Below are positions 1 through 64,000 of a stretch of DNA of 64,000 nucleotides, piece by piece. The stretch spans positions 1,302,001 through 1,366,000 of the forward strand of contig NZ_CP046606.1 in the NCBI RefSeq assembly GCF_030408355.1. Direction: 5' to 3'. How positions within the stretch are numbered: position 1 is the first letter of the stretch; the number at the start of each line of letters is the position of its first letter. Under the pieces are notes generated by a model. The model did not search any database. It worked only from the letters and a program-made list of their open reading frames with translations, and was not told the DNA's origin. The stretch is from Corynebacterium afermentans subsp. afermentans (GTDB lineage: Bacteria; Actinomycetota; Actinomycetes; Mycobacteriales; Mycobacteriaceae). Made by a program: the position numbers and the translations under genes.

Positions 1-483
1 GTCGGCGGCCTGGATCGCCGCCATCGCTTCCTTGCGTTGCTCCGGTGCCATCCTGCGCATGAACATCACGCCATCCAAGTGGTCCGCTTCGTGCTGGATG
101 CAGCGCGCCAACAACCCGGTGCCGCGCAGGGTAAGCGGACGCCCGTAGCAGTCCTGGCCGCGGGCCACCACCGTCCTGTGGCGGGTGACCTCCCCGCGCA
201 CGTCCGGCACCGACAGGCAGCCCTCGACGCAGGTCTGCATCTTGTCGCCCAACGGTTCCCACACGGGGTTGACGATGTGTCCGCGCATGCCCTGGCAGTC
301 GAACACGAAGATCCGGCGCGCAAGCCCGATCTGGTTCGCGGCCAGACCCACCCCGCCAGCGTGGTCCATGGTTTCCAGCATGTCGGCGACCAGTCGCTCG
401 AGGGCGGCGTCGAAAACGGTGACCTCTGCTGCAGCGGTGTTGAGCACTGGGTCGCCGAACAGGCGGATGTCGCGGATAGCCAT
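1..483 (-). CDS. def: Peptide deformylase (3' end beyond window)
   Basis: Removes the formyl group from the N-terminal methionine of nascent proteins in the cytoplasm. The 161 visible codons start at ATG (481-483) and run off the left edge of the window without a stop. All three family motifs are readable: GVGLAANQIG (motif 1), EGCLSVP with the metal-binding Cys (motif 2) and HEADHLDG with the HExxH-type metal ligands (motif 3). The catalytic core is therefore intact and only the C-terminal tail is missing from view. A TACACT hexamer lies 8 nt before the ATG and there is no Shine-Dalgarno sequence, so the mRNA is probably leaderless. priA lies upstream on the same strand, 40 bp away. Confidence 0.95.
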   Translation of the reverse strand, partial: MAIRDIRLFGDPVLNTAAAEVTVFDAALERLVADMLETMDHAGGVGLAANQIGLARRIFVFDCQGMRGHIVNPVWEPLGDKMQTCVEGCLSVPDVRGEVTRHRTVVARGQDCYGRPLTLRGTGLLARCIQHEADHLDGVMFMRRMAPEQRKEAMAAIQAAD

Positions 484-491
484 GGGGTGCA

Positions 492-497
492 AGTGTA
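492..497 (-). promoter_or_regulatory. -10 element of def (leaderless)
   Basis: TACACT on the minus strand, followed by 8 nt and then the def ATG. The spacing places the transcription start at or next to the A of the start codon. No convincing -35 element was seen. Confidence 0.45.
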
Positions 498-523
498 GTG
501 CCACGCCCAATCACGCGACCCAG

Positions 524-2533
524 CTAGCCGATGTCCACCGGATTGACCTGGACGCGCAGCGGCAAGTCCTGCTTTGCTGTCGTCCACGCCACCGCGCCCG
601 CTCGAAGCGCCTTGCCCAGCGCGGTGCGCCCGGCAAGCGGGGTGCGCACCAGCATCCGCTGCGCAGGCCCGAGCGCCTCCCGGTTCCACTCGCCCGGCAG
701 CCGCACCCCCGGCGGCAGATCCACCGGGCCGAGCAGCTCGGCGTGCTCGGGTAGCTCGGTGCGCGCGAAGAACTCGTCTAACCCATCTCGCGGGGCGTCC
801 ACCACCGCCACGTGCACCGCCGGCGGAAAGCGGGCCTCGCGCCGCAGTGACAGCTCGAGGGCTGCGAACCCGCGCGCGTCCCAGCGGATCAAGTGCTGCA
901 CCACAGGCAGCGAGGGTTCTGCCACCACGACCACCTCCCCGCCAGCGCTATGCGGCTGCACCAGCGTGGCCGCCCCCACCCACTTGGCAAAGGTGTCCTC
1001 CACCGCGCGCAGGTCCGGCCGTTGCATCAGCGCCCAGGCGTCCAGAAGCACCGCCGCACCGTAGCCTCCTTCAACATGCGGCTCCGCACCCGGCGTGGCC
1101 ACCACCAGCGCCGGGCCCGGCTGCACCTGCGCACGCACGTTCTCGCCGCCTGAGGTGATCACCTTGTACTTGGCAAAGGCACGCCCCAGCTCCTCGGCCG
1201 TGCGCTCCGTGCCCAGCACCACCGCGCGCAGCCTGCGCGAGCCGCAGGCCGGGCACACGTGCGCCGGGTCCATCCGCCCACACCACCGGCACGTCGGCGC
1301 CGCGGCCTCGCCGCCCGAAGGCAGGCTCAGAGGCCCGTTGCACCACCGGCAGCGCGCCGGAGTCCGGCACTGCCCGCACGCAAGCGACTGGATGTAGCCG
1401 GTGCGCGGCACCTGGAACAGCACAGGGGCACCGCGCTCGAGCGCTCGTGTCGCCGCCTGGAACGCCGACGACGGCAGGCGGGCCTGCTTCGCGCGCGGGT
1501 CGCGCTCCATCTCAAAGTCCGAATCCCCCGCCGCGTGGATGTACGGCGAACGGGTGCGCAAGCTCTGGCGCGGGGCGACCAGCTCATGCATCCACCCGGA
1601 TTCCACCAGCAGCTGCGCCTCGGCCGTGCGCGCATGCCCGCCGAGAATCAACGAGCACCCCTCCTGCGCCGATCGCGTGGTCAGCACCTCGCGCGCGTGC
1701 ACGTACGGCGCGCGCGGATCCACCAGGTTGTCGTCGCCGTCGAACATGAGCGCCGCAAACCGCAGGTTTTCCACCGGAGCGAACGCGGCCGAGCGCGTGC
1801 CCACCACAATCCGACCCTGCCCGTGCAGCACCGATAAGTAGCGCGAGTACCGCGCCTGCGGGCCCTGCGATGCCGTCAGCGTTGTCACCTGCCGCGCCCC
1901 GACGATCTCTTTCAGCGCCGCCTCGCACGCGTCCACGTCTTTCTGGTCCGGCACCACGATCAGCGCGCCCGCCCCGTCCAACGCCACCTTCGCCGCCAGC
2001 GACGCCAACGCTGCCGCCCAGTCGTCCCCAGGTGCAACCTGCCACGCCGCCCGCGCAATCTTGCCAGCCACAACCGCGTCCACGAAAGACTCGCCAAAGG
2101 TGTACGCGGTCCACGCCGACAAATCCGGCTCCCCGGCCTCCCCCAAATCCTCCCAGGGAGTGGAGGTGTCCGTTTCCTCCGCCTTCGCGTGGCGCGCCGG
2201 GATAGCCGAGCGGTAGATATCGGATCGCACGCCCGCGTAACGGTCCGCGAGCGCGTCGATAAGCTCGCGCGTTTTCGCCGGAGCCACAACCTCCGACGAG
2301 ATGACCCGCTCGATGAAGCGCAACGACCCCTCGTGCCGCGATTGCGAGGCGCGCTCGAGCACCACCGCGTCCACGAGCCGCCCCGCAAAGCGCACGCGCA
2401 CCCGCACCCCGGGCTGCACTGCGTCCGCATCCTGAGAGGGCACCAGGTAGTCGAAGGGCCTGTCCAGATGCGCGAGACCGAGCATGGGCAACACGCGCGC
2501 GATTGGGGCTTCGGCGGCGGGCGTGTCAGACAT
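524..2533 (-). CDS. priA: Primosomal protein N' PriA, helicase motifs lost
   Basis: PriA family protein of 669 aa that loads the primosome at stalled forks in other bacteria. Near the middle is the paired zinc-binding region, with cysteines in CGQC, CRWC, CRWCGR and CPACGS. The helicase core is degenerate: I find no GxxGxGKT Walker A motif, and where DEAH is expected the sequence reads MFDGDD. Retained blocks such as IVVGTRSAAF still show the family. This matches the helicase-dead PriA known in actinobacteria, so the role is probably structural. The start at 2533 (MSDTPAAEAP) is preferred over an upstream in-frame ATG at 2587, because a TAGAAT hexamer sits 8 nt before it. Confidence 0.88.
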   Translation of the reverse strand: MSDTPAAEAPIARVLPMLGLAHLDRPFDYLVPSQDADAVQPGVRVRVRFAGRLVDAVVLERASQSRHEGSLRFIERVISSEVVAPAKTRELIDALADRYAGVRSDIYRSAIPARHAKAEETDTSTPWEDLGEAGEPDLSAWTAYTFGESFVDAVVAGKIARAAWQVAPGDDWAAALASLAAKVALDGAGALIVVPDQKDVDACEAALKEIVGARQVTTLTASQGPQARYSRYLSVLHGQGRIVVGTRSAAFAPVENLRFAALMFDGDDNLVDPRAPYVHAREVLTTRSAQEGCSLILGGHARTAEAQLLVESGWMHELVAPRQSLRTRSPYIHAAGDSDFEMERDPRAKQARLPSSAFQAATRALERGAPVLFQVPRTGYIQSLACGQCRTPARCRWCNGPLSLPSGGEAAAPTCRWCGRMDPAHVCPACGSRRLRAVVLGTERTAEELGRAFAKYKVITSGGENVRAQVQPGPALVVATPGAEPHVEGGYGAAVLLDAWALMQRPDLRAVEDTFAKWVGAATLVQPHSAGGEVVVVAEPSLPVVQHLIRWDARGFAALELSLRREARFPPAVHVAVVDAPRDGLDEFFARTELPEHAELLGPVDLPPGVRLPGEWNREALGPAQRMLVRTPLAGRTALGKALRAGAVAWTTAKQDLPLRVQVNPVDIG

Positions 2534-2541
2534 GACCCCGG

Positions 2542-2547
2542 ATTCTA
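2542..2547 (-). promoter_or_regulatory. -10 element of priA (leaderless)
   Basis: TAGAAT on the minus strand, 8 nt upstream of the ATG at 2533, with no Shine-Dalgarno sequence between. It supports the shorter PriA start. Confidence 0.45.
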
Positions 2548-2668
2548 AACCACCGCCCGACACCGCCTCCGGGCGCGAGCACCCCAATCGCCCATTCCGG
2601 GCTTGTTTGGAGTACTAATAAGACTGAAAGAATTATCCTCACGCGCGTTTGAAAGACTTGGCCCCCTG

Positions 2669-3652
2669 ATGAAACGCCTGCTTACCGTAGTCGCCTCTGC
2701 CGCCCTCCTCGCCACTGTAGCGATCTCGCCTACCCCCGCCTCCGCTGATGCGGCCAAAGTGACGCAGCTGGCCCTGCGGCAAGGCACGCAGATCATCCCC
2801 GGCGATTCCTTCGGCCCCATCCTCGCACAGGGAGCAGGTTCGCCTATCGACGGCAGCTCCGCCTTCATCACCGGCTCCTCCGACCACGCACGCAGCGCCG
2901 CGGAGGACGGCTGGCGCCGCGCCTTCGACGGCCTGCCTGACCAGGTGAAGCAGGCCGTGCCCCCGCACCTGCGCCCGCCGGAGCCGGCGAAACCGGCCGA
3001 CGTCACCGTGGTACCCGCGCAGGAGCCCTCGCCTTCGCCGGTGCCGCCGAAGTGCTACAACTGCGTCGCCATCACCTACGACGACGGCCCGGTCCCCAGC
3101 TCCACCGAGCGCCTGCTGGATATCCTCAAGCGCAAGGACGCGCACGCCACCTTCTTCGTGGTGGGCCGCAACGCCAACGCCTACCCGCAGATTCTGCGCC
3201 GGATCCGCGACGAGGGCCACACCATCGGCAACCACTCCGTTGACCACCCCGACCTGGCCAGGCAGTCCGATGCCGCAATCGTCGCCCAACTGGACGGCAC
3301 GAACGCTGCGCTGAAGAAGCAGGCCGGTGTGGAGCCGCACTGGATGCGCCCGCCGTACGGTTCCTACGATTCGCGCGTGGCCTCCGCCGCCGGCGAGCGC
3401 GGCATGTCGCTGGCCATCTGGGACGTGGACACCGCCGACTGGCAGCACCGCAATCCAACCACCACCTGCAAGCGTGCGGTGGAAGGTGCCCGCGAGGGCT
3501 CCATCATCCTCATGCACGACATCCACCAGCCCACCGTCGACGCGGCGGAGTGCGTCATCGACGGCCTGCGTGCCAAGGGGCTCAAGCCGGTCGGGCTCGA
3601 CGAAATGATCAAGCGCCCCGAAGCCGGTCACGTGTACACGCGCGCGGATTAG
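2669..3652 (+). CDS. Secreted polysaccharide deacetylase (NodB domain)
   Basis: Carbohydrate esterase family 4 protein of 327 aa that should remove acetyl groups from a cell-wall or surface polysaccharide. It starts MKRLLTVVAS with a hydrophobic stretch and a signal-peptidase site after about residue 25 (ASA-DA). A spacer of about 100 residues ends in a proline-rich segment and leads into the NodB domain. Visible motifs are TYDDGP (catalytic and metal Asp, near residue 137), HSVDH (metal His pair, near 189), RPPYGSYD, WDVDTADW and LMHD. A GAAAG sequence 13 nt upstream is a weak ribosome binding site. It diverges from priA. The substrate (peptidoglycan, arabinogalactan or other) cannot be told from the sequence. 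Confidence 0.88.
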   Translation: MKRLLTVVASAALLATVAISPTPASADAAKVTQLALRQGTQIIPGDSFGPILAQGAGSPIDGSSAFITGSSDHARSAAEDGWRRAFDGLPDQVKQAVPPHLRPPEPAKPADVTVVPAQEPSPSPVPPKCYNCVAITYDDGPVPSSTERLLDILKRKDAHATFFVVGRNANAYPQILRRIRDEGHTIGNHSVDHPDLARQSDAAIVAQLDGTNAALKKQAGVEPHWMRPPYGSYDSRVASAAGERGMSLAIWDVDTADWQHRNPTTTCKRAVEGAREGSIILMHDIHQPTVDAAECVIDGLRAKGLKPVGLDEMIKRPEAGHVYTRAD

Positions 3653-3656
3653 TTCC

Positions 3657-3662
3657 TATACT
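3657..3662 (+). promoter_or_regulatory. -10 element of the 3670 gene (leaderless)
   Basis: TATACT followed by 7 nt and the ATG at 3670. It overlaps the region just after the deacetylase stop codon, so the downstream gene pair appears to have its own promoter. Confidence 0.5.
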
Positions 3663-3669
3663 CCTGCCC

Positions 3670-4029
3670 ATGACTGAACAGCAGGACAACGACGCCCGCA
3701 AAGGATGGGTCAAAGCCATCCCCTATGCCATGTTCGCTGCCTACGCCCTCGGGCCGTTGCTGCTCATCCCGTTGGTGCGCAACCCGTGGGTGATGGTCGG
3801 GGTCATCTTCGGGGTGGCCATCATCGCCGGGCTTATCGACGGCATCGCTTTCCGCCGCAATTGGTCCCTGCCACTGCTGACAGGGGTGGGTTTCTGGATT
3901 GCCAAGACCTTGTACTTCAACGACGGCACGTTCATATATGCCATCGGTGTGACGCTTGCCTGCGCGGCGGCGATGTGGGTGGGGTCGTTGGCGGGCGGCA
4001 GCTCGTCTAGAAGCAATGCGGAGGTGTAA
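3670..4029 (+). CDS. Small four-helix membrane protein, unknown function
   Basis: A 119-aa protein with a short charged N-terminus (MTEQQDNDARKGW) and about four hydrophobic segments (roughly residues 15-33, 37-55, 62-78 and 84-106), ending in a serine-rich polar tail. It is probably an integral membrane protein with both ends in the cytoplasm. No motif allows a functional call. The stop is 3 nt before the start of the next membrane protein gene, and the Shine-Dalgarno GGAGG of that gene lies inside its last codons, so the two genes are translationally linked. Confidence 0.8.
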   Translation: MTEQQDNDARKGWVKAIPYAMFAAYALGPLLLIPLVRNPWVMVGVIFGVAIIAGLIDGIAFRRNWSLPLLTGVGFWIAKTLYFNDGTFIYAIGVTLACAAAMWVGSLAGGSSSRSNAEV

Positions 4030-4032
4030 CCG

Positions 4033-4899
4033 ATGGAAACCTGGAGCCTCAACCACCCCGACTACGGCCTGATCGAGGTCCGCGTCGGTTTTGACCGCGA
4101 CTTCGCCGCAGAGGACGCGAGCTGGCCCGGCGAGGAGGCGGACAAGCCGGGCATCCTGGCGACGGCGGAGAGTTCGTTCAAAGAGCGGATCCAGCTGTGG
4201 TCGAAAAACCCCACCGAGCGCATGGAGGTGCGCGTCGACGGCGCGGTGCAGCACCGCTACAACGACGTCAACAGCACCCGTCTACCGCTGTTCGGCGACG
4301 GCCCGAAAGACGAGCTGGAAACACCGATGCTGGTGGGACTCGACCGTTCGAAGCCACACCTGAAGCTGCGGGTCAGTGGCTTGGATGAGCTGCTCAGCGT
4401 GGAGTTTCGCGAAGGCGACACGGTGGTGGAGTTCGACCCGCCCGCCGGCTCACGCGGCGCGCACCGTCGCGAAACCATGGAGTCCAGCGAGCTCAAACGC
4501 ACCCTGATCCCCATGGCCGAAGGCTTGGGCAAGGGCGGATGGGCGCTCGCCGTGCTGCTGCTCGGCCCAATCCTCTCCCGGTTTCTCAAGTGGTTGCTGG
4601 GTTTTCTGCCTGACTGGGACCTGCCGGACCTCCCCGATTGGCAACTGCCCCACATGAACCTGCCGGTACCTGAGCTGCCGGAGCTTAATTTGCCCCTGCC
4701 CGACATCAACTGGCCAGATCTCGACCTGCCCGAGGTGCCCGAGTGGGTGCTGTGGCTGCTGGAGTACACCAGGATTTGGTTGCCGGTGGTCATCGGCATC
4801 GTCGCCGGCGTGGTCGTGCTGCGCAACCATAAACGCTCCGAGCGAGAAAAAGCCGCTTGGCGCAACCACCAGGCGGAGGGAAAGACGGAGACGGATTAG
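4033..4899 (+). CDS. Membrane protein with Leu-Pro-Asp/Glu repeat linker
   Basis: A 288-aa protein I do not recognise. Residues 1-150 are soluble, mixed alpha/beta and acidic. A hydrophobic segment follows (about 168-190), then about 50 residues dominated by [17 protein letters not shown] and [12 protein letters not shown] type repeats, rich in Trp and alternating Leu-Pro with Asp or Glu. A second membrane helix comes next (about 240-260) and then a basic and acidic tail. The repeats sit between the two helices, so they would form one extracytoplasmic loop. The ribosome binding site GGAGG is 7-8 nt before the ATG. The stop codon overlaps the metK stop on the other strand by 4 bp. Confidence 0.8.
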
Positions 4900-6113
4900 A
4901 CGCCGGCGGCGGCCTTGAGGTCGTCGACCTTGTCGGTGCGTTCCCACGGCACGTCGATGTCCGTGCGGCCGAAGTGGCCGTACGCGGCAGTTCGCGCGTA
5001 GATCGGGCGCTTGAGGTCCAGTTCGCGGATGATCACCTCCGGGCGAAGGTCGAAGACCTTCTCCACCGCCTGCTGGATGCTCTCGTCCGTCTGCCCCTCG
5101 GTGGCGGTGCCGAACGTCTCAACGTACAGGCCTACCGGGTTCGCGCGGCCGATGGCGTACGCCACCTGCACCTCAACGCGCTCCGCCAGGCCCGCTGCGA
5201 CGATATTCTTAGCCACCCAGCGCATCGCGTACGCGCCGGAACGGTCCACCTTTGAGGGGTCCTTGCCGGAAAACGCGCCGCCGCCGTGGCGGGCCATGCC
5301 GCCGTAGGTGTCCACGATGATCTTGCGGCCGGTCAGGCCTGCATCACTCATGGGTCCGCCCTGGATGAAGGAACCGGACGGGTTGACCAGCACCTTGGTG
5401 TCCTCGCGGTAGTAACGCTCCAGGTCGGCGTCCTTGAGCACCCAGTTGATCACGTGCTCGCGCAGCGCCGCCTCCAGCGGCTCGCCGGTGAAGTCCGGGT
5501 CGTGCTGCGTGGAGATGACGATCGTGTCAATGAATGCCGGGGTCTGGCCGTCGTAAGCGAAGGTCACCTGGGTCTTGCCGTCCGGGCGCAGCCCATCCAC
5601 GATGCCCTCGTGGCGCACCTGGGACAGCCGGCGCGCCAGGTGGTGCGCCGTGGAGATCGGCAGCGGCATGAACTCCGGGGTCTCGTTGGTGGCGTAGCCG
5701 AACATCAGGCCCTGGTCGCCCGCGCCGGTCTGGTCCTCCGCGCCGGTGGAGGTGTTCTCGCGGACCTCCTGGGAGGTCACCACGGAATCGTGGATCTCCG
5801 CCGATTGGTCCCCGATCGCGATGTTCACGCCGCAGCTGCGGCCGTCGAAGCCGACCTCGGAAGAGTCGAAGCCGATCTCCACCAGTTTCTCGCGCACGAT
5901 CCGGGCGATGTTTGAGTAGGCGGAGGTACGCACCTCTCCCACCACGTGTACCTGGCCGGTCGTGGCGAGGGTCTCCACGGCCACCTTCGCGTCCGGGTCC
6001 TGGGCGAGCATGTCGTCCAGGATCGCGTCCGAGATCGCGTCGCAGATTTTGTCGGGGTGGCCCTCAGTGACCGATTCGCTTGTGAACAAGCGGAAGTACG
6101 TATCAGTGGACAA
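4896..6113 (-). CDS. metK: S-adenosylmethionine synthetase
   Basis: Makes S-adenosylmethionine from methionine and ATP. The 405-aa frame is full length, with the N-terminal signature [17 protein letters not shown], the central [10 protein letters not shown] block and the glycine-rich [16 protein letters not shown] loop. The start is set at TTG 6113 (STDTYFRLF), because AAGGA lies about 9 nt upstream and the sequence further upstream ([11 protein letters not shown]) is not family-like. An McbR-type operator lies about 115 bp upstream, so methionine/cysteine repression is likely. The gene is the target of convergent transcription from 4033-4899. Confidence 0.95.
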
Positions 6114-6227
6114 AGCAGTCTTTCCTTTGCATCTGGGCGGACGGGTTGCGTTCCGGCGCACCTGCTGGGCGGCTCAGCTTTGCACGGGCTGAAACGGGAA
6201 CGGCACGTCGATAAGTCATCCCCACGA

Positions 6228-6243
6228 TAGACCAAGCTGTCTA
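6228..6243. promoter_or_regulatory. McbR-type operator upstream of metK
   Basis: Perfect TAGAC-N6-GTCTA, the published binding motif of the TetR-family sulfur regulator McbR of C. glutamicum, whose regulon includes metK. A possible minus-strand promoter, TTGCAC (6247-6252) with TATCGT 17 nt further on, would place the operator in the spacer and over the -10 region. That position suits repression. Confidence 0.75.
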
Positions 6244-6254
6244 AATGTGCAATC

Positions 6255-7511
6255 TCACAGCGCGAGACGCTCTATCGCGTCCCAGATGTGTACCGCCACC
6301 TCGTGCTTAGTGCCATCCGGAATCTCCTCCTCGCCGCCGTCGGCGCTGAGCAGCCAACCCCGGTTGCGGGCCTGCCCGAACACGCCGCCGCCGGCCACGG
6401 AATTGAGCATGAGCATGTCCGCGCCCTTTCGCTTGAGCTTCGCGCGGCCGTTTTCCAGCTCGTTGTCCGTCTCCGCGGCGAAACCGATGATGGTCGAGGC
6501 GACCTGCCCCGCCTCGCGCATGTCCACGAGGTCCTTGAGAATGTCCGGGTTCTCCGTGAGCCGGATCGTGGACAACGCGTCGTCCGCCTGCCCCTTCTTC
6601 AGCTTCGTGTTCGCTTCCGCTTCTGGACGAAAATCTGCCACCGCGGCCGCCATGATCACCACGTCAGCGTCCGGTGCGCGATCCACCATCGCCTGCCGCA
6701 TCTCCCGGGTGGAGCCGACCTTGACCACCTCCGCGCCCGACGGCGGTTCCAGCTCGTCGGTCGCGCCCGCCACGATGGTCACCTTCGCGCCGCGCTGCGC
6801 GGCGATGTCCCCCAGGGCGTAGCCCTGCTTGCCGGAGGACCGGTTGCCGATGTAGCGCACCGGATCGATGTTCTCCTGGGTGCCACCCGCGCTGATCAGC
6901 ACGCGCTTGCCCGCAAGCGTCCGAGCGAACGCATTCGCGCCGTTCGTACGCAGCACAGTACGCGCTAGCTGGGCGATCACATCCGGCTCCGGCAAGCGCC
7001 CAGGGCCGGTGTCTCTACCGGTGAGCCGCCCGTGCGCGGGTTCGAGCACGGTAATCCCGCGCTCGCGCAGCGTTGCGACGTTTACCTGCGTCGCTGGGTT
7101 GAGCCACATCTCCGTGTGCATGGCAGGCGCCAGCACCACCGGGCACGTAGCCACGAGGATTGTGGAGGTGAGCAGGTCGTCTGCTCTCCCGGCGGCCACC
7201 CGAGCAATCAGGTCCGCCGTCGCGGGCGCGACGACGATCAGATCCGCCTCCTGTCCTACCCTCACATGCTGCACCTCGTCTACGCGGGTGAAGACGCCGG
7301 TGTCCACCGGGTTGCCGCTCAGCGCTTCAAACGTGGCAGCGCCAACGAAGTTCAGCGCGTTTGTGGTCGGAATGACGCGGACCTCGTCCCCCGCCTCCTT
7401 GAAGTTCCGAACTAGGTGGCACGCCTTGTACGCGGCGATCCCGCCGGAGACTCCAATGACTACGCGCAGCGGCTGCGTCGGGTTCTGGGCCGGGTTCTGG
7501 GCTTCGCTCAT
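6255..7511 (-). CDS. coaBC: Bifunctional phosphopantothenoylcysteine decarboxylase/synthetase
   Basis: Two-domain coenzyme A biosynthesis enzyme of 418 aa. The N-terminal CoaC flavoprotein half begins RVVIGVSGGIAAYKA and carries APATADLIARVAAG and PAMHTEMW. The C-terminal CoaB half begins KRVLISAGGTQENIDPVRYIG followed by NRSSGKQG, the CTP and substrate binding block. The ATG at 7511 has TATGCT 8 nt upstream, so the transcript is probably leaderless. A TTG at 7520 is in frame but lies inside that -10 element. A strong terminator hairpin separates it from rpoZ, so coaBC is probably its own unit despite the shared orientation. Confidence 0.94.
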   Translation of the reverse strand: MSEAQNPAQNPTQPLRVVIGVSGGIAAYKACHLVRNFKEAGDEVRVIPTTNALNFVGAATFEALSGNPVDTGVFTRVDEVQHVRVGQEADLIVVAPATADLIARVAAGRADDLLTSTILVATCPVVLAPAMHTEMWLNPATQVNVATLRERGITVLEPAHGRLTGRDTGPGRLPEPDVIAQLARTVLRTNGANAFARTLAGKRVLISAGGTQENIDPVRYIGNRSSGKQGYALGDIAAQRGAKVTIVAGATDELEPPSGAEVVKVGSTREMRQAMVDRAPDADVVIMAAAVADFRPEAEANTKLKKGQADDALSTIRLTENPDILKDLVDMREAGQVASTIIGFAAETDNELENGRAKLKRKGADMLMLNSVAGGGVFGQARNRGWLLSADGGEEEIPDGTKHEVAVHIWDAIERLAL

Positions 7512-7519
7512 GAGCCCCA

Positions 7520-7525
7520 AGCATA
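7520..7525 (-). promoter_or_regulatory. -10 element of coaBC (leaderless)
   Basis: TATGCT, preceded by TG, on the minus strand, 8 nt before the coaBC ATG and directly after the T-run of the rpoZ terminator. Terminator and promoter are fused back to back. Confidence 0.45.
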
Positions 7526-7566
7526 CAAAACCGCCGCCGCCCAGCGGTGTTGCTGGGCGGCGGCGG
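7526..7566 (-). terminator. Rho-independent terminator after rpoZ
   Basis: Perfect 15-bp stem: CCGCCGCCGCCCAGC at 7531-7545 pairs with GCTGGGCGGCGGCGG at 7552-7566 across a 6-nt loop. On the minus strand it is followed by TTTTG. It should end transcripts coming from mihF, gmk or rpoZ before coaBC. Confidence 0.8.
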
Positions 7567-7599
7567 TGACCTACCGTGCGCTACTGCTGCGCGACAGGC

Positions 7600-7917
7600 T
7601 TACTGGCCTTCCTCGTGCTCGAGCAGGCCTGCCTCGATCTCGCGCAGAGCGATCGACAGCGGCTTCTCGCCCGGCTCCGGGGAAACCAGCGGTCCCACGA
7701 ACTCGAAGACACCGTCCTCGGAATTCTGGTAGAAGCTGTTGATCTGGCGGGCACGCTTCGCTGCGAAGATGACGAGCGCGTACTTCGACGACACTTTCGT
7801 CAAAAGCTCGTCGATCGGGGGCGCCGTAATGCCCTCCGGAGTGTCGTAGACGTTGTCCTGCTGAGGGGTTTCCTCGGCAGCGGACGTCTCGGACAGATCC
7901 TTAGTTGTGTTGCTCAC
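7600..7917 (-). CDS. rpoZ: RNA polymerase omega subunit
   Basis: Small RNA polymerase subunit that helps beta-prime fold and assemble. It has 105 aa. The N-terminal 25 residues are acidic and variable, followed by the omega core, with [20 protein letters not shown] and ARQINSFYQ. The C-terminus contains [13 protein letters not shown], typical of actinobacterial omega. It lies 14 bp after gmk, in the usual gmk-rpoZ-coaBC order. A strong terminator follows. Confidence 0.93.
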
Positions 7918-7931
7918 GTGTAACCCACTCG

Positions 7932-8519
7932 CTAACTGTTGTTGGAAGATGTGCCTTGAAGAATGCCGGCGATGGCCGCCACCGCCGCATCCACGTCGTC
8001 GTTGACCACCACGGTGTCGAATTCGCCCTGAGCGTCGAGCTCCTTCCGGGCGGTGGTGAGCCTGCGCTCAATCACCTCGGGAGTCTCAGTGCCGCGCCCG
8101 GTGAGGCGCTGAACGAGCACGTCCCACGACGGCGGCGCCAAAAACACGGTCCGTGCTTCCGGCAATAGTCGCTTGATGTTGCGTGCGCCTGCTAGGTCAA
8201 CTTCGACGAGAACGGGCCGCCCGGCTTCCATAGCCTCCTGCACCGGACCGGCAGGGGTGCCGGAGCGCTGCAGGCCTCCGTGAATGTCGGCCCACTCCAG
8301 CATCTCTCCGCGGTCAATTCGGCCCTGGAAGTGTTCGGGGGTGACAAAGAAGTAGTCCTTACCGTCCACCTCACCCGGACGCGGTGCGCGGGTAGTCATG
8401 GAGACGGAGAAGTACAAATCCGGTACGGCACTGCGAAGGCCGCCCACCACCGTCGACTTTCCCACCGCAGACGGGCCAGCCAGGACGACCAGCTGTCCGC
8501 GGGGAGCCACCTCGGACAC
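7932..8519 (-). CDS. gmk: Guanylate kinase
   Basis: Phosphorylates GMP to GDP with ATP. The 195-aa protein carries the P-loop GPSAVGKST at residues 15-23 and the GMP-binding [21 protein letters not shown] block, with the lid region [12 protein letters not shown] near 150-162. The start is GTG at 8519, 2 bp after the mihF stop, so translation is probably coupled. Confidence 0.95.
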
Positions 8520-8521
8520 GT

Positions 8522-8845
8522 TTAGTTCTCTTCGTAGCCGAAGCGCTCGAGCAGCGCGCGACGCTGACGGTCGCCGAGGCCGCGCAGACGACGGGTCTGA
8601 GCGATCTCCAGCTCCTCCATGATCTCGCGAGCCTTGACCTTGCCCACCTTCGGCATAGCCTCGAGGAGTGCGGAGACCTTGGTCTTGCCGATGATCTCGT
8701 CGGTGTCAGCCTTGTCCAGGACGTCCTTCAGCGTGGTCTCGCCGCGCTTGAGGGATGCCTTCAGCTCGGCACGAGCCTTGCGGGCCTCAGCAGCCTTCTC
8801 AAGTGCTGCCTTGCGCTGCTCATCGGTCAACTGTGGAAGTGCCAC
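8522..8845 (-). CDS. mihF: Actinobacterial integration host factor mIHF
   Basis: Nucleoid-associated DNA-binding protein of 107 aa, restricted to actinobacteria. It is basic and helical, with the N-terminus [20 protein letters not shown] and a C-terminal DNA-binding segment with helix-hairpin-helix character ([22 protein letters not shown], then [19 protein letters not shown]). The GTG at 8845 is chosen because GGAGG lies 5-6 nt upstream and the protein then begins like its relatives. A longer in-frame start at 8950 would add an atypical leader. The 223-bp gap upstream must contain the promoter. Confidence 0.9.
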
Positions 8846-9068
8846 GGGTTCCTCCATGTGATAGTTACGAACATTTATCCAGTCCGACATGTGCCGGATC
8901 CGGGGCGCACTCCGCCGAATATCATCGGTGCAATTCGCCACGTTCGGCACAGTCTAACACTGCTTTTCTCTGCAACGGTGCTGCGGAGCGCGTTATGCAC
9001 CGCATTTCTCCACGTCACCGTGCGACGGAATTAAACTACCAGGGATTTTGCTAGGCGGTAAATACACC
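8846..9068. other. Intergenic region pyrF-mihF
   Basis: The largest gap in the window. It holds the 5' leader of mihF on the minus strand. TTAGACT around 8949-8955 and GATATT around 8917-8922 are possible -10 elements, but neither is decisive. A 6-bp inverted repeat (GCTAGG 9050-9055 and CCTAGC 9068-9073) overlaps the pyrF stop and has no T-run, so I do not call it a terminator. No small gene was seen. Confidence 0.4.
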
Positions 9069-9895
9069 CTAGCCTTTCGCCTGTTTCCCCAGGTCAGACA
9101 CACGTTTACGCAGCTCAGCGACTTCCGGCCCTGCAGCGAGGACCGAGCGGGAAACGCTGGGGAAAACGAGGTGCCCCACCTCACCCGCAATCGCTTGGGC
9201 ATCGTCCATCGTCGCTCCTTGGGCACCCACGCCCGGCATCAGCACCGGCGCGTTCAGCTGGTCCAGCACCGGCGGGTTTTGCACAGTCGCGCCGACGACC
9301 ACACCGACGTGCCCAATGTATTCAGCATCGTCGCCACGGTTGTACTCCGCGCACTCATCCACCATCCGCTGCGCGAGCATCTTCCCGTCGATAGTGCCGG
9401 TCTGCAGCGCCACCGCCTCCGGGTTGGAATTGGCGGCCATGACAAACACGCCTTTGCCGTGCTGGGCCGCCAGCTCGATCGCCGGGTCGAGCGAGCCAAC
9501 ACCAAGGTACGGCGTCAAGGTCAGCGCGTCGGCCTCCAACGGAGAACCCGGCGCTAGCCAGGCCGCCGCGTAGCCCGCCATCGTGGACCCGATGTCGCCG
9601 CGTTTCGCATCGGCGATTACCAAGGTGCCGCTCTCACGCAGTTGCGCGAGCGTGTCCTCGAGCACCGCGTATCCGGCTGAGCCGAAGCGCTCGAAAAACG
9701 CCACCTGCGGCTTGACCACCGCGGCGTGGCCGGCGAATGCCTCCACACAGGTCTCGGAGAACGCCCGCAGACCCTCGACTGTGTCTTCAAGCCCCCACTG
9801 TGCAAGCAGCGCGGCGTGAGGGTCGATGCCCACGCACAGACGGCCATACTCCCGCCCGGCCTCAACGAGGCGCTCGCCGAAGCCCTGTGCCGTCA

Positions 9896-9896
<1 letters not shown>
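9069..9896 (-). CDS. pyrF: Orotidine-5'-phosphate decarboxylase
   Basis: Last step of UMP synthesis. The 275-aa protein is of the longer actinobacterial type 2 family. It shows CVGIDPHAALL near the N-terminus, VVKPQVAFFE, the catalytic block VIADAKRGDIGST (Asp-Lys pair) and VMAANSNPEA, and ends with the phosphate-binding PGVGAQGAT and FPSVSRSVL. Its ATG shares one base with the carB stop (TAATG), so it is coupled to carB and is the distal gene of the pyr operon. Confidence 0.95.
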
Positions 9897-13267
<3,371 letters not shown>

Positions 13268-13290
13268 GTGTGTATCTCCTGGTCTTTCTC

Positions 13291-13770
13291 TTAGGCTTCG
13301 TGCTTATCGACGGTGACCTGGCCCCGCACCGACTTTCCCTCGCGGGCGGCGTTTGCCAGGTGGCGGACAAGCTTGCGGGTGTCCACGCCCCACAAGCCGG
13401 TGACACCCTGCGCCGCAAGTTCTTCGGCCAGGGTGCGCTGGGCGTTGTGGTTGGAGGCAATGCGCGCGACGTCGCGCACGATGACGGCTGCGGCGGTGAT
13501 CTCGGTGCTGCCGGACGCGCCCTCGCCGGTCCAGCCGACGTTGCCCACCTGCGGGGAGGCGAAAACAAGGATCTGGCCTTGTCGATTGGCCTCGCACAGT
13601 TCGCGCTCGTAGCCGAACATGTCGGCGGTGAAGGCGACCTCGCCGGCGATCTCATCCGAGATGTTTGCTGCGGGCGTCGCCCCGAAAATGAAGCCGGGGA
13701 AGGCGGAGCCGTCGTCAAGCACGAGCGTCGCGCGCGTGCGCTGGGGTTGCTTGGTGGTGTTGTCAGACAT
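13291..13770 (-). CDS. carA: Carbamoyl-phosphate synthase small subunit, N-terminal domain only
   Basis: Only 159 aa, whereas CarA is normally about 360-400 aa. The whole protein corresponds to the CPSase small-chain N-domain: [38 protein letters not shown], and the end block [17 protein letters not shown] followed by about 20 residues to a TAA stop. The glutamine amidotransferase domain, with its Cys-His-Glu triad, is entirely absent. Only 23 bp separate the stop from carB, and these hold the carB ribosome binding site. The usual TGYQE-type signature after the first beta strands is also altered ([13 protein letters not shown]), so the remaining domain is divergent. Frame and position (between pyrC and carB) are clean. 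It could be a genuine short subunit or a deletion. Confidence 0.8.
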
Positions 13771-13773
13771 GGT

Positions 13774-15057
13774 TTACGCCTTCTTCGCGTCGTAGGTTTG
13801 GGTGCCGCGCAGCCAGGTGCCAACCACGCGGGCGGAAAATTCGATGTCTTCGTACGGGGTGTTGGATGCCTTGGACGCCATCTCATCGCCGTGGGCGGTC
13901 CACGGCGACTGCGGGTCCACCAGCACCAGGTTGGCCGGCTCACCGACGTTGATCGGTCGGCCCTGGTCTTCAAGTCGCAGGATCTCAGCCGGACGCTCGC
14001 TCATGACCTTGGCCACGAAGCGCCAATCGGCCTCGCCCGACTCCACGAAGATGCGGTGGACCACGGCCAAAGAGGTCTCCAGGCCGAGCATGCCGGGCTT
14101 GGCGTGCTCGAACTCCACGCACTTGTCCTCGGAGCCGTGCGGGGCGTGGTCGGTGGCGACCACGTCAACGGTGCCGTCGAGAAGCGCTTGCTTGAGCGCT
14201 TCGGCGTCGCGGGCCTCGCGCAACGGCGGGTTCACGCGGAACAGGCCGTCGTAGGTGGCGAGCTTCTCGTCGGTGAGCATGAGGTGGTGCGGGGTGACCT
14301 CGGCGGTGACGTCGATGCCCTGGTTCTTAGCAAAGCGCAGAAGCTCCACGGTGCCCTCGGTGGAGGCGTGGCACAGATGGTAGCGGCCGCCGTAGTCGCG
14401 GGTCATGATCGCGTCACGCGCCACAATGGACTCCTCCGCCACGCGCGGCCAACCGCGCAGGCCCAGACGTGCGGCCTGCTCGCCCTCGTGGGCGACGGAG
14501 CCCTCGGTCATGCGGTGGTCCTCGGCGTGCTGCGCGAGCACCACGTCGTGCGCCTTGGCGTACTCGATGGCGCGGCGCATCAGCTGCGGGTCGTTGACGC
14601 ACTTGCCGTCGTCGGAGAACATGCGCACGCCGCTGCGGGACATCAGCCCGATCTCGGTGAGCTGCTCACCCTTCAAACCCTGGGAAATGGAGCCCACCGG
14701 GTAGACGTCGCACTTGCCGTACTCCTGGCCCTTCGTCCATACCGCCTCAGCGAGGAACGGCTGGTCGATCACTGGGGAGGTGTTGGCCATGGTGAACACG
14801 GCGGTGAACCCGCCCTTGGCCGCGGCGTCAGAGCCGGTGGCGATCGTCTCAGTGTCCTCGCGGCCCGGCTCGCGCAAGTGCACGTGCATGTCCACCAGGC
14901 CCGGCAGCAGCACGTTGCCCCCGCAGTCCACGACCTCGTCCGCGTCGTCGAAGGGGTTCTCCCCGACCGCGTCGATCACGCCGTCGGCGACGTCGATGAG
15001 AATGTTGGTCACGTCCTCGCCGTACGGGCGGACGTTGTTCAAAGCGAACGTGGTCAC
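13774..15057 (-). CDS. pyrC: Dihydroorotase
   Basis: Cyclises carbamoyl aspartate to dihydroorotate. The 427-aa amidohydrolase is of the class I type, with the zinc motif [10 protein letters not shown] near residue 56, the conserved NTSPVID segment, QHAEDH, HLCHAS and the catalytic ATDHAPH. The GTG start at 15057 overlaps the pyrB stop by 4 bp (GTGA). The stop is 3 bp before the carA start. Confidence 0.96.
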
Positions 15058-16004
15058 TTGATGGCTCCTTCCTCAGCGCTGCCCCGCTCGTCAGAGCTAG
15101 CCAGCAGGGTAAACAGCACGGCCATGCGGGTGTAGACACCGTTGGAGACCTGGCCCAGCACCACGGCGTTGTCGCGGTCCGCGACGTCGAAGTTGATTTC
15201 CATGCCGCGCAACATCGGGCCCGGGTGCATGATCAGCGCCGAGTCCTTCATGCGGTTCGCGCGGTCCTTGCTCAGCCCGTACAGGGTGGCGTACTCGCGG
15301 TGCGACGGGAAGAAGCCGCCGTGCATGCGCTCAGCCTGCACGCGCAGCATCATCACCACGTCCGCCTGCTCGACCTCGGCGTCGAAGTCGTGTGAGACTC
15401 GCGCCGGCCAGTACTGCACGCCGGTGGGCAGCAGCGTCGGCGGGGCCACCAGCACAACCTCGGCACCGAGCGTGTGCAGCAGGTCCACGTTGGAGCGCGC
15501 CACGCGCGAGTGCAGGACGTCGCCAACGATGAGCACGGTCTTGCCCGCCACGTCGCCGATGTGCTGGCGCATGGTCACCGCGTCCAAAAGCGCCTGGGTG
15601 GGGTGCTGGTGCTGGCCGTCGCCAGCGTTAATGATGCTGGTTTCCGGCAGCCACTTACGCAGCAGCTGCGATGCGCCCGAAGCCGGGTGGCGCATGATGA
15701 TCGCGTCTGCGCCGACCGCCTCGAGGGTCGCGGCGGTGTCTTTGAGCGACTCGCCCTTCTTCACCGACGACGAGGACGCGGACAGGTTGATCACATCGGC
15801 GCTCATCCACTTCCCTGCCGTCTCAAAGGAGGATCTGGTGCGGGTGGAGTTTTCATAGAACAGCGTCATCACCGTGCGGCCACGCAGGGTGGGCAGCTTC
15901 TTAATCTCGCGGCCGTCCAAGGCTTCGCGGAAACGGTCCGCCTCGTCCATCAGGCCGACAATTTCCTCGCGGGACAGATCCGCGATGTCGATCAGGTGCT
16001 TCAT
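15054..16004 (-). CDS. pyrB: Aspartate carbamoyltransferase catalytic subunit
   Basis: Condenses carbamoyl phosphate with aspartate. The 316-aa protein has the carbamoyl-phosphate loop [13 protein letters not shown] near residue 50, [21 protein letters not shown] and HPGPMLRG. No regulatory subunit gene (pyrI) is present, as expected for this group. It overlaps pyrR and pyrC by 4 bp each, so the three genes are translationally coupled. Confidence 0.96.
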
Positions 16005-16576
16005 TTCGTGCCTCCCTCTGCAGGCCTGGACAGGGTGACCCGGTCCTCGGCATCGAGCGGCGTCAGCGACACGGTGACGTCCTCGTCCTTCGAGGTGGGG
16101 ATGTTCTTGCCCACGTAGTCCGCGCGGATGGGCAGTTCTCTGTGGCCGCGGTCCACCAGCACCGCCAGTTGGATGGCTGCGGGGCGGCCGATGTCGCGCA
16201 AGGAATCCAGCGCCGCGCGGATGGTGCGGCCGGAGTACAGCACGTCGTCGACCAGGATCACCACCGCCCCGTCAATGTCCACCGGGATGTTGGTGGGCCG
16301 CAGGGCGCGGTGGGGGCGGTTGCGCAAATCATCGCGGTACAGCGTCGTGTCCAGGCTGCCCACGGGGATCGCCACCCCGGAAAATTCTTCAACGGCTACT
16401 GCAATTCGCTGTGCCAGCGGCACTCCCCCGGACGGAATTCCCAACAGCAGAACCTGTGGGCTGGTCTCATCGTCCAACGCCGTTTTCTCAATAATCTGAT
16501 GCGCGATGCGTGCAACAGTGCGGCCGACGTCTTGAGCGTTCAGCAACTCGACGGTCGACCGTTCGTTCTCACTCAT
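16001..16576 (-). CDS. pyrR: PyrR bifunctional regulator / uracil phosphoribosyltransferase
   Basis: Binds pyr mRNA in response to UMP and also has uracil phosphoribosyltransferase activity. The 191-aa protein carries the PRPP-binding motif [20 protein letters not shown] near residues 105-124, and the early [13 protein letters not shown] loop. GGAGG lies about 5 nt before the ATG. It is first in the operon and its leader contains a GC-rich hairpin, consistent with autoregulation at the RNA level. Confidence 0.94.
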
Positions 16577-16624
16577 CGAACCTCCTTCCCCGCCTCACAG
16601 TGCGGAATTTAAAGGATTTCGAAC

Positions 16625-16645
16625 CGGCCCCACTTGCCGGGGCCG
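16625..16645 (-). promoter_or_regulatory. GC hairpin in the pyrR leader
   Basis: CGGCCCC (16625-16631) pairs with GGGGCCG (16639-16645) across 7 nt. On the minus strand it lies about 50 nt before the pyrR start and about 40 nt after a possible TATACA -10 element (16683-16688). It has no T-run after it. It may be a PyrR or translational control element, although I could not match the PyrR-binding consensus. Confidence 0.35.
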
Positions 16646-16706
16646 TGTGTAGTCTTGGGACCGCGTTTCACCTTAGCACCTGCATGTATAAACCGGGAAG
16701 GATTCC

Positions 16707-18038
16707 ATGGGCATCCGCGCTGAGTACACCCTGCCTTTCGACCGCGACACCGTATGGCGCTGGCACACCCGCCCGGGCGCCGTCACCCGCCTCACCCCCG
16801 GGTTCCTGCCAATGCGGGTGCAAAGCGAAGCGGCGTCGATACGCAATGGCACCACTGTGTTCCGCCTCCCCGCGGGCCAGCAGTGGGTCGCGCGCCACTG
16901 CGCCGACGACTACATCGCGGGCGGCCAGTTCACCGACGTCGCAGCGAACCAGCCGCTGCGCGCGGCTACCGGTTGGCGCCACGTGCACCGTTTCGAGGAC
17001 GTAGGTGAGGGCACTTTGCTTATCGACGACGTCACGGCCCGCATCCCAGAAGCCCTGCTGCGTCCAGCTTGGGCCTACCGCCAGCGCCAGTTGGTGGAAG
17101 ACCTGCGCTTCATCGCCTCCCTGCCGGATACTGCCCCGAAGACGGTGGCCATGACAGGTTCCAGCGGCCTCGTCGGCACTCACCTGCGCGCGCAACTGAC
17201 CACCGCCGGGCACACCGTGATCCCGCTGGTGCGCGGCTCAGCGGGCCCGGGCGAGCGGCACTGGGACATGGACGATCCAGCACCTGACCTGCTGCGCGGC
17301 GTCGACGGGGTGATCCACCTCGCGGGCGAGACCATCATGGGCCGGTTCACCGAGGAAAAGAAGCGTAAGATCCGCGACTCGCGGGTAGAACCCACCCGCA
17401 AGCTCGCCCGCTTGGCCGCGGACTCCGGCGTGGACGTCTTCGTCGGCGCCTCCGCGGTCGGCTACTACGGCACCGACGCCGGAAGCGTACCCCGCACCGA
17501 AACTGACGGCCCCGGCGAAGGTTTTCTGGCCGAGGTCTGCAACGCCTGGGAAGAGGCAGCACGCGTCGAGGGGTTACGCAGCGTGCACATCCGCACCGGG
17601 CTGGCGCTTTCCAGCGCGGGTGGACTACTGCCGGTGCTCAAGGCCAGCGTCAACGCAGGGCTCTCCGCGCGGTTCGGGCGCGGGGATTTTTGGATGAGCT
17701 GGGTGGCGCTGGACGACCTCACCGACTTCTACGTGCGCGCGCTAATAGACGACACGGTCTCCGGGCCTGTCAACGCCACCGCCCCGGAACCTGTGACCAA
17801 CGCCGAGATCTCTTCGACCCTCGCGCATTTGCTGCGCCGGCCGGACGTGTTTTCCATCCCGACGTTCGGCCCGAAACTGCTGCTGGGCGAAGAAGGCGCG
17901 CACGAGCTCGCGCTGGCGGACCAACGTGCCCTTCCCACCGTGGCGGCCGAGCGCGGCTGGCGGCTGCGCTACCCCACCCTCGAGGCCGCCCTGCGCCACG
18001 AGTTGGGCCACGAGCAGCTGCTAGTCTCGCAGGCGTGA
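16707..18038 (+). CDS. TIGR01777-type NAD(P)-dependent epimerase with N-terminal SRPBCC domain
   Basis: A 443-aa two-domain protein. Residues 1-140 look like a START/SRPBCC ligand-binding fold (RAEYTLPFDRDTVWRWHTR onwards). From about 145 a short-chain dehydrogenase-like Rossmann fold begins (VAMTGSSGLVGTHLRAQL), with VIHLAGETI, VGASAVGYYG and the C-terminal DUF1731-type region. The substrate is unknown for the whole family. The ribosome binding site GGAAGGA precedes the ATG by 5 nt. The gene diverges from pyrR, and its stop overlaps the start of the first YbjN gene (GTGA), so the three genes 16707-18993 form an operon. Confidence 0.85.
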   Translation: MGIRAEYTLPFDRDTVWRWHTRPGAVTRLTPGFLPMRVQSEAASIRNGTTVFRLPAGQQWVARHCADDYIAGGQFTDVAANQPLRAATGWRHVHRFEDVGEGTLLIDDVTARIPEALLRPAWAYRQRQLVEDLRFIASLPDTAPKTVAMTGSSGLVGTHLRAQLTTAGHTVIPLVRGSAGPGERHWDMDDPAPDLLRGVDGVIHLAGETIMGRFTEEKKRKIRDSRVEPTRKLARLAADSGVDVFVGASAVGYYGTDAGSVPRTETDGPGEGFLAEVCNAWEEAARVEGLRSVHIRTGLALSSAGGLLPVLKASVNAGLSARFGRGDFWMSWVALDDLTDFYVRALIDDTVSGPVNATAPEPVTNAEISSTLAHLLRRPDVFSIPTFGPKLLLGEEGAHELALADQRALPTVAAERGWRLRYPTLEAALRHELGHEQLLVSQA

Positions 18039-18517
18039 CTACTGATCAAACCGAAGAGCCCGTCCAGCCGAGCGAGCACCCCGAACGCAACGTGACCGAA
18101 AAGGTCACGCCTGAGGCCGTCGCCGCGATCTTCGAGGAAGAAAACCTCGAGTACCGCATCGAAGACCAGGTGGTGCGCTCCGGCTTCATCAACGCCGCCA
18201 TCGTGGTCGCCATCGACGGAGACCACCTCGTGTTCGAAGCACTGTGGCGCGGCGAGTTCCCCCGCGAGATGGCGCCGAAAGTGCTTTACGCCTGCAACGA
18301 GCACAACCAGACGCATTTCGCGCCTACCCTGCGCTTCTTCGAGCGCGGCGAGGATCAGCTGGCCATCAGCGCCATCCGTTCGATGCGCATCGCCGAAAGC
18401 GCGTCGTTCAACCAGCTTGGCGCCTTCATCGTCAGCTCCATCGACGCCACTTTGCAGGCCTTCGACTTTTTGAAGAACACTTTCCCCACCGTTGTCACCT
18501 GGGAGGAGCCGCAGTAA
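18035..18517 (+). CDS. YbjN domain protein, first copy
   Basis: 160-aa YbjN-family protein. This fold resembles type III secretion chaperones but occurs widely in actinobacteria without a defined role. After an acidic N-terminus of about 30 residues come VTPEAVAAIFEEENLEYRI and a beta-rich middle, then FERGEDQLAISAIRSM. The GTG start overlaps the upstream stop by 4 bp. Its stop TAA shares a base with the ATG of the second YbjN gene. Confidence 0.82.
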   Translation: MTTDQTEEPVQPSEHPERNVTEKVTPEAVAAIFEEENLEYRIEDQVVRSGFINAAIVVAIDGDHLVFEALWRGEFPREMAPKVLYACNEHNQTHFAPTLRFFERGEDQLAISAIRSMRIAESASFNQLGAFIVSSIDATLQAFDFLKNTFPTVVTWEEPQ

Positions 18518-18993
18518 TGAGCAACGCAACGCTCGTGACCATCGACCGCGTGATCAAGGCCATGGCAGGCCACGACGTTGAGGTCGCCGACGACCCCTCG
18601 GGCCGCGCGGCCCACGCCAACGTCAACGGCTACAACCTTCTTTTCGTGCTGCTGGATTCCGTGCTCATCGTGCGCGCCGACTCCGTCACCGACACCCCGG
18701 CCGACACCCCGGACGCCACCTTGTACCTGGCGGCGAACCAGGTCAACAGCTCCTACCTGGATGCCCGCGCACTCGTGGTCAACCGCACCGAGAACCTCGT
18801 CGTGCGCACCGAGTCCGAGATCCAGGTCGGCGCGGGGCTTGCCGACGACCAGCTCTCCAACGCGCTCAAGGCCGCCGTCGACGGCGTGCTGGCCACCCAG
18901 GACGCGATGCGCGCCCTGGTCAGCGAAATCCAGAAGCAGGCCGAAGCCGCAGACACCGCCCCGGCAGACGGCGAAACCGACTCCGCCGGCTAG
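18517..18993 (+). CDS. YbjN domain protein, second copy
   Basis: 158-aa protein, also YbjN-like: a helical N-terminus (VTIDRVIKAMAGHDVEV), a beta-sheet core (YNLLFVLLDSVLIVRADS) and a helical C-terminus ending in an acidic tail. It follows the first copy directly (TAATG), so the two products may act as a pair. The stop TAG overlaps the ppk2 stop on the other strand within CTAG. Confidence 0.78.
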   Translation: MSNATLVTIDRVIKAMAGHDVEVADDPSGRAAHANVNGYNLLFVLLDSVLIVRADSVTDTPADTPDATLYLAANQVNSSYLDARALVVNRTENLVVRTESEIQVGAGLADDQLSNALKAAVDGVLATQDAMRALVSEIQKQAEAADTAPADGETDSAG

Positions 18994-19832
18994 GAGTTCT
19001 CCAGGCGCTCCAGCTCAACCTCGGGGTCAAAGTCGGCGGCAGGCCACTCGAGGTTGAGCGACTTTAGTGCGTCGAAAAGCAATGCCTTGACCACCGTGCG
19101 GCAGTACTTCTTGTTGTCGGACGGGATGCAGTACCACGGCGCGACCTCGGTGGACGTGCGCGTCATGGCGATCTGGTAGGCGGCCATGAACTGGCTCCAC
19201 AGCTTGCGGTCCTCGATGTCACTCGGGTTGTACTTCCAGTGCTTGTCCGCCCGCTCGATGCGCTCTTTGAGGTTCTCCGCCTGGAACTCGCGCGAGATGT
19301 GCGGCATCACCTTGATGATCTTCGTGCCGTTGGCCGCCAGCTCGTTTTCAAACTCCACGATCGCGCCGTAGCGGCGCTCAATCTCCTCCGGCGGCGCCAT
19401 TTGCTTCACGCGCTGCACCAGCACGTCCTCGTAGTGCGAGCGGTCGAATACCGCGATCTGTCCCGGCTTGGGCAGGTGCGAAGTGAAGCGCCATAAGAAG
19501 TCGTGCGCTGCCTCCTCCTCCGTCGGGCGCCCGAAGCCCTGGACGTGCACGCCCTGCAAGTCCATGGTCGCGCCGATAACGTGGCGAACAATACCGCCTT
19601 TGCCGGCCGTGTCCATGCCTTGCAGCACCAGCAGAATCGAACCGGCATTATCGTTGCCGGCGCGGCCGTTGGCGAAGAGCATCTCCTGCAGCTCGTCCAG
19701 GTCGTCGTCGTATTCGTTGAAGGCGTCGTCCACGTCCGAGACGCCTGGGGTGGCGGCCGGGTCCACGTCCGCGAGCTGAAAATCGGGGCCAACGAAGAAC
19801 TGTTTGGCTTCCTCAACGGTGAGTTTGGACAT
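18990..19832 (-). CDS. ppk2: Polyphosphate kinase 2 family protein
   Basis: Transfers phosphate between polyphosphate and a nucleotide. The 280-aa length fits a one-domain PPK2. Walker A is GMDTAGKGG at residues 72-80 and Walker B is FDRSHYED at 129-136. The segment RVKQMAPPEEIERRY and the lid region HISREFQAENLKERI follow. AAAGGA lies 7 nt before the ATG. Whether it prefers AMP, ADP or GDP cannot be read from the sequence. A long palindrome separates it from nusB. Confidence 0.9.
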   Translation of the reverse strand: MSKLTVEEAKQFFVGPDFQLADVDPAATPGVSDVDDAFNEYDDDLDELQEMLFANGRAGNDNAGSILLVLQGMDTAGKGGIVRHVIGATMDLQGVHVQGFGRPTEEEAAHDFLWRFTSHLPKPGQIAVFDRSHYEDVLVQRVKQMAPPEEIERRYGAIVEFENELAANGTKIIKVMPHISREFQAENLKERIERADKHWKYNPSDIEDRKLWSQFMAAYQIAMTRTSTEVAPWYCIPSDNKKYCRTVVKALLFDALKSLNLEWPAADFDPEVELERLENS

Positions 19833-19862
19833 GTCGGTTCCTTTCGGTGGTGTTCGTTCTAG

Positions 19863-19928
19863 AAGTCGAGTAAAGGAGGTCGAGTACGCCGCTCAATGGG
19901 CGTGAACTCGACCTCCTCTACTCGACTT
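19863..19928. repeat. Long imperfect palindrome between nusB and ppk2
   Basis: Outer arms 19863-19885 and 19906-19928 are 23 bp each with one mismatch. After a 2-nt bulge, inner arms ACGCC (19886-19890) and GGCGT (19899-19903) extend the stem to 28 bp around an 8-nt loop. Each arm contains GTCGAGT twice. It lies between the nusB stop and the ppk2 start, both on the minus strand. There is no T-run, so a simple terminator is unlikely. Confidence 0.85.
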
Positions 19929-19945
19929 TCTGCCGGGGCCCGGTA

Positions 19946-20578
19946 CTAGCCGCGGGTCCCGTCCGTCGCCGGTTCCCCGGCCTCCAAGTCCTCGGTGGAC
20001 TCGGCGATCTCGCGGTCCGTGGCTGCGTCGGTGTCCTCCGCCTGCTCCAGCCCGAGGTCCTCCGAGTGCTCATCGGTGGGGGCACTCTCATCCTCAACCG
20101 GGTAGGCGTCTTCCGCTCCCTCGCCGGCAAACGGCGAGTTGGATGCCGCACGTTGCGCGATGCCGTCGAGCACGACGTTGATGTACGGCGCTGCCTGGGC
20201 CCCGGAGTACTCGGCGGCCATCTCCACGCCCTCAGCGATGGACACGGGTGCGTCGACCTCGTCGTTGAAGAGAATCTCCCATGCGGCAACGCGAAGAACC
20301 TGTCGGTCAACGGCGGGCAGGCGGAACAGCTCCCAGTCCTCGGAGAGGTGGCGCTCGATCGCGTCGTCGAGGTCGTCCAGCTTCTCCGCGGCACCCGCGA
20401 CAATGGTTCGGGTGTAGTCCGCTACCGGCGCGACGGCGTTGAGCGGGTTCTGCGACAGCTGCGAACGGTCCTCAACGATGGCGACCGGGTCGATGTCGCG
20501 GGTTTCCGCCTCAAAAAGAATGTCTACTGCCCGGCGGCGTGCACGGTAACGCGCGCCGTGTCGTTTGTAATCGGGCAT
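19946..20578 (-). CDS. nusB: Transcription antitermination factor NusB
   Basis: RNA-binding partner of NusE (S10) in rRNA antitermination. The fold is all-helical: [19 protein letters not shown] at the N-terminus, [20 protein letters not shown] and [14 protein letters not shown] in the core. The NusB domain ends near residue 145. The remaining 65 residues are an acidic, low-complexity tail absent from short NusB proteins. The ATG shares one base with the efp stop (TAATG). Confidence 0.92.
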
Positions 20579-21141
20579 TAGTTGTTCACGCGAGACAGGT
20601 ACTCGCCGGTGCGGGTGTCCACCTTGACCACGTTGCCGGTCTCCAAAAACAGCGGCACCTGGATCTCGGCACCAGTCTCGAGGGTGGCCGGCTTGGTGCC
20701 GCCGGAGGAGCGGTCGCCCTGCAGGCCCGGCTCGGTGTGGTCGATCTTCAGGTCCACAGAAATCGGCAGCTCCGCAAAGAGCGCGTCGCCCTCGTGGAAG
20801 GACACCTGCACGCGCATGTTCTCCAGCAAGAAACGGGCGGCATCGCCGAACTTCTCCGCCGGCAGCTCGAACTGCTCGAAGGTCTTGTCGTCCATGACAA
20901 CGTAGTTGGTGCCGTCGTTGTACAGGTAGGTCATGTCGCGGCGGTCCACGGTCGCGGTCTCCACCTTCACGCCCGCGTTCCAGGTCTTCTCCACGGTCTT
21001 GCCCGAAACGACATCCTTGAGCTTGGTGCGCACGAACGCCGGACCCTTACCCGGCTTCACGTGCTGGAATTCGACAATCTGCTGCAGCTTGCCGTCGTTC
21101 TTCAGCACCAGGCCGTTCTTAAAATCGGCGGTAGTTGCCAT
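20578..21141 (-). CDS. efp: Elongation factor P
   Basis: Relieves ribosome stalling at polyproline. The 187 aa form three beta-barrel domains. The tip loop reads PGKGPAF around residues 30-36, with the lysine at the modification site. The family signature near the C-terminus is [30 protein letters not shown] precedes the ATG. The gene is in the standard pepQ-efp-nusB order. Confidence 0.95.
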
Positions 21142-21192
21142 CTTGAGTACCTTCCTCCTGGGAGTATCGGGGCGTGTACAAACACAGCAATG

Positions 21193-22284
21193 TTACAGCA
21201 CCGTCAGTTCCTTGCTGCACTCCGTGATCACCTTCGGTGCCGCCGAGGTGATGATGAGGGTGTCCTCGATGCGCACCCCCGCCTTGCCGGGGATGTAAAT
21301 TCCGGGCTCGATAGTTAGCGTCATGCCCTCTTCGAGCACGCCTGTCCCGGTCTTCGCGGCGCTGGGAGCCTCGTGCACATCTAGGCCCACACCGTGGCCG
21401 GTGGAGTGCACGAAGTACTCGCCGTAGCCAGCTTCAGCGATTACGTCGCGGCAGGCCTTGTCCACGTCCACAAGCTTTGCCCCCGGCACCGCGGCCTTCA
21501 CTCCCGCAAGCTGGGCGGCGAGGGTCACCTCGTAGATCTCGCGCTCAAGCTCGCCGATTTGACCGATCGCGAACGTGCGCGTCATGTCCGAGTTGAAGCC
21601 GAGGCGGTGCATACCGAAATCGATGGTGACTAGGTCACCGACCGCAATGACACGGTCGCCCGCGCCGTGGTGCGGCTTCGCCGAGTTCGGCCCGGAGGCG
21701 ACGATGGTGTCGAAGCTGACGCGCTCCGCGCCGAGGACCCGCATGCGGTATTCCAGGTCCGCAGCCACCTCGCGCTCGGTGCGGCCGGCGCGGAGCTGAC
21801 CGGCCTGCAGCAGTCCATCGAGCGCCTCGACGGTCAGCTCCGCCGCCTCCGTCAAGCGGGTGAGCTCAAGGTTGTCTTTGGTTAAGCGGATCTCCTCGAT
21901 CACCCCGCTGACCGGTACGAGGGTGACGCCCTCGGGGCAGGCCTCGCGCAGCTTCTCTAGCTGAGCTACCGAAACATAGTCGGCTTCGAAACCCACGCGG
22001 TGGCCCTCGGCGGCCTTGGACAGCATGGCAACGCCGACGTTGCGCTCGATCGTGGCCTCGATGTCCGGCACTTCCTCGCCGATTTGGGTGGTGTAGCGCC
22101 CGTCGGTGGCGATTGCGGCAGTGCGGTCCTTCGACACCAGCATGGCGCCGTTCGACCCCGAAAAGCCTGACAGGTAACGCACGTGTGTCAGGTGCGTCAC
22201 CAGCATGTCGTCGATGCGGCGCTCCGCCAGCTTCGTGGACAGTTTGCGGCGGCGGTCCTCAAATCGGGTGTCTGCCAGTGCCAT
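21193..22284 (-). CDS. pepQ: Xaa-Pro aminopeptidase/dipeptidase, M24 family
   Basis: 363-aa cytoplasmic peptidase of the pita-bread fold that cleaves bonds involving proline. All five metal ligands are visible: Asp222 (TIDFG), Asp233 (NSDMTRT), His297 (HSTGHGVGLD), Glu326 (TIEPGIY) and Glu340 (RIEDT). The N-terminal creatinase-like domain covers about residues 10-130. The start overlaps the aroQ stop (TGATG). A 51-bp gap leads to efp. Confidence 0.92.
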   Translation of the reverse strand: MALADTRFEDRRRKLSTKLAERRIDDMLVTHLTHVRYLSGFSGSNGAMLVSKDRTAAIATDGRYTTQIGEEVPDIEATIERNVGVAMLSKAAEGHRVGFEADYVSVAQLEKLREACPEGVTLVPVSGVIEEIRLTKDNLELTRLTEAAELTVEALDGLLQAGQLRAGRTEREVAADLEYRMRVLGAERVSFDTIVASGPNSAKPHHGAGDRVIAVGDLVTIDFGMHRLGFNSDMTRTFAIGQIGELEREIYEVTLAAQLAGVKAAVPGAKLVDVDKACRDVIAEAGYGEYFVHSTGHGVGLDVHEAPSAAKTGTGVLEEGMTLTIEPGIYIPGKAGVRIEDTLIITSAAPKVITECSKELTVL

Positions 22285-22718
22285 CAGAGCCTCCTTGCGT
22301 AGTAGTCGAGCGCGAGCCGGTAGCCGTCCACCCCCAACCCGGCGATGACGCCTTCGGCGATCGGCGAAAGGTAGGAGTGCGCCCTAAACGGCTCGCGTGC
22401 GTGCACGTTGGAAATGTGCACCTCGATAAAGCCGTGGTGATCTTTCAGTTCTACCAGCGCGTCGCGCAGCGCGACGGAGGTATGGGTAAATCCGCCGGGG
22501 TTGATTACCACGGCCCACCCGTTGTCCGCCGCCTCGTGCACCCAGTCGATCAATTCGCCCTCGTGGTTGGACTGGCGGCATTCCACCTCCAGGCCGAGCT
22601 CGCTGCCGCGATCAAGCAATCGCTTTTCGACGTCCGCCAGCGTCACCGATCCGTAGATCTCCGGCTGCCGCTTGCCCAGCCTGTTCAAATTCGGCCCGTT
22701 AAGCACCAAAATCTTCAT
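22284..22718 (-). CDS. aroQ: 3-dehydroquinate dehydratase, type II
   Basis: Third shikimate-pathway step. The 144-aa dodecameric type II enzyme shows [18 protein letters not shown], with the catalytic Arg and Tyr loop, [29 protein letters not shown] and [17 protein letters not shown] with the catalytic His. The ATG at 22718 lies 2 bp after the aroB stop and the family begins exactly there. An in-frame extension to 22787 would overlap aroB. Confidence 0.95.
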
Positions 22719-22720
22719 CG

Positions 22721-23773
22721 TTACTCCGAAATCGCCTCGTAGGCGGCACGCATCTCGTCTGCCGTCGTGTCCTCGAGCCGGGTGCAAGAGCCCAACCCGT
22801 CGAGAACGACAAAGCGGATGCGGCCGTCACGGTTTTTCTTGTCCAACAGCATCGCGTCGTGCAGCTCGTCGAAAGCGCCCGCCTCGTAGCGGGTGGGAAG
22901 GCCGGCTGTGGTCAGGATTTCTTCGTGGAGGGCGACCAACGGTGCGTCGACAAGCTTCCTGCCCAATGCCAGGTGAGCCACAAACATCATGCCCACCGCG
23001 ACCGCGTTGCCGTGCCGCCAAGAGTAGTTTTCGCGGCGCTCGATGGCGTGGCCGAGAGTGTGGCCGTAGTTGAGAATTTCGCGCAGGCCGGACTCCTTCA
23101 AGTCCTGGCCGACAACGCTCGCCTTCACCGCCACGGAACGCTCTACCAGCTCCGGCCAATGCTTTTCGGCACCGTCCTGGTAGAGCTCGAGGATGCGCGG
23201 ATCCGCGATTAAGCCGGTTTTGATCAGCTCCGCGGAGCCGGAGACGACCTCCGCTTCCGGCAGGGTGTCGATGCGGGCGAGGTCGATGAAGACGCTGTCC
23301 GGCTCGTGGAACGCGCCAACAAGGTTTTTGCCGCCGGAAGTGTTGATTCCGGTCTTGCCGCCGACAGCTGCATCCACCATCGCCAGCAGCGTGGTGGGCA
23401 CCTGCACGACCTTGATGCCGCGCATCCACGTCGCCGCGGCGAAGCCGGCGAGATCCGTCACCGCGCCGCCGCCGAGGCCGACCACCGCGTCCTGGCGGGA
23501 AAAACCGCGCTCACCGAGCGTGTCCCAGAGATTGGAAAGGACCTTCAGGTTTTTGCCGGCTTCCGCGTCCGGCACGCACACCGTCACCGGCTCTACTCCG
23601 ACGGCATCAAGCGTGCGGCCAAGTTGATCTGCCACATTTGCAAGTGGCGCCTGGTGCACAACGAGCGCCCGGCGGGCGCCGATGCGTGCGACACGCTGGG
23701 CAGCCTGGTCCAAATTGTCACGCTCGATATGGATGGAGTACGGGTTTTGGCCCGTGACCTCAACTACGGCCAT
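22721..23773 (-). CDS. aroB: 3-dehydroquinate synthase
   Basis: NAD-dependent cyclisation of DAHP to 3-dehydroquinate. The 350-aa protein has [40 protein letters not shown], a metal-binding Glu in the following region, and [12 protein letters not shown] with metal His. It sits between aroK (31 bp upstream) and aroQ (2 bp downstream). Confidence 0.95.
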
Positions 23774-23804
23774 GCGTCTCGCCTTTCTGATGAGTTAGCC
23801 CACG

Positions 23805-24473
23805 TTAATCCTCGTCGATGAACCCGAGGATCTCCGCCACCACACGCTGAGGCGGGCGTTCGTCCGTGCGCACACGGAAGCTGGATACCTCGCGGTACAA
23901 CGGCTCGCGCTGCTCCATCAGGTCGCGGTAGCGCTGCTGCCGGTCGTCGCCGTCAAGCACGGGACGCGACGCGTCCTCAGCAGTGCGACGGATGCCCTCC
24001 TCCGCGGTGACGTCTATCCACACAACGGTGTGTCGCTGTAGCAGCGTACGCACCTGTTTGGAGACAACCGCACCGCCGCCGAGGCTGACTACCCCGCCGG
24101 TGGCGAGCGCGCGGGCGACGTAGCCGACCTCGAGCTCGCGGAATGCCTCCTCGCCCAGCTGCGCGTACACCTCGCCGCAGGCTTTGCCCTCGCCTTGCTC
24201 GATCAGCACGTCGGAGTCCACGATGGGCAGGTTCAACGCGCTGGCGATGCGGCGGCCAATGGTGGACTTTCCGGCCCCCGGCATGCCAACCAGCACGACC
24301 CGCGGTGCGGCGTACACCATCGCCGGCGAGGCAGCGACAAGCTCGGTCGCGCTAGGCGCGTCGTTCTCTTCAAACGACGTCGACTCCTTCTCGGCTTCCG
24401 CAGGTTTCGGGGCAAGTTCATCCACCAAGTCGTTCACGATATCTACCGGGGCTCCCCCGGTCTGGGTGGTCAT
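23805..24473 (-). CDS. aroK: Shikimate kinase with N-terminal extension
   Basis: Phosphorylates shikimate. It has 222 aa, about 50 more than usual. Residues 1-55 are acidic and probably disordered. The kinase begins at [14 protein letters not shown], with Walker A at 63-71, followed by DSDVLIEQ and SLGGGAVV. Start 24473 is supported by GAGGAGG 7 nt upstream and by the ATGA overlap with the aroC stop. An internal Met at residue 52 would give a standard-length kinase and cannot be excluded. Confidence 0.9.
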
Positions 24474-25693
24474 GCCATGTCCTCCTCTTGGGCAAACGTG
24501 AGCCGGTCCGCAGCGTACGCGCGGTAGGTCTCCACGTTGCGCCGCACCTCGTCCACAGTATCGCCACCGAACTTCTCGGACACGGCTTGCGCCAAAACCA
24601 ACGCGACCATCGCCTCGGCGACCACACCGCCGGCGGGCACCGCGCACACATCCGAGCGCTGGTGGATGCCGGTCGCGGCTTCGCCGGTGGACATATCCAC
24701 GGTCTTCAGCGCGCGCGGAACCGTCGAGATCGGTTTCAACGCCGCACGCAGACGCAACTGTTCGCCGTTGGTCATGCCTCCTTCGAGGCCGCCCGCGCGG
24801 TTAGTGGAGCGCTCGATGCCGTCGGCGCCCCGCACCATCTCGTCGTGCGCCTGGGAGCCACGGCGGCGCGCTTCCTCAAATCCGTCGCCGACCTCGACGC
24901 CCTTCACCGACTGGATGCCCATCAGCGCGCCAGCCAGGCGCGCGTCCAAGCGACGCTCGCCGGAGACATGCGAGCCCAGTCCGACGGGCAGCCCGTCCAC
25001 GATCACCTCGACAATGCCGCCGAGGGTGTCGCCGTCCTTCTTCGCCGCCTCGATGCGGGCGACCATGTCCGCTTCCGCGTTCTTGTCGTAGGCGCGCACC
25101 GGGGAGGCGTCGATAGCCTCAATGTCCTTGAAGCTCGGGTGCGGGCCCGCGTACGGTGCGGACTCGCCGATGGAGATCACATGCGAGAACACCTCGACAC
25201 CAAGCGTTTCGCGCAGGAAGCTGCGGGCCACCGTCGCCGCCGCCACGCGCGCGGCAGTCTCGCGCGCAGACGAGCGCTCGAGCACCGGACGCGCGGAGTC
25301 AAAGCCGTACTTGATCATGCCGGCAAAGTCCGCGTGGCCCGGGCGCGGGCGGGTCAGCGACGCTCCGCGCCCCGACGCCATCGCCTTCGCAACATCGGGG
25401 TCCTGCATGTCCACGGGCTCCGCTGACATGATCGTGGTCCACTTCGGCCACTCCGTATTACCGATCTGGATGGCAATGGGGCTGCCGATAGAAGTGCCGT
25501 GCACCACTCCGGTGAGGAGGGTGAGCTCATCGGCTTCAAACTTCATGCGGGCGCCACGCCCGTAGCCGAGGCGGCGTCGCGCCAATTGATGGGCAATCTC
25601 ATCTTTGCGCACCGGCAGACCTGCCGGCGCATTTTCCACCAGCGCAATGAGGGCTTGGCCGTGCGATTCACCGGCCGTTGTCCAACGAAGCAT
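24470..25693 (-). CDS. aroC: Chorismate synthase
   Basis: Last common step of aromatic synthesis, needing reduced FMN. The 407-aa protein starts [15 protein letters not shown], the first family signature. It continues with [32 protein letters not shown] and, near the C-terminus, [14 protein letters not shown] and [12 protein letters not shown]. The frame is open further upstream, but that part is not family-like. Its stop overlaps the aroK start. Confidence 0.95.
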
Positions 25694-25730
25694 GGCGACA
25701 TTCTTACACAACCAATGCGCGCTTCTGCCT

Positions 25731-26156
25731 TCAAACCCCCGAATACATACACAAAAAAGGAAACAGCACCCACAGAGCGCAGAGCATCGACGGGCCATGC
25801 GGCACAGAACGCTTCCGAAACACCACCGCCACGCCTACGGTGAACAGGCCGGATAGCCCAAACGCGGCAACAACTCCAAGGGGCCCGCCGGCTGCCGCGC
25901 AAGCCACGCCGAGCGGGACTGCGAGCTTGATGTCTCCCCCACCGATGCCCCGGCCCACCAGCAGATACCACGTCGGCCACAGCAGCCCCCACGCCAGGGA
26001 CGGCTGCCACAAGCAGGCGGTCAAAGCTGCGACCGCGGGCGGCCCCGTTAGCGCATCCGGCAGCCTGCGCTCGCGGATGTCGAAGACACACAGTAGCGCT
26101 GACCATGCAAGAAAAACAGCCCCTGCCGCATAGGCGGCGAATCCCCCAGTCCCCAC
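25731..26156 (-). CDS. Small A24 prepilin peptidase-like membrane protein
   Basis: 141-aa integral membrane aspartic protease of the type IV prepilin peptidase family, without the N-terminal methyltransferase domain. The first catalytic Asp is in [15 protein letters not shown] and the second is in the GxGD-type motif [11 protein letters not shown]. About five hydrophobic segments are visible. The GTG at 26156 is chosen because it lies just after aroE (10-bp gap) and before the first helix. It is embedded between aroE and aroC on the same strand. No pilin genes are in the window, so its substrate (tad-type pilin or other) is unknown. Confidence 0.75.
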
Positions 26157-26166
26157 GCCTGTGAGG

Positions 26167-26988
26167 TTAGTGGGTGTGCTCCCAGTGGCGCAACAGCGCC
26201 TCACGCATCTCCGCCCGTGGAGCAGCAACGCCAGTAAACTGCTCGAACTGGGCGTACGACTGCCCCGCCAGCATGGACAAGCCCCCCACAACCGGGTAGC
26301 CGTTCGAGGCGGCGCTCACGGCCAACGACGTGGGCCATGGGTTGTAAATCACGTCGAACACCGGAGCATGCCCAAGTGTCTTGGCATGCTGTTCCAGCGC
26401 ATCCGCGGGCACGGTGGAGGCGACAACGTCCGCTTCCAAAGCAACCGGCTCTAGGTCGGCGTCGAAGGCGCAGAAGGACACGTCCATGCCCTGTGCCAGT
26501 TCCACGTACTCCGCTGCGCGGTCCGAGCGGTTGACCACGGTCACCTGCTCGCATCCGATCTCGCGCAACGCCCACATCACGGCGCGAGCTGTGCCGCCCG
26601 CGCCGACCAGAACTGCGCGCTTTGCCGGGGTCGTCTCTCCCAGCAGCTCCTGCAGCGCCACCATGGCGCCTTCGCAATCAGTGTTGTCGGCGCGCCAGCC
26701 GCCGTCGATACGCGTGAGCGTGTTCGCGGAACCAATTTGCTGCGCACGCTCGGTGACCTCCTCCGCGAAGTCCAACGCCGCGAACTTACACGGCATGGTC
26801 ACCGAGAAGCCGCGGAACGTCTCGTCCGCCTCCCCCACAATGCCTGGCAGGTCGTCCGCTTCGCAGAGGATGCGGGTGTACTCCCAGCCGTCCAAGCCCA
26901 GCGCCTGATACCCGGCGCTGTGCAGCACCGGGGAGAGCGAGTGCCCGATCGGCGCGCCGAGGACCGCGGCGCGGTGCGTGAGCCCCAT
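26167..26988 (-). CDS. aroE: Shikimate dehydrogenase
   Basis: NADPH-dependent reduction of 3-dehydroshikimate. The 273-aa enzyme shows LGAPIGHSLSPVLHSAGY (shikimate-binding Ser pair), SVTMPCKFAAL (catalytic Lys), ANTLTRIDGGWRADNTDCEG (catalytic Asp) and the Rossmann loop VLVGAGGTARAV. NRSDR follows as the NADP-binding segment. It lies 3 bp after mltG and 10 bp before the prepilin peptidase gene. Confidence 0.94.
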   Translation of the reverse strand: MGLTHRAAVLGAPIGHSLSPVLHSAGYQALGLDGWEYTRILCEADDLPGIVGEADETFRGFSVTMPCKFAALDFAEEVTERAQQIGSANTLTRIDGGWRADNTDCEGAMVALQELLGETTPAKRAVLVGAGGTARAVMWALREIGCEQVTVVNRSDRAAEYVELAQGMDVSFCAFDADLEPVALEADVVASTVPADALEQHAKTLGHAPVFDVIYNPWPTSLAVSAASNGYPVVGGLSMLAGQSYAQFEQFTGVAAPRAEMREALLRHWEHTH

Positions 26989-26991
26989 GGG

Positions 26992-28140
26992 TTAGCGCTG
27001 CGAATCCAGCACGCCAGAATCCACCGCACGCTGGGTGTCGTTGAGGTGCTGCTCGAACGTGTCGTTGAAGATGGTCGTGCCGTCCTTGTCCACGGTGACG
27101 AAGAACAGCCAGTTGCCTTCGGCCGGGTTCTCCATTGCCTCGATGGCCTCGATGGACGGAGAAGCGATCGGGGTCTGCGGCAGGCCGTCCATGGCGTAGG
27201 TGTTCCACGGGGTGACGCGGCCGCGGTCTTCGTCGGTGGTGGCAACCTCAACGGAAGGCAGGCCGTAGTTCACCGTGGAGTCGAATTCCAGGCGCATCGG
27301 CTCGTCCAGACGGTTCAGGATCACTCGCGCGACCTTGTCGAACTCGCCTGCCGGAGCCTCGCGCTCGACCAGGGACGCTGCCGTGAGCAGCTCGTACGGG
27401 GTCAGGCCAACCGCCTTGGCACGGCCGACAATGTCGGTGGACTCGTACTGCTTGGCGGAGCGCGTGATCAGATCGGTGAGGATCTCCTCGGCGCTAGCGT
27501 GCGGGTCGATGATGTACTCGCCCGGGGCGATGAGGCCTTCGAGCCTCTTCGCGTCGCCAGCCCGGCCGGCAACGGTCTCGCGGGCCCACTCAGGAACACC
27601 AAGAGCCTCTGGATCCGCTTCCGCAGCAACCTTGTTCAGCTCTTCCAGCTTCAGGCAGTCCGGCGCCGGTTCCTCGCCGCAGGCGGACTGCTGAATCATG
27701 GTCAAAATTCCCAAGCGCTTCTGTCCGCCGAGGATATTGATGTCCATCAAGGTGGCCCCGCCGTAGACCTGCAACGGAGTAATGCGCTGCTGCGGATCCA
27801 AAAGCGCGTCCACCGCGGAGTCGGCGCTCATCTCTCCCTGCAGGCGGTAGAAGCCCGGCTGGATATTGTCGGCGTTCGCATTGTTTGCCGCGGCAGTTTG
27901 GAACGCGTTGTCGGAGGCGACGATGCCACGCTCCTCCAGCTCAGGACCAAGCGCGGAAAGGCTTGCGCCTTCCTTGATGTGCACTACCTGTTCTTCGCCG
28001 TTACCAGTGCCCTCGAAGTCGGACACGTTGTTGCCGCGGGCGATGGCAATCCAAGCGATCAGGCCGATGATCAGCAGGAGCGAAGTAACCAGCACCGCGG
28101 TGTTTCGTGTGCGCCGCATGGCGGCTTGTCGTGGGGTCAC
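26992..28140 (-). CDS. mltG: Endolytic murein transglycosylase
   Basis: YceG-like protein of 382 aa that cuts nascent glycan strands near the membrane. It has a basic N-terminus (TPRQAAMRRTRN), one membrane helix (about residues 15-37), a LysM-like region and the catalytic domain, with ASLVERE holding the catalytic Glu and the end block YAMDGLPQTPIASPS. GTG 28140 has AGGAG 8 nt upstream and follows the ruvX stop by 2 bp. The longer start at 28182 would overlap ruvX by 40 bp. Confidence 0.9.
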   Translation of the reverse strand: MTPRQAAMRRTRNTAVLVTSLLLIIGLIAWIAIARGNNVSDFEGTGNGEEQVVHIKEGASLSALGPELEERGIVASDNAFQTAAANNANADNIQPGFYRLQGEMSADSAVDALLDPQQRITPLQVYGGATLMDINILGGQKRLGILTMIQQSACGEEPAPDCLKLEELNKVAAEADPEALGVPEWARETVAGRAGDAKRLEGLIAPGEYIIDPHASAEEILTDLITRSAKQYESTDIVGRAKAVGLTPYELLTAASLVEREAPAGEFDKVARVILNRLDEPMRLEFDSTVNYGLPSVEVATTDEDRGRVTPWNTYAMDGLPQTPIASPSIEAIEAMENPAEGNWLFFVTVDKDGTTIFNDTFEQHLNDTQRAVDSGVLDSQR

Positions 28141-28142
28141 GG

Positions 28143-28631
28143 TTAATTCTCCTTGAGGTAGTTTTTGCGGCCGTCCAGCCATGATTGCAGAATCTCTACC
28201 GCCGCCGCTTGGTCGATCACGGCGCGCGCGTCCTTTTCCCGCACGCCGGAGGCACGCAGTGCCTGGGTGGCCGCGACCGTGGTCAGCCGCTCGTCCGCCA
28301 CTTTCACAGGCACGTCGCTGCGGCGCTTGATGCGGAAGGCTATTTCCTTTGCATGCTTGACGCTCTTGGAGCCGTCGCCGTTGAGGTTCGACGGCAGGCC
28401 GACGACAACTTCCACGGCTTCAAACTCGTCGATAAGCTCAAGCAAACGCTCGATGTCCTCGCCGTCGCGGTCTTTGAATCCGGTGACCCGGCGGACCGTT
28501 TCCACCGGGGTGGCAAGCGTCGCGTCCTGGTCGGAGGAGGCCACGCCGATGCGGACAGTGCCCACATCAATGCCGATGCGGCGCCCCTTCCCCGGGTCGT
28601 TGAGCCCCGGGGTGTCTGGCTGCACCTTCAT
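28143..28631 (-). CDS. ruvX: Holliday junction resolvase-like / pre-16S rRNA nuclease YqgF
   Basis: 162-aa RNase H-fold nuclease. Acidic residues are in [14 protein letters not shown] (first Asp), [19 protein letters not shown] (Glu) and [12 protein letters not shown] (last Asp). YqgF is required for 16S rRNA 5' maturation in E. coli and is also proposed as a resolvase. GGAAAGGA precedes the ATG. The 140-bp gap to alaS holds only short inverted repeats. Confidence 0.92.
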
Positions 28632-28771
28632 CCGTGTGTCCTTTCCACCTTCGGCGCCTACGGGAACAGGCCGGTTAACGGCTGGGCGGCCAACTGGCCT
28701 TGGTTAAACCTAACCGTTTCCTGTGGAACCGGCGGGGTGCTGTCTCGGCGTGTCACGCATTACATCGCTGA

Positions 28772-31438
28772 TTACTCCGCGAGCGATTCACGCACCGCGC
28801 GCAGCGCATCCTCGATTCCGGCCGGGTTCGCACCGGTGCCCTGTGCCAGGTCCGGCTTACCGCCTCCCTTACCGTCGACGTACTGCCCGATCAGCTTCAC
28901 CAGGTCGCCGGCCTTCACACCGGACTGCACAGCCTGCTGCGTTGCGGCAGCGGCCAGGGAGACCTTGCCGTCCACCTGGGACAGCAGCACGATCACAGCG
29001 TCTTCTGCCTGGAGCTTGCCGCGCAAGTCGTTGGCGATCGTGCGCAGGTCGCCAGTGGTAATGCCTTCGGGCAGATGCTTTGCGACGACACGGTGCTCGC
29101 CCACCGTCTGCGCCTCATCCGCCAAGTTGGCGGTGGATGCCAGAAGCTGCTGGCGGTGCAGGTTCGCAATTTCTTTTTCTGCCGCGCGCAGACGCTCGCT
29201 GAGCTGGGCGATGCGGTCCGGCAGCTCCTCGGTCGGCGCCTTCAACTCCGCCGCCAGGCCAGACGCGAGTGCAGCCTCCTTGGACAGGAACTTGAAAGAA
29301 TCCATGCCGGAGTACGCCTCAATGCGGCGCGCGCCGGAGCCGACGGAGGACTCGCCGAGGACGGCCACCGGGCCGATCTGGGAGGCGTGCTCGACGTGGG
29401 TGCCGCCGCACAGCTCGACGGAGAACGGGCCGCCGATCTCCACCACACGCACGGTGTCGCCGTAGCTCTCGCCGAACAGCGCCATCGCGCCCATCTCTTT
29501 CGCCTTGTCCAGCGAGGTTTCAATCGTGTTGACTGCGAAGTCCGCGTCCACCGCCTGGTTGGTGATGGTGGCGATTTCCTGCAGCTGCGCGTCCGTGAGC
29601 TGGTCGGTGTAGTTGAAGTCGAAGCGCAGGTAACCCGGCTTGTTCAAGGAACCAGCCTGGACTGCGGCGGGGCCGAGCACCTGGCGGATCGCCGCGTGGA
29701 TCAGGTGGGTCGCGGAGTGCGCCTGTCGCGCGCCGTGGCGCCACGCGCCGTCCACCTCGGCGGTGACGGTGGAGCCCAGATCCAGCCCGCCGTTTTGCAC
29801 CGTGGCCTTGTGCAGCCACAGCTTCTTGCCCACGCGCTGGACGTCGTTGACGTTGAGGATGGTCTCGCCCATGAGCAGGCGGCCGCGGTCTGCCATCTGG
29901 CCGCCGGACTCGGCGTACATCGGGGTGACATCGAGGATGACCTCGACCTCGTCGCCCTGGGAGACCTCGCCGACCTTTTCGCCGCCTCGCACGAGACCGA
30001 TCACCTTCGCGTCGTGGGTGAGCTGGTCGTAGCCGACGAACTCGGTCGGGTTCGCATCCACCCACTCGCGGTAGAGCGATTCGTCCACGTTGCGGTGCTT
30101 CTTCGCCTTGTTGTCGGCCTTGGCGCGCTCGCGCTGCTCCTGCATCGCGGCGTTGAAGGCGTCCATGTCCACGTCCAAGCCGGCCTCGCGCGCCATCTCC
30201 ACGGTCAGGTCGATTGGGAAACCGTAGGTGTCGTGCAGCTCGAAGGCCTGCGCGCCCGGCAGGACCTTGGCGCCGGATGCGGACACGGCGGACGCGGCCT
30301 CGTCGAAACGCGAGGTGCCCGCCTCCAGGGTCTTGGAAAACGCCTTCTCCTCGGCGACCGCCACGCGCAGGATGCGCTCGCGGTTGTCCGCGATCTCCGG
30401 GAACGACGGGGTCATGGTGTCCATGATGGTGTTCATCAGCGTCTCCATCACCGGGCCGGTGGCGCCCAGCAGGCGCGCGGAGCGGATGATGCGGCGCAAC
30501 AGGCGGCGCAGGATGTAGCCGCGGCCCTCGTTGGAGGGGGTCACGCCGTCGAGGATGATCATCATGCCGGTGCGCGCGTGGTCGGCGACGACGCGGAAGC
30601 GGACATCGTTGTCCTTGTTGCCGGCGTCGTACTTCGCTCCTGTGAGCTCGACAGCGGCGTCAATCACGGGGCGCAGGAGGTCGGTCTCGTAGACGTTGTC
30701 CACGCCTTGGAGCAGGCAAGCCACGCGCTCGATGCCCATGCCGGTATCGATGTTTTTCTGCGGCAGCTCGCCGACGATCTCGAAGTTGCCCTTCTTGTCG
30801 CCCTCGCCGCGGATGGACTCCATGAACACGAGGTTCCAGATCTCCATGTAGCGGTTGTCGTCGGCGATCGGGCCGCCCTCGACGCCGTATTCCGGGCCGC
30901 GGTCGTAGTAGATCTCAGAGCAGGGGCCGCACGGTCCCGGGATGCCCATGGACCAGAAGTTGTCCTCCATGCCCATACGCTGGATGCGCTCTTCTGGGAT
31001 GCCGATCTTGTCGCGCCAGATCGAGGCCGCCTCGTCATCGTCCAGGTAGACGGTCACCCACAGGCGTTCCGGATCCAGGTCCAGACCGCCGTCTTCGACA
31101 GCGCCAGTGAGCAGTGTCCAGGCGTGCGTGATTGCGCCTTCCTTGAAGTACTGGCCGAAGGAGAAGTTGCCGGCCATCTGGAAGAACGTGTTGTGGCGGG
31201 TGGTAATGCCCACTTCCTCGATGTCCAGGGTGCGCACGCACTTCTGGATGGAGGTGGCGGTGCCGTTTTTGAAATCCGGAGTCTGGTCGCCCAGGAAGTA
31301 CGGCTTGAACGGCACCATGCCGGCGTTGACGAACAGCAGCGTCGGGTCGTCCAGAATCAGCGGGGCGCTCGGCACCGGGGTGTGGCCAGCCTCGACGAAG
31401 TGGTTGGTGAACCGCTCTCGGATCTCATGGGTTTGCAC
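28772..31438 (-). CDS. alaS: Alanyl-tRNA synthetase
   Basis: 888 aa, full length. The N-terminal class II catalytic domain starts [19 protein letters not shown]. The editing domain has the zinc motifs HSATH and [10 protein letters not shown]-terminal oligomerisation and tRNA-binding domain (C-Ala) runs from about 740 and contains a glycine-rich patch, [15 protein letters not shown]. The start is GTG at 31438, with AAAGGA about 10 nt upstream. No T-box leader was seen in the 73 bp before the gene. Confidence 0.96.
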
Positions 31439-31511
31439 GCGTGATTGTCCTTTCAGCAGCGCCGGTTTTTATCCGCGCTTACTCTACCCCGCGCCCGCAC
31501 GCAGCCCGGTG

Positions 31512-32873
31512 TCACCGTCCGCGGACGAGGGCACGCAACCTACCGATGAAGTCTTTGATGCGCCGCTCCGCACCATGGTCGGTGGGTTCGTAGTAGACAG
31601 CATCTTCGAGACCGTCGGGCATGTACTGCTGCTTAACGACGCCCAAAGGATCATCGTGCGGATAGACATATCCCACCGCATTGCCCATGGCCTTCGCGCC
31701 TTCATAGTGCCCGTCGCGCAGGTGCGCCGGCACCGGCGGGGCGTAGCCTGCGCGCACGTCCGCCAACGCCCGGTCGATGGACTGGATCACCGACGGCGAC
31801 TTCGGCGCCGTGGCCAAGTGGATCGTCGCCTGCGCAAGGGCGAGCCTTCCCTCGGGCATGCCGATGAACTGCACCGCGTTCGCCGCCGCGTTGGCGGTCT
31901 GGAGCGCAGTTGGATCCGCCATGCCAATGTCTTCGGACGCGTGGATGACCAGGCGGCGGGCAATGAACCGCGGGTCCTCTCCCGCCTCAATCATCCGCGC
32001 CAGGTAATGAAGCGCGGCATCCACGTCGGAACCGCGGATAGATTTGATGAACGCACTAACGATGTCGTAATGCTGGTCGCCGTCGCGGTCGTAGCGCACC
32101 ACCGCGCGGTTCACGTTTTCTTTGACGGTGTCGACGGTGATGGTCTCCCCCGGCTGCACCGCCTCCGCCGCAGCTTCCAGATAGGTCAGCGCCCGGCGGG
32201 CGTCGCCGCCGGCGAGGAGGACCAGCTGGTCCTGTGCAGCGCTGTCAAGCTCGAATTCGCCGCCAAATCCGCGTTCGTCTGCCATCGCCCGGTCCAGCAC
32301 CCCGCGCAGGTCGTCCTCGTTCAAGGACTCCAGCTTCAGCAGCAGCGAACGCGACAGCAGCGGCGCTACCACGCTGAAACTCGGATTCTCCGTCGTCGCT
32401 GCGACCAGCAGCACGGTGCGGTTTTCCACGGCGGCCAGCAACGCGTCCTGCTGGGTCTTAGAAAACCGGTGCACCTCGTCGATGAACAGCACGGTTTTCT
32501 CGCCGCGAATTAGGTCTCGCCGTGCTTCGTCAATTACGGCACGCACTTCCTTCACGCCCGAGGACAGCGCCGACAGGGCGACGAAGTTCTGCCCCATCGC
32601 AGACGCGATCAGCGATGCGATGGTGGTCTTGCCGGTGCCCGGCGGGCCGTAGAGGATCACCGAGGCGGCTCCAGAGCCGTCGATAAGCCTGCGCAGCGGC
32701 TTGCCCTCGCTGAGTAGGTGACGCTGGCCCGCGATCTCGTCGAGGGTCCGCGGACGCATGCGCGCGGCCAAAGGGGCAGATGCCCCCGCCTCGAAGAAGG
32801 CGGTGCCGCGGTTTCCCAACTCACCGCGGCCGTCTTGCCCTGCGGCTGCGGAGAAAAGTCCCTCTTGCTCCAC
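31512..32873 (-). CDS. rarA: Replication-associated recombination AAA ATPase RarA/MgsA
   Basis: 453-aa AAA+ protein acting at stalled forks. After a 35-residue N-terminus come [17 protein letters not shown], Walker A (GPPGTGKTT, near residue 80), Walker B ([10 protein letters not shown]), sensor 1 (AATTENPSF) and the arginine-finger region ([11 protein letters not shown]). The C-terminal MgsA domain has [22 protein letters not shown]. The GTG start has AAGGAGAGG 5 nt upstream. The gene lies 12 bp after the kinase-fold gene at 32886. Confidence 0.94.
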
Positions 32874-32885
32874 CCAAACCTCTCC

Positions 32886-34148
32886 TTATCGCAAGCGCTC
32901 AGCCAACGTCTGGGCGAAGTGGCTTATCGTTTGGTACGCGGGATCCTTGCCCGCGCCCGCGAATGCTGCGAGGGACTCGAACGTCTCACGCAAATCCCTG
33001 CGCACCAGCGCTTCGTCTGCGGTGAACGGCCCCTTCGAGTACGGACGCAAAACGTCACCGGCATGGTCTGCGGGATGCTCTTCAGTCTCTCCGCCCGCTT
33101 CAAGCGGCCCGAGGTCAGACACGTCGAGACCGGCGGCCTCGAAGTCCTCTTTGAGCTTGGCGTCGTGCTCCAACAAATCGGCCGGGCTGACCGGATCCAG
33201 CATCGCCACACTGCTCATGGCCCACCCGATAATGCCTGCAGTGATCCGCGCTTGGAGCGTATCCGGGTGCTCCACGCTGGGCCAGATGCCTCGCACTTCG
33301 CTCACCCAAGCGTCAATGAACGCCTCGGTCGCTTCCGCGTTAAACGGCTGCGCCGCAAGAAAGACCGGGAAGCGTGCGACCACAAACGCCACATCGAAGG
33401 TCACGTTCCTGAAGCCTGCCCACTCGTAATCCAAAAAGTGGAAGGAGTTGCCGGCCTGAATGACGTTGTCCGGGGTCAAGTCGAACGGCGTGAACGCGCG
33501 CATGCCTCCCCGCAGCAGACGGGTGCGCACGTTTGTGGCGGCAAACCGGACCTCCCCCGGGATCTCGATGCCGGCGTTTTCCAAAAACTCCACGCCGATG
33601 CGGATGCGGTGCGACAGCAGACGATCACGCAGCAGCTGCAAGTTCGCCGCGTTCTTCCGCGAACGCGTCATGCGCTGGAACAGCACGTTGAACGCGTCCT
33701 CGTCGTCCGCGGTGCCGACATGCATCTTGCCCAACGCCCGGCCGAGCCGGCGCAGCAGGTCCACGTGGGTTTCCGGGTCCGCGTCCTGCAGCAAGTCGGC
33801 CAGTGTGCGGCCGTCGCCCAGGTCCGAGATGATCAGGATGCGCTGGGCGGTGTCGTAGCCCAGCAGCACCGGTCCCGGGCGCACTTCCTCGCTTAACGAC
33901 GTCGCGAACTGATACGCCACCGTCTCGCGCAAAAATGCCGCGTCCGCCAGCTCGTCACCGGTTGCCGGCGAATGCTTCACCACCACCGAGCGGTGCTGGA
34001 AAAACGGGTTGTTAACCACGCGCGCCCGGAACACGTCAGCCAGCCCTGAGCCGTCGAGTCTTTCGACGTCCACAAGCTGCTGCTCGCCGCCATAGCGCTT
34101 GGTCAGTATGTCGGCGGCTGCGCGGATGATCTCCTGCGTATCGCCCAT
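32886..34148 (-). CDS. Kinase-fold phosphotransferase (APH/choline kinase-like)
   Basis: 420 aa with the aminoglycoside/choline phosphotransferase fold. Seen are a putative catalytic loop FTPFDLTPDNVI (the Asp and Asn of the family HxDxxxxN loop are kept, but the His position is Pro or Phe) and a metal-binding LDYEWAG. The N-lobe shows SVVVKHSPATGDELADAAFLRE. The family phosphorylates small molecules. No substrate can be assigned, and antibiotic resistance should not be inferred. The ATG at 34148 follows the aspS stop by 7 bp. Confidence 0.72.
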   Translation of the reverse strand: MGDTQEIIRAAADILTKRYGGEQQLVDVERLDGSGLADVFRARVVNNPFFQHRSVVVKHSPATGDELADAAFLRETVAYQFATSLSEEVRPGPVLLGYDTAQRILIISDLGDGRTLADLLQDADPETHVDLLRRLGRALGKMHVGTADDEDAFNVLFQRMTRSRKNAANLQLLRDRLLSHRIRIGVEFLENAGIEIPGEVRFAATNVRTRLLRGGMRAFTPFDLTPDNVIQAGNSFHFLDYEWAGFRNVTFDVAFVVARFPVFLAAQPFNAEATEAFIDAWVSEVRGIWPSVEHPDTLQARITAGIIGWAMSSVAMLDPVSPADLLEHDAKLKEDFEAAGLDVSDLGPLEAGGETEEHPADHAGDVLRPYSKGPFTADEALVRRDLRETFESLAAFAGAGKDPAYQTISHFAQTLAERLR

Positions 34149-34155
34149 CGCTGGC

Positions 34156-35979
34156 CTACTTGTCGGCTCCTGCCGCCTCGGCCTCGCCGCCTTTGCTCTC
34201 GGCATCCTTCTTCGGCTTAAAGTCCACGCCGGTCTCCTTGCGCTGCTCCGCCGGAATCGGCGCCGGGGCATCGGTCAACGGATCCACGCCGCCGCCCGAC
34301 TTCGGGAAGGCGATGACATCGCGGATGGATTCGAAGCCACCGAGCAGGGACACGATGCGGTCCCAACCGAAGGCGATGCCGCCGTGCGGCGGGGCGCCGT
34401 ACTGGAATGCATCCAGCAGGAAGCCGAACTTCTCGTCCGCTTCCTCGTCGGTGATACCCATGACTTCGAACACGCGCTTTTGCACATCGTGCTCGTGGAT
34501 ACGGATGGAGCCGCCGCCGATCTCGTTGCCGTTGCACACGATGTCGTAGGCGTAGGCGAGTGCCTCGCCCGGGTTCTTTTCGAAGTTGTCCAGGAACTCC
34601 GGCTTCGGGGAGGTAAAGGCGTGATGCACGGCGGTCCACTTGGAATGGCCGAGCGCGACGTCTCCGGAAGCGGTGGCATCGGCGGCCGGCTCAAACAGCG
34701 GCGCGTCGACGACCCAGGTAAACGCCCAGTCGCCGTCCTTGATCAGGTCCAGCTTGCGGGCAATCTCGCCGCGGGCTGCACCCAGCAGCGCACGGGACGC
34801 CTTCGTTTCGCCGGCGGCGAAGAAGATGCAGTCGCCCGGCTTCGCGCCGACGTGCTCGGCGATGCCGGCCTTCTCCTCGTCGGTGATGTTCTTGGCCACC
34901 GGGCCAGTCAACTCGCCGTCCTCCTGGACCAGGATGTAGGCAAGACCCTTGGCGCCGCGCTGCTTCGCCCACTCCTGCCACGCATCGAGCTGGCGACGCG
35001 GCTGGGAGGCGCCGCCTTCCATGACAACGGCGCCGACGTACTCGGCCTTGAACACGCGGAAGGTGGTGTCCTTGAAGAACTCGGTGCACTCCACCAGCGG
35101 GATGTCGAAGCGCAGGTCCGGCTTGTCAGAGCCGTACTTCTCCATCGCCTCCTTGTAGGTCATGCGCGGGATCGGAGTCTGGATGTCGTAGCCGATCAGC
35201 TTCCACAGCTCCACCAGGATCTCTTCGGCGAGCTCGATGATGTCGTCCTGGTCCACGAAGCTGGCCTCAACGTCTAGCTGGGTGAACTCCGGCTGACGGT
35301 CCGCACGGAAATCCTCGTCGCGGTAGCAGCGTGCCAGCTGGTAGTAACGCTCCATGCCGGCCACCATGAGTAGCTGCTTGAACAGCTGCGGCGACTGCGG
35401 CAGCGCGTACCAGGAGCCCGGCTTCAAACGAGCCGGCACGAGGAAGTCACGCGCGCCCTCCGGGGTGGAGCGCGTCAGCGTCGGGGTTTCAATCTCGGTG
35501 AAGTCGTGGTTGTCCAGCACGCGGCGCGCTGCCTGGTTCGCCTTCGCGCGCAGACGCATCGCTTTCGCCTGGCGCTCGCGGCGCAGATCCAGGTAGCGGT
35601 AGCGCAGGCGAGCTTCCTCGCCGACCTCGCTGGAGGATGCGTCCTCGATCTGGAACGGCAGCGCCGCCGCCTTGTTCAGCACCTTCAGGTCAGTGACGTT
35701 GACCTCGATCTCACCGGAGGCGAGGTTCGGGTTCGCCGAGCCCTCCGGGCGTGGCTCAACCGTGCCAGTGACCTGGACGACAAACTCGCTGCGCAGGTCA
35801 TGCGCGGCCTCCGCGACCGCGGGCTCACGGAAGACCACCTGAGCCAGCCCAGAGCGGTCGCGCAGGTCGATAAAGATCACGCCGCCATGGTCGCGACGGC
35901 GGGCCACCCAGCCGGTGAGAGTGACAGTTTGGCCTTCGAGTTCTTTATTCAGGTTCCCCGCAAGGTGAGTGCGCAGCAC
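34156..35979 (-). CDS. aspS: Aspartyl-tRNA synthetase (bacterial type)
   Basis: 607 aa. The OB-fold anticodon domain begins at [20 protein letters not shown]. Class II motif 2 is in [19 protein letters not shown], with motif 3 in [11 protein letters not shown]. The bacterial GAD insertion domain lies between about 300 and 420. GTG 35979 (LRTHLAGNL) is preferred to the GTG at 35988, since AAGGA lies 10 nt before it and relatives begin MLRTHL. The C-terminus has a charged tail ending with Ala, Glu and Lys residues. Confidence 0.95.
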
Positions 35980-36147
35980 GGTTTCCACGTCCTTCCACGT
36001 GATGGCGAATCTAACCTGGCAAAGTTTACCCGGCGCTGAGGCGACGCGCGTCCGGCCCCCTGAAGCACGCTAGAGAACTGGGTACCTCGTACGGGACTGG
36101 ACCCCGACTAAACCGACCCAGATCCAACACGTGCCCTAGATATTTGG

Positions 36148-36153
36148 CACAAT
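36148..36153 (+). promoter_or_regulatory. -10 element of the 36161 protease gene (leaderless)
   Basis: CACAAT with 7 nt to the ATG at 36161, and no Shine-Dalgarno sequence in between. An alternative TAGATA lies at 36137-36142. Confidence 0.35.
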
Positions 36154-36160
36154 TCTGACC

Positions 36161-37087
36161 ATGACTTTCAGAGGCGATTACGCGCAGGGCCAAGGTGGCA
36201 ACGTCAATACCAGTTCCGGCGGCGGCCGCGGAGGCGGCGGCCTGGGCGGCGGCGCGATGATGCTGCTGCCGCTCCTTTTGCGCGGAGGCGGCGGCGGAAC
36301 CATCATTTTGGTCCTGCTGGCGCTGCTGTACTTCAGCGGTGCGTTCAACGGCATTCTCGGTGGTGGAGGCAACGACTCCCAGTCGCAGTCCCAGGACGAG
36401 TACTCGCTGGAGCACTGCCAGGAAGCCGGTTCTTCCAACGAGTACGACGATTGCCGCGCAGCAGCGACGATGGGGTCGTTGAACGCCGTTTGGGCAGACG
36501 TGCTGCCTGCCCAGTCCGAAACCCAGTTCACCAAACCGGAGATGACCATCTTCAAAGGCAGCGTGAACTCCGGCTGTGGCTTTGCAAGCTCTGACACCGG
36601 CCCGTTCTACTGCCCGCAGGACACCACCGCGTACCTGGACGTTAGCTTCTTCGACCAGCTGTCCCAGCTCGGCGGCTCCAACGGCCCGCTGGCGCAGGAG
36701 TACGCCACCGCCCACGAGTACGGCCACCACATCCAAAACCTTGAGGGCACCCTCGGTTTAAGCGACTACAAGAACCCGGGCCAGGATTCCGCCGCGGTGG
36801 CTATCGAGCTGCAGGCCGACTGCTACGCGGGCCTGTGGGCGCACCACGCCTCCAAGGGTGAGAACGCAGCACTTGAGCCGATCACCGACGAGCAGCTGCA
36901 ACAGGCGCTGCAGGCGGCGCAATCCATCGGCGACGACAACATCCAGAAGCGCTCCGGCGGCGAGGTCGACCCGGACGCGTGGACCCACGGTTCTTCGGAA
37001 CAGCGCATGCAGGCGTTCAAGTCCGGCTACGAAACTGGCCAAATGTCAGCTTGCGACACGCTCAACCGCGGCGTGTACAAGAGCTAA
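36161..37087 (+). CDS. Membrane-anchored neutral zinc metallopeptidase (YpfJ family)
   Basis: 308 aa. The N-terminus has two glycine-rich stretches, SGGGRGGGGLGGG and LRGGGGG, flanking hydrophobic segments around residues 35-65, so the protein is membrane anchored. The catalytic domain shows the HExxH-type motif TAHEYGHHIQNLEG and the downstream ELQADCYAGLW, whose Glu or Asp would be the third zinc ligand. Four or more cysteines in the external domain could form disulfides. Function in the family is undefined. It is divergent from aspS, and no terminator could be identified after it. Confidence 0.85.
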   Translation: MTFRGDYAQGQGGNVNTSSGGGRGGGGLGGGAMMLLPLLLRGGGGGTIILVLLALLYFSGAFNGILGGGGNDSQSQSQDEYSLEHCQEAGSSNEYDDCRAAATMGSLNAVWADVLPAQSETQFTKPEMTIFKGSVNSGCGFASSDTGPFYCPQDTTAYLDVSFFDQLSQLGGSNGPLAQEYATAHEYGHHIQNLEGTLGLSDYKNPGQDSAAVAIELQADCYAGLWAHHASKGENAALEPITDEQLQQALQAAQSIGDDNIQKRSGGEVDPDAWTHGSSEQRMQAFKSGYETGQMSACDTLNRGVYKS

Positions 37088-37284
37088 ACCGCCGACTCAC
37101 CGCGCACGAGATCTATCGCATCCCCCTCTCCCCTTTACCCCGCCGGGGCTGGATCCAGCTAGTGGCACCTCGTTTATCGCCCCCTTGGGCCGATTAGCTG
37201 GACCGTGATAGCTGGATTCGCGGATGGAGCCCACGCCAAAAACCCACCGAAACGCTTGCTATCCACTTCGAAACGGCACGACGC

Positions 37285-37290
37285 TACAGT
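37285..37290 (+). promoter_or_regulatory. -10 element of the HEPN-CBS gene (leaderless)
   Basis: TACAGT, then 7 nt, then the ATG at 37298. No Shine-Dalgarno sequence is present. Confidence 0.45.
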
Positions 37291-37297
37291 GGCCGCC

Positions 37298-38020
37298 ATG
37301 AGCAATGCTGAGCCCAACCGCGCCGTGCCGTTTCTTGCTGCGTTCAACTCCATCGAGAAATTCTTGCGCACCGAACTCGATGCCAAACGGTCCGATTCTT
37401 TTTCGTGGATGGCCCGTCTCGCGGCGAAGAAGGGCATTGTCGCACTGGAGCAATCCGAGACGCTGCAGGAGTTCGCCGATCTGCGCAACGCGATTAGCCA
37501 CGGCGAGTACGACAACTTGCGCCCGATCGCCGAGCCGCTGCCGGAAACCGTCGCTGAGATTGAGCGGATCCGGGATTCGCTGCTCGCACCGACGCTGGCT
37601 CTGGACGTGGTTGAGCACCAGCGGGTGGTCACCTTCTCCCCTGACGCCGACATCCACGAGCCGTTGGGGATTATCGCCTCTGAGGGCCTCGCCCAATTCC
37701 CGGTCTACGAAGGCGGCGAGTGCGTCGGCCTCCTCACCACCAATGCGATTGCGCGGTGGCTAGCGGCGGAGCTGCGTGAGGACGACACGATCGCGGCAGG
37801 CACCGTGGCAGACGTGATTGAACACAGCGGCAAGTTGGACCAGCCGATTTTCCTGCCGCGCAACGTCACCGCGGCGGCTGCCGTAGAGGCGCTGAGCACC
37901 CCGCTCGAGTCTGGCGCGGTTCCCCGCCTCGCCATCATCACCGAACACGGAAAGCCGACGCAGAAGCCGATATCGGTGCTAGGTGCGACCGACATTCCGG
38001 CCCTTGCGCAGGAAACCTAA
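37298..38020 (+). CDS. HEPN-like N-terminal domain fused to CBS domain pair
   Basis: 240 aa. The N-terminal 100 residues are helical and contain LRNAISHG, an RN-x3-H motif as in HEPN ribonucleases and nucleotidyltransferase partners, preceded by IEKFLRTELDAKRSDSFSW. From about residue 110 two CBS-like repeats follow (VTFSPDADIHEPLGIIASEG, then VYEGGECVGLLTTNAIARWLA). CBS pairs usually bind adenine nucleotides, so a nucleotide-sensing RNA-binding or RNA-cutting protein is possible. That is inference. The start is set by the -10 element 7 nt upstream. An open frame continues to 37205 but lacks signals. Confidence 0.72.
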   Translation: MSNAEPNRAVPFLAAFNSIEKFLRTELDAKRSDSFSWMARLAAKKGIVALEQSETLQEFADLRNAISHGEYDNLRPIAEPLPETVAEIERIRDSLLAPTLALDVVEHQRVVTFSPDADIHEPLGIIASEGLAQFPVYEGGECVGLLTTNAIARWLAAELREDDTIAAGTVADVIEHSGKLDQPIFLPRNVTAAAAVEALSTPLESGAVPRLAIITEHGKPTQKPISVLGATDIPALAQET

Positions 38021-38062
38021 TAAACCCGGTTTCGCTGTGGCGCTGCACACCTTTTCGTGCTG

Positions 38063-38068
38063 TAGTAT
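38063..38068 (+). promoter_or_regulatory. -10 element of sdaA (leaderless)
   Basis: TAGTAT preceded by TG, with 7 nt to the sdaA ATG at 38076. No Shine-Dalgarno sequence is present. Confidence 0.5.
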
Positions 38069-38075
38069 CCGCGAC

Positions 38076-39470
38076 ATGTCTGCAAACTTTGTAAGCGTTG
38101 TTGACCTGTTCAGCATTGGCATCGGCCCGTCTTCCTCCCACACCGTCGGTCCGATGCGCGCCGCCCAAACGTTCATACGCAATCTCGACAGCTTCCCGGC
38201 CAAGGTGCTGGTGGAGCTGCGCGGATCTCTCGCGGCCACCGGCGTCGGCCACGGCACCGACCGCGCAGCGCTGCTGGGCCTTGTCGGCTACACCCCCACG
38301 ACCACGTCGGCTGATGTCGAGCCGAAACCGGGAGAGCCGATTCCCGCCACCGGCAGCATTTCCGGGCCCGCCGGCACCGTCGAATACGTGCTGCGGTTCG
38401 ACCCCGCTCCTGTGGCGGCGCACCCGAACTGCCTCATCTTCGACGGGTGGGATGCTAACGGCAATGTGCTTGCCGAGCGCGAGGATTACTACTCCGTCGG
38501 CGGCGGCTTCATCCAGGACCGCTGGGAGATGGAGGCGCACCGCGACGAAACCGGCGTGGCCTCCGCCCGTGAGATTCCGTCGGTGCCCTATCCCTTCAAC
38601 ACCGCAGCGGAGCTCATGCAGCTTTGCGACGAGACCGGCTTGACCATCGCCGAAATCATGCGCGCCAACGAAGAGTCCATCCACGGCCGTGAAAAACTCG
38701 ACGCCCACTTGGACGCGGTGTGGAACGTGATGCAGGAATGCGTCGCACACGGTTTGAAGACTGAGGGCACCCTGCCCGGCGGGCTGAACGTCAGGCGGCG
38801 CGCGAACCGTCTCCACCGCCTGCTCACCGCCGAGTACGAAGCGTCCACCGCCCGCGGGCTGGACGCGATGGAGTGGGTCAACCTCTACGCGCTGGCCGTC
38901 AACGAGGAAAACGCAGCGCACGGCCAGGTGGTCACCGCGCCGACGAACGGCGCCGCCGGCATCATCCCCGCGGTGATGCACTACTGCCGCGACTTCACCG
39001 ACGACTTCACCGTCGAGCGCGCCCGCAACTTCCTGCTCACTGCGGGCGCAGTCGGCTCCATTATCAAGACCAACGCATCCATCTCAGGTGCTGAGGTGGG
39101 CTGCCAGGGCGAGGTCGGCTCTGCCTCATCCATGGCGGCCGCCGGCATGTGCGCCGCGCTGGGTGGCACGCCTGCCCAGGTGGAAAACGCCGCGGAGATC
39201 GCCCTCGAGCACAACCTCGGCCTGACCTGCGACCCCGTCGGCGGGCTTGTGCAAGTGCCCTGCATCGAGCGCAACGCCATCGGCGGTGTGAAGGCCATCA
39301 ACGCAGCCCGTCTGGCCAAGCTCGGCGACGGCACCAACATCGTCACCCTCGACGATGTGGTGGAGACCATGGCCGCCACCGGCCGCGACATGATGACGCA
39401 GTACAAGGAGACGTCCATGGGCGGCCTTGCAGTGCAACTGGGCCTGCCGGTGAACATCACCGAGTGCTAA
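38076..39470 (+). CDS. sdaA: L-serine dehydratase, iron-sulfur, single chain
   Basis: Deaminates L-serine to pyruvate and ammonia. The 464-aa protein has the beta domain first ([21 protein letters not shown]) and the alpha domain from about residue 190. The 4Fe-4S cysteines are in [19 protein letters not shown] and [18 protein letters not shown]. The start is fixed by the -10 element 7 nt upstream. The TAA stop overlaps the hisS stop on the other strand (CTAA). Confidence 0.95.
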
Positions 39471-40765
39471 ATGTCGGCTCCCCCGCTGGCGATCGCCTGG
39501 GTCACGGCCTGGACTGACAGCGCCACGGACTCCTGCGAGTGCTGCGCGAGGTCCTTCACAGCCACCTCGCCGGCCTCCAACTCGCGCTCGCCGAGCACGA
39601 GCGCGTACTTCGCACCGGCGCGATCGGCGCCCTTCATCGAGCCCTTGAGTCCGCGCTGCCCGTAGGACATGTCGGCGGAAACGCCGGCGGCGCGGAGCTC
39701 GTCGATAAGCTTGCTCATCTTCACACGCGCCTCGTCGCCGATGGCGATGCCAAACACGTCCACACGGTGCGAAGCCTCTTCCAGCTCGACGCCCTCAGCC
39801 TCAAGGGCGAGGACGGCGCGGTCGACGCCGAGGCCGTAGCCGATGCCGGACAGATCCGGGCCGCCGATCTGGGCCATCAAGCCGTCGTAGCGGCCGCCGC
39901 CGCCGATGCCGGACTGCGCGCCCAAGCCGTCGTGGACGAACTCGAAAGTGGTCTTGGTGTAGTAGTCCAGCCCGCGCACCATGCGGGGGTTGATCACGTA
40001 CGGCACACCGAAGCTGTCCAGAGCCGCGGTGACAGCGTCGAAGTGGGCGCGGCAATCGTCGCAGAGGTGGTCCAGCATCAGCGGCGCATCCGCGGTCATC
40101 TCGCGGACTTCCTCGCGCTTGTCGTCCAGCACGCGCAGCGGGTTGATCTCCGCGCGCTTGCGGGTTTCCTCGTCCAACGGCAGGTCGAAGAGGAACTGCT
40201 GCAGCTTCTCGCGGTACGCCGGCCGGCAGTTCCTATCGCCCAGGCTGGTCAGCTCGAGGCGGAACCCGCTCAGGCCGATAGCACGGTAGCTACGGTCGGC
40301 CAACGCGATGACCTCAGCGTCTAACAGCGGATCGTCCATGCCGATGGCCTCCACGCCCACCTGCTGCAGCTGGCGGTAACGGCCGGCCTGGGGGCGCTCG
40401 TAGCGGAAGAACGGGCCGTAGTAGTTCAGCTTCACCGGCAGGTAGCCGCGGTCCATGTTGTGCTCGATAAACGCGCGCATCACGCCGGCAGTGCCCTCCG
40501 GGCGCAGCGTGACGGAGCGGCCGCCGCGGTCCTCGAAGGTGTACATCTCCTTGCTCACCACGTCGGTGGACTCGCCCACACCGCGGGCGAAGAGCGTCGT
40601 GTCCTCGAACACCGGCAGCTCGATGTGCTGGTAGCCGGCGATGCGCGCCTGGCGGGCAAACTCGTCGCGCACATGGATAAACGCCGCCGATTGCGGCGGC
40701 GCGTAATCCGGCACACCCTTCGGGGCGGAAAGCTTCTGAAACTGGTCGTTCTTGTTCTCGCTCAC
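39467..40765 (-). CDS. hisS: Histidyl-tRNA synthetase
   Basis: 432-aa class II synthetase. It shows KGVPDYAPP near the N-terminus, [13 protein letters not shown] (motif 2 region), [14 protein letters not shown], the HisRS-specific [15 protein letters not shown] and GGGGRYDGL. The C-terminal anticodon domain follows. The GTG at 40765 has TAGACT 8 nt upstream. A TTG at 40774 overlaps that element and is less likely. Confidence 0.94.
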
Positions 40766-40773
40766 ACCGGGCA

Positions 40774-40779
40774 AGTCTA
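40774..40779 (-). promoter_or_regulatory. -10 element of hisS (leaderless)
   Basis: TAGACT on the minus strand, 8 nt before the GTG start of hisS, with no Shine-Dalgarno sequence. Confidence 0.4.
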
Positions 40780-40813
40780 GTCCAGCCCTCCCCCGCCCGG
40801 AGCGAGTACCCGT

Positions 40814-41449
40814 TTAGCGGTCCGAGTTGGCCTGGCGCAGGTACGGGTTGGTTGCGCGCTCCTGCGCTACCGTCGTAGCCGGGCCGTGGCCAGGCAGCAC
40901 CTGCAGTTCGTCGCTCAGATCCCACACCGGATCGCGGAGGGACTGACGCATCTGCTCCGGGTCCGAATCCGGCAGGTCCGTACGGCCGATAGACCCGCGG
41001 AACAGCACGTCTCCGGAGAAGACCACATCGTTGGCAACAAGCATCACACAGCCCGGCGAGTGCCCCGGTGCGTGCACCACGCGCAACTCCACGCCCGCGA
41101 CTTGCAGCGCTTGCCCACCCTCGAGCGGCGTGGGGTTGTCGATTGGGGGCATGGCGGAGGCGTCGTAAAGCTGGCGTGCTTGCTCGCTGACCCCCTCGCC
41201 GCGCAGCAGCATGAACGCGTCGGCGGGGTGGATGAACGTCTCAACTCCGAACGCAGCGGCATCGCGGATGTGGTCGATGTGTCCGTGCGTGAGCACCACC
41301 GCCTCGACGGTCAGCCCCTGCTCCTGCGCCATCTGGCTCACCGCCTCGTGCGCGCCCAGCCCCGGGTCGATCACAAACGCGCGATCCCCATGAGCAACGA
41401 CATAGCAGTTGGTTTGAAAAGGTCCTGCGGCGAAACCGGCGATTCTCAT
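40814..41449 (-). CDS. MBL-fold hydrolase, glyoxalase II-like
   Basis: 211-aa metallo-beta-lactamase-fold protein. The metal motif is LTHGHIDHI near residue 55. Further His and Asp ligands are in HAPGHSPGCV and FSGDVLF, and the last His is in VLPGHGPATT. The N-terminus RIAGFAAGPFQTNCYVV is typical of short glyoxalase II-like hydrolases in actinobacteria. The substrate is not determined. The start at ATG 41449 is supported by TATAGT exactly 7 nt upstream. A GTG at 41458 lies partly in that element. Confidence 0.88.
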   Translation of the reverse strand: MRIAGFAAGPFQTNCYVVAHGDRAFVIDPGLGAHEAVSQMAQEQGLTVEAVVLTHGHIDHIRDAAAFGVETFIHPADAFMLLRGEGVSEQARQLYDASAMPPIDNPTPLEGGQALQVAGVELRVVHAPGHSPGCVMLVANDVVFSGDVLFRGSIGRTDLPDSDPEQMRQSLRDPVWDLSDELQVLPGHGPATTVAQERATNPYLRQANSDR

Positions 41450-41456
41450 GCTGGCC

Positions 41457-41462
41457 ACTATA
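41457..41462 (-). promoter_or_regulatory. -10 element of the MBL hydrolase gene (leaderless)
   Basis: TATAGT on the minus strand, then 7 nt, then ATG. It lies in the 107-bp gap shared with the divergent cyclophilin gene. Confidence 0.5.
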
Positions 41463-41556
41463 TCGGTGCTGATAGGCTTTCTAGCCGTTCAAGGGGCGGA
41501 TGCTTAACGACGTCCAGCTCCGCCCATCCCAACAAATTGGCGAGGTGTAAACCCCA

Positions 41557-42516
41557 GTGGCATCGAACGAACAGCGCGGCAAAGAAGCCCTGTCCCACCT
41601 GAAAAGCGAGCTGGACTCGCGCGACCGCAAAGAAAAGTCCCGCCCGTGGTCGGTGGCGGCAATCTCCGCGGCAGTGATCGCGCTGATCGGCGGCGGCATT
41701 TACTTTGCGGCCAACAACGACAGCGGCGAGGACCTGGCTGCCAGCGAAACTACCGCTGCTTCCGAGTCCACTACCGAGGAGCAGGAGCCTTTCGACGCGT
41801 CGGAGTTCGAACCGATCGCCACTAAGCGCGAGCAGGCGCTGCCGCCGACTGTGAACTGCGCCTACAACGAGGCTGCGGAGCAGGGCGGCGACGGCGTTGG
41901 CACCCCGAAGACTGAGGGAGTGTCCACCGAGGGCACCCTCACCGTTGAGCTGGACACCAACCAGGGCCCGATCGGCATGGAGCTGGACCGTGCGGCCTCC
42001 CCCTGCACCGTCAACGCCATCGAGTACCTCGCTGAGGAAGGCTTCTACGACGACACCGTCTGCCACCGCCTGACTACAGGCGACGGCCTGAAGGTGCTGC
42101 AGTGCGGCGACCGTGCCGGCACCGGCGCCGGCGGACCGGGCTTCCAGTTCGCTAACGAGCTGCCCACCGACAAAGCGCTTGAGGGCATCGACCTGTCTGA
42201 GGCGGGCATCCCGGAGGGTGCCTCGGAGGAAGAGATGATGCAGGCCAAGACGATGCTGCTGCAGCAAAGCAGCGAGCCGCAGCGCTACGACCGCGGCACC
42301 ATCGCCATGGCGAACGCCGGCGTGGACACCAACGGCTCCCAGTTCTTCCTCAACTACGGCGACTCCGTGCTGCCGCCGCTGTACACCTACTTCGGCCAGA
42401 TCGACGACGAGGGTCTTGCCACCCTGGACAAGATCGTCGAGGCTGGCGTTGAAGGTGGTCAGCAGGGCGGCGCCCCGGCCGACGAGGTCCGCGTCAAAAA
42501 GGCGTCCGTGAAGTAG
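41557..42516 (+). CDS. Membrane-anchored cyclophilin-type peptidyl-prolyl isomerase
   Basis: 319 aa. The cytoplasmic N-terminus of about 30 residues is charged. One membrane helix (about 32-53) follows, then an acidic linker rich in Ser, Thr and Glu, then the cyclophilin domain from about 105, with GFYDDTVCHRLTTGDGLKVLQ, GPGFQFANE, GTIAMANAGVDTNGSQFFL and YTYFGQI. The catalytic Arg in CHRL and the GSQFF motif are present. It probably assists folding outside the membrane. The GTG start has GAGGT about 11 nt upstream. A 6-bp inverted repeat (42530-42549) without a T-run follows the stop. Confidence 0.9.
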   Translation: MASNEQRGKEALSHLKSELDSRDRKEKSRPWSVAAISAAVIALIGGGIYFAANNDSGEDLAASETTAASESTTEEQEPFDASEFEPIATKREQALPPTVNCAYNEAAEQGGDGVGTPKTEGVSTEGTLTVELDTNQGPIGMELDRAASPCTVNAIEYLAEEGFYDDTVCHRLTTGDGLKVLQCGDRAGTGAGGPGFQFANELPTDKALEGIDLSEAGIPEGASEEEMMQAKTMLLQQSSEPQRYDRGTIAMANAGVDTNGSQFFLNYGDSVLPPLYTYFGQIDDEGLATLDKIVEAGVEGGQQGGAPADEVRVKKASVK

Positions 42517-42658
42517 CACGGTGGAGTAACGCTTCCGCGCGCTGAAGCGACGTAGCTCTGGGAATCACCTCAAAATCTGCTGTCCGGTGTAGCGCACCAC
42601 CAGCGCACCCATTAGCATTCCGAGAAGAACACACATTTTTACGAGTGAGGAAAATTCG

Positions 42659-42958
42659 ATGAAGCTTCGCACCAGCCTTGCAGCGGCAGCAACCGCCACC
42701 GCGGTCATGATTTCCGGCGCCGCAGTCGCCGACGCTGCACCCACTGTCAACGACACCGCGCAGAGCAAGTCCAAGGACTCCAACAACAAGGACTCTGACA
42801 AGAAGACCATCAAGGACAGCTTGTCCTCGTCTGATGAAGAAGGATCCTCCATCGAGGACATGAGCCCGGAGGAGCTGAAGAGCTGGATCGCCGTGGTCAC
42901 CGCGATCATCGGCATGCTCACCCAGGTGCTCTCCATCGCGGCCAAGTTCGCACGCTAG
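42659..42958 (+). CDS. Small secreted protein with amphipathic C-terminal helix
   Basis: 99 aa. A signal peptide (MKLRTSLAAAATATAVMISG...) has a likely cleavage after ADA at about residue 26. The mature part is 70 residues: a Ser/Lys/Asp-rich linker, an acidic patch (SSSDEEGSSIEDMSPEELK) and a hydrophobic or amphipathic helix, WIAVVTAIIGMLTQVL, running to the end. GAGGAAAA lies 8 nt before the ATG. I do not recognise the family. The size, secretion and amphipathic helix resemble small corynebacterial outer-envelope proteins, but this is only a resemblance. It is followed by a terminator-like hairpin. Confidence 0.75.
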   Translation: MKLRTSLAAAATATAVMISGAAVADAAPTVNDTAQSKSKDSNNKDSDKKTIKDSLSSSDEEGSSIEDMSPEELKSWIAVVTAIIGMLTQVLSIAAKFAR

Positions 42959-43027
42959 TCCTCGCGCCGCTGCGTGTAGACACAACCGGCTCCCTACAAC
43001 CGGCTACCAACGGATTTTTCCAGAGGT

Positions 43028-43055
43028 AACCGGTTCTAGGCAGCCGGTTCTTTTC
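43028..43055 (+). terminator. Terminator-like hairpin after the small secreted protein gene
   Basis: AACCGG (43028-43033) pairs with CCGGTT (43044-43049) across 10 nt, followed by CTTTTC on the plus strand. Two upstream copies of ACAACCGGCT (42982-42991 and 42996-43005) can pair with the same right arm over 8 bp, giving alternative structures. Confidence 0.5.
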
Positions 43056-43069
43056 ATCCCCCAATACCG

Positions 43070-43110
43070 CAGCGCCGCCGACTCCCAATTGTGAGGAACC
43101 GGCGGCGCTG
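43070..43110. repeat. 11-bp inverted repeat between convergent genes
   Basis: CAGCGCCGCCG (43070-43080) and CGGCGGCGCTG (43100-43110), perfect, with a 19-nt loop. It lies 39 bp before the stop of the 5'-nucleotidase on the minus strand. There is no T-run on either side, so the role in termination is uncertain. Confidence 0.55.
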
Positions 43111-43148
43111 TCGCGTGCAACCTGTATCAGATCATGCTCATGCTCGTC

Positions 43149-45206
43149 TTACTTGTTGTTGTTCAGCAGCGCGATCGGGCCGAGCACGGAGTCGATCGGG
43201 AATGCCAGTGCCAGCGGGAGCACCAGTACCAGGACAGCGGCGATCACACCGAGGATGACACCGATCGGCGCATCGGAGGAGCCGTTCTCTTTTGCCGGCT
43301 TGTCCTTGCCGTCGTCTTCTGCCGGCTTGTCAGCCTGAGCGACGGTCACCGGCAGGGACACCATGGTGCCTGCGTCGGTGGTGATCTCCAGGGTCTGCTC
43401 ACCTGCGGCCTCGGCCGGGATCTCGAGCTCGACCTTTGCGCGGCCCTGCTCGCCGAAGCCCGTGTCGGCGTCGGTGACCTCGTTGTCCACCTCGGCCTCG
43501 GCGGTTGCCTCGCCCAGCTTGACGGAAGCGGTCTTCGCCATCGGCTCACCCTCGGAGGAGTAGCTCAGGGAGGTCAGCTCGATGATGTTCTTCTGGCCAG
43601 CCTTCAGGCCGCCCTCCGGGAGCACAACGCCGACGTCCTTCTGACCCGTGCGGATCTTGGCAGCGCCGGAATCGAGATAGTCAACGAACGCCTGCAGGTC
43701 GTTGTAGCCCACGGTGTTGCGCTCCGTCGCCTTGGCCGGGTCGATGAATTCGTCACCGCCGTCGAAGAGGAAGGAAGATGCTGCCACGCGGTACTTCTTA
43801 TCCATCTCCACCGGCTTGCCGTCGATGGAGATAGAGGTGATCTTCTCACCGCGCGGAGCGTCCGGGTTGTAGGTGTAGGAGACGTTGTCGGACAGGCCCA
43901 TGTCCAGGCGCGGGCGGCCCGACTTTTCTGCGGCCTCCGGGGTCTGCCACTGGTTCTCCAGGGCCTCCTTAATTGCCGCGCCGGTGAGGGTTGCGACATC
44001 GATGCTGTTGCTGAACGGCTGGACGCTGAAGGCCTGCTGGTAAGTCACATCGCCTTCCTTGAGGTCGTCGCGGACGCCGCCCGCGTTCATCACACCTAGG
44101 TCGATGTCTTCCCCGAGGAACTTCTCAAGGGCGACCAGAGCGGACTCGGCGATCATGTTGTTGGCGGTGGACTCAGTGCCGCGGTTGGTGCCGGTCTTGT
44201 CGCCCGGGTTGGAGCCACGCTGGAAGGTATCGCCTACCTTGGCCACAACCTTCTGGCCCAGCTCGTCCGCCTCAGCCTTGGCTTTTTCGACCAGAGCCTC
44301 GACCTCCTCGTCCGGAGTGATACCGAGCTTTTCCAAGTCGGTGATGTCGTACTGCTCCGCGGAGTGGGAGACGATGTCCTTCGTCTCTTTGTCGAAGGTG
44401 AACGCCAGATCAGTGACGATCTTGCCGTACTCGTAGGACTGGAAGTACGGAACATCCGCGTCCACGTTCATGTCCTGGATGTGGGAGTCGCCGCCGAAGA
44501 CGAAGTCCACGTAGTCCTTGTCGAGCTTCTCGGAGGCTTCCTTGGCCGGATCGTGGATCAAAGCGATGACGACGTCTGCCTCGCCATTGTCCTTGATCTT
44601 CTTGGCTTCCTCGTTGACCTGCAGCGCGGAGTCCCTGATGTCCAGCCCCTTGACATTTTCCGGGTTGGACTTGGCTACGGTCAGGTTGGAGGTGGTGCCC
44701 ACCAGCGCGATCTTGACGCCATCGCGCTCGACGATGATGTACGGCTTGACCTCGCGGGTGCCGTCCTCCTTGAAGATGTTCGCACCGATCTGCTTGTCGT
44801 TGGTGCCCGGGATGATGCGCTCGATCAGGTCCTGGTAGCCCTTGTCGAACTCGTGGTTGCCCACGGCGGTGCCGTCGGTGCCGATGGCGTTGACGAAGTC
44901 CATCGTGTACTTATCGTCGGAGATCGCGGAGATAAACGCGGAGCCGCCCTGGTTGTCGCCGGAGTTGGTGACAATGGTGTTCGGGTTCTTGGAGCGGATG
45001 TAGTTCATGATGCCGGCGACGTTGGCGGCACCCATCTCCTTGTTGTACTCGTTGTACTCCAGGCGACCGTGGAAGTCGGTGATGTTGGCGACGTTGATCG
45101 TGACCTGGTCAGCCTCGGCGGCTGCAACGAACGGTGCTGCGGTGAGCACGACGGCGGTCGTGGTGGTTGCGGCGATCAGCGCGCCAGCGCGGCGGAAATC
45201 AAACAC
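43149..45206 (-). CDS. Surface-anchored 5'-nucleotidase / bifunctional metallophosphatase
   Basis: 685 aa. The signal peptide covers about residues 1-30 (VLTAAPFVAAA). The metallophosphatase domain has ITDFHGRL, TNSGDNQGGSAFI, VGNHEFDKG and FGGDSH. The 5'-nucleotidase C-terminal domain (from about 330) has NAGGVRDDL and FLFDGGDE. A beta-sandwich-like segment with SLSYSSEGEPMAKTASV and a polar linker lead to a C-terminal hydrophobic helix (about residues 645-670) that would anchor it. No LPxTG motif is seen. It likely salvages extracellular nucleotides. GTG start; GAGGAG is 6 nt upstream. Confidence 0.9.
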   Translation of the reverse strand: MFDFRRAGALIAATTTTAVVLTAAPFVAAAEADQVTINVANITDFHGRLEYNEYNKEMGAANVAGIMNYIRSKNPNTIVTNSGDNQGGSAFISAISDDKYTMDFVNAIGTDGTAVGNHEFDKGYQDLIERIIPGTNDKQIGANIFKEDGTREVKPYIIVERDGVKIALVGTTSNLTVAKSNPENVKGLDIRDSALQVNEEAKKIKDNGEADVVIALIHDPAKEASEKLDKDYVDFVFGGDSHIQDMNVDADVPYFQSYEYGKIVTDLAFTFDKETKDIVSHSAEQYDITDLEKLGITPDEEVEALVEKAKAEADELGQKVVAKVGDTFQRGSNPGDKTGTNRGTESTANNMIAESALVALEKFLGEDIDLGVMNAGGVRDDLKEGDVTYQQAFSVQPFSNSIDVATLTGAAIKEALENQWQTPEAAEKSGRPRLDMGLSDNVSYTYNPDAPRGEKITSISIDGKPVEMDKKYRVAASSFLFDGGDEFIDPAKATERNTVGYNDLQAFVDYLDSGAAKIRTGQKDVGVVLPEGGLKAGQKNIIELTSLSYSSEGEPMAKTASVKLGEATAEAEVDNEVTDADTGFGEQGRAKVELEIPAEAAGEQTLEITTDAGTMVSLPVTVAQADKPAEDDGKDKPAKENGSSDAPIGVILGVIAAVLVLVLPLALAFPIDSVLGPIALLNNNK

Positions 45207-45391
45207 GGGGAACTCCTCGGATTCGGGGGACGGTGTCCTTTCCTTGTATCTCTTTTCCGGCGTTCCCGCAGGGCAATCACGCAGACCGCGCTCACTTTTA
45301 CTGGGGAAATAACCTCGCGTGCACTAACAATTCACCTGCCGGAAACCTGGGCGCCGGCTCAGAGGAGGGTGAGGGGGACCTTTGGTCGTCA

Positions 45392-47668
45392 CTAAGCAGT
45401 GACGCGATAGACGTCAAAGACTCCCTCGATGTTGCGGATCTGATTCATGATGGACCCCAGCTGCTTAATATCGGAGACCTCGATGGTCAAACGAATCATG
45501 GCGATGCGGTCGTCTCCCGCCTGAGACGACATGGCCAGGATGGGCAGCTTTGCCTCCGAAAGCACCCCGGTGGTCTCCGTGAGCAGGCCGTTTCGGTCCA
45601 ATGCCTCCAGCTGGATGGTGGCCCGCGACGAGCTCTTGTGCGAGCGCTGGTTCGCCCACTCGACATCAACCAGGCGCTCCGGCTCGCCCTTGAGCTTGTT
45701 GGCGTTGGTGCAATCGGTGCGGTGCACCGACACTCCCCCGCCGCGGGTGACAAAACCGAAAATGGCGTCGCCGGGCACCGGCTGGCAGCACTTAGCCAAC
45801 TTCGCCATCACATCCGGGCTGCCTTCCACCAGGATCGCGGGGCCGTCGCCGCTGGCCTGCGGGCGCACCAACGCCGACATCGGGGTGCGTGCCGTGAGCG
45901 CATCAACGGCGTCGTCGTCGCCGCCGAACATGTCCATCAGCAGGTGCGCGACGTGCTGACTGGAGACGTTGCCCGCGCCGATCGCCGTGTACAGCGCGTC
46001 CACGTCCTGGTAGTGCAGGCGAGTCGCCACCTGTCGCATGGACTCGTTGGTGAAAAGACGGTGCATTGGCAACCCGCCGCGCTGCACCTCCGCGGCGAGC
46101 GCGTCGCGGCCTGCCTCGAGCTGCTCCTCGCGGCGCTCCTTGGCAAACCACTGGCGGATCTTCGCCTTCGCGCGCGGGGAGACCACAAAATCCCGCCAGT
46201 CGCGCGACGGTCCCGCGTTCTGGTCCTTGGAGGTGAAAATCTCCACCCTGTCGCCGGATTTGAGCTCGGTTTCCAACGTCACCAGCTTGCCGTTGACCTT
46301 GGCGCCGATGCAGCGGTGACCGACCTCGGTGTGCACCGCATAGGCGAAGTCCACCGGGGTGGAACCAGCAGGCAGGTCCACCACATCGCCCTTCGGGGTG
46401 AAGGCGAAGATTTGCTGGCTCGCTAGGTCGTAGCGCAGGGAATCCAGAAACTCGTTCGGGTCGGCTGCTTCCTTCTGCCAATCCAGCAGCTGGCGCATCC
46501 ACGCCATCTGATCCACTTCGGACTGGTCGCCCTTGTGCGAGCCCTTCGTTTCTTTGTAGCGCCAGTGCGCCGCCACGCCGAACTCGGCGTTGTAGTGCAT
46601 CTCATGGGTGCGCACCTGCACCTCGAGCGGGCGGCCTGTCTGCGTCATCACCGTGGTGTGCAACGACTGGTACACACCGAAACGCGGATTGGAGATGTAG
46701 TCCTTGAACCGGCCCGGCATCACGGAGTACAGGGAGTGCACCACGCCGATCGCCGCGTAGCAATCGTTGACGGTCTCTACCAACACGCGGATGCCCACCA
46801 GGTCGAAGATCTCGTTGAAGTCGTGACCACGCACGGCCATCTTCTGGTAGATCGACCAGTAGTGCTTCGGCCGTCCCATCACCTCGGCGGTGATGCCGTT
46901 GGAGGCAAGCTCTCGTTGCAGCACGTCGGTGATCTCCCGCAGCGCCCTGTCGCGGGACGGCGCGTGGTCCGCGACCATGCGCACAATCTCCTCGTACTTC
47001 TTCGGCTGCAGGATGGCGAAAGCCAGGTCTTCCAGCTCCCACTTCACACTCGCCATGCCCAGGCGATGAGCCAGCGGGGCGATGACGTCGAGCGTTTCCT
47101 GCGCCTTCTTCGCCTGCTTCTCCGGCGGCAGAAAGCGCATGGTCCGCATGTTGTGCAAGCGATCAGCCACCTTGATCACCAGCACGCGCGGATCCTCCGC
47201 CATCGCCACGATCATCTTGCGGATGGTCTCCGCCTCGGCCGCCGCGCCGAGCGCGACCTTGTCCAGCTTGGTCACGCCGTTGACCAGTTTGGCCACCTCG
47301 GGCCCGAAATCGCGGGTGAGGTCGTCGAGGGAGTAGTCGGTGTCCTCCACCGTGTCGTGCAGCAGCGCAGCCACCAGCGTGGTGGTGTCCATGCCAATTT
47401 CGGCGCAGATGGCCGCCACCGCGAGCGGGTGGGTGATGTACGGATCCCCCGATTTACGGAAAACCCCCTCGTGCAGGCGCTCCGCAGTGGAATACGCGCG
47501 GTCGAGCAGTTCCGCGTCAGCCTTGGGGTGGAATTTGCGGTGCAACGACAGCAACGGGTCCAGCACCGGGTTTGTCTTCGACCGGCTGTTGCCCGTCAGT
47601 GACCGCGCCAGACGGGCAGACATGCTGCGCACGGAGGGGCCTGTCCTCTTCACCGGCTTGTCAGACAC
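45392..47668 (-). CDS. rel: Bifunctional (p)ppGpp synthetase/hydrolase
   Basis: 758-aa RelA/SpoT homologue, the stringent-response enzyme. The HD hydrolase domain has the metal motif [12 protein letters not shown] near residue 105. The synthetase domain includes [13 protein letters not shown] and [13 protein letters not shown] follows ([20 protein letters not shown]), and the C-terminal ACT/RRM domain ends the protein. Both active sites look intact. GGAGG lies 6 nt before the GTG start. It stands in the conserved secD-secF-peptide-binding protein-apt-rel order. Confidence 0.96.
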
Positions 47669-47715
47669 TCTTAGCCTCCGATTCCAGAACTTCTCCCGCG
47701 ACTAAAAACGTAAGC

Positions 47716-48291
47716 CTACGCGTTCCCGGGGTGCTCTTCGCCGAGAACCACCAGCGGGGCGTCGCCAAGCTTGCTGCGCCCGCCGAGGCCCGGCACCTCG
47801 AGGACGACCACATAGCCTGCGACGGTGCCGCCGGCGCGCTCGATCAAGTCTCGAGCGGCGACGAGGGTGCCGCCGGTGGCCAGCACGTCGTCTACAAGCA
47901 CGATGCTCTTGCCGGTGATATCCACACCGTCAGCCGGAATCTCGAGCGCGGCCGAGCTGTACTCCGTGGTGTACTCCTGAGTCATCACCGGCGGCGGCAG
48001 CTTGCCCTTCTTCCGGATCGCCAGGATGCCGGTGCCGAGCTCATACGCCACAGCCGAGCCGAGCAGGAATCCACGCGCGTCCAGGCCGCCGATGAGGTCG
48101 GCGCCGAGCTTGCGGCTGGCGGTGGCCATTTCCGCAATGACGATGTTCAACGCTGCCGGATCTGCGAGCACCGGGGTGAGGTCCTCGAACAGGACGCCTT
48201 CTTCCGGGAAGTCCTGCACGTGACGGATCTTGTCCTTCAGGGCGTCGCGGGCGGTGGCGTAGCGGTTGCCGTCGATAGGTGTGGGGGCCAT
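47716..48291 (-). CDS. apt: Adenine phosphoribosyltransferase
   Basis: Salvages adenine to AMP. The 191-aa protein carries the PRPP motif [18 protein letters not shown] near residue 125, [15 protein letters not shown] and [10 protein letters not shown]. The ATG at 48291 has AGGAGA 10 nt upstream and lies 18 bp after the upstream lipoprotein gene. A longer frame (to 48348) would overlap that gene. Confidence 0.94.
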
Positions 48292-48308
48292 TGGTGTGGA
48301 TTCTCCTG

Positions 48309-49931
48309 TTACTTTTCGGCCGGGGTTGTTTCTGTGTTCAGCTGCCACCGGTCCATGTTCCAGCCGATGCCGGCAAGACCTGTGTACGGCACCACGTTAC
48401 GCACTGCGCCATCTACGGCGAAGGTGCGGGGCTGCGCGGCGAGCGGAATTGACGGCAACTGCTTCCACAGGTGCCCTTCCTGGGCGCGCAAGGCACCGAG
48501 TTCCTGAGCGCGGTTATTGGCGGACGGGAACTCCCGCATGGGGTCCGTGGCGTGCAAAATTACGTCGGCCGCGCCGTCGGTCCAAGTCTCGTTGCCCCAC
48601 TCGTCGTACTCCGCCCGTGGCAGATCCGCGAGCGTTTTTCCGCCCTCGGTCACGTCCTTAACCGTAATTCCCGCGGGCTCGCACGTGCGGCGGATAGATT
48701 CCACCATGGCGGCGAAACGCGCGTCCGGGTACGGGTAGCCGATGCGGATCTCTGTGCCGGAAAGCACGGATGCGCCCTCAATGTCCACGTCGAGGTTCGA
48801 CGCCGCTACGTCCTTGACGCGCGCGGACAGCGGGTCGGCGTGGGGCAGCACGTGCAACGGCGTGACCGGCACGTCAATGCCAGCAACATCGCTCGATGCC
48901 TTTGCGACGGCGCGCGGGTCCACGCACTTGGCAAACGCCTGGCGGTTCTCGTGGAAAGCCCACATACCGACGAGTGGGAAGGTCAGCGACTCTGTAAGTT
49001 CACCGATCTGGCTGTCAACACTGAGGCGGTTGCCCTCGGCATCCACATCGTGCCAGGCAGGCGAGGTCTGCCGCAAGTCACCGATGCGCAGCGCTTCGTC
49101 CTCTGCCAACTCGCCGGAATCAGCGGATCCGGGCCAGATCACCATTTCCGGGGTCTGCGGCGCATCACCGTAGTAGTGCTCGTTGGCTACTAGCGTCACT
49201 TCACCCCGCTCCCCGACCTCCGCGATCTTAAACGGGCCGAAGGACACCTGCAGTGCAGGATCGAACTCGGCAAGACTGAAGCCGTGGCGCCACACGTCGC
49301 CGATTGGCTTCAGGCGGGAAAAGTCGTTGGACTGCAAGTCGCTGTCGAGTTCTTCGACGCTTTTGCCCAACTTGGCCGCCACTGCGTGAGCGGGCAGCAC
49401 GGTGCCGGCGTCGAAAAGCCCGCGCCAGCGAGCGCCACGCTTCTCCTTGAAGGTGAGCGTGAATTCCTTGGACCCTGGGGTGCAGGACAGCTCCTCAGTG
49501 TCGTCGAACAGAGGCATGTGGGAGCCGAACATGCTGGGATAGTGCCCCGCGGTAAACGTGAGCAGGAAGTCGGAACAGGTCACCGGTGTGCCGTCGGAAA
49601 ACACTGCTGCGTCGGACAGCGTGTAGATCACCTTGCGCTGATCGCTCGGCAGGACCTGGGTGGTAACCAAGTCCGTGTTCGGAATCATCTGCCCGCTCGG
49701 CCCCGGCACGTACACCCCCGGATACAGGCGCACGGAAAGCTGCTCCGCTAGGTCGGTGGCACCTTCCAACGTGCCAGAGTTGGTGGTGCGTAACTCGCCG
49801 AGCGCTTGGTAGCCGAACAGCTTCTTCGACTCTTCATTCTCACTGTCGCTTGTGTCGCACGCGGTTAGAGCGAAGATGCTCACAGCCGCTGCAGCCACCG
49901 CTGCGACCGCACGGGTGAAACGTCCTGACAT
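48309..49931 (-). CDS. ABC transporter substrate-binding lipoprotein (SBP family 5, peptide-type)
   Basis: 540 aa. The signal peptide ends in a lipobox, ALTAC, with lipidated Cys25. The solute-binding family 5 fold shows [20 protein letters not shown] and the typical segment [13 protein letters not shown]. No permease or ATPase genes adjoin it, so it may supply another transporter or act alone. It belongs to the conserved secD-secF-lipoprotein-apt-rel block of corynebacteria. The gap to secF is 13 bp. Confidence 0.88.
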
Positions 49932-49944
49932 GGTTTACCGCCGT

Positions 49945-51156
49945 CTACCTGCCCGGACGCCAGGTTGAGGAACCGATAGCCCCATCAGCGCTGTCGAGAG
50001 AGCTCCCGGCACGGCGCACCGGAGCGGCAACTTGGCGCTTTTCGCGGACAACCTCTTCGGCAGCCTCGTCTTCAAGCTCGCCGGCACCGCGGGCGCGGTA
50101 GCGCTCCACGGCTGCGTTGTGCTCCTTGTACTTCTTCTTGTGGTTGACCAGGCTCACCAGCAGCGGGGTGGCCAGGAACAGGGAGGAGAAGATGCCCTCG
50201 ATCACGCCGATGAGCTGGATCAGGGCGAGATCCTTCAGGGTGCCCACGCCGAGCATCCACACGGCCACGATCATCAGCGCCACAATCGGCAGCGCAGAAA
50301 TGACGGAGGTGGAGATAGAACGCATCACCGTCTGGTTCACCGCCAGGTTCGCCTCTTCGGCGTAGGTGGAGCGGCGCGAATCCAACACACCAGAAGTGTT
50401 TTCGCGCACCTTGTCAAAGACAATGACCGTGTCGTAGAGGGAGAAGGTCAAAACGGTGAGCAGACCGATGATCATCGCCGGGGTGATTTCAAGCCCGAAC
50501 AGTGCGTAGATGCCAGCGATCAGCACACCGTCCACGATGAGTGCGGCCATCGCGGCGGCCGCCATCTCGCGCTGCAGGCGCACCGCCACGTACACGGCGG
50601 CAGCGACGAGGAAGACCGCCATTGCCAGCAGCATGCGGTTGGTGATGGTGGAGCCCCAGGATTCGGAGACCGTGGAGTCGCCGATCGCGTCGGCGCTGGG
50701 TTCGCCGTTGTGGTCTTCAATCTGGTACTCGTCGAAAATCGCCTGGCGCGCTGCGTCGATCTGCTCCTGCGTCAGGTGCCCGGAGTTGACCTCAAGCGTG
50801 CGGGTGTCGCCGGAACCGACGATCTGGGTTAGCTCCGGAGTCACGCCGGTGGCGTCGACGAAGGTTTCCTCCACTTCTTCGGCCACGAGCTCGCCGGCCG
50901 GCATCGTCATCTTGGTGCCGCCCTCGAAGTCGATGCCCATGTTGAAGCCGCGAAAGAGCATGGCCAGCAGGGAGATCACCACAAGCGCGAGCGTGATGCC
51001 GTACCACAGCTTGCGGCGGCCAACGAAGTCGATGGCGCCGGTGCCGTCGTACAGCGTCTCCGCCGAGCGCTTCGCTTTCACGGGGGCGGCGACGGTGTTA
51101 CTTGCGTCCGCTGCCTCGGTGGAGGTGTGTGTCGAAGTTGCCTTGGTGCTCGACAT
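49945..51156 (-). CDS. secF: Protein translocase subunit SecF
   Basis: 403 aa, with six predicted membrane helices. The first is near residue 50 (LWYGITLALVVISLLAML), followed by the periplasmic SecD/SecF signature FRGFNMGIDFEGGTK. The C-terminal block of helices contains LTVLTFSLYDTVIVFDKVREN. N- and C-terminal cytoplasmic extensions are charged. The GGAGA ribosome binding site precedes the ATG, 2 bp after the secD stop. Confidence 0.95.
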   Translation of the reverse strand: MSSTKATSTHTSTEAADASNTVAAPVKAKRSAETLYDGTGAIDFVGRRKLWYGITLALVVISLLAMLFRGFNMGIDFEGGTKMTMPAGELVAEEVEETFVDATGVTPELTQIVGSGDTRTLEVNSGHLTQEQIDAARQAIFDEYQIEDHNGEPSADAIGDSTVSESWGSTITNRMLLAMAVFLVAAAVYVAVRLQREMAAAAMAALIVDGVLIAGIYALFGLEITPAMIIGLLTVLTFSLYDTVIVFDKVRENTSGVLDSRRSTYAEEANLAVNQTVMRSISTSVISALPIVALMIVAVWMLGVGTLKDLALIQLIGVIEGIFSSLFLATPLLVSLVNHKKKYKEHNAAVERYRARGAGELEDEAAEEVVREKRQVAAPVRRAGSSLDSADGAIGSSTWRPGR

Positions 51157-51158
51157 GT

Positions 51159-53063
51159 CTAGTTCTCCTCAATCGTTGCGGCCGGTTGGAGCGTGTGCTT
51201 ATCGACGTCATCCTGCGCCCGACGTGCCTCAGCCGTCTCGAACGCCTTTCCCATGCCGTTGACGGAAGGCTTGGACCAGAATCCGCTGCGAGACGCGATG
51301 ATCAGTAGCGGCGCGGTAACCAGGAAGGTGACAAGCAGGTCGAACACGGTGGTCAGGCCCATAGTGAAGGCGAAGCCCTTCACGTCGCCAACAGCAAGGA
51401 AGTAGATGATCACCGCACCGATCAAGGTGACCATGTTGCCGGTGATGACCGTGTCCTTCGCCCGCTGCCAGCCGGATGCGGTGGCGGAGCGGAACGTCTT
51501 GCCCTTGCGCACTTCGTCCTTAATGCGCTCGTAAATGACGATGAAGGAGTCGGCGGTTGCGCCGATACCGATGACCAGACCAGCGATGCCGGAAAGGTCC
51601 AGGGAGTAGCCGATCCAGCGGCCCAGCAGCACCAGGGTGCCGTAGACAAGTGCGCCAGCGGCGACGAGCGACGCCAGCGAGATCAGACCGTAGAGACGGT
51701 AGTAGGCGAAGACGAACAGCGCCACCAGGATCAGGCCCACCAGGCCGGAGTACAGGCCCGCCTTCAGCGATGCCTGGCCCAGTGACGGCGGAACGGACAG
51801 AGCGGTGCCGCCCGGCTCGCCGTTCTCGCCAGCAAAGGACAGTGGCAGTGCGCCGTAGCGCAGGTTGTTGGCAAGGCCCTCGGCCTCTTCCTGGGTGAAG
51901 TTGCCGGTGATAGACGTTGCGGAACCAACCGGGGTCGGGCTCTGGATCACCGGTGCGGAAATCACCTGGGAGTCCAATGTGATCGCGATCTGCTTCTGCA
52001 GCATCTCGCTAGTCAGGTGCGCCCAGGTCTCGGAGCCGTTGGGCTCGCCCGCCTGGCTGAAGGCGAAGCTGATCTCCATCTGGCTGGACTGCGGGTTGAA
52101 GCCGCCGGTGATCGCACGGTTGGTATCGATCTGCTCGCCGGTCAGGCGCGGGCCGTCAGCGTCGGTGACGCCGGTAAGCAGAGGAACCTCGTCGAGAAGC
52201 AACGGCTGGCCCGACGTCGGGTCGCAAGAAACCAGCGGCAGATCCGCCTTGTCGGAGCCGGCTAACGGGTCGGTGATCTGGCCCATGCAACGCGCCGACA
52301 TCAGGGTCAGTGCCGCGAACTGCTCGGTCGGGTCGGTGGACTGACGGGTGCGCCGCAGCATGTCCGTCGTTTCCTGGCGGCGCTCAGCCGCCTCTACCGG
52401 GCCGTTTGGCTCCGGCAGCGGCTTGGCGCTCACCTGCGGAACGTCCTTGGGCGCCTCCGGGGCTTCCTCTTCCTTCGGCGCGACGTCTTTGCCTTCACCG
52501 CTTTCTTCCTGCGGGTTCTCGGCGGCCTTTTCAGCCTCCTTCTCCGCAGCCTGCTTACGCGCGGCGATCTGAGTGAGCACCGCCTGGCCCTCCTGCGGGG
52601 TGAAGATGCCGTACTTGACCCACTCGTTGGTCATGTCCAAGGTGACCTGGTCAATCTTGGTGCTATCCGCGGCCGGCGGGTCAAGCACCGGACGGAAGAA
52701 GAGCTGCGAGGTCTGACCGATGTTGCGAATCTCGGCCGTGTCGTCGCCGGCGGCCTCAATGACGATGGTGTTTCCGTCCACAACAACGGACGCACCGGAG
52801 ACACCCATGCCGTTCACACGGTTTTCGAGAATGTTGCGCGCATCCTCCAGCTGCTCGCTTGTCGGTTCATCGCCCTGGGGAACGAGAGTGACACGCGTGC
52901 CACCCTGCAGGTCAATGCCGAGCTTCGGCTCAGCCGTTTTAGTTCCGGTGAAAAATACTAGGGCGTAGATGCCGATGACAATGAGGGTGAATAACGCGAG
53001 CAGCCGAGCGGGCCAGCGCTTCTTTCCCTTCACCTCGCGGGACCGCCGAGTGTTGTTGGACAC
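51159..53063 (-). CDS. secD: Protein translocase subunit SecD
   Basis: 634 aa. It begins with a membrane helix (RLLALFTLIVIGIYALVFF), then the large external P1 domain with LGIDLQGGTRVTLVPQG, interrupted by a charged low-complexity stretch rich in Glu, Ala, Lys and Pro around residues 180-225. Five helices follow, with GIGATADSFIVIYERIKDE. GTG 53063 is chosen because AGAGGAG lies 8 nt before it. The upstream open frame has no such signal. yajC, usually next to it, is absent. Confidence 0.94.
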   Translation of the reverse strand: MSNNTRRSREVKGKKRWPARLLALFTLIVIGIYALVFFTGTKTAEPKLGIDLQGGTRVTLVPQGDEPTSEQLEDARNILENRVNGMGVSGASVVVDGNTIVIEAAGDDTAEIRNIGQTSQLFFRPVLDPPAADSTKIDQVTLDMTNEWVKYGIFTPQEGQAVLTQIAARKQAAEKEAEKAAENPQEESGEGKDVAPKEEEAPEAPKDVPQVSAKPLPEPNGPVEAAERRQETTDMLRRTRQSTDPTEQFAALTLMSARCMGQITDPLAGSDKADLPLVSCDPTSGQPLLLDEVPLLTGVTDADGPRLTGEQIDTNRAITGGFNPQSSQMEISFAFSQAGEPNGSETWAHLTSEMLQKQIAITLDSQVISAPVIQSPTPVGSATSITGNFTQEEAEGLANNLRYGALPLSFAGENGEPGGTALSVPPSLGQASLKAGLYSGLVGLILVALFVFAYYRLYGLISLASLVAAGALVYGTLVLLGRWIGYSLDLSGIAGLVIGIGATADSFIVIYERIKDEVRKGKTFRSATASGWQRAKDTVITGNMVTLIGAVIIYFLAVGDVKGFAFTMGLTTVFDLLVTFLVTAPLLIIASRSGFWSKPSVNGMGKAFETAEARRAQDDVDKHTLQPAATIEEN

Positions 53064-53219
53064 TGAGCTGACTCCTCTGCTTTCCGAGCTCCAATTTTCC
53101 CCTCCACCGAGCCCTACAACACCCGGGAAGAGGCATAAGCGAAGGGCGTGCCGGTGGAGACACAACGGAACATGCTACGGCATAGCCCCGCAAAACCAGC
53201 AGTCCGGTCCGCGCCAGCC

Positions 53220-54296
53220 TTAATAAAGCGACATTTGCCCCGGTGCATCTGGCGGCGCCTGCAACCCCAGGTGCTCCCACGCCGCGGCAGTCGCCACTCG
53301 CCCGCGCCCAGTACGAGACATCAACCCCGCGCGCACAAGGTAGGGCTCGCACACCTCCTCGATGGTGCCGGGTTCCTCGCCAACGGCGATGGCAAGCGTG
53401 CCCACGCCCACCGGCCCCCCGCCGTGGCCGCGGATCAACGCATCTAGAACCGCACGGTCCAGTCGGTCCAGGCCCAACTCGTCCACGTCGAACACGCTCA
53501 ACGCCGAGCGCGCCGCCTCGAGGTTGACGTGGCCGTCGCCATGCACGTCCGCCCAGTCGCGCACTCGGCGCAGTAGGCGATTTGCAATGCGTGGCGTGCC
53601 GCGCGAACGCGAAGCGATTTCCACCGCCGCGTCCGTGTCTATGTGCATAGCGAGGATGTCCGCGGCGCGGCTGACCACTTGGGTCAAGTCCTCCACGTCA
53701 TAAAACTCCATCTGGGCGGTGAACCCGAAACGGTCGCGCAGTGGGCCTGTGAGCATGCCCGCGCGGGTTGTCGCCCCGACGAGGGTAAACGGCGGGATCT
53801 CCAACGGGATCGAAGTCGCACCGGGACCTTTGCCCACGATCACGTCGATGCGGAAGTCCTCCATTGCCATGTAGAGCATTTCCTCTGCAGGGCGGGCGAT
53901 GCGGTGGATTTCGTCGATGAACAGCACGTCGCCTTCCATCAGGTTGGAAAGCATCGCAGCTAGATCGCCTGCGCGCTCAAGTGCCGGACCCGACGTCATC
54001 CGCAGCGAGGTTCCCAATTCCTGCGCCACGATCATCGCCATGGTGGTCTTGCCCAACCCCGGCGGGCCGGACAGAAGGATGTGGTCCGGGGTCACCCCGC
54101 GGCTGCACGCACCCGCAAGCACCAGGTTGAGCTGCTCACGCACCTTGGGCTGGCCGATAAACTCATTGATCGATTTCGGGCGTAGCGAACGCTCGATGTC
54201 ATGCTCGTCTGCCTGCGCGTGCGCGTCTACTGGCGACGGAGCCTTCGCCGCGAACCCTTCCGGCAGCTCAAACTCTGTCTTTTCCACATCCGACAC
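53220..54296 (-). CDS. ruvB: Holliday junction branch-migration helicase RuvB
   Basis: 358-aa AAA+ motor. Walker A is [13 protein letters not shown] near residue 75, Walker B is [10 protein letters not shown], sensor 1 is [11 protein letters not shown] and the arginine finger is in PLRDRFGF. The C-terminal winged helix ends with [13 protein letters not shown]. The GTG start has AAGGAGGT 6 nt upstream. It is the distal gene of the ruvC-ruvA-ruvB unit, 12 bp after ruvA. Confidence 0.96.
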
Positions 54297-54308
54297 GGCG
54301 ATACCTCC

Positions 54309-54923
54309 TTACTTTTTGCCCAGCTGGCTCAGCGCTTGACGCAGCAGTGCGGAAGCGTCTTCCTCCGGCTGCTCCTCCACCAACGCGTCGACCACCGGCC
54401 GCGCCGAACGCTCCTGGAACCCCAGCCCCACCAACGCCTCGACCACCTGCTCAGAAATGAGCGACGAGCCCTTGTTCGCCCCGGTTGCCTCTGCAGCGGC
54501 CGGCGCATCGCCCGCCGGGACAAACGCCTCCACCTTGTCTTTGAGCTCGAGAGCGATCCGTTCCGCCATCTTCTTGCCCACACCCGGAATGGACTGGATC
54601 GTCTTCGCATCTCCGGCTGCGATGTGGGAGGACAGCTCGCCTGGGTCAAACACGGACAACGAGGCGAGCGCTAATTTTGGCCCCAGTCCGGAGACGTTCT
54701 GCAGCTTGTGGAACATCTCGCGGGCATCCGCGTCCCCGAAGCCGTACAGGGTCACACCATCGTCTTTGACCACCATCGACGTCATCACCCGGGCGCTCTC
54801 GCCGCGGGTCAAGCGGCCTAGCGTTTGTGGGGTGGCAAGGAAGCGGTAGCCCACGCCCGAGCATTCGATAACCGCATGGTCGAGCCCGATGGTGAGCACT
54901 TCGCCGTTGAGAGAATCAATCAT
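54309..54923 (-). CDS. ruvA: Holliday junction-binding protein RuvA
   Basis: 204 aa. The N-terminal OB fold ([20 protein letters not shown]) is followed by two helix-hairpin-helix motifs ([17 protein letters not shown] and [19 protein letters not shown]) and, after a flexible Ala/Gly linker, domain III, which contacts RuvB ([17 protein letters not shown]). ATG 54923 overlaps the ruvC stop (ATGA). Confidence 0.95.
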
Positions 54924-55453
54924 TGGTTCGCCGCTTTCATGGTCAACTGGTTGGTCCGTGCGATCAGGGGGGCGCGCCAGCAGTGGCACACCGCGATAGC
55001 CAGCGCGTCCGCCGCGTCCGCGGGCTTCGGCGCTTCAGACAGGCCGAGAATCCGCGTGATCATCACTGTCATCTGCTTCTTGTCCGCCCGCCCGTTGCCG
55101 GAGACGGCCTTTTTCACCTCTGACGGGGTGTACATGTACACCGGGATGCCCCGCTCCGCCGCGGCCAGCACCATCACACCGACGGCGTGCGCGGTGTGCA
55201 TGACGGTTGATACATTGCCGCGCTCAAAGATGCGCTCCATGGCGATGACGTCCGGCTCGTAGTCGTCGATCCACTCACCCACCGCCCGCGACAGGCGCAG
55301 AAGACGCTCCGCTAGTTCCGCAGTGGACGGGGTGCGCACCACGCCAACCGCCACGGGGATGATCTGGCGGCCCCGGCCAGCTTGCACCACGGAAAGACCG
55401 CAACGCGTCAAGCCCGGGTCAATGCCCATCACCCGCAGACCTTCCAGCGACAT
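54920..55453 (-). CDS. ruvC: Holliday junction resolvase RuvC
   Basis: 177-aa endonuclease with the four acidic residues of the family: Asp12 ([10 protein letters not shown]), Glu73 (AMERIF), and Asp146 and Asp149 (PADAADALA). ATG 55453 has GGGAGGA about 5 nt upstream. It begins the ruvCAB unit, and a degenerate SOS box lies 22 nt upstream. The frame is open to 55534, but that start has no ribosome binding site and would cross the SOS box. Confidence 0.95.
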
Positions 55454-55475
55454 CGCATCCTCCCTTCCGTACATG

Positions 55476-55491
55476 TGACACATATGTTCTA
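55476..55491 (-). promoter_or_regulatory. Possible LexA box upstream of ruvC
   Basis: On the minus strand TAGAACATATGTGTCA, compared with the corynebacterial LexA motif TCGAAMANNTGTTCGA: 10 of 14 fixed positions match, with one half-site good and the other degraded. It sits where the ruvC promoter must be. Confidence 0.4.
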
Positions 55492-55501
55492 CCACAGGAG
55501 A

Positions 55502-55541
55502 CACAACAAACGCCCGTGCCACCGTCGGCGGCACGGGCGTT
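55502..55541 (-). terminator. Rho-independent terminator after yebC
   Basis: AACGCCCGTGCC (55509-55520) pairs perfectly with GGCACGGGCGTT (55530-55541) across 9 nt. On the minus strand it is followed by TGTTGTGT after the stem's own TT. It separates yebC from ruvCAB. Confidence 0.75.
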
Positions 55542-55557
55542 GGCCACGGTGAAAGAC

Positions 55558-56310
55558 TTAGTCCTCCAGCTGCGCCTCGACCTCGTCGGAGAGGTTCATG
55601 TTGGTGTAGACGTTCTGCACGTCGTCCGAGTCTTCCAGCGCGTCGATGATGCGCATCATCTTCTTCGCGCCTTCGACGTCGAGGTCTACCTCCACGTCCG
55701 CACGGAACTCCTGGCCTGCTTCCTCAATCTCGATACCTTCGCCTGCCAGCGCCTCGCGAACTGCCGGCAGGTCGGTCGGCTTGCAGGTGATCTCAAACTC
55801 CTCGCCGAGGTCGTTGACCTCCTCGGCTCCGGCATCGAGCACAGCCATGAGCACGTCGTCCTCGCTGAGCTCGCCCTTCTGAATGGTCACCACACCGGTG
55901 CGCTCGAACATGTAGCCGACGGAGCCGGACTCGCCGAGGTTGCCACCATTTTTGGTCATGGCGGTACGCACCTCGGTAGCTGCACGGTTGCGGTTGTCCG
56001 TAAGGCACTCGATGAGCACTGCCACGCCGTTCACGCCGTAACCCTCGTACATCACGGTCTCCCAGTTCGCGCCGCCGGCTTCCTCACCGGAGCCGCGCTT
56101 GCGGGCGCGCTCGATGTTGTCGCCAGGCACCGAAGCCTTCTTGGCCTTGCGGATCATGTCGTCCAGGGTGGGGTTCGCGGCCGGATCGCCGCCGCCGGTT
56201 CGTGCCGCGACCTCGATGTCCTTGATCATCTTCGCCCACAACTTCGACCGCTTCGCGTCGTTTGCGGCCTTCTTGTGCTTCGTGGTTGCCCACTTTGAGT
56301 GGCCCGCCAT
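55558..56310 (-). CDS. yebC: YebC/PmpR family protein
   Basis: 250 aa. The family acts as a DNA-binding regulator or, as shown for some members, as a translation factor resolving stalls. The N-terminus [20 protein letters not shown] is diagnostic, and [16 protein letters not shown] and [14 protein letters not shown] mark the central domains. GAGGAAAAGGGG lies upstream of the ATG. It precedes ruvC in the usual order but is separated from it by a terminator. Confidence 0.94.
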
Positions 56311-56376
56311 AACGCACCCCTTTTCCTCGGTTGACGTGTAACAGACGGCATTATACGCACCGGCTTGCTGAAGCTA

Positions 56377-56832
56377 TTACTGGTCGTCCCGCACGAACTG
56401 CGGCAGTGCCGCTGTACCGCCGAGGCGCAAAAAGCTTACCGACGGCCGAAGGCGCAACGCCCGCGTGTCCGCCACCGCATCGTTGTAGAAACGTGTGGCC
56501 AGCTCGACTCGGATGTCCGCGTCGCTGAGCGGACCCGGCATTTCCTCGCCCGCGATCCGTTCTGCCACCAGCGCCGAGAGTTGTTCCTCCTGCGCAAGAC
56601 GCGTGTGTATGTCCTGCGGTGCCATCCTGACGTGCTCCGCGTCCTCCGCCACCGAACGAAGTTCGGGATAGACCGCAGCGATGACAGCGCAGCGCCGGTC
56701 CAGCGCCGCCTGCAGGGCGTCGCGCGAACGGTCGAGCCGGATATGCAGGCGGTTGAGCCGCTGCGCCGTGTTGTAGGCCCACGCCGCCAGCACAGTCACC
56801 ACCACCGCCACAGCGATCCACACCATCGTCAT
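56377..56832 (-). CDS. LemA-like single-pass membrane protein
   Basis: 151 aa. One N-terminal membrane helix (VWIAVAVVVTVLAAWAY) is followed by a long helical domain with YNTAQRLNRLHIRLDRSRDA and DRRCAVIAAVYPEL, and later ATRFYNDAVADTRAL, which resemble the LemA pattern. The function of LemA is not settled. ATG 56832 overlaps the pimA stop (ATGA) and has GGAGG 7 nt upstream. A GTG at 56838 would be too close to that site. Confidence 0.72.
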   Translation of the reverse strand: MTMVWIAVAVVVTVLAAWAYNTAQRLNRLHIRLDRSRDALQAALDRRCAVIAAVYPELRSVAEDAEHVRMAPQDIHTRLAQEEQLSALVAERIAGEEMPGPLSDADIRVELATRFYNDAVADTRALRLRPSVSFLRLGGTAALPQFVRDDQ

Positions 56833-57917
56833 AGCCACCCCTCCACCCCGACCGTCTCCCCGATAGACACTGCCTCGTACACCGCCAGGACCCGACGCGC
56901 CACAACAGACCAGTCGAAGTCTTTTGCCCGCTGCACGCCTTTAGCGCAGAGGTTGGTGCGAAGCGGGAGCTCGTCGATAAGCAACTGCAACTGCTGCGCG
57001 AGCGCCGACGCGTCGCCGGGCGGAAACAGCAACCCCGCATCCTTGCCGCAGACCGCGGCGAACGCGGGGATGTTGCTGGCGAGTACAGCGCAGCCGGCAG
57101 CCATCGCCTCCACGAGGATGATCCCGAACGATTCGCCGCCGAGGTTCGGCGCGACAAAGATATCCGCGCGGCCGAGAATCTGCGCCTTCTCATCCTCAGA
57201 AACCAGCCCCGTAAACTCGACGCCCGCAAACTCGCGGGGCGCCCCAGCTCCGATGACGGTGACGCGCGGCTTGCGCGGGAGCTGATCCACGGCCCGCAGG
57301 AACACGTCGAGGCCCTTGCGGGGTTCGTCCAAGCGGCCCATGAACACCACTTCTGGCATTGATTGTCTTCCCGGGGTGTGCCGCGCCGCTTGAAATCTGA
57401 CGGTGTCCACACCGTTCGGGATGATCACGGGATCAGTGCCCACCTGCTGCGACTGCCAGCGCCACGCCTCCTTACTCACCGCGATACCGGCGCGGATCTT
57501 CTCTAGGCTGCCGCGGAGTGCCGGCAGCACGAGCTTGAGCGCGTAAGAGGATTCCGCTGAGGCGTGGTAGGTGGCCACGATCGGGCCGGTAGCCATGCGC
57601 AACGCCGCCATGGAGTAGCTCGGCGAGTTCGGCTCGTGTACGTGCAAAATGTCAAAGTTGCCGCGCTCGATGAAATGCCGGGTGGTACGGCGCACTTGCG
57701 GGCCGAAGGACAGCCGCGCGACTGAGCCGTTGTAGCGCACCGGCACCGCGGCGCCGCCGCGGGTGACCCACTCCGGAAGCTCGACAGCCTTCGAGGCCGG
57801 GCCGAGCACCTCAGTGTGGTGGCCCATTTCGCGCAATTGAGCAGCAAGGTCAAGCACGTGGGCTTGAACTCCGCCCGGAACGTTGAAGGAGTACGGGCAC
57901 ACCAGACCGATCCGCAC
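56829..57917 (-). CDS. pimA: Phosphatidylinositol mannosyltransferase PimA
   Basis: GT4-family enzyme of 362 aa that puts the first mannose on phosphatidylinositol at the inner membrane face. The N-terminus RIGLVCPYSFNVPGGVQAHV carries the GGVQ loop. The C-terminal Rossmann domain has MGRLDEPRKGLDVFL and the sugar-nucleotide site GGESFGIILVEAMAAG. The order pgsA-patA-pimA fits PIM synthesis. The gap to patA is 5 bp. Confidence 0.93.
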   Translation of the reverse strand: MRIGLVCPYSFNVPGGVQAHVLDLAAQLREMGHHTEVLGPASKAVELPEWVTRGGAAVPVRYNGSVARLSFGPQVRRTTRHFIERGNFDILHVHEPNSPSYSMAALRMATGPIVATYHASAESSYALKLVLPALRGSLEKIRAGIAVSKEAWRWQSQQVGTDPVIIPNGVDTVRFQAARHTPGRQSMPEVVFMGRLDEPRKGLDVFLRAVDQLPRKPRVTVIGAGAPREFAGVEFTGLVSEDEKAQILGRADIFVAPNLGGESFGIILVEAMAAGCAVLASNIPAFAAVCGKDAGLLFPPGDASALAQQLQLLIDELPLRTNLCAKGVQRAKDFDWSVVARRVLAVYEAVSIGETVGVEGWL

Positions 57918-57922
57918 GCCGA

Positions 57923-58867
57923 CTACCTCCCGTGTTCGCGCCGTTGCCGCAGCCGCCGTTCCATCTCCCGGCGGCGGCTCGGCTTCGGCACGTCTTTAGG
58001 CCACAGCGGCTGCAGCATGTGCCAGTCCGCCGGGTGGGCGGCAATGTTTTGGGCGAACTGATCGGCCACGCGCTGCGCAGTGCCCTCGAGCGTGGTCACC
58101 TCCACCGGGGCAGAGATGCTAAAGCCCCAGCCAGGGTTGCGCCGCGCGCCCGTGAACCAGGAGTGCGCAACCAAAAGCGTCGCGCCGGTGTCCCGCGCCA
58201 GCTTGACCGGGCCGACGGGAAAGGTCGTTTCCTCGCCGAAGAACTCAACCGGCACCCCGCGTCGAGAGAAGTCCCGCTCCCCCAACAGGCACACGATCCC
58301 GCCGTCAGCGAGCACCTCTTTCAACCGCTCGAACGGCGGCTGCTCACCGCCGGTCAGCGGCACGACCTCGAAGCCGAGGGTCTCGCGGAACTGCACGAAC
58401 GCGTCGAACAGCGCCTCAGGTTCAAGCCGCTCCGCAACGGTGGTGAACCCGCCGAAGCTTTTCGCCAGCCATGTTCCCGCCATGTCCCAGTTACCGGTGT
58501 GAGGCAGCGTGAGTACAACCCCGTGGCCCTGCGCCACGGCAGAATTCAAGTGTTCCCGCCCGACCACACCAGCCGAAAGCTTCGCGTTCAACTCCGGATC
58601 GCCCGCCATCCGCGGCAGACGGAATGCTTCCAACCAATAGCGAGCGTAGGAGCGCATGGCGTCGCGCACCAGCTGCCGGGTGACGTTTTCCGGCCCCACC
58701 ACGCGTGCGAGGTTGCGCCGCAGCATCTCCATGCCAGCGCCCTCGCCGGAAGCACGGTCCGCGGCCCACTCGGCTGCCCGCGCGGTCAACGGTGTAGGCA
58801 GCGCTCCGACGATCTTCCAGCCGGCGATGTAACCCGCGGCTACGAGCCGCTCGCGCGCGAAGCCCAT
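57923..58867 (-). CDS. patA: Phosphatidylinositol mannoside acyltransferase
   Basis: 314-aa LpxL-like acyltransferase that acylates the mannose of PIM. The HX4D motif HTGNWD lies at residues 123-128 and a catalytic-type Glu is in LLGERDFSRRG near 195. The C-terminus is strongly basic (RRREMERRLRQRREHGR). The ATG immediately follows the pgsA stop. Confidence 0.92.
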   Translation of the reverse strand: MGFARERLVAAGYIAGWKIVGALPTPLTARAAEWAADRASGEGAGMEMLRRNLARVVGPENVTRQLVRDAMRSYARYWLEAFRLPRMAGDPELNAKLSAGVVGREHLNSAVAQGHGVVLTLPHTGNWDMAGTWLAKSFGGFTTVAERLEPEALFDAFVQFRETLGFEVVPLTGGEQPPFERLKEVLADGGIVCLLGERDFSRRGVPVEFFGEETTFPVGPVKLARDTGATLLVAHSWFTGARRNPGWGFSISAPVEVTTLEGTAQRVADQFAQNIAAHPADWHMLQPLWPKDVPKPSRRREMERRLRQRREHGR

Positions 58868-59503
58868 TTACGTTCCCGCTGGCGGCGCGACCTTCGCGTC
58901 CGCCCCCTCGTCGCGTCCGGCGAACATCAGGCGCTGCACAACGGTGATCACGGAGCCGACTAGCAGGATCCATAGCGAGACCACCACCGCGTTGGGCACG
59001 CCAAAGCCCTCCAGGGCTAGGCCACCGAGGCTCAAAATCAACCGTTCGGGACGCTCGACCAGCCCGCCGACGATCTTCAGCCCACCGGCCTCGCCGCGAG
59101 CCTTGATGTAGCTAATGGTCGGCGAAAGCACGGTGACCGCCAGGCACACCGCCACGTTCACCGGCGCGGCGTCCACGACGTAGATCAGCCACATGGCGAT
59201 CGAGCCGAACAGCGCGCCGTCGGTAAGCCGGTCGCAGCTCGCATCCAGCGTCGCGCCAAACGCGGTGCCTCCGCCGCGCAGCCTGGCCATCGTGCCGTCG
59301 ACCATGTCGAAGGCGGCGAAGAACAGGCTGAGCACCGCCGCCCACACCAAGTGTCCGGTGGGGATGAGCACCATAGCCGTGAGCATGGTCAGCGCGGTTC
59401 CCGCAATCGTTGTCGCGTTCGGAGTCAGACCGATGCGCAACAGGCCTTTGGCCACCGGCTCGACCGCTACTGCGGCGGGTTTGCGTCCGTGCACGCTAAG
59501 CAT
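58868..59503 (-). CDS. pgsA: CDP-alcohol phosphatidyltransferase (phosphatidylinositol phosphate synthase)
   Basis: 211-aa membrane enzyme. The CDP-alcohol phosphotransferase signature reads DMVDGTMARLRGGGTAFGA followed by TLDASCDRLTD, with all Asp residues in place. About five to six hydrophobic helices are visible. Position next to patA and pimA points to phosphatidylinositol (phosphate) rather than phosphatidylglycerol synthesis. ATG 59503 has AGGTGA 6 nt upstream and overlaps the HIT gene by 8 bp. A GTG at 59512 is the alternative. Confidence 0.9.
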   Translation of the reverse strand: MLSVHGRKPAAVAVEPVAKGLLRIGLTPNATTIAGTALTMLTAMVLIPTGHLVWAAVLSLFFAAFDMVDGTMARLRGGGTAFGATLDASCDRLTDGALFGSIAMWLIYVVDAAPVNVAVCLAVTVLSPTISYIKARGEAGGLKIVGGLVERPERLILSLGGLALEGFGVPNAVVVSLWILLVGSVITVVQRLMFAGRDEGADAKVAPPAGT

Positions 59504-60104
59504 CGCGCTCACCTGATTCCGCCTCGTGGACCTCGCGCCAGCCGTCTGCGAGCAGCGTCCGCGTCTCCTGCAGCAGTTGCGGCAGCACCTTGGTGCCGCC
59601 GATGACGGCCATGAAATTCGCGTCGCCCGCCCAGCGCGGCACAACGTGCAGGTGCAGGTGGTCGCTCACCGACCCGCCCGAGGCCTTGCCCAGGTTCAGC
59701 CCGACGTTGATCGCCTCCGGTTTGGACACGCGCTTGAGCGTTTTCACCGCATGCTTGGCAAACGCCATCAGCTCGGCCGTCTCCGCGTCGGTGAGTTCTT
59801 CCAAGTCAGCGACTTTGCGGTACGGCACCACCATCAGGTGGCCGGCGTTGTACGGGTACAGGTTGCACACCGCGTACAGCGTCTCCCCGCGCGCGACGAT
59901 CAGGCCGTCTTCGTCGCTCATCTGCGGGATTTCGAGGAAGGGATCGCCGTTGCTTCTCGACGATCCTTCGGCCTCCCCCGCCTCCCCTTCCGCCGGCATC
60001 TTGGTGATGTAGCTGGAACGGTACGGCGCCCACAGGCGGGTGAGGCGGTCCGGGTCGCCTACGCCGGTGTCGACGTAAGTCTCGCCGTTAGTTGCCCGCT
60101 GCAA
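59496..60104 (-). CDS. HIT-family hydrolase (Ap4A phosphorylase-like)
   Basis: 202 aa. The histidine triad is [10 protein letters not shown] near residue 162. Other blocks are [27 protein letters not shown] and [17 protein letters not shown], which match actinobacterial diadenosine tetraphosphate phosphorylases. TTG 60104 is preferred, since GAGGAAACC lies before it. An ATG at 60128 lacks a ribosome binding site and would overlap thrS by 41 bp instead of 17. Confidence 0.85.
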
Positions 60105-62142
60105 CGGTTTCCTCGCTCGGCTGCTCATTGCGCTTGGCGGAGATCCAGTCGGCGATCAGCTCCACTGCGCGCTCGACCGGTACCCCGTTGATCTGGCTGC
60201 CGTCGAGGAAGCGGAAGCTGACCGCATTCGCCTCCACGTCGCGCTCGCCGGCGAGCAGCATGAACGGCACCTTGCCGGTGGTGTGGGTGCGGATCTTTTT
60301 CTGCATGCGGTCGTCAGAGTGGTCAACCTCCGCGCGGATGCCGCGCTCACGCAGGGCACCGACGACGTCTTCGAGGTGGTCGGCGAATGCGTCGGCCACC
60401 GGGATGCCCACCACCTGGTGCGGGGCCAGCCAGGCCGGGAACGCGCCGGCGTAGTGCTCGAGCAGCACGCCGAAGAAGCGCTCGATGGAGCCGAAGAGCG
60501 CGCGGTGGATCATCACCGGACGCTTCTTCGAGCCGTCCGAGGAGGTGTAGGTCAGATCGAAGCGCTCCGGCAGGTTGAAGTCCAGCTGCACGGTGGACAT
60601 CTGCCAGGTGCGGCCGATGGCGTCGCGGGCCTGCACCGATATCTTCGGGCCGTAGAACGCGGCGCCCGCCGGGTCCGGCACGAGCTCCAAGCCGGACTTT
60701 TTGGCCACAGACTCCAGGATGTTGGTCGAGCGCTCCCAGATCTCGTCGTCGCCGATGTACTTGTTCGGGTCCTTGGTGGAAAGTTCCAGGTAGAAGTCGT
60801 CCAGGCCGTAGTCCTGCAGCAGGGAGATGATGAACTCCAGCACGCTGGTCAGCTCGTCTTCCAGCTGCTCCTCGGTGCAGTAGATGTGTGCGTCGTCCTG
60901 CGTGAATCCGCGGGCGCGGGTCAAGCCGTGGACCACGCCGGACTTCTCGTAGCGGTACACGGTGCCGAACTCGAACAGGCGCAGCGGCAGCTCGCGGTAG
61001 GAACGCCCGCGCGAGTCGAAGATGAGGTTGTGCATCGGGCAGTTCATCGGCTTGGCGTAGTAGTCCACCGGCTGCTTGGTCACGTTGCCGTCTTCATCGA
61101 CCTCGCCGTCGAGCTTCATCGGCGGGAACATGCCGTCGGCGTACCAGTCCAGGTGGCCAGACTGCTGGAACAAGTCGCCCTTGGTCACGTGCGGGGTGTT
61201 GACAAAGGAGTAGCCGGCGGCGACATGGCGCTCGCGCGAGTGCTGCTCCATGGTCATGCGCACGATACCGCCGTCCGGGTGGAACACCGGCAGGCCGGAG
61301 CCGACCTCGTCCGGGAAAGAAAACAGGTCCAGCTCGTTGCCCAGGCGACGGTGGTCGCGCTTTTCCGCCTCCTCAAGCATGGTCATATACTCTTCGAGTT
61401 TTTCCTTGGACTCCCAAGCGGTGCCGTAGACACGCTGCAGGCCGGCGTTGTTCTGGTCGCCGCGCCAGTAGGCGGCGGACGAGCGGGTCAGCGCGAACGC
61501 CGGGATGTACTTCGTGGTGGGCACGTGCGGGCCGCGGCACAGGTCGTGCCACTCAACCTCGTTCGTGCGCGGGTTGACGTTGTCATAGTGCGTCAGCTCG
61601 CCGGCACCGATTTCGGTGGCCTCATCGGAGTCCGGATCGACGTTGCCTTTGTCGTTGATCAGTTCGAGCTTGTACGGCTCGTCCTTGAGGTCTTCTGCAG
61701 CCTCTTCTGCGGAGGCGTAGACGCCGCGGACGAACTTCTGTCCCTGCTTGATGATCTTCTTCATGCGCTTTTCCAGCGTCTTCAGATCCTCGGGCGTAAA
61801 CGGCTCCGCAACGTCGAAGTCGTAGTAGAAACCGTCGTTGATCGCCGGGCCAATGCCCAGCTTGGTGCCGGGGAACTCGGCCTGCACGGCCTGGGCGAGC
61901 ACGTGGGCGCAGGAATGGCGGATCACGGAGCGGCCGAGCTCAGTGTTTGCGGCTACCGGCATAAACGTCGCGGTGGTATCGGGGACGTGCGAGAGATCCT
62001 TCAGCTCTCCCGCCTCGTCTTGGACGCACACCACGGCGTCCTCCCCCTTGTTCGGCAGGTTCAGCTCCCGCATGGCGGCGCCGACGGCGGTGCCGGCGGG
62101 AACCTCGAACGGTGCGAATTCGACTGCTGCTTCGGTAGACAT
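60088..62142 (-). CDS. thrS: Threonyl-tRNA synthetase
   Basis: 684 aa. A TGS domain (residues 1-65) is followed by the editing domain with [12 protein letters not shown], a linker, the class II catalytic core with the zinc Cys in [11 protein letters not shown] and [18 protein letters not shown], and the anticodon domain from about 560. AAAGGAG lies 12 nt before the ATG. No T-box leader is seen in the 109 bp upstream. A 7-bp inverted repeat, TGGGTTG/CAACCCA (62171-62199), is present there. Confidence 0.95.
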
Positions 62143-62251
62143 ATCTGTCGTGCGCTCCTTTGCGCGTCACTGGGTTGTGTCATACCTGGACGCAACCCAT
62201 CTTCTACGTTCTCTCCCGACGGCGCTGCTGGCGCGCCGGATGCCTGGGATA

Positions 62252-63469
62252 CTACCCTTGGGCACCCGAAAGTACCGTCTCGCCCCAGTACGTATCGCGG
62301 CCCGCGTCCCCACCGGGCTCACGTGTGCCCGGCGGGATCCAGTAGACCGCGGAGCCGATGTGCGTGGTCCATTCGTTGAGGCGGTCCACCTCCAAAAGCC
62401 GTTGCAGCACAGGGGTGAACTGGACATCCGGGTCCTTTTGGAAGGCCAAAAAGACCAAACCCGCGTTGGACAGCTCACCGGGTGCCGGGGGCAGCGAGTA
62501 ATTGTACGGCCTGCGCAAAAACTTCTGCTCCGGGTGGTCCGCGGGCGGCATGGCGCGGGCCATGTGGGAGTTCTTGTCGATCACGGGCAGCCCGTACTCG
62601 TCCAGCGCCTCCATGTCCGGCGCATCAAACTCGTCCTCGCCGGTCAGCGGGGCGCCGTCGGAAAGCTTTCGCCCCACCGCCGCCTCGCGTGACGTGCGGT
62701 CCAGCCGCTCCCAATCGTCGAGGTCCATCGCGATGCGGCGCACCACCAGCGACGACGAGCCGTCGTCCGCGAACACCTGCTCGGCGTACTCATCGTCCGA
62801 GTGCGGGTTGACCGTGCCGTCCACCTGCCCGAAGAGGTTGCGCGGCGTTTGGCCTTTGGGGATGGAGCCAAACGCGTTCATGAACCCCTGCTGCAACCAG
62901 GTGGTTTCAACGTAGTCCATGCCGGCGCGCGTCATGTGGCGCATCGCCCAGGCGCTCATCACCGGGTCGTCGGAGCAGATCTGCAGCACCAGATCCGTCT
63001 GCCCCCACTCCGGCCGCAGCTCTTCGCGCGGCATCGCGGGGATGTCGTGCAGCCACGCCGGCTTTTGATCCGGCGCCGCGATATCGAAGACGCGCTCACC
63101 GAACCCGCAGGTGATGGTCAAGTTGGCGGGCCACTGCGTCATCTCCGGCTCCAGGCTGGACAGCGGGTTGCGGCCGGCGGTCAGCTCGCGGGCGTCTTCC
63201 GTCCACAGACGCATCAGCCTGACCACGCCAGCAGCGTCCACTCCGTCCTTGAGGTTGAACCCGGCCAGGTTGAGCGACGCCTGCGTCGGCGTCTGGATGC
63301 CAGCCTGGTGGGCACCGTCGAAGGCGACGGACGCCTCCGTCAAAGGTTTGGTGTTCGGCGCGGAGTTGCTCGGCTCGCTATCGCACGCCGCCAGCAGCAT
63401 GCCTGACGACGCCACCCCGGCCACACCAGCCGTCCCCGCCAAAAACCCCCGCCGGCTCACACCCGGCAT
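62252..63469 (-). CDS. Tat-exported DyP-type peroxidase lipoprotein
   Basis: 405 aa. The twin-arginine signal is SRRGFLAG (residues 5-12), followed by a hydrophobic stretch ending in LLAAC, a lipobox with Cys29. It may therefore be a lipid-anchored haem protein. The family motif GxxDG reads FGQVDGTVNPH. A likely proximal haem His is in KNSHMARAMPP, with Arg in FLRRPYNYS. This is the EfeB-like subgroup, which in other bacteria works with EfeU and EfeO in iron uptake. Neither is in view. AGAGGAGG lies 7 nt before the ATG. Confidence 0.9.
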   Translation of the reverse strand: MPGVSRRGFLAGTAGVAGVASSGMLLAACDSEPSNSAPNTKPLTEASVAFDGAHQAGIQTPTQASLNLAGFNLKDGVDAAGVVRLMRLWTEDARELTAGRNPLSSLEPEMTQWPANLTITCGFGERVFDIAAPDQKPAWLHDIPAMPREELRPEWGQTDLVLQICSDDPVMSAWAMRHMTRAGMDYVETTWLQQGFMNAFGSIPKGQTPRNLFGQVDGTVNPHSDDEYAEQVFADDGSSSLVVRRIAMDLDDWERLDRTSREAAVGRKLSDGAPLTGEDEFDAPDMEALDEYGLPVIDKNSHMARAMPPADHPEQKFLRRPYNYSLPPAPGELSNAGLVFLAFQKDPDVQFTPVLQRLLEVDRLNEWTTHIGSAVYWIPPGTREPGGDAGRDTYWGETVLSGAQG

Positions 63470-63482
63470 GACGCATCCTCCT

Positions 63483-64000
63483 CTAGTGCTTGTGTTCAGC
63501 GTGGTCGGCGTGGTCGGCATGTTCAGCGTGGTCGGCGTGCTCGCCGAGGTCGCCGTAGCTTTCGTCGCCAGGCAGCATGGTGCGCACGGCAACATCGGAC
63601 ACGGTCGCGGTCGCGCCGCCTTCCAGCAGCAGGGTCACACCGATGGTGTCGCCTGCCTCGATGGCCGGCTCGTAGTCCATCACCATGAAGTGGTCGCCGC
63701 CCGGGGCGAGCTCGTGGGTGCCGCCCGCGGGGATGTCGAAGCCGCCGTCCTTTTGGCGCATCACCCCGTCCACGACTTCGTGGATCTGGTAGCTCGCCTC
63801 GCCGAGCGAGGTAGCGAAGCCAACCACGGTGATGTCCTTGTCGGAGTTGTTGTGCAGCGTGCCGAAGATGGCAGTCATATCGCTGCCGTCGGCCGCATCC
63901 TTCGCCGCCTTCGCGCGGACGGCGCCCTGCTCCAGCGTCACCGCGCCGTTGCCCAGGTCGTCGGCTGCGGCACCCACCTCCGAGGTGGTCTCGTTGTAGG
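63483..64000 (-). CDS. PCuAC-like copper chaperone, start beyond window
   Basis: At least 172 codons, open through the right edge, so the signal peptide is not visible. The beta-sandwich core shows AIFGTLHNNSDKDITVVGF, IHEVVDG and THELAPGGDHFMVMDY, whose His and Met residues fit the copper-site pattern of PCuAC/DUF461 proteins. The C-terminal 20 residues are a His/Asp/Glu/Ala repeat (HADHAEHADHADHAEHKH) that could bind extra metal. It is 13 bp from the DyP gene on the same strand, so co-transcription and a joint role in periplasmic metal or haem handling are likely. Confidence 0.78.
   Translation of the reverse strand, partial: YNETTSEVGAAADDLGNGAVTLEQGAVRAKAAKDAADGSDMTAIFGTLHNNSDKDITVVGFATSLGEASYQIHEVVDGVMRQKDGGFDIPAGGTHELAPGGDHFMVMDYEPAIEAGDTIGVTLLLEGGATATVSDVAVRTMLPGDESYGDLGEHADHAEHADHADHAEHKH

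Follow-up and report, generated by a model that had tools for sequence, protein, structure and literature searches.

A clade of Corynebacterium with a carbamoyl-phosphate synthase small subunit reduced to its N-terminal domain

Bacterial carbamoyl-phosphate synthases (CPS II; Escherichia coli 1JDB and 1C30) combine a synthetase subunit, CarB, with a small subunit, CarA, in which an N-terminal small-chain domain is followed by a class I glutamine amidotransferase with catalytic Cys, His and Glu. A review names glutamine as the physiological nitrogen donor of the E. coli enzyme and extends this to all bacterial CPSases (PMC6245113). In a survey of carAB arrangements across 600 genomes, 1% were fused, 72% clustered and 27% remote, and the table records none without a glutaminase (PMC3376133 Table 1). 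Animal CPS1 (5DOT/5DOU) is a single chain that requires N-acetylglutamate and keeps a dead glutaminase domain, its Cys changed to Ser (PMC4655335). Ammonia has been proposed to enter CPS1 at a mouth between Glu82 and His142, and Cys648, Ala667 and Ala729 have been named as its ammonia-gate residues (PMC4655335). Two more distant systems also operate without a glutaminase. NadE, which belongs to a different enzyme family of ATP-dependent amidotransferases, has single-domain, ammonia-using forms in vivo (PMC3376133), and the carbamate-kinase-like enzyme of Pyrococcus makes carbamoyl phosphate on an amino-acid-kinase fold (PMC6022934). We searched the open-licence literature by title and start of abstract and found no paper describing a bacterial carbamoyl-phosphate synthase cut down to the CarA N-terminal domain. 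To our knowledge, no bacterial carbamoyl-phosphate synthase relies on free ammonia.

We analyzed a 64,000-nucleotide stretch of the Corynebacterium afermentans subsp. afermentans genome (the window), in which the minus strand carries the gene order pyrR-pyrB-pyrC-carA-carB-pyrF. The features are as follows, in positions of the window.

16001 to 16576, minus strand: pyrR, upstream of pyrB (named by eye from sequence and context)
15054 to 16004, minus strand: pyrB, aspartate carbamoyltransferase, the carbamoyl phosphate consumer (named by eye from sequence and context)
13774 to 15057, minus strand: pyrC, dihydroorotase, upstream of carA (named in the original prediction and by eye)
13291 to 13770, minus strand: carA, 159 aa, the N-terminal CPSase small-chain domain alone, with no glutamine amidotransferase domain (profile searches)
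13276 to 13280, minus strand: AGGAG, probable carB ribosome binding site within the 23-nt carA-carB gap (motif found by eye)
9896 to 13267, minus strand: carB, full-length synthetase subunit, 1123 aa (profile searches)
9069 to 9896, minus strand: pyrF, downstream of carB (named by eye from sequence and context)

The original prediction held that this carA encodes only the N-terminal domain of the subunit, in a clean frame and ahead of a complete carB. Our searches agree on each point. Three bases separate the pyrC stop from carA, which runs for 159 codons from ATG to TAA; the carB ATG lies 23 nt beyond the stop, with AGGAG in between. PF00988 is the sole Pfam match of the protein (96.8 bits, with a cut-off of 27; profile positions 1-118 of 126 aligned to residues 16-140), and no other family, PF00117 included, matched at E <= 0.001. 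Against the full CarA model TIGR01368, the protein scores 94 bits, below the cut-off of 307, and covers positions 1-132 of 361. The reading frame ends before any C-terminal class I amidotransferase with its Cys, His and Glu. An AlphaFold model of the domain (CarA-N; pLDDT 84.0, pTM 0.79) has as its best PDB matches chains of E. coli CarA, at TMq 0.77-0.78, and human CPS1, at TMq 0.75-0.77. CarB scores 1322 bits against TIGR01369 (cut-off 1027) and contains PF02786, PF25596, PF02787 and PF02142, that is, two ATP-grasp halves, the oligomerisation domain and the MGS-like domain. We found no second PF00988 match, and so no complete second CarA, in the genome (one contig, 2,375,453 bases, 99.86% complete).

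These features place the locus close to the bacterial CarA-CarB enzymes, with which it shares CarB and its domains, the fold of the CarA N-terminal domain and the position of carA before carB seen in full-length relatives. It differs from them in the absent glutaminase half and in changes at CarB residues 262, 263, 266 and 269. The S1 domain of CPS1 is homologous to CarA-N, neither enzyme has a working glutaminase, and use of external ammonia would be expected here as in CPS1. However, the glutaminase domain retained in CPS1 is deleted here, and the single polypeptide with an S2-like domain is replaced by separate subunits. The locus resembles the Pyrococcus enzyme in having no glutaminase, but CarB is an ATP-grasp enzyme and not an amino-acid kinase.

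Comparing carA length among relatives revealed the same arrangement elsewhere in the genus. PF00988 was found in 240 of the 242 Corynebacterium genomes searched, and in 15 of the 242 it forms a stand-alone domain directly before carB, 146-167 aa long depending on the start chosen. The frame is intact and carB adjacent in 15 of 15, and in six of these species no gap is left between the carA stop and the carB start. The 15 assemblies range from 1 to about 90 contigs, with several in a single contig, and nine of the loci come from separate isolates, including C. haemomassiliense, C. glaucum, C. stercoris and C. riegelii. Among the other 227 genomes, 224 have PF00988 together with the catalytic-Cys motif, which was matched in 221 by the pattern G[IV]CFGNQ (a genome-wide match, its place inside CarA not confirmed one by one) and read as GICLGNQ in three (G129, G141 and G169); CarA frame lengths are known for the genus rows listed. 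Two genomes, G019 and G106, have no CarA or CarB match and therefore presumably require arginine and pyrimidines. The last, G226, is described below. One genome (G128:C2:1062488-1069831) has two equal-score PF00988 matches, separated by about 7 kb and lying in frames of 657 and 468 aa, but a single Cys-pattern match; this is either a duplicated carA or an assembly duplication.

We looked for truncated CarA beyond the genus and found no further case in 398 genomes drawn across the phylum, the C. afermentans genome included. In this sample, 16 genomes with best E values of about 1e-9 to 1e-6 and one with no match were counted as having no CarA, and 13 non-genus genomes with best E values of 2.5e-27 to 7.5e-58 were followed up. 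CarA is broken at contig ends in one of these (G333) and runs off the contig in another (G523); the remaining 11 carry the two halves in a single frame of 379-622 aa. A protein database search returned 68 short homologues, of which the four with an NCBI name are all Corynebacterium. A broader search for stand-alone N-terminal domains in other taxa discriminated little, since 7985 of 8000 scored candidates passed; among the 120 matches listed, the NCBI-named ones outside the clade are labelled 'partial'.

G226 has lost glutaminase function in a different manner. Its CarA (L106:4637-5785, plus strand) has a full length of 383 aa, with AFGFGAQ where GICFGNQ aligns and FDPT where HPES aligns. Protein P0070, one of three read among the 120 proteins of a separate listing, is 79% identical to it and is also full length without the Cys and the His-Glu pair, so that the two apparently represent a conserved pseudo-glutaminase. 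In these 383-391 aa proteins the glutaminase part is retained, whereas the truncated clade, a separate lineage, has deleted it; catalytic Cys and His-Glu are lost in all of them. Another of the three proteins read, P0114, lies near the Corynebacterium CarAs and has Gly for the Cys of GxCxGNQ with HPES intact, possibly a third loss or a database error. The C. afermentans genome also encodes, near 1.54 Mb (L162:9739-10368, minus strand), a HisH-like protein with VVGAAMD in place of the catalytic Cys motif (GICVGMQ in G173). HisF was not found by tblastn in the 20-kb stretch around this gene; in G173, HisA- and HisF-like genes (assigned by eye) stand beside HisH. By its sequence, this protein is a second degenerate glutaminase in the genome.

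Loss of the glutaminase is matched by changes in CarB. We compared CarB from the 15 truncated species and G226 with 56 rows having intact CarA, which represent 55 genomes (G240 was entered twice; G129 was dropped for its incomplete CarB of 489 aa). Of 645 positions that are invariant or near-invariant in the intact rows, 11 differ in every one of the 15 truncated species: 92, 168, 237, 262, 263, 266, 269, 321, 349, 351 and 352. Two clusters map to the window as follows.

12458 to 12484, minus strand: CarB codons 262-270 (E. coli CarB 258-266), with D262, R263, Q266 and R269 lost (alignment)
12212 to 12223, minus strand: CarB codons 349-352, with 349, 351 and 352 substituted throughout the 15 truncated species (alignment)

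D262, R263, Q266 and R269 are present in 56 of 56 intact rows, in none of the 15 truncated species and not in G226; the E. coli residues aligned there are D258, K259, Q262 and R265. Positions 349-352 read P/A/A/F where CarA is intact, with one exception at 349. In G226, 26 of the 645 sites are changed, and five of them (262, 263, 266, 269 and 351) are also lost in all 15 truncated species, an overlap with a hypergeometric probability of 2.8e-5 if near-invariant sites are assumed to be equally mutable. Leaving out each of the 56 intact rows in turn and treating it as G226 had been treated gave an overlap of 0 in 49 rows and of 3 at most, never at 262, 263, 266 or 269. This control is weak on numbers, because the rows average 2.4 changed sites, with a maximum of 11, compared to 26 in G226.

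The gate residues, in contrast, are kept. CPS1 Cys648, Ala667 and Ala729 align with positions 236, 255 and 318 of the window CarB, which are A, A and A in the truncated clade; the intact rows have C (38 rows) or A (18 rows) at the first position and A at the other two. In two lineages that lost glutaminase activity by different routes, the same CarB residues have therefore gone while the gate has stayed. Human CPS1 retains the Gln and Arg aligned with CarB 266 and 269, unlike the truncated clade. The R269 site corresponds by alignment to Arg265 of E. coli CarB, which Kim and Raushel 2004 reportedly placed in the tunnel wall. We infer that the 262-269 segment served the glutaminase domain or the closed tunnel leading from it.

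The truncation probably arose once. In a tree of 30 genomes (15 truncated, 15 others) built from pyrR, pyrB, pyrC, carB and pyrF with carA excluded, one branch splits the truncated species from the rest with a bootstrap of 100 (the Newick value; the label 48 in the re-rooted drawing was shifted by re-rooting). This topology suggests that the glutaminase domain was lost in the clade ancestor. We estimated omega for 18 truncated pairs, dropping one (G060/G061) that showed no change. In the remaining 17, carA-N omega is 0.12-0.31, with upper limits of 0.34-0.60 in the four pairs resampled by codon bootstrap. The corresponding values for carB are 0.02-0.08 within the clade and 0.02-0.14 in full-length pairs, and pyrB gives 0.02-0.11. 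The ratio of carA-N to carB omega is 2.4-11.6 in the clade (17 pairs) versus 0.9-1.8 for the same domain in full-length species (7 pairs), an approximate contrast given that dS is saturated in some full-length pairs and that pairs are not independent. Thirty-five CarA-N positions are invariant across nine diverse clade members. Thus carA-N is under purifying selection, yet it is also relaxed, because its omega exceeds that of carB far more than in full-length species.

The original prediction reasoned that such an enzyme must use free ammonia or a glutaminase encoded elsewhere, and with the glutaminase half gone we judge this to be right. From the sequences, we consider it probable that the enzyme consists of the CarA N-terminal domain and CarB and is supplied with nitrogen by free ammonia in the cell. 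E. coli CarB makes carbamoyl phosphate from ammonia, although at very high and probably unphysiological concentrations (PMC6245113), and variants with blocked or perforated tunnels remain active with external ammonia (PMC6245113, PMC4655335). CarA-N would stay docked on CarB, where it would either stabilize the active form or line an entry path for external ammonia at the interface of CarA and CarB, as has been suggested for human CPS1. On the assumption that the 1500-residue chain 6uel_A follows CPS1 numbering, Glu82 and His142 align with CarA-N residues 56 and 107. Residue 107 is Asn in nine of nine truncated proteins compared. Residue 56 is Glu in each of 14 full-length species compared, whereas 13 of the 15 truncated ones have Arg there, so any ammonia inlet would have been remodelled.

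The ammonia itself may come from a general pool fed by uptake, amino-acid catabolism and the housekeeping glutaminase GlsA. GlsA is present in all 15 truncated genomes and in 15 of 17 others tested (30 of 32), so deamidated glutamine can feed the pool without channelling. We rejected urease as a linked source of ammonia: it occurs in 2 of 15 truncated species versus 89 of 224 with intact CarA, a count that includes two weak or partial matches (G190 and G230). A more specific model goes further. The clade may have become a committed ammonia-type synthase by glutaminase deletion, with CarA-N as a dedicated inlet and activating subunit, and with the glutaminase-facing side of CarB freed from constraint; the G226 lineage would have reached the same function by in-place inactivation, in parallel with animal CPS1. 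We give this combined model an even chance of being correct.

Several other explanations would account for parts of these data. That the truncation reflects faulty sequencing or assembly, or a pseudogene that arose recently in a single strain, is next to impossible. We found no point in favor of this explanation, and it would have to account for one clade of 15 in 242 genomes with several single-contig assemblies, nine separate isolates and 68 short homologues in the protein database. The loss of about 700 bp from the assembly, against which the prediction had been hedged, is implausible because the same gap recurs in 15 assemblies. Given this sharing and the separate isolates, the truncated carA is a genuine feature and not an assembly artefact. 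We also regard it as very improbable that the clade CarB has ceased to make carbamoyl phosphate and that both subunits are kept for another reaction. The loss of the glutaminase and of CTP synthase and the raised rate of carA-N evolution would fit such a change; however, carB is constrained no less strongly in the clade than in full-length pairs, all domains are intact in the window CarB, and the same gene row contains pyrB, whose product depends on carbamoyl phosphate and whose omega is low. Alternatively, CarA-N could be a functionless, decaying remnant, with CarB alone making the little carbamoyl phosphate that is needed. The raised omega of carA-N relative to carB, the ability of E. coli CarB to use ammonia (PMC6245113), the missing CTP synthase, which suggests nucleoside salvage, and the joint absence of carA and carB from two genomes of the genus all speak for decay. 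Even so, we think this improbable: omega is clearly below 1 in the four pairs resampled, the 35 invariant positions persist over nine diverse members, and the frame and its adjacency to carB are preserved in 15 of 15, down to a stop that abuts the carB start in six.

The remaining explanation keeps the enzyme glutamine-dependent through a separate glutaminase that docks on CarA-N and CarB in trans, for which the remote glutaminase genes in 27% of surveyed carAB arrangements (PMC3376133 Table 1) offer a precedent. The original prediction had called for a genome search for a second CarA or a stand-alone class I amidotransferase. No second CarA was found, and the six PF00117 domains in the genome belong to GuaA, a PabAB-like protein, a TrpG-like protein, PurQ and two uncharacterised proteins, L004 and L005, that do not look dedicated to this task. 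Both retain Cys, His and Glu as judged by eye, and L005-kind matches are listed for 15 of 15 truncated genomes (the L004 and L005 kinds are distinguished by score, range on the profile and location rather than by alignment). Nevertheless, proteins of the L005 type with 56-58% identity also occur in G093 and G146, which have intact CarA; no L005 match was found in the stretches searched, each part of a genome, of G240 and G001. Matches of the L004 kind (E 1e-20 to 1e-22) are listed for just 7 of the 15 truncated genomes, and G095, the closest relative of the window in the set (CarA-N 97% identical), is not among them. We rejected L004 and L005 as dedicated replacements since these distributions do not fit, and free ammonia is therefore favored. 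GlsA, found in all 15 truncated genomes, is nearly as frequent in the others tested, and the CarB residues that track an intact CarA glutaminase are lost in the clade and again in G226. After the search of the PF00117 family, we accordingly consider docking in trans improbable as a whole; a dedicated glutaminase is unlikely, and a small chance is left for a shared class I amidotransferase that has taken on the task.

A search for CTP synthase (PF06418) in 32 Corynebacterium genomes bears on why loss of the glutaminase may have been tolerated. No match was found in 21 of them, including that of C. afermentans and other single-contig ones. The 21 comprise all 15 truncated species, G226, G019, G106, G066, G240 and G001; the other 11 have the enzyme. 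G066, G240 and G001 have an intact CarA, yet no CTP synthase was found in them. Cells without CTP synthase presumably take up cytidine or some other source of cytosine, and less would then be required of carbamoyl-phosphate synthase. Loss of the glutaminase was perhaps tolerated because these host-associated lineages salvage pyrimidines, with 15 of 15 lacking a recognisable CTP synthase, although the link between CTP synthase and truncated CarA is a correlation over few independent events.

The clade amounts to a natural experiment in which the glutaminase has been removed and the docking domain kept. It points to positions in CarB that would exist solely for ammonia derived from glutamine. 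CPS1 is an enzyme of human urea-cycle disease, and the side entrance for external ammonia proposed for it becomes testable in a small bacterial system. If the free-ammonia reading is correct, these bacteria would exemplify a return from channelled ammonia to the free form.
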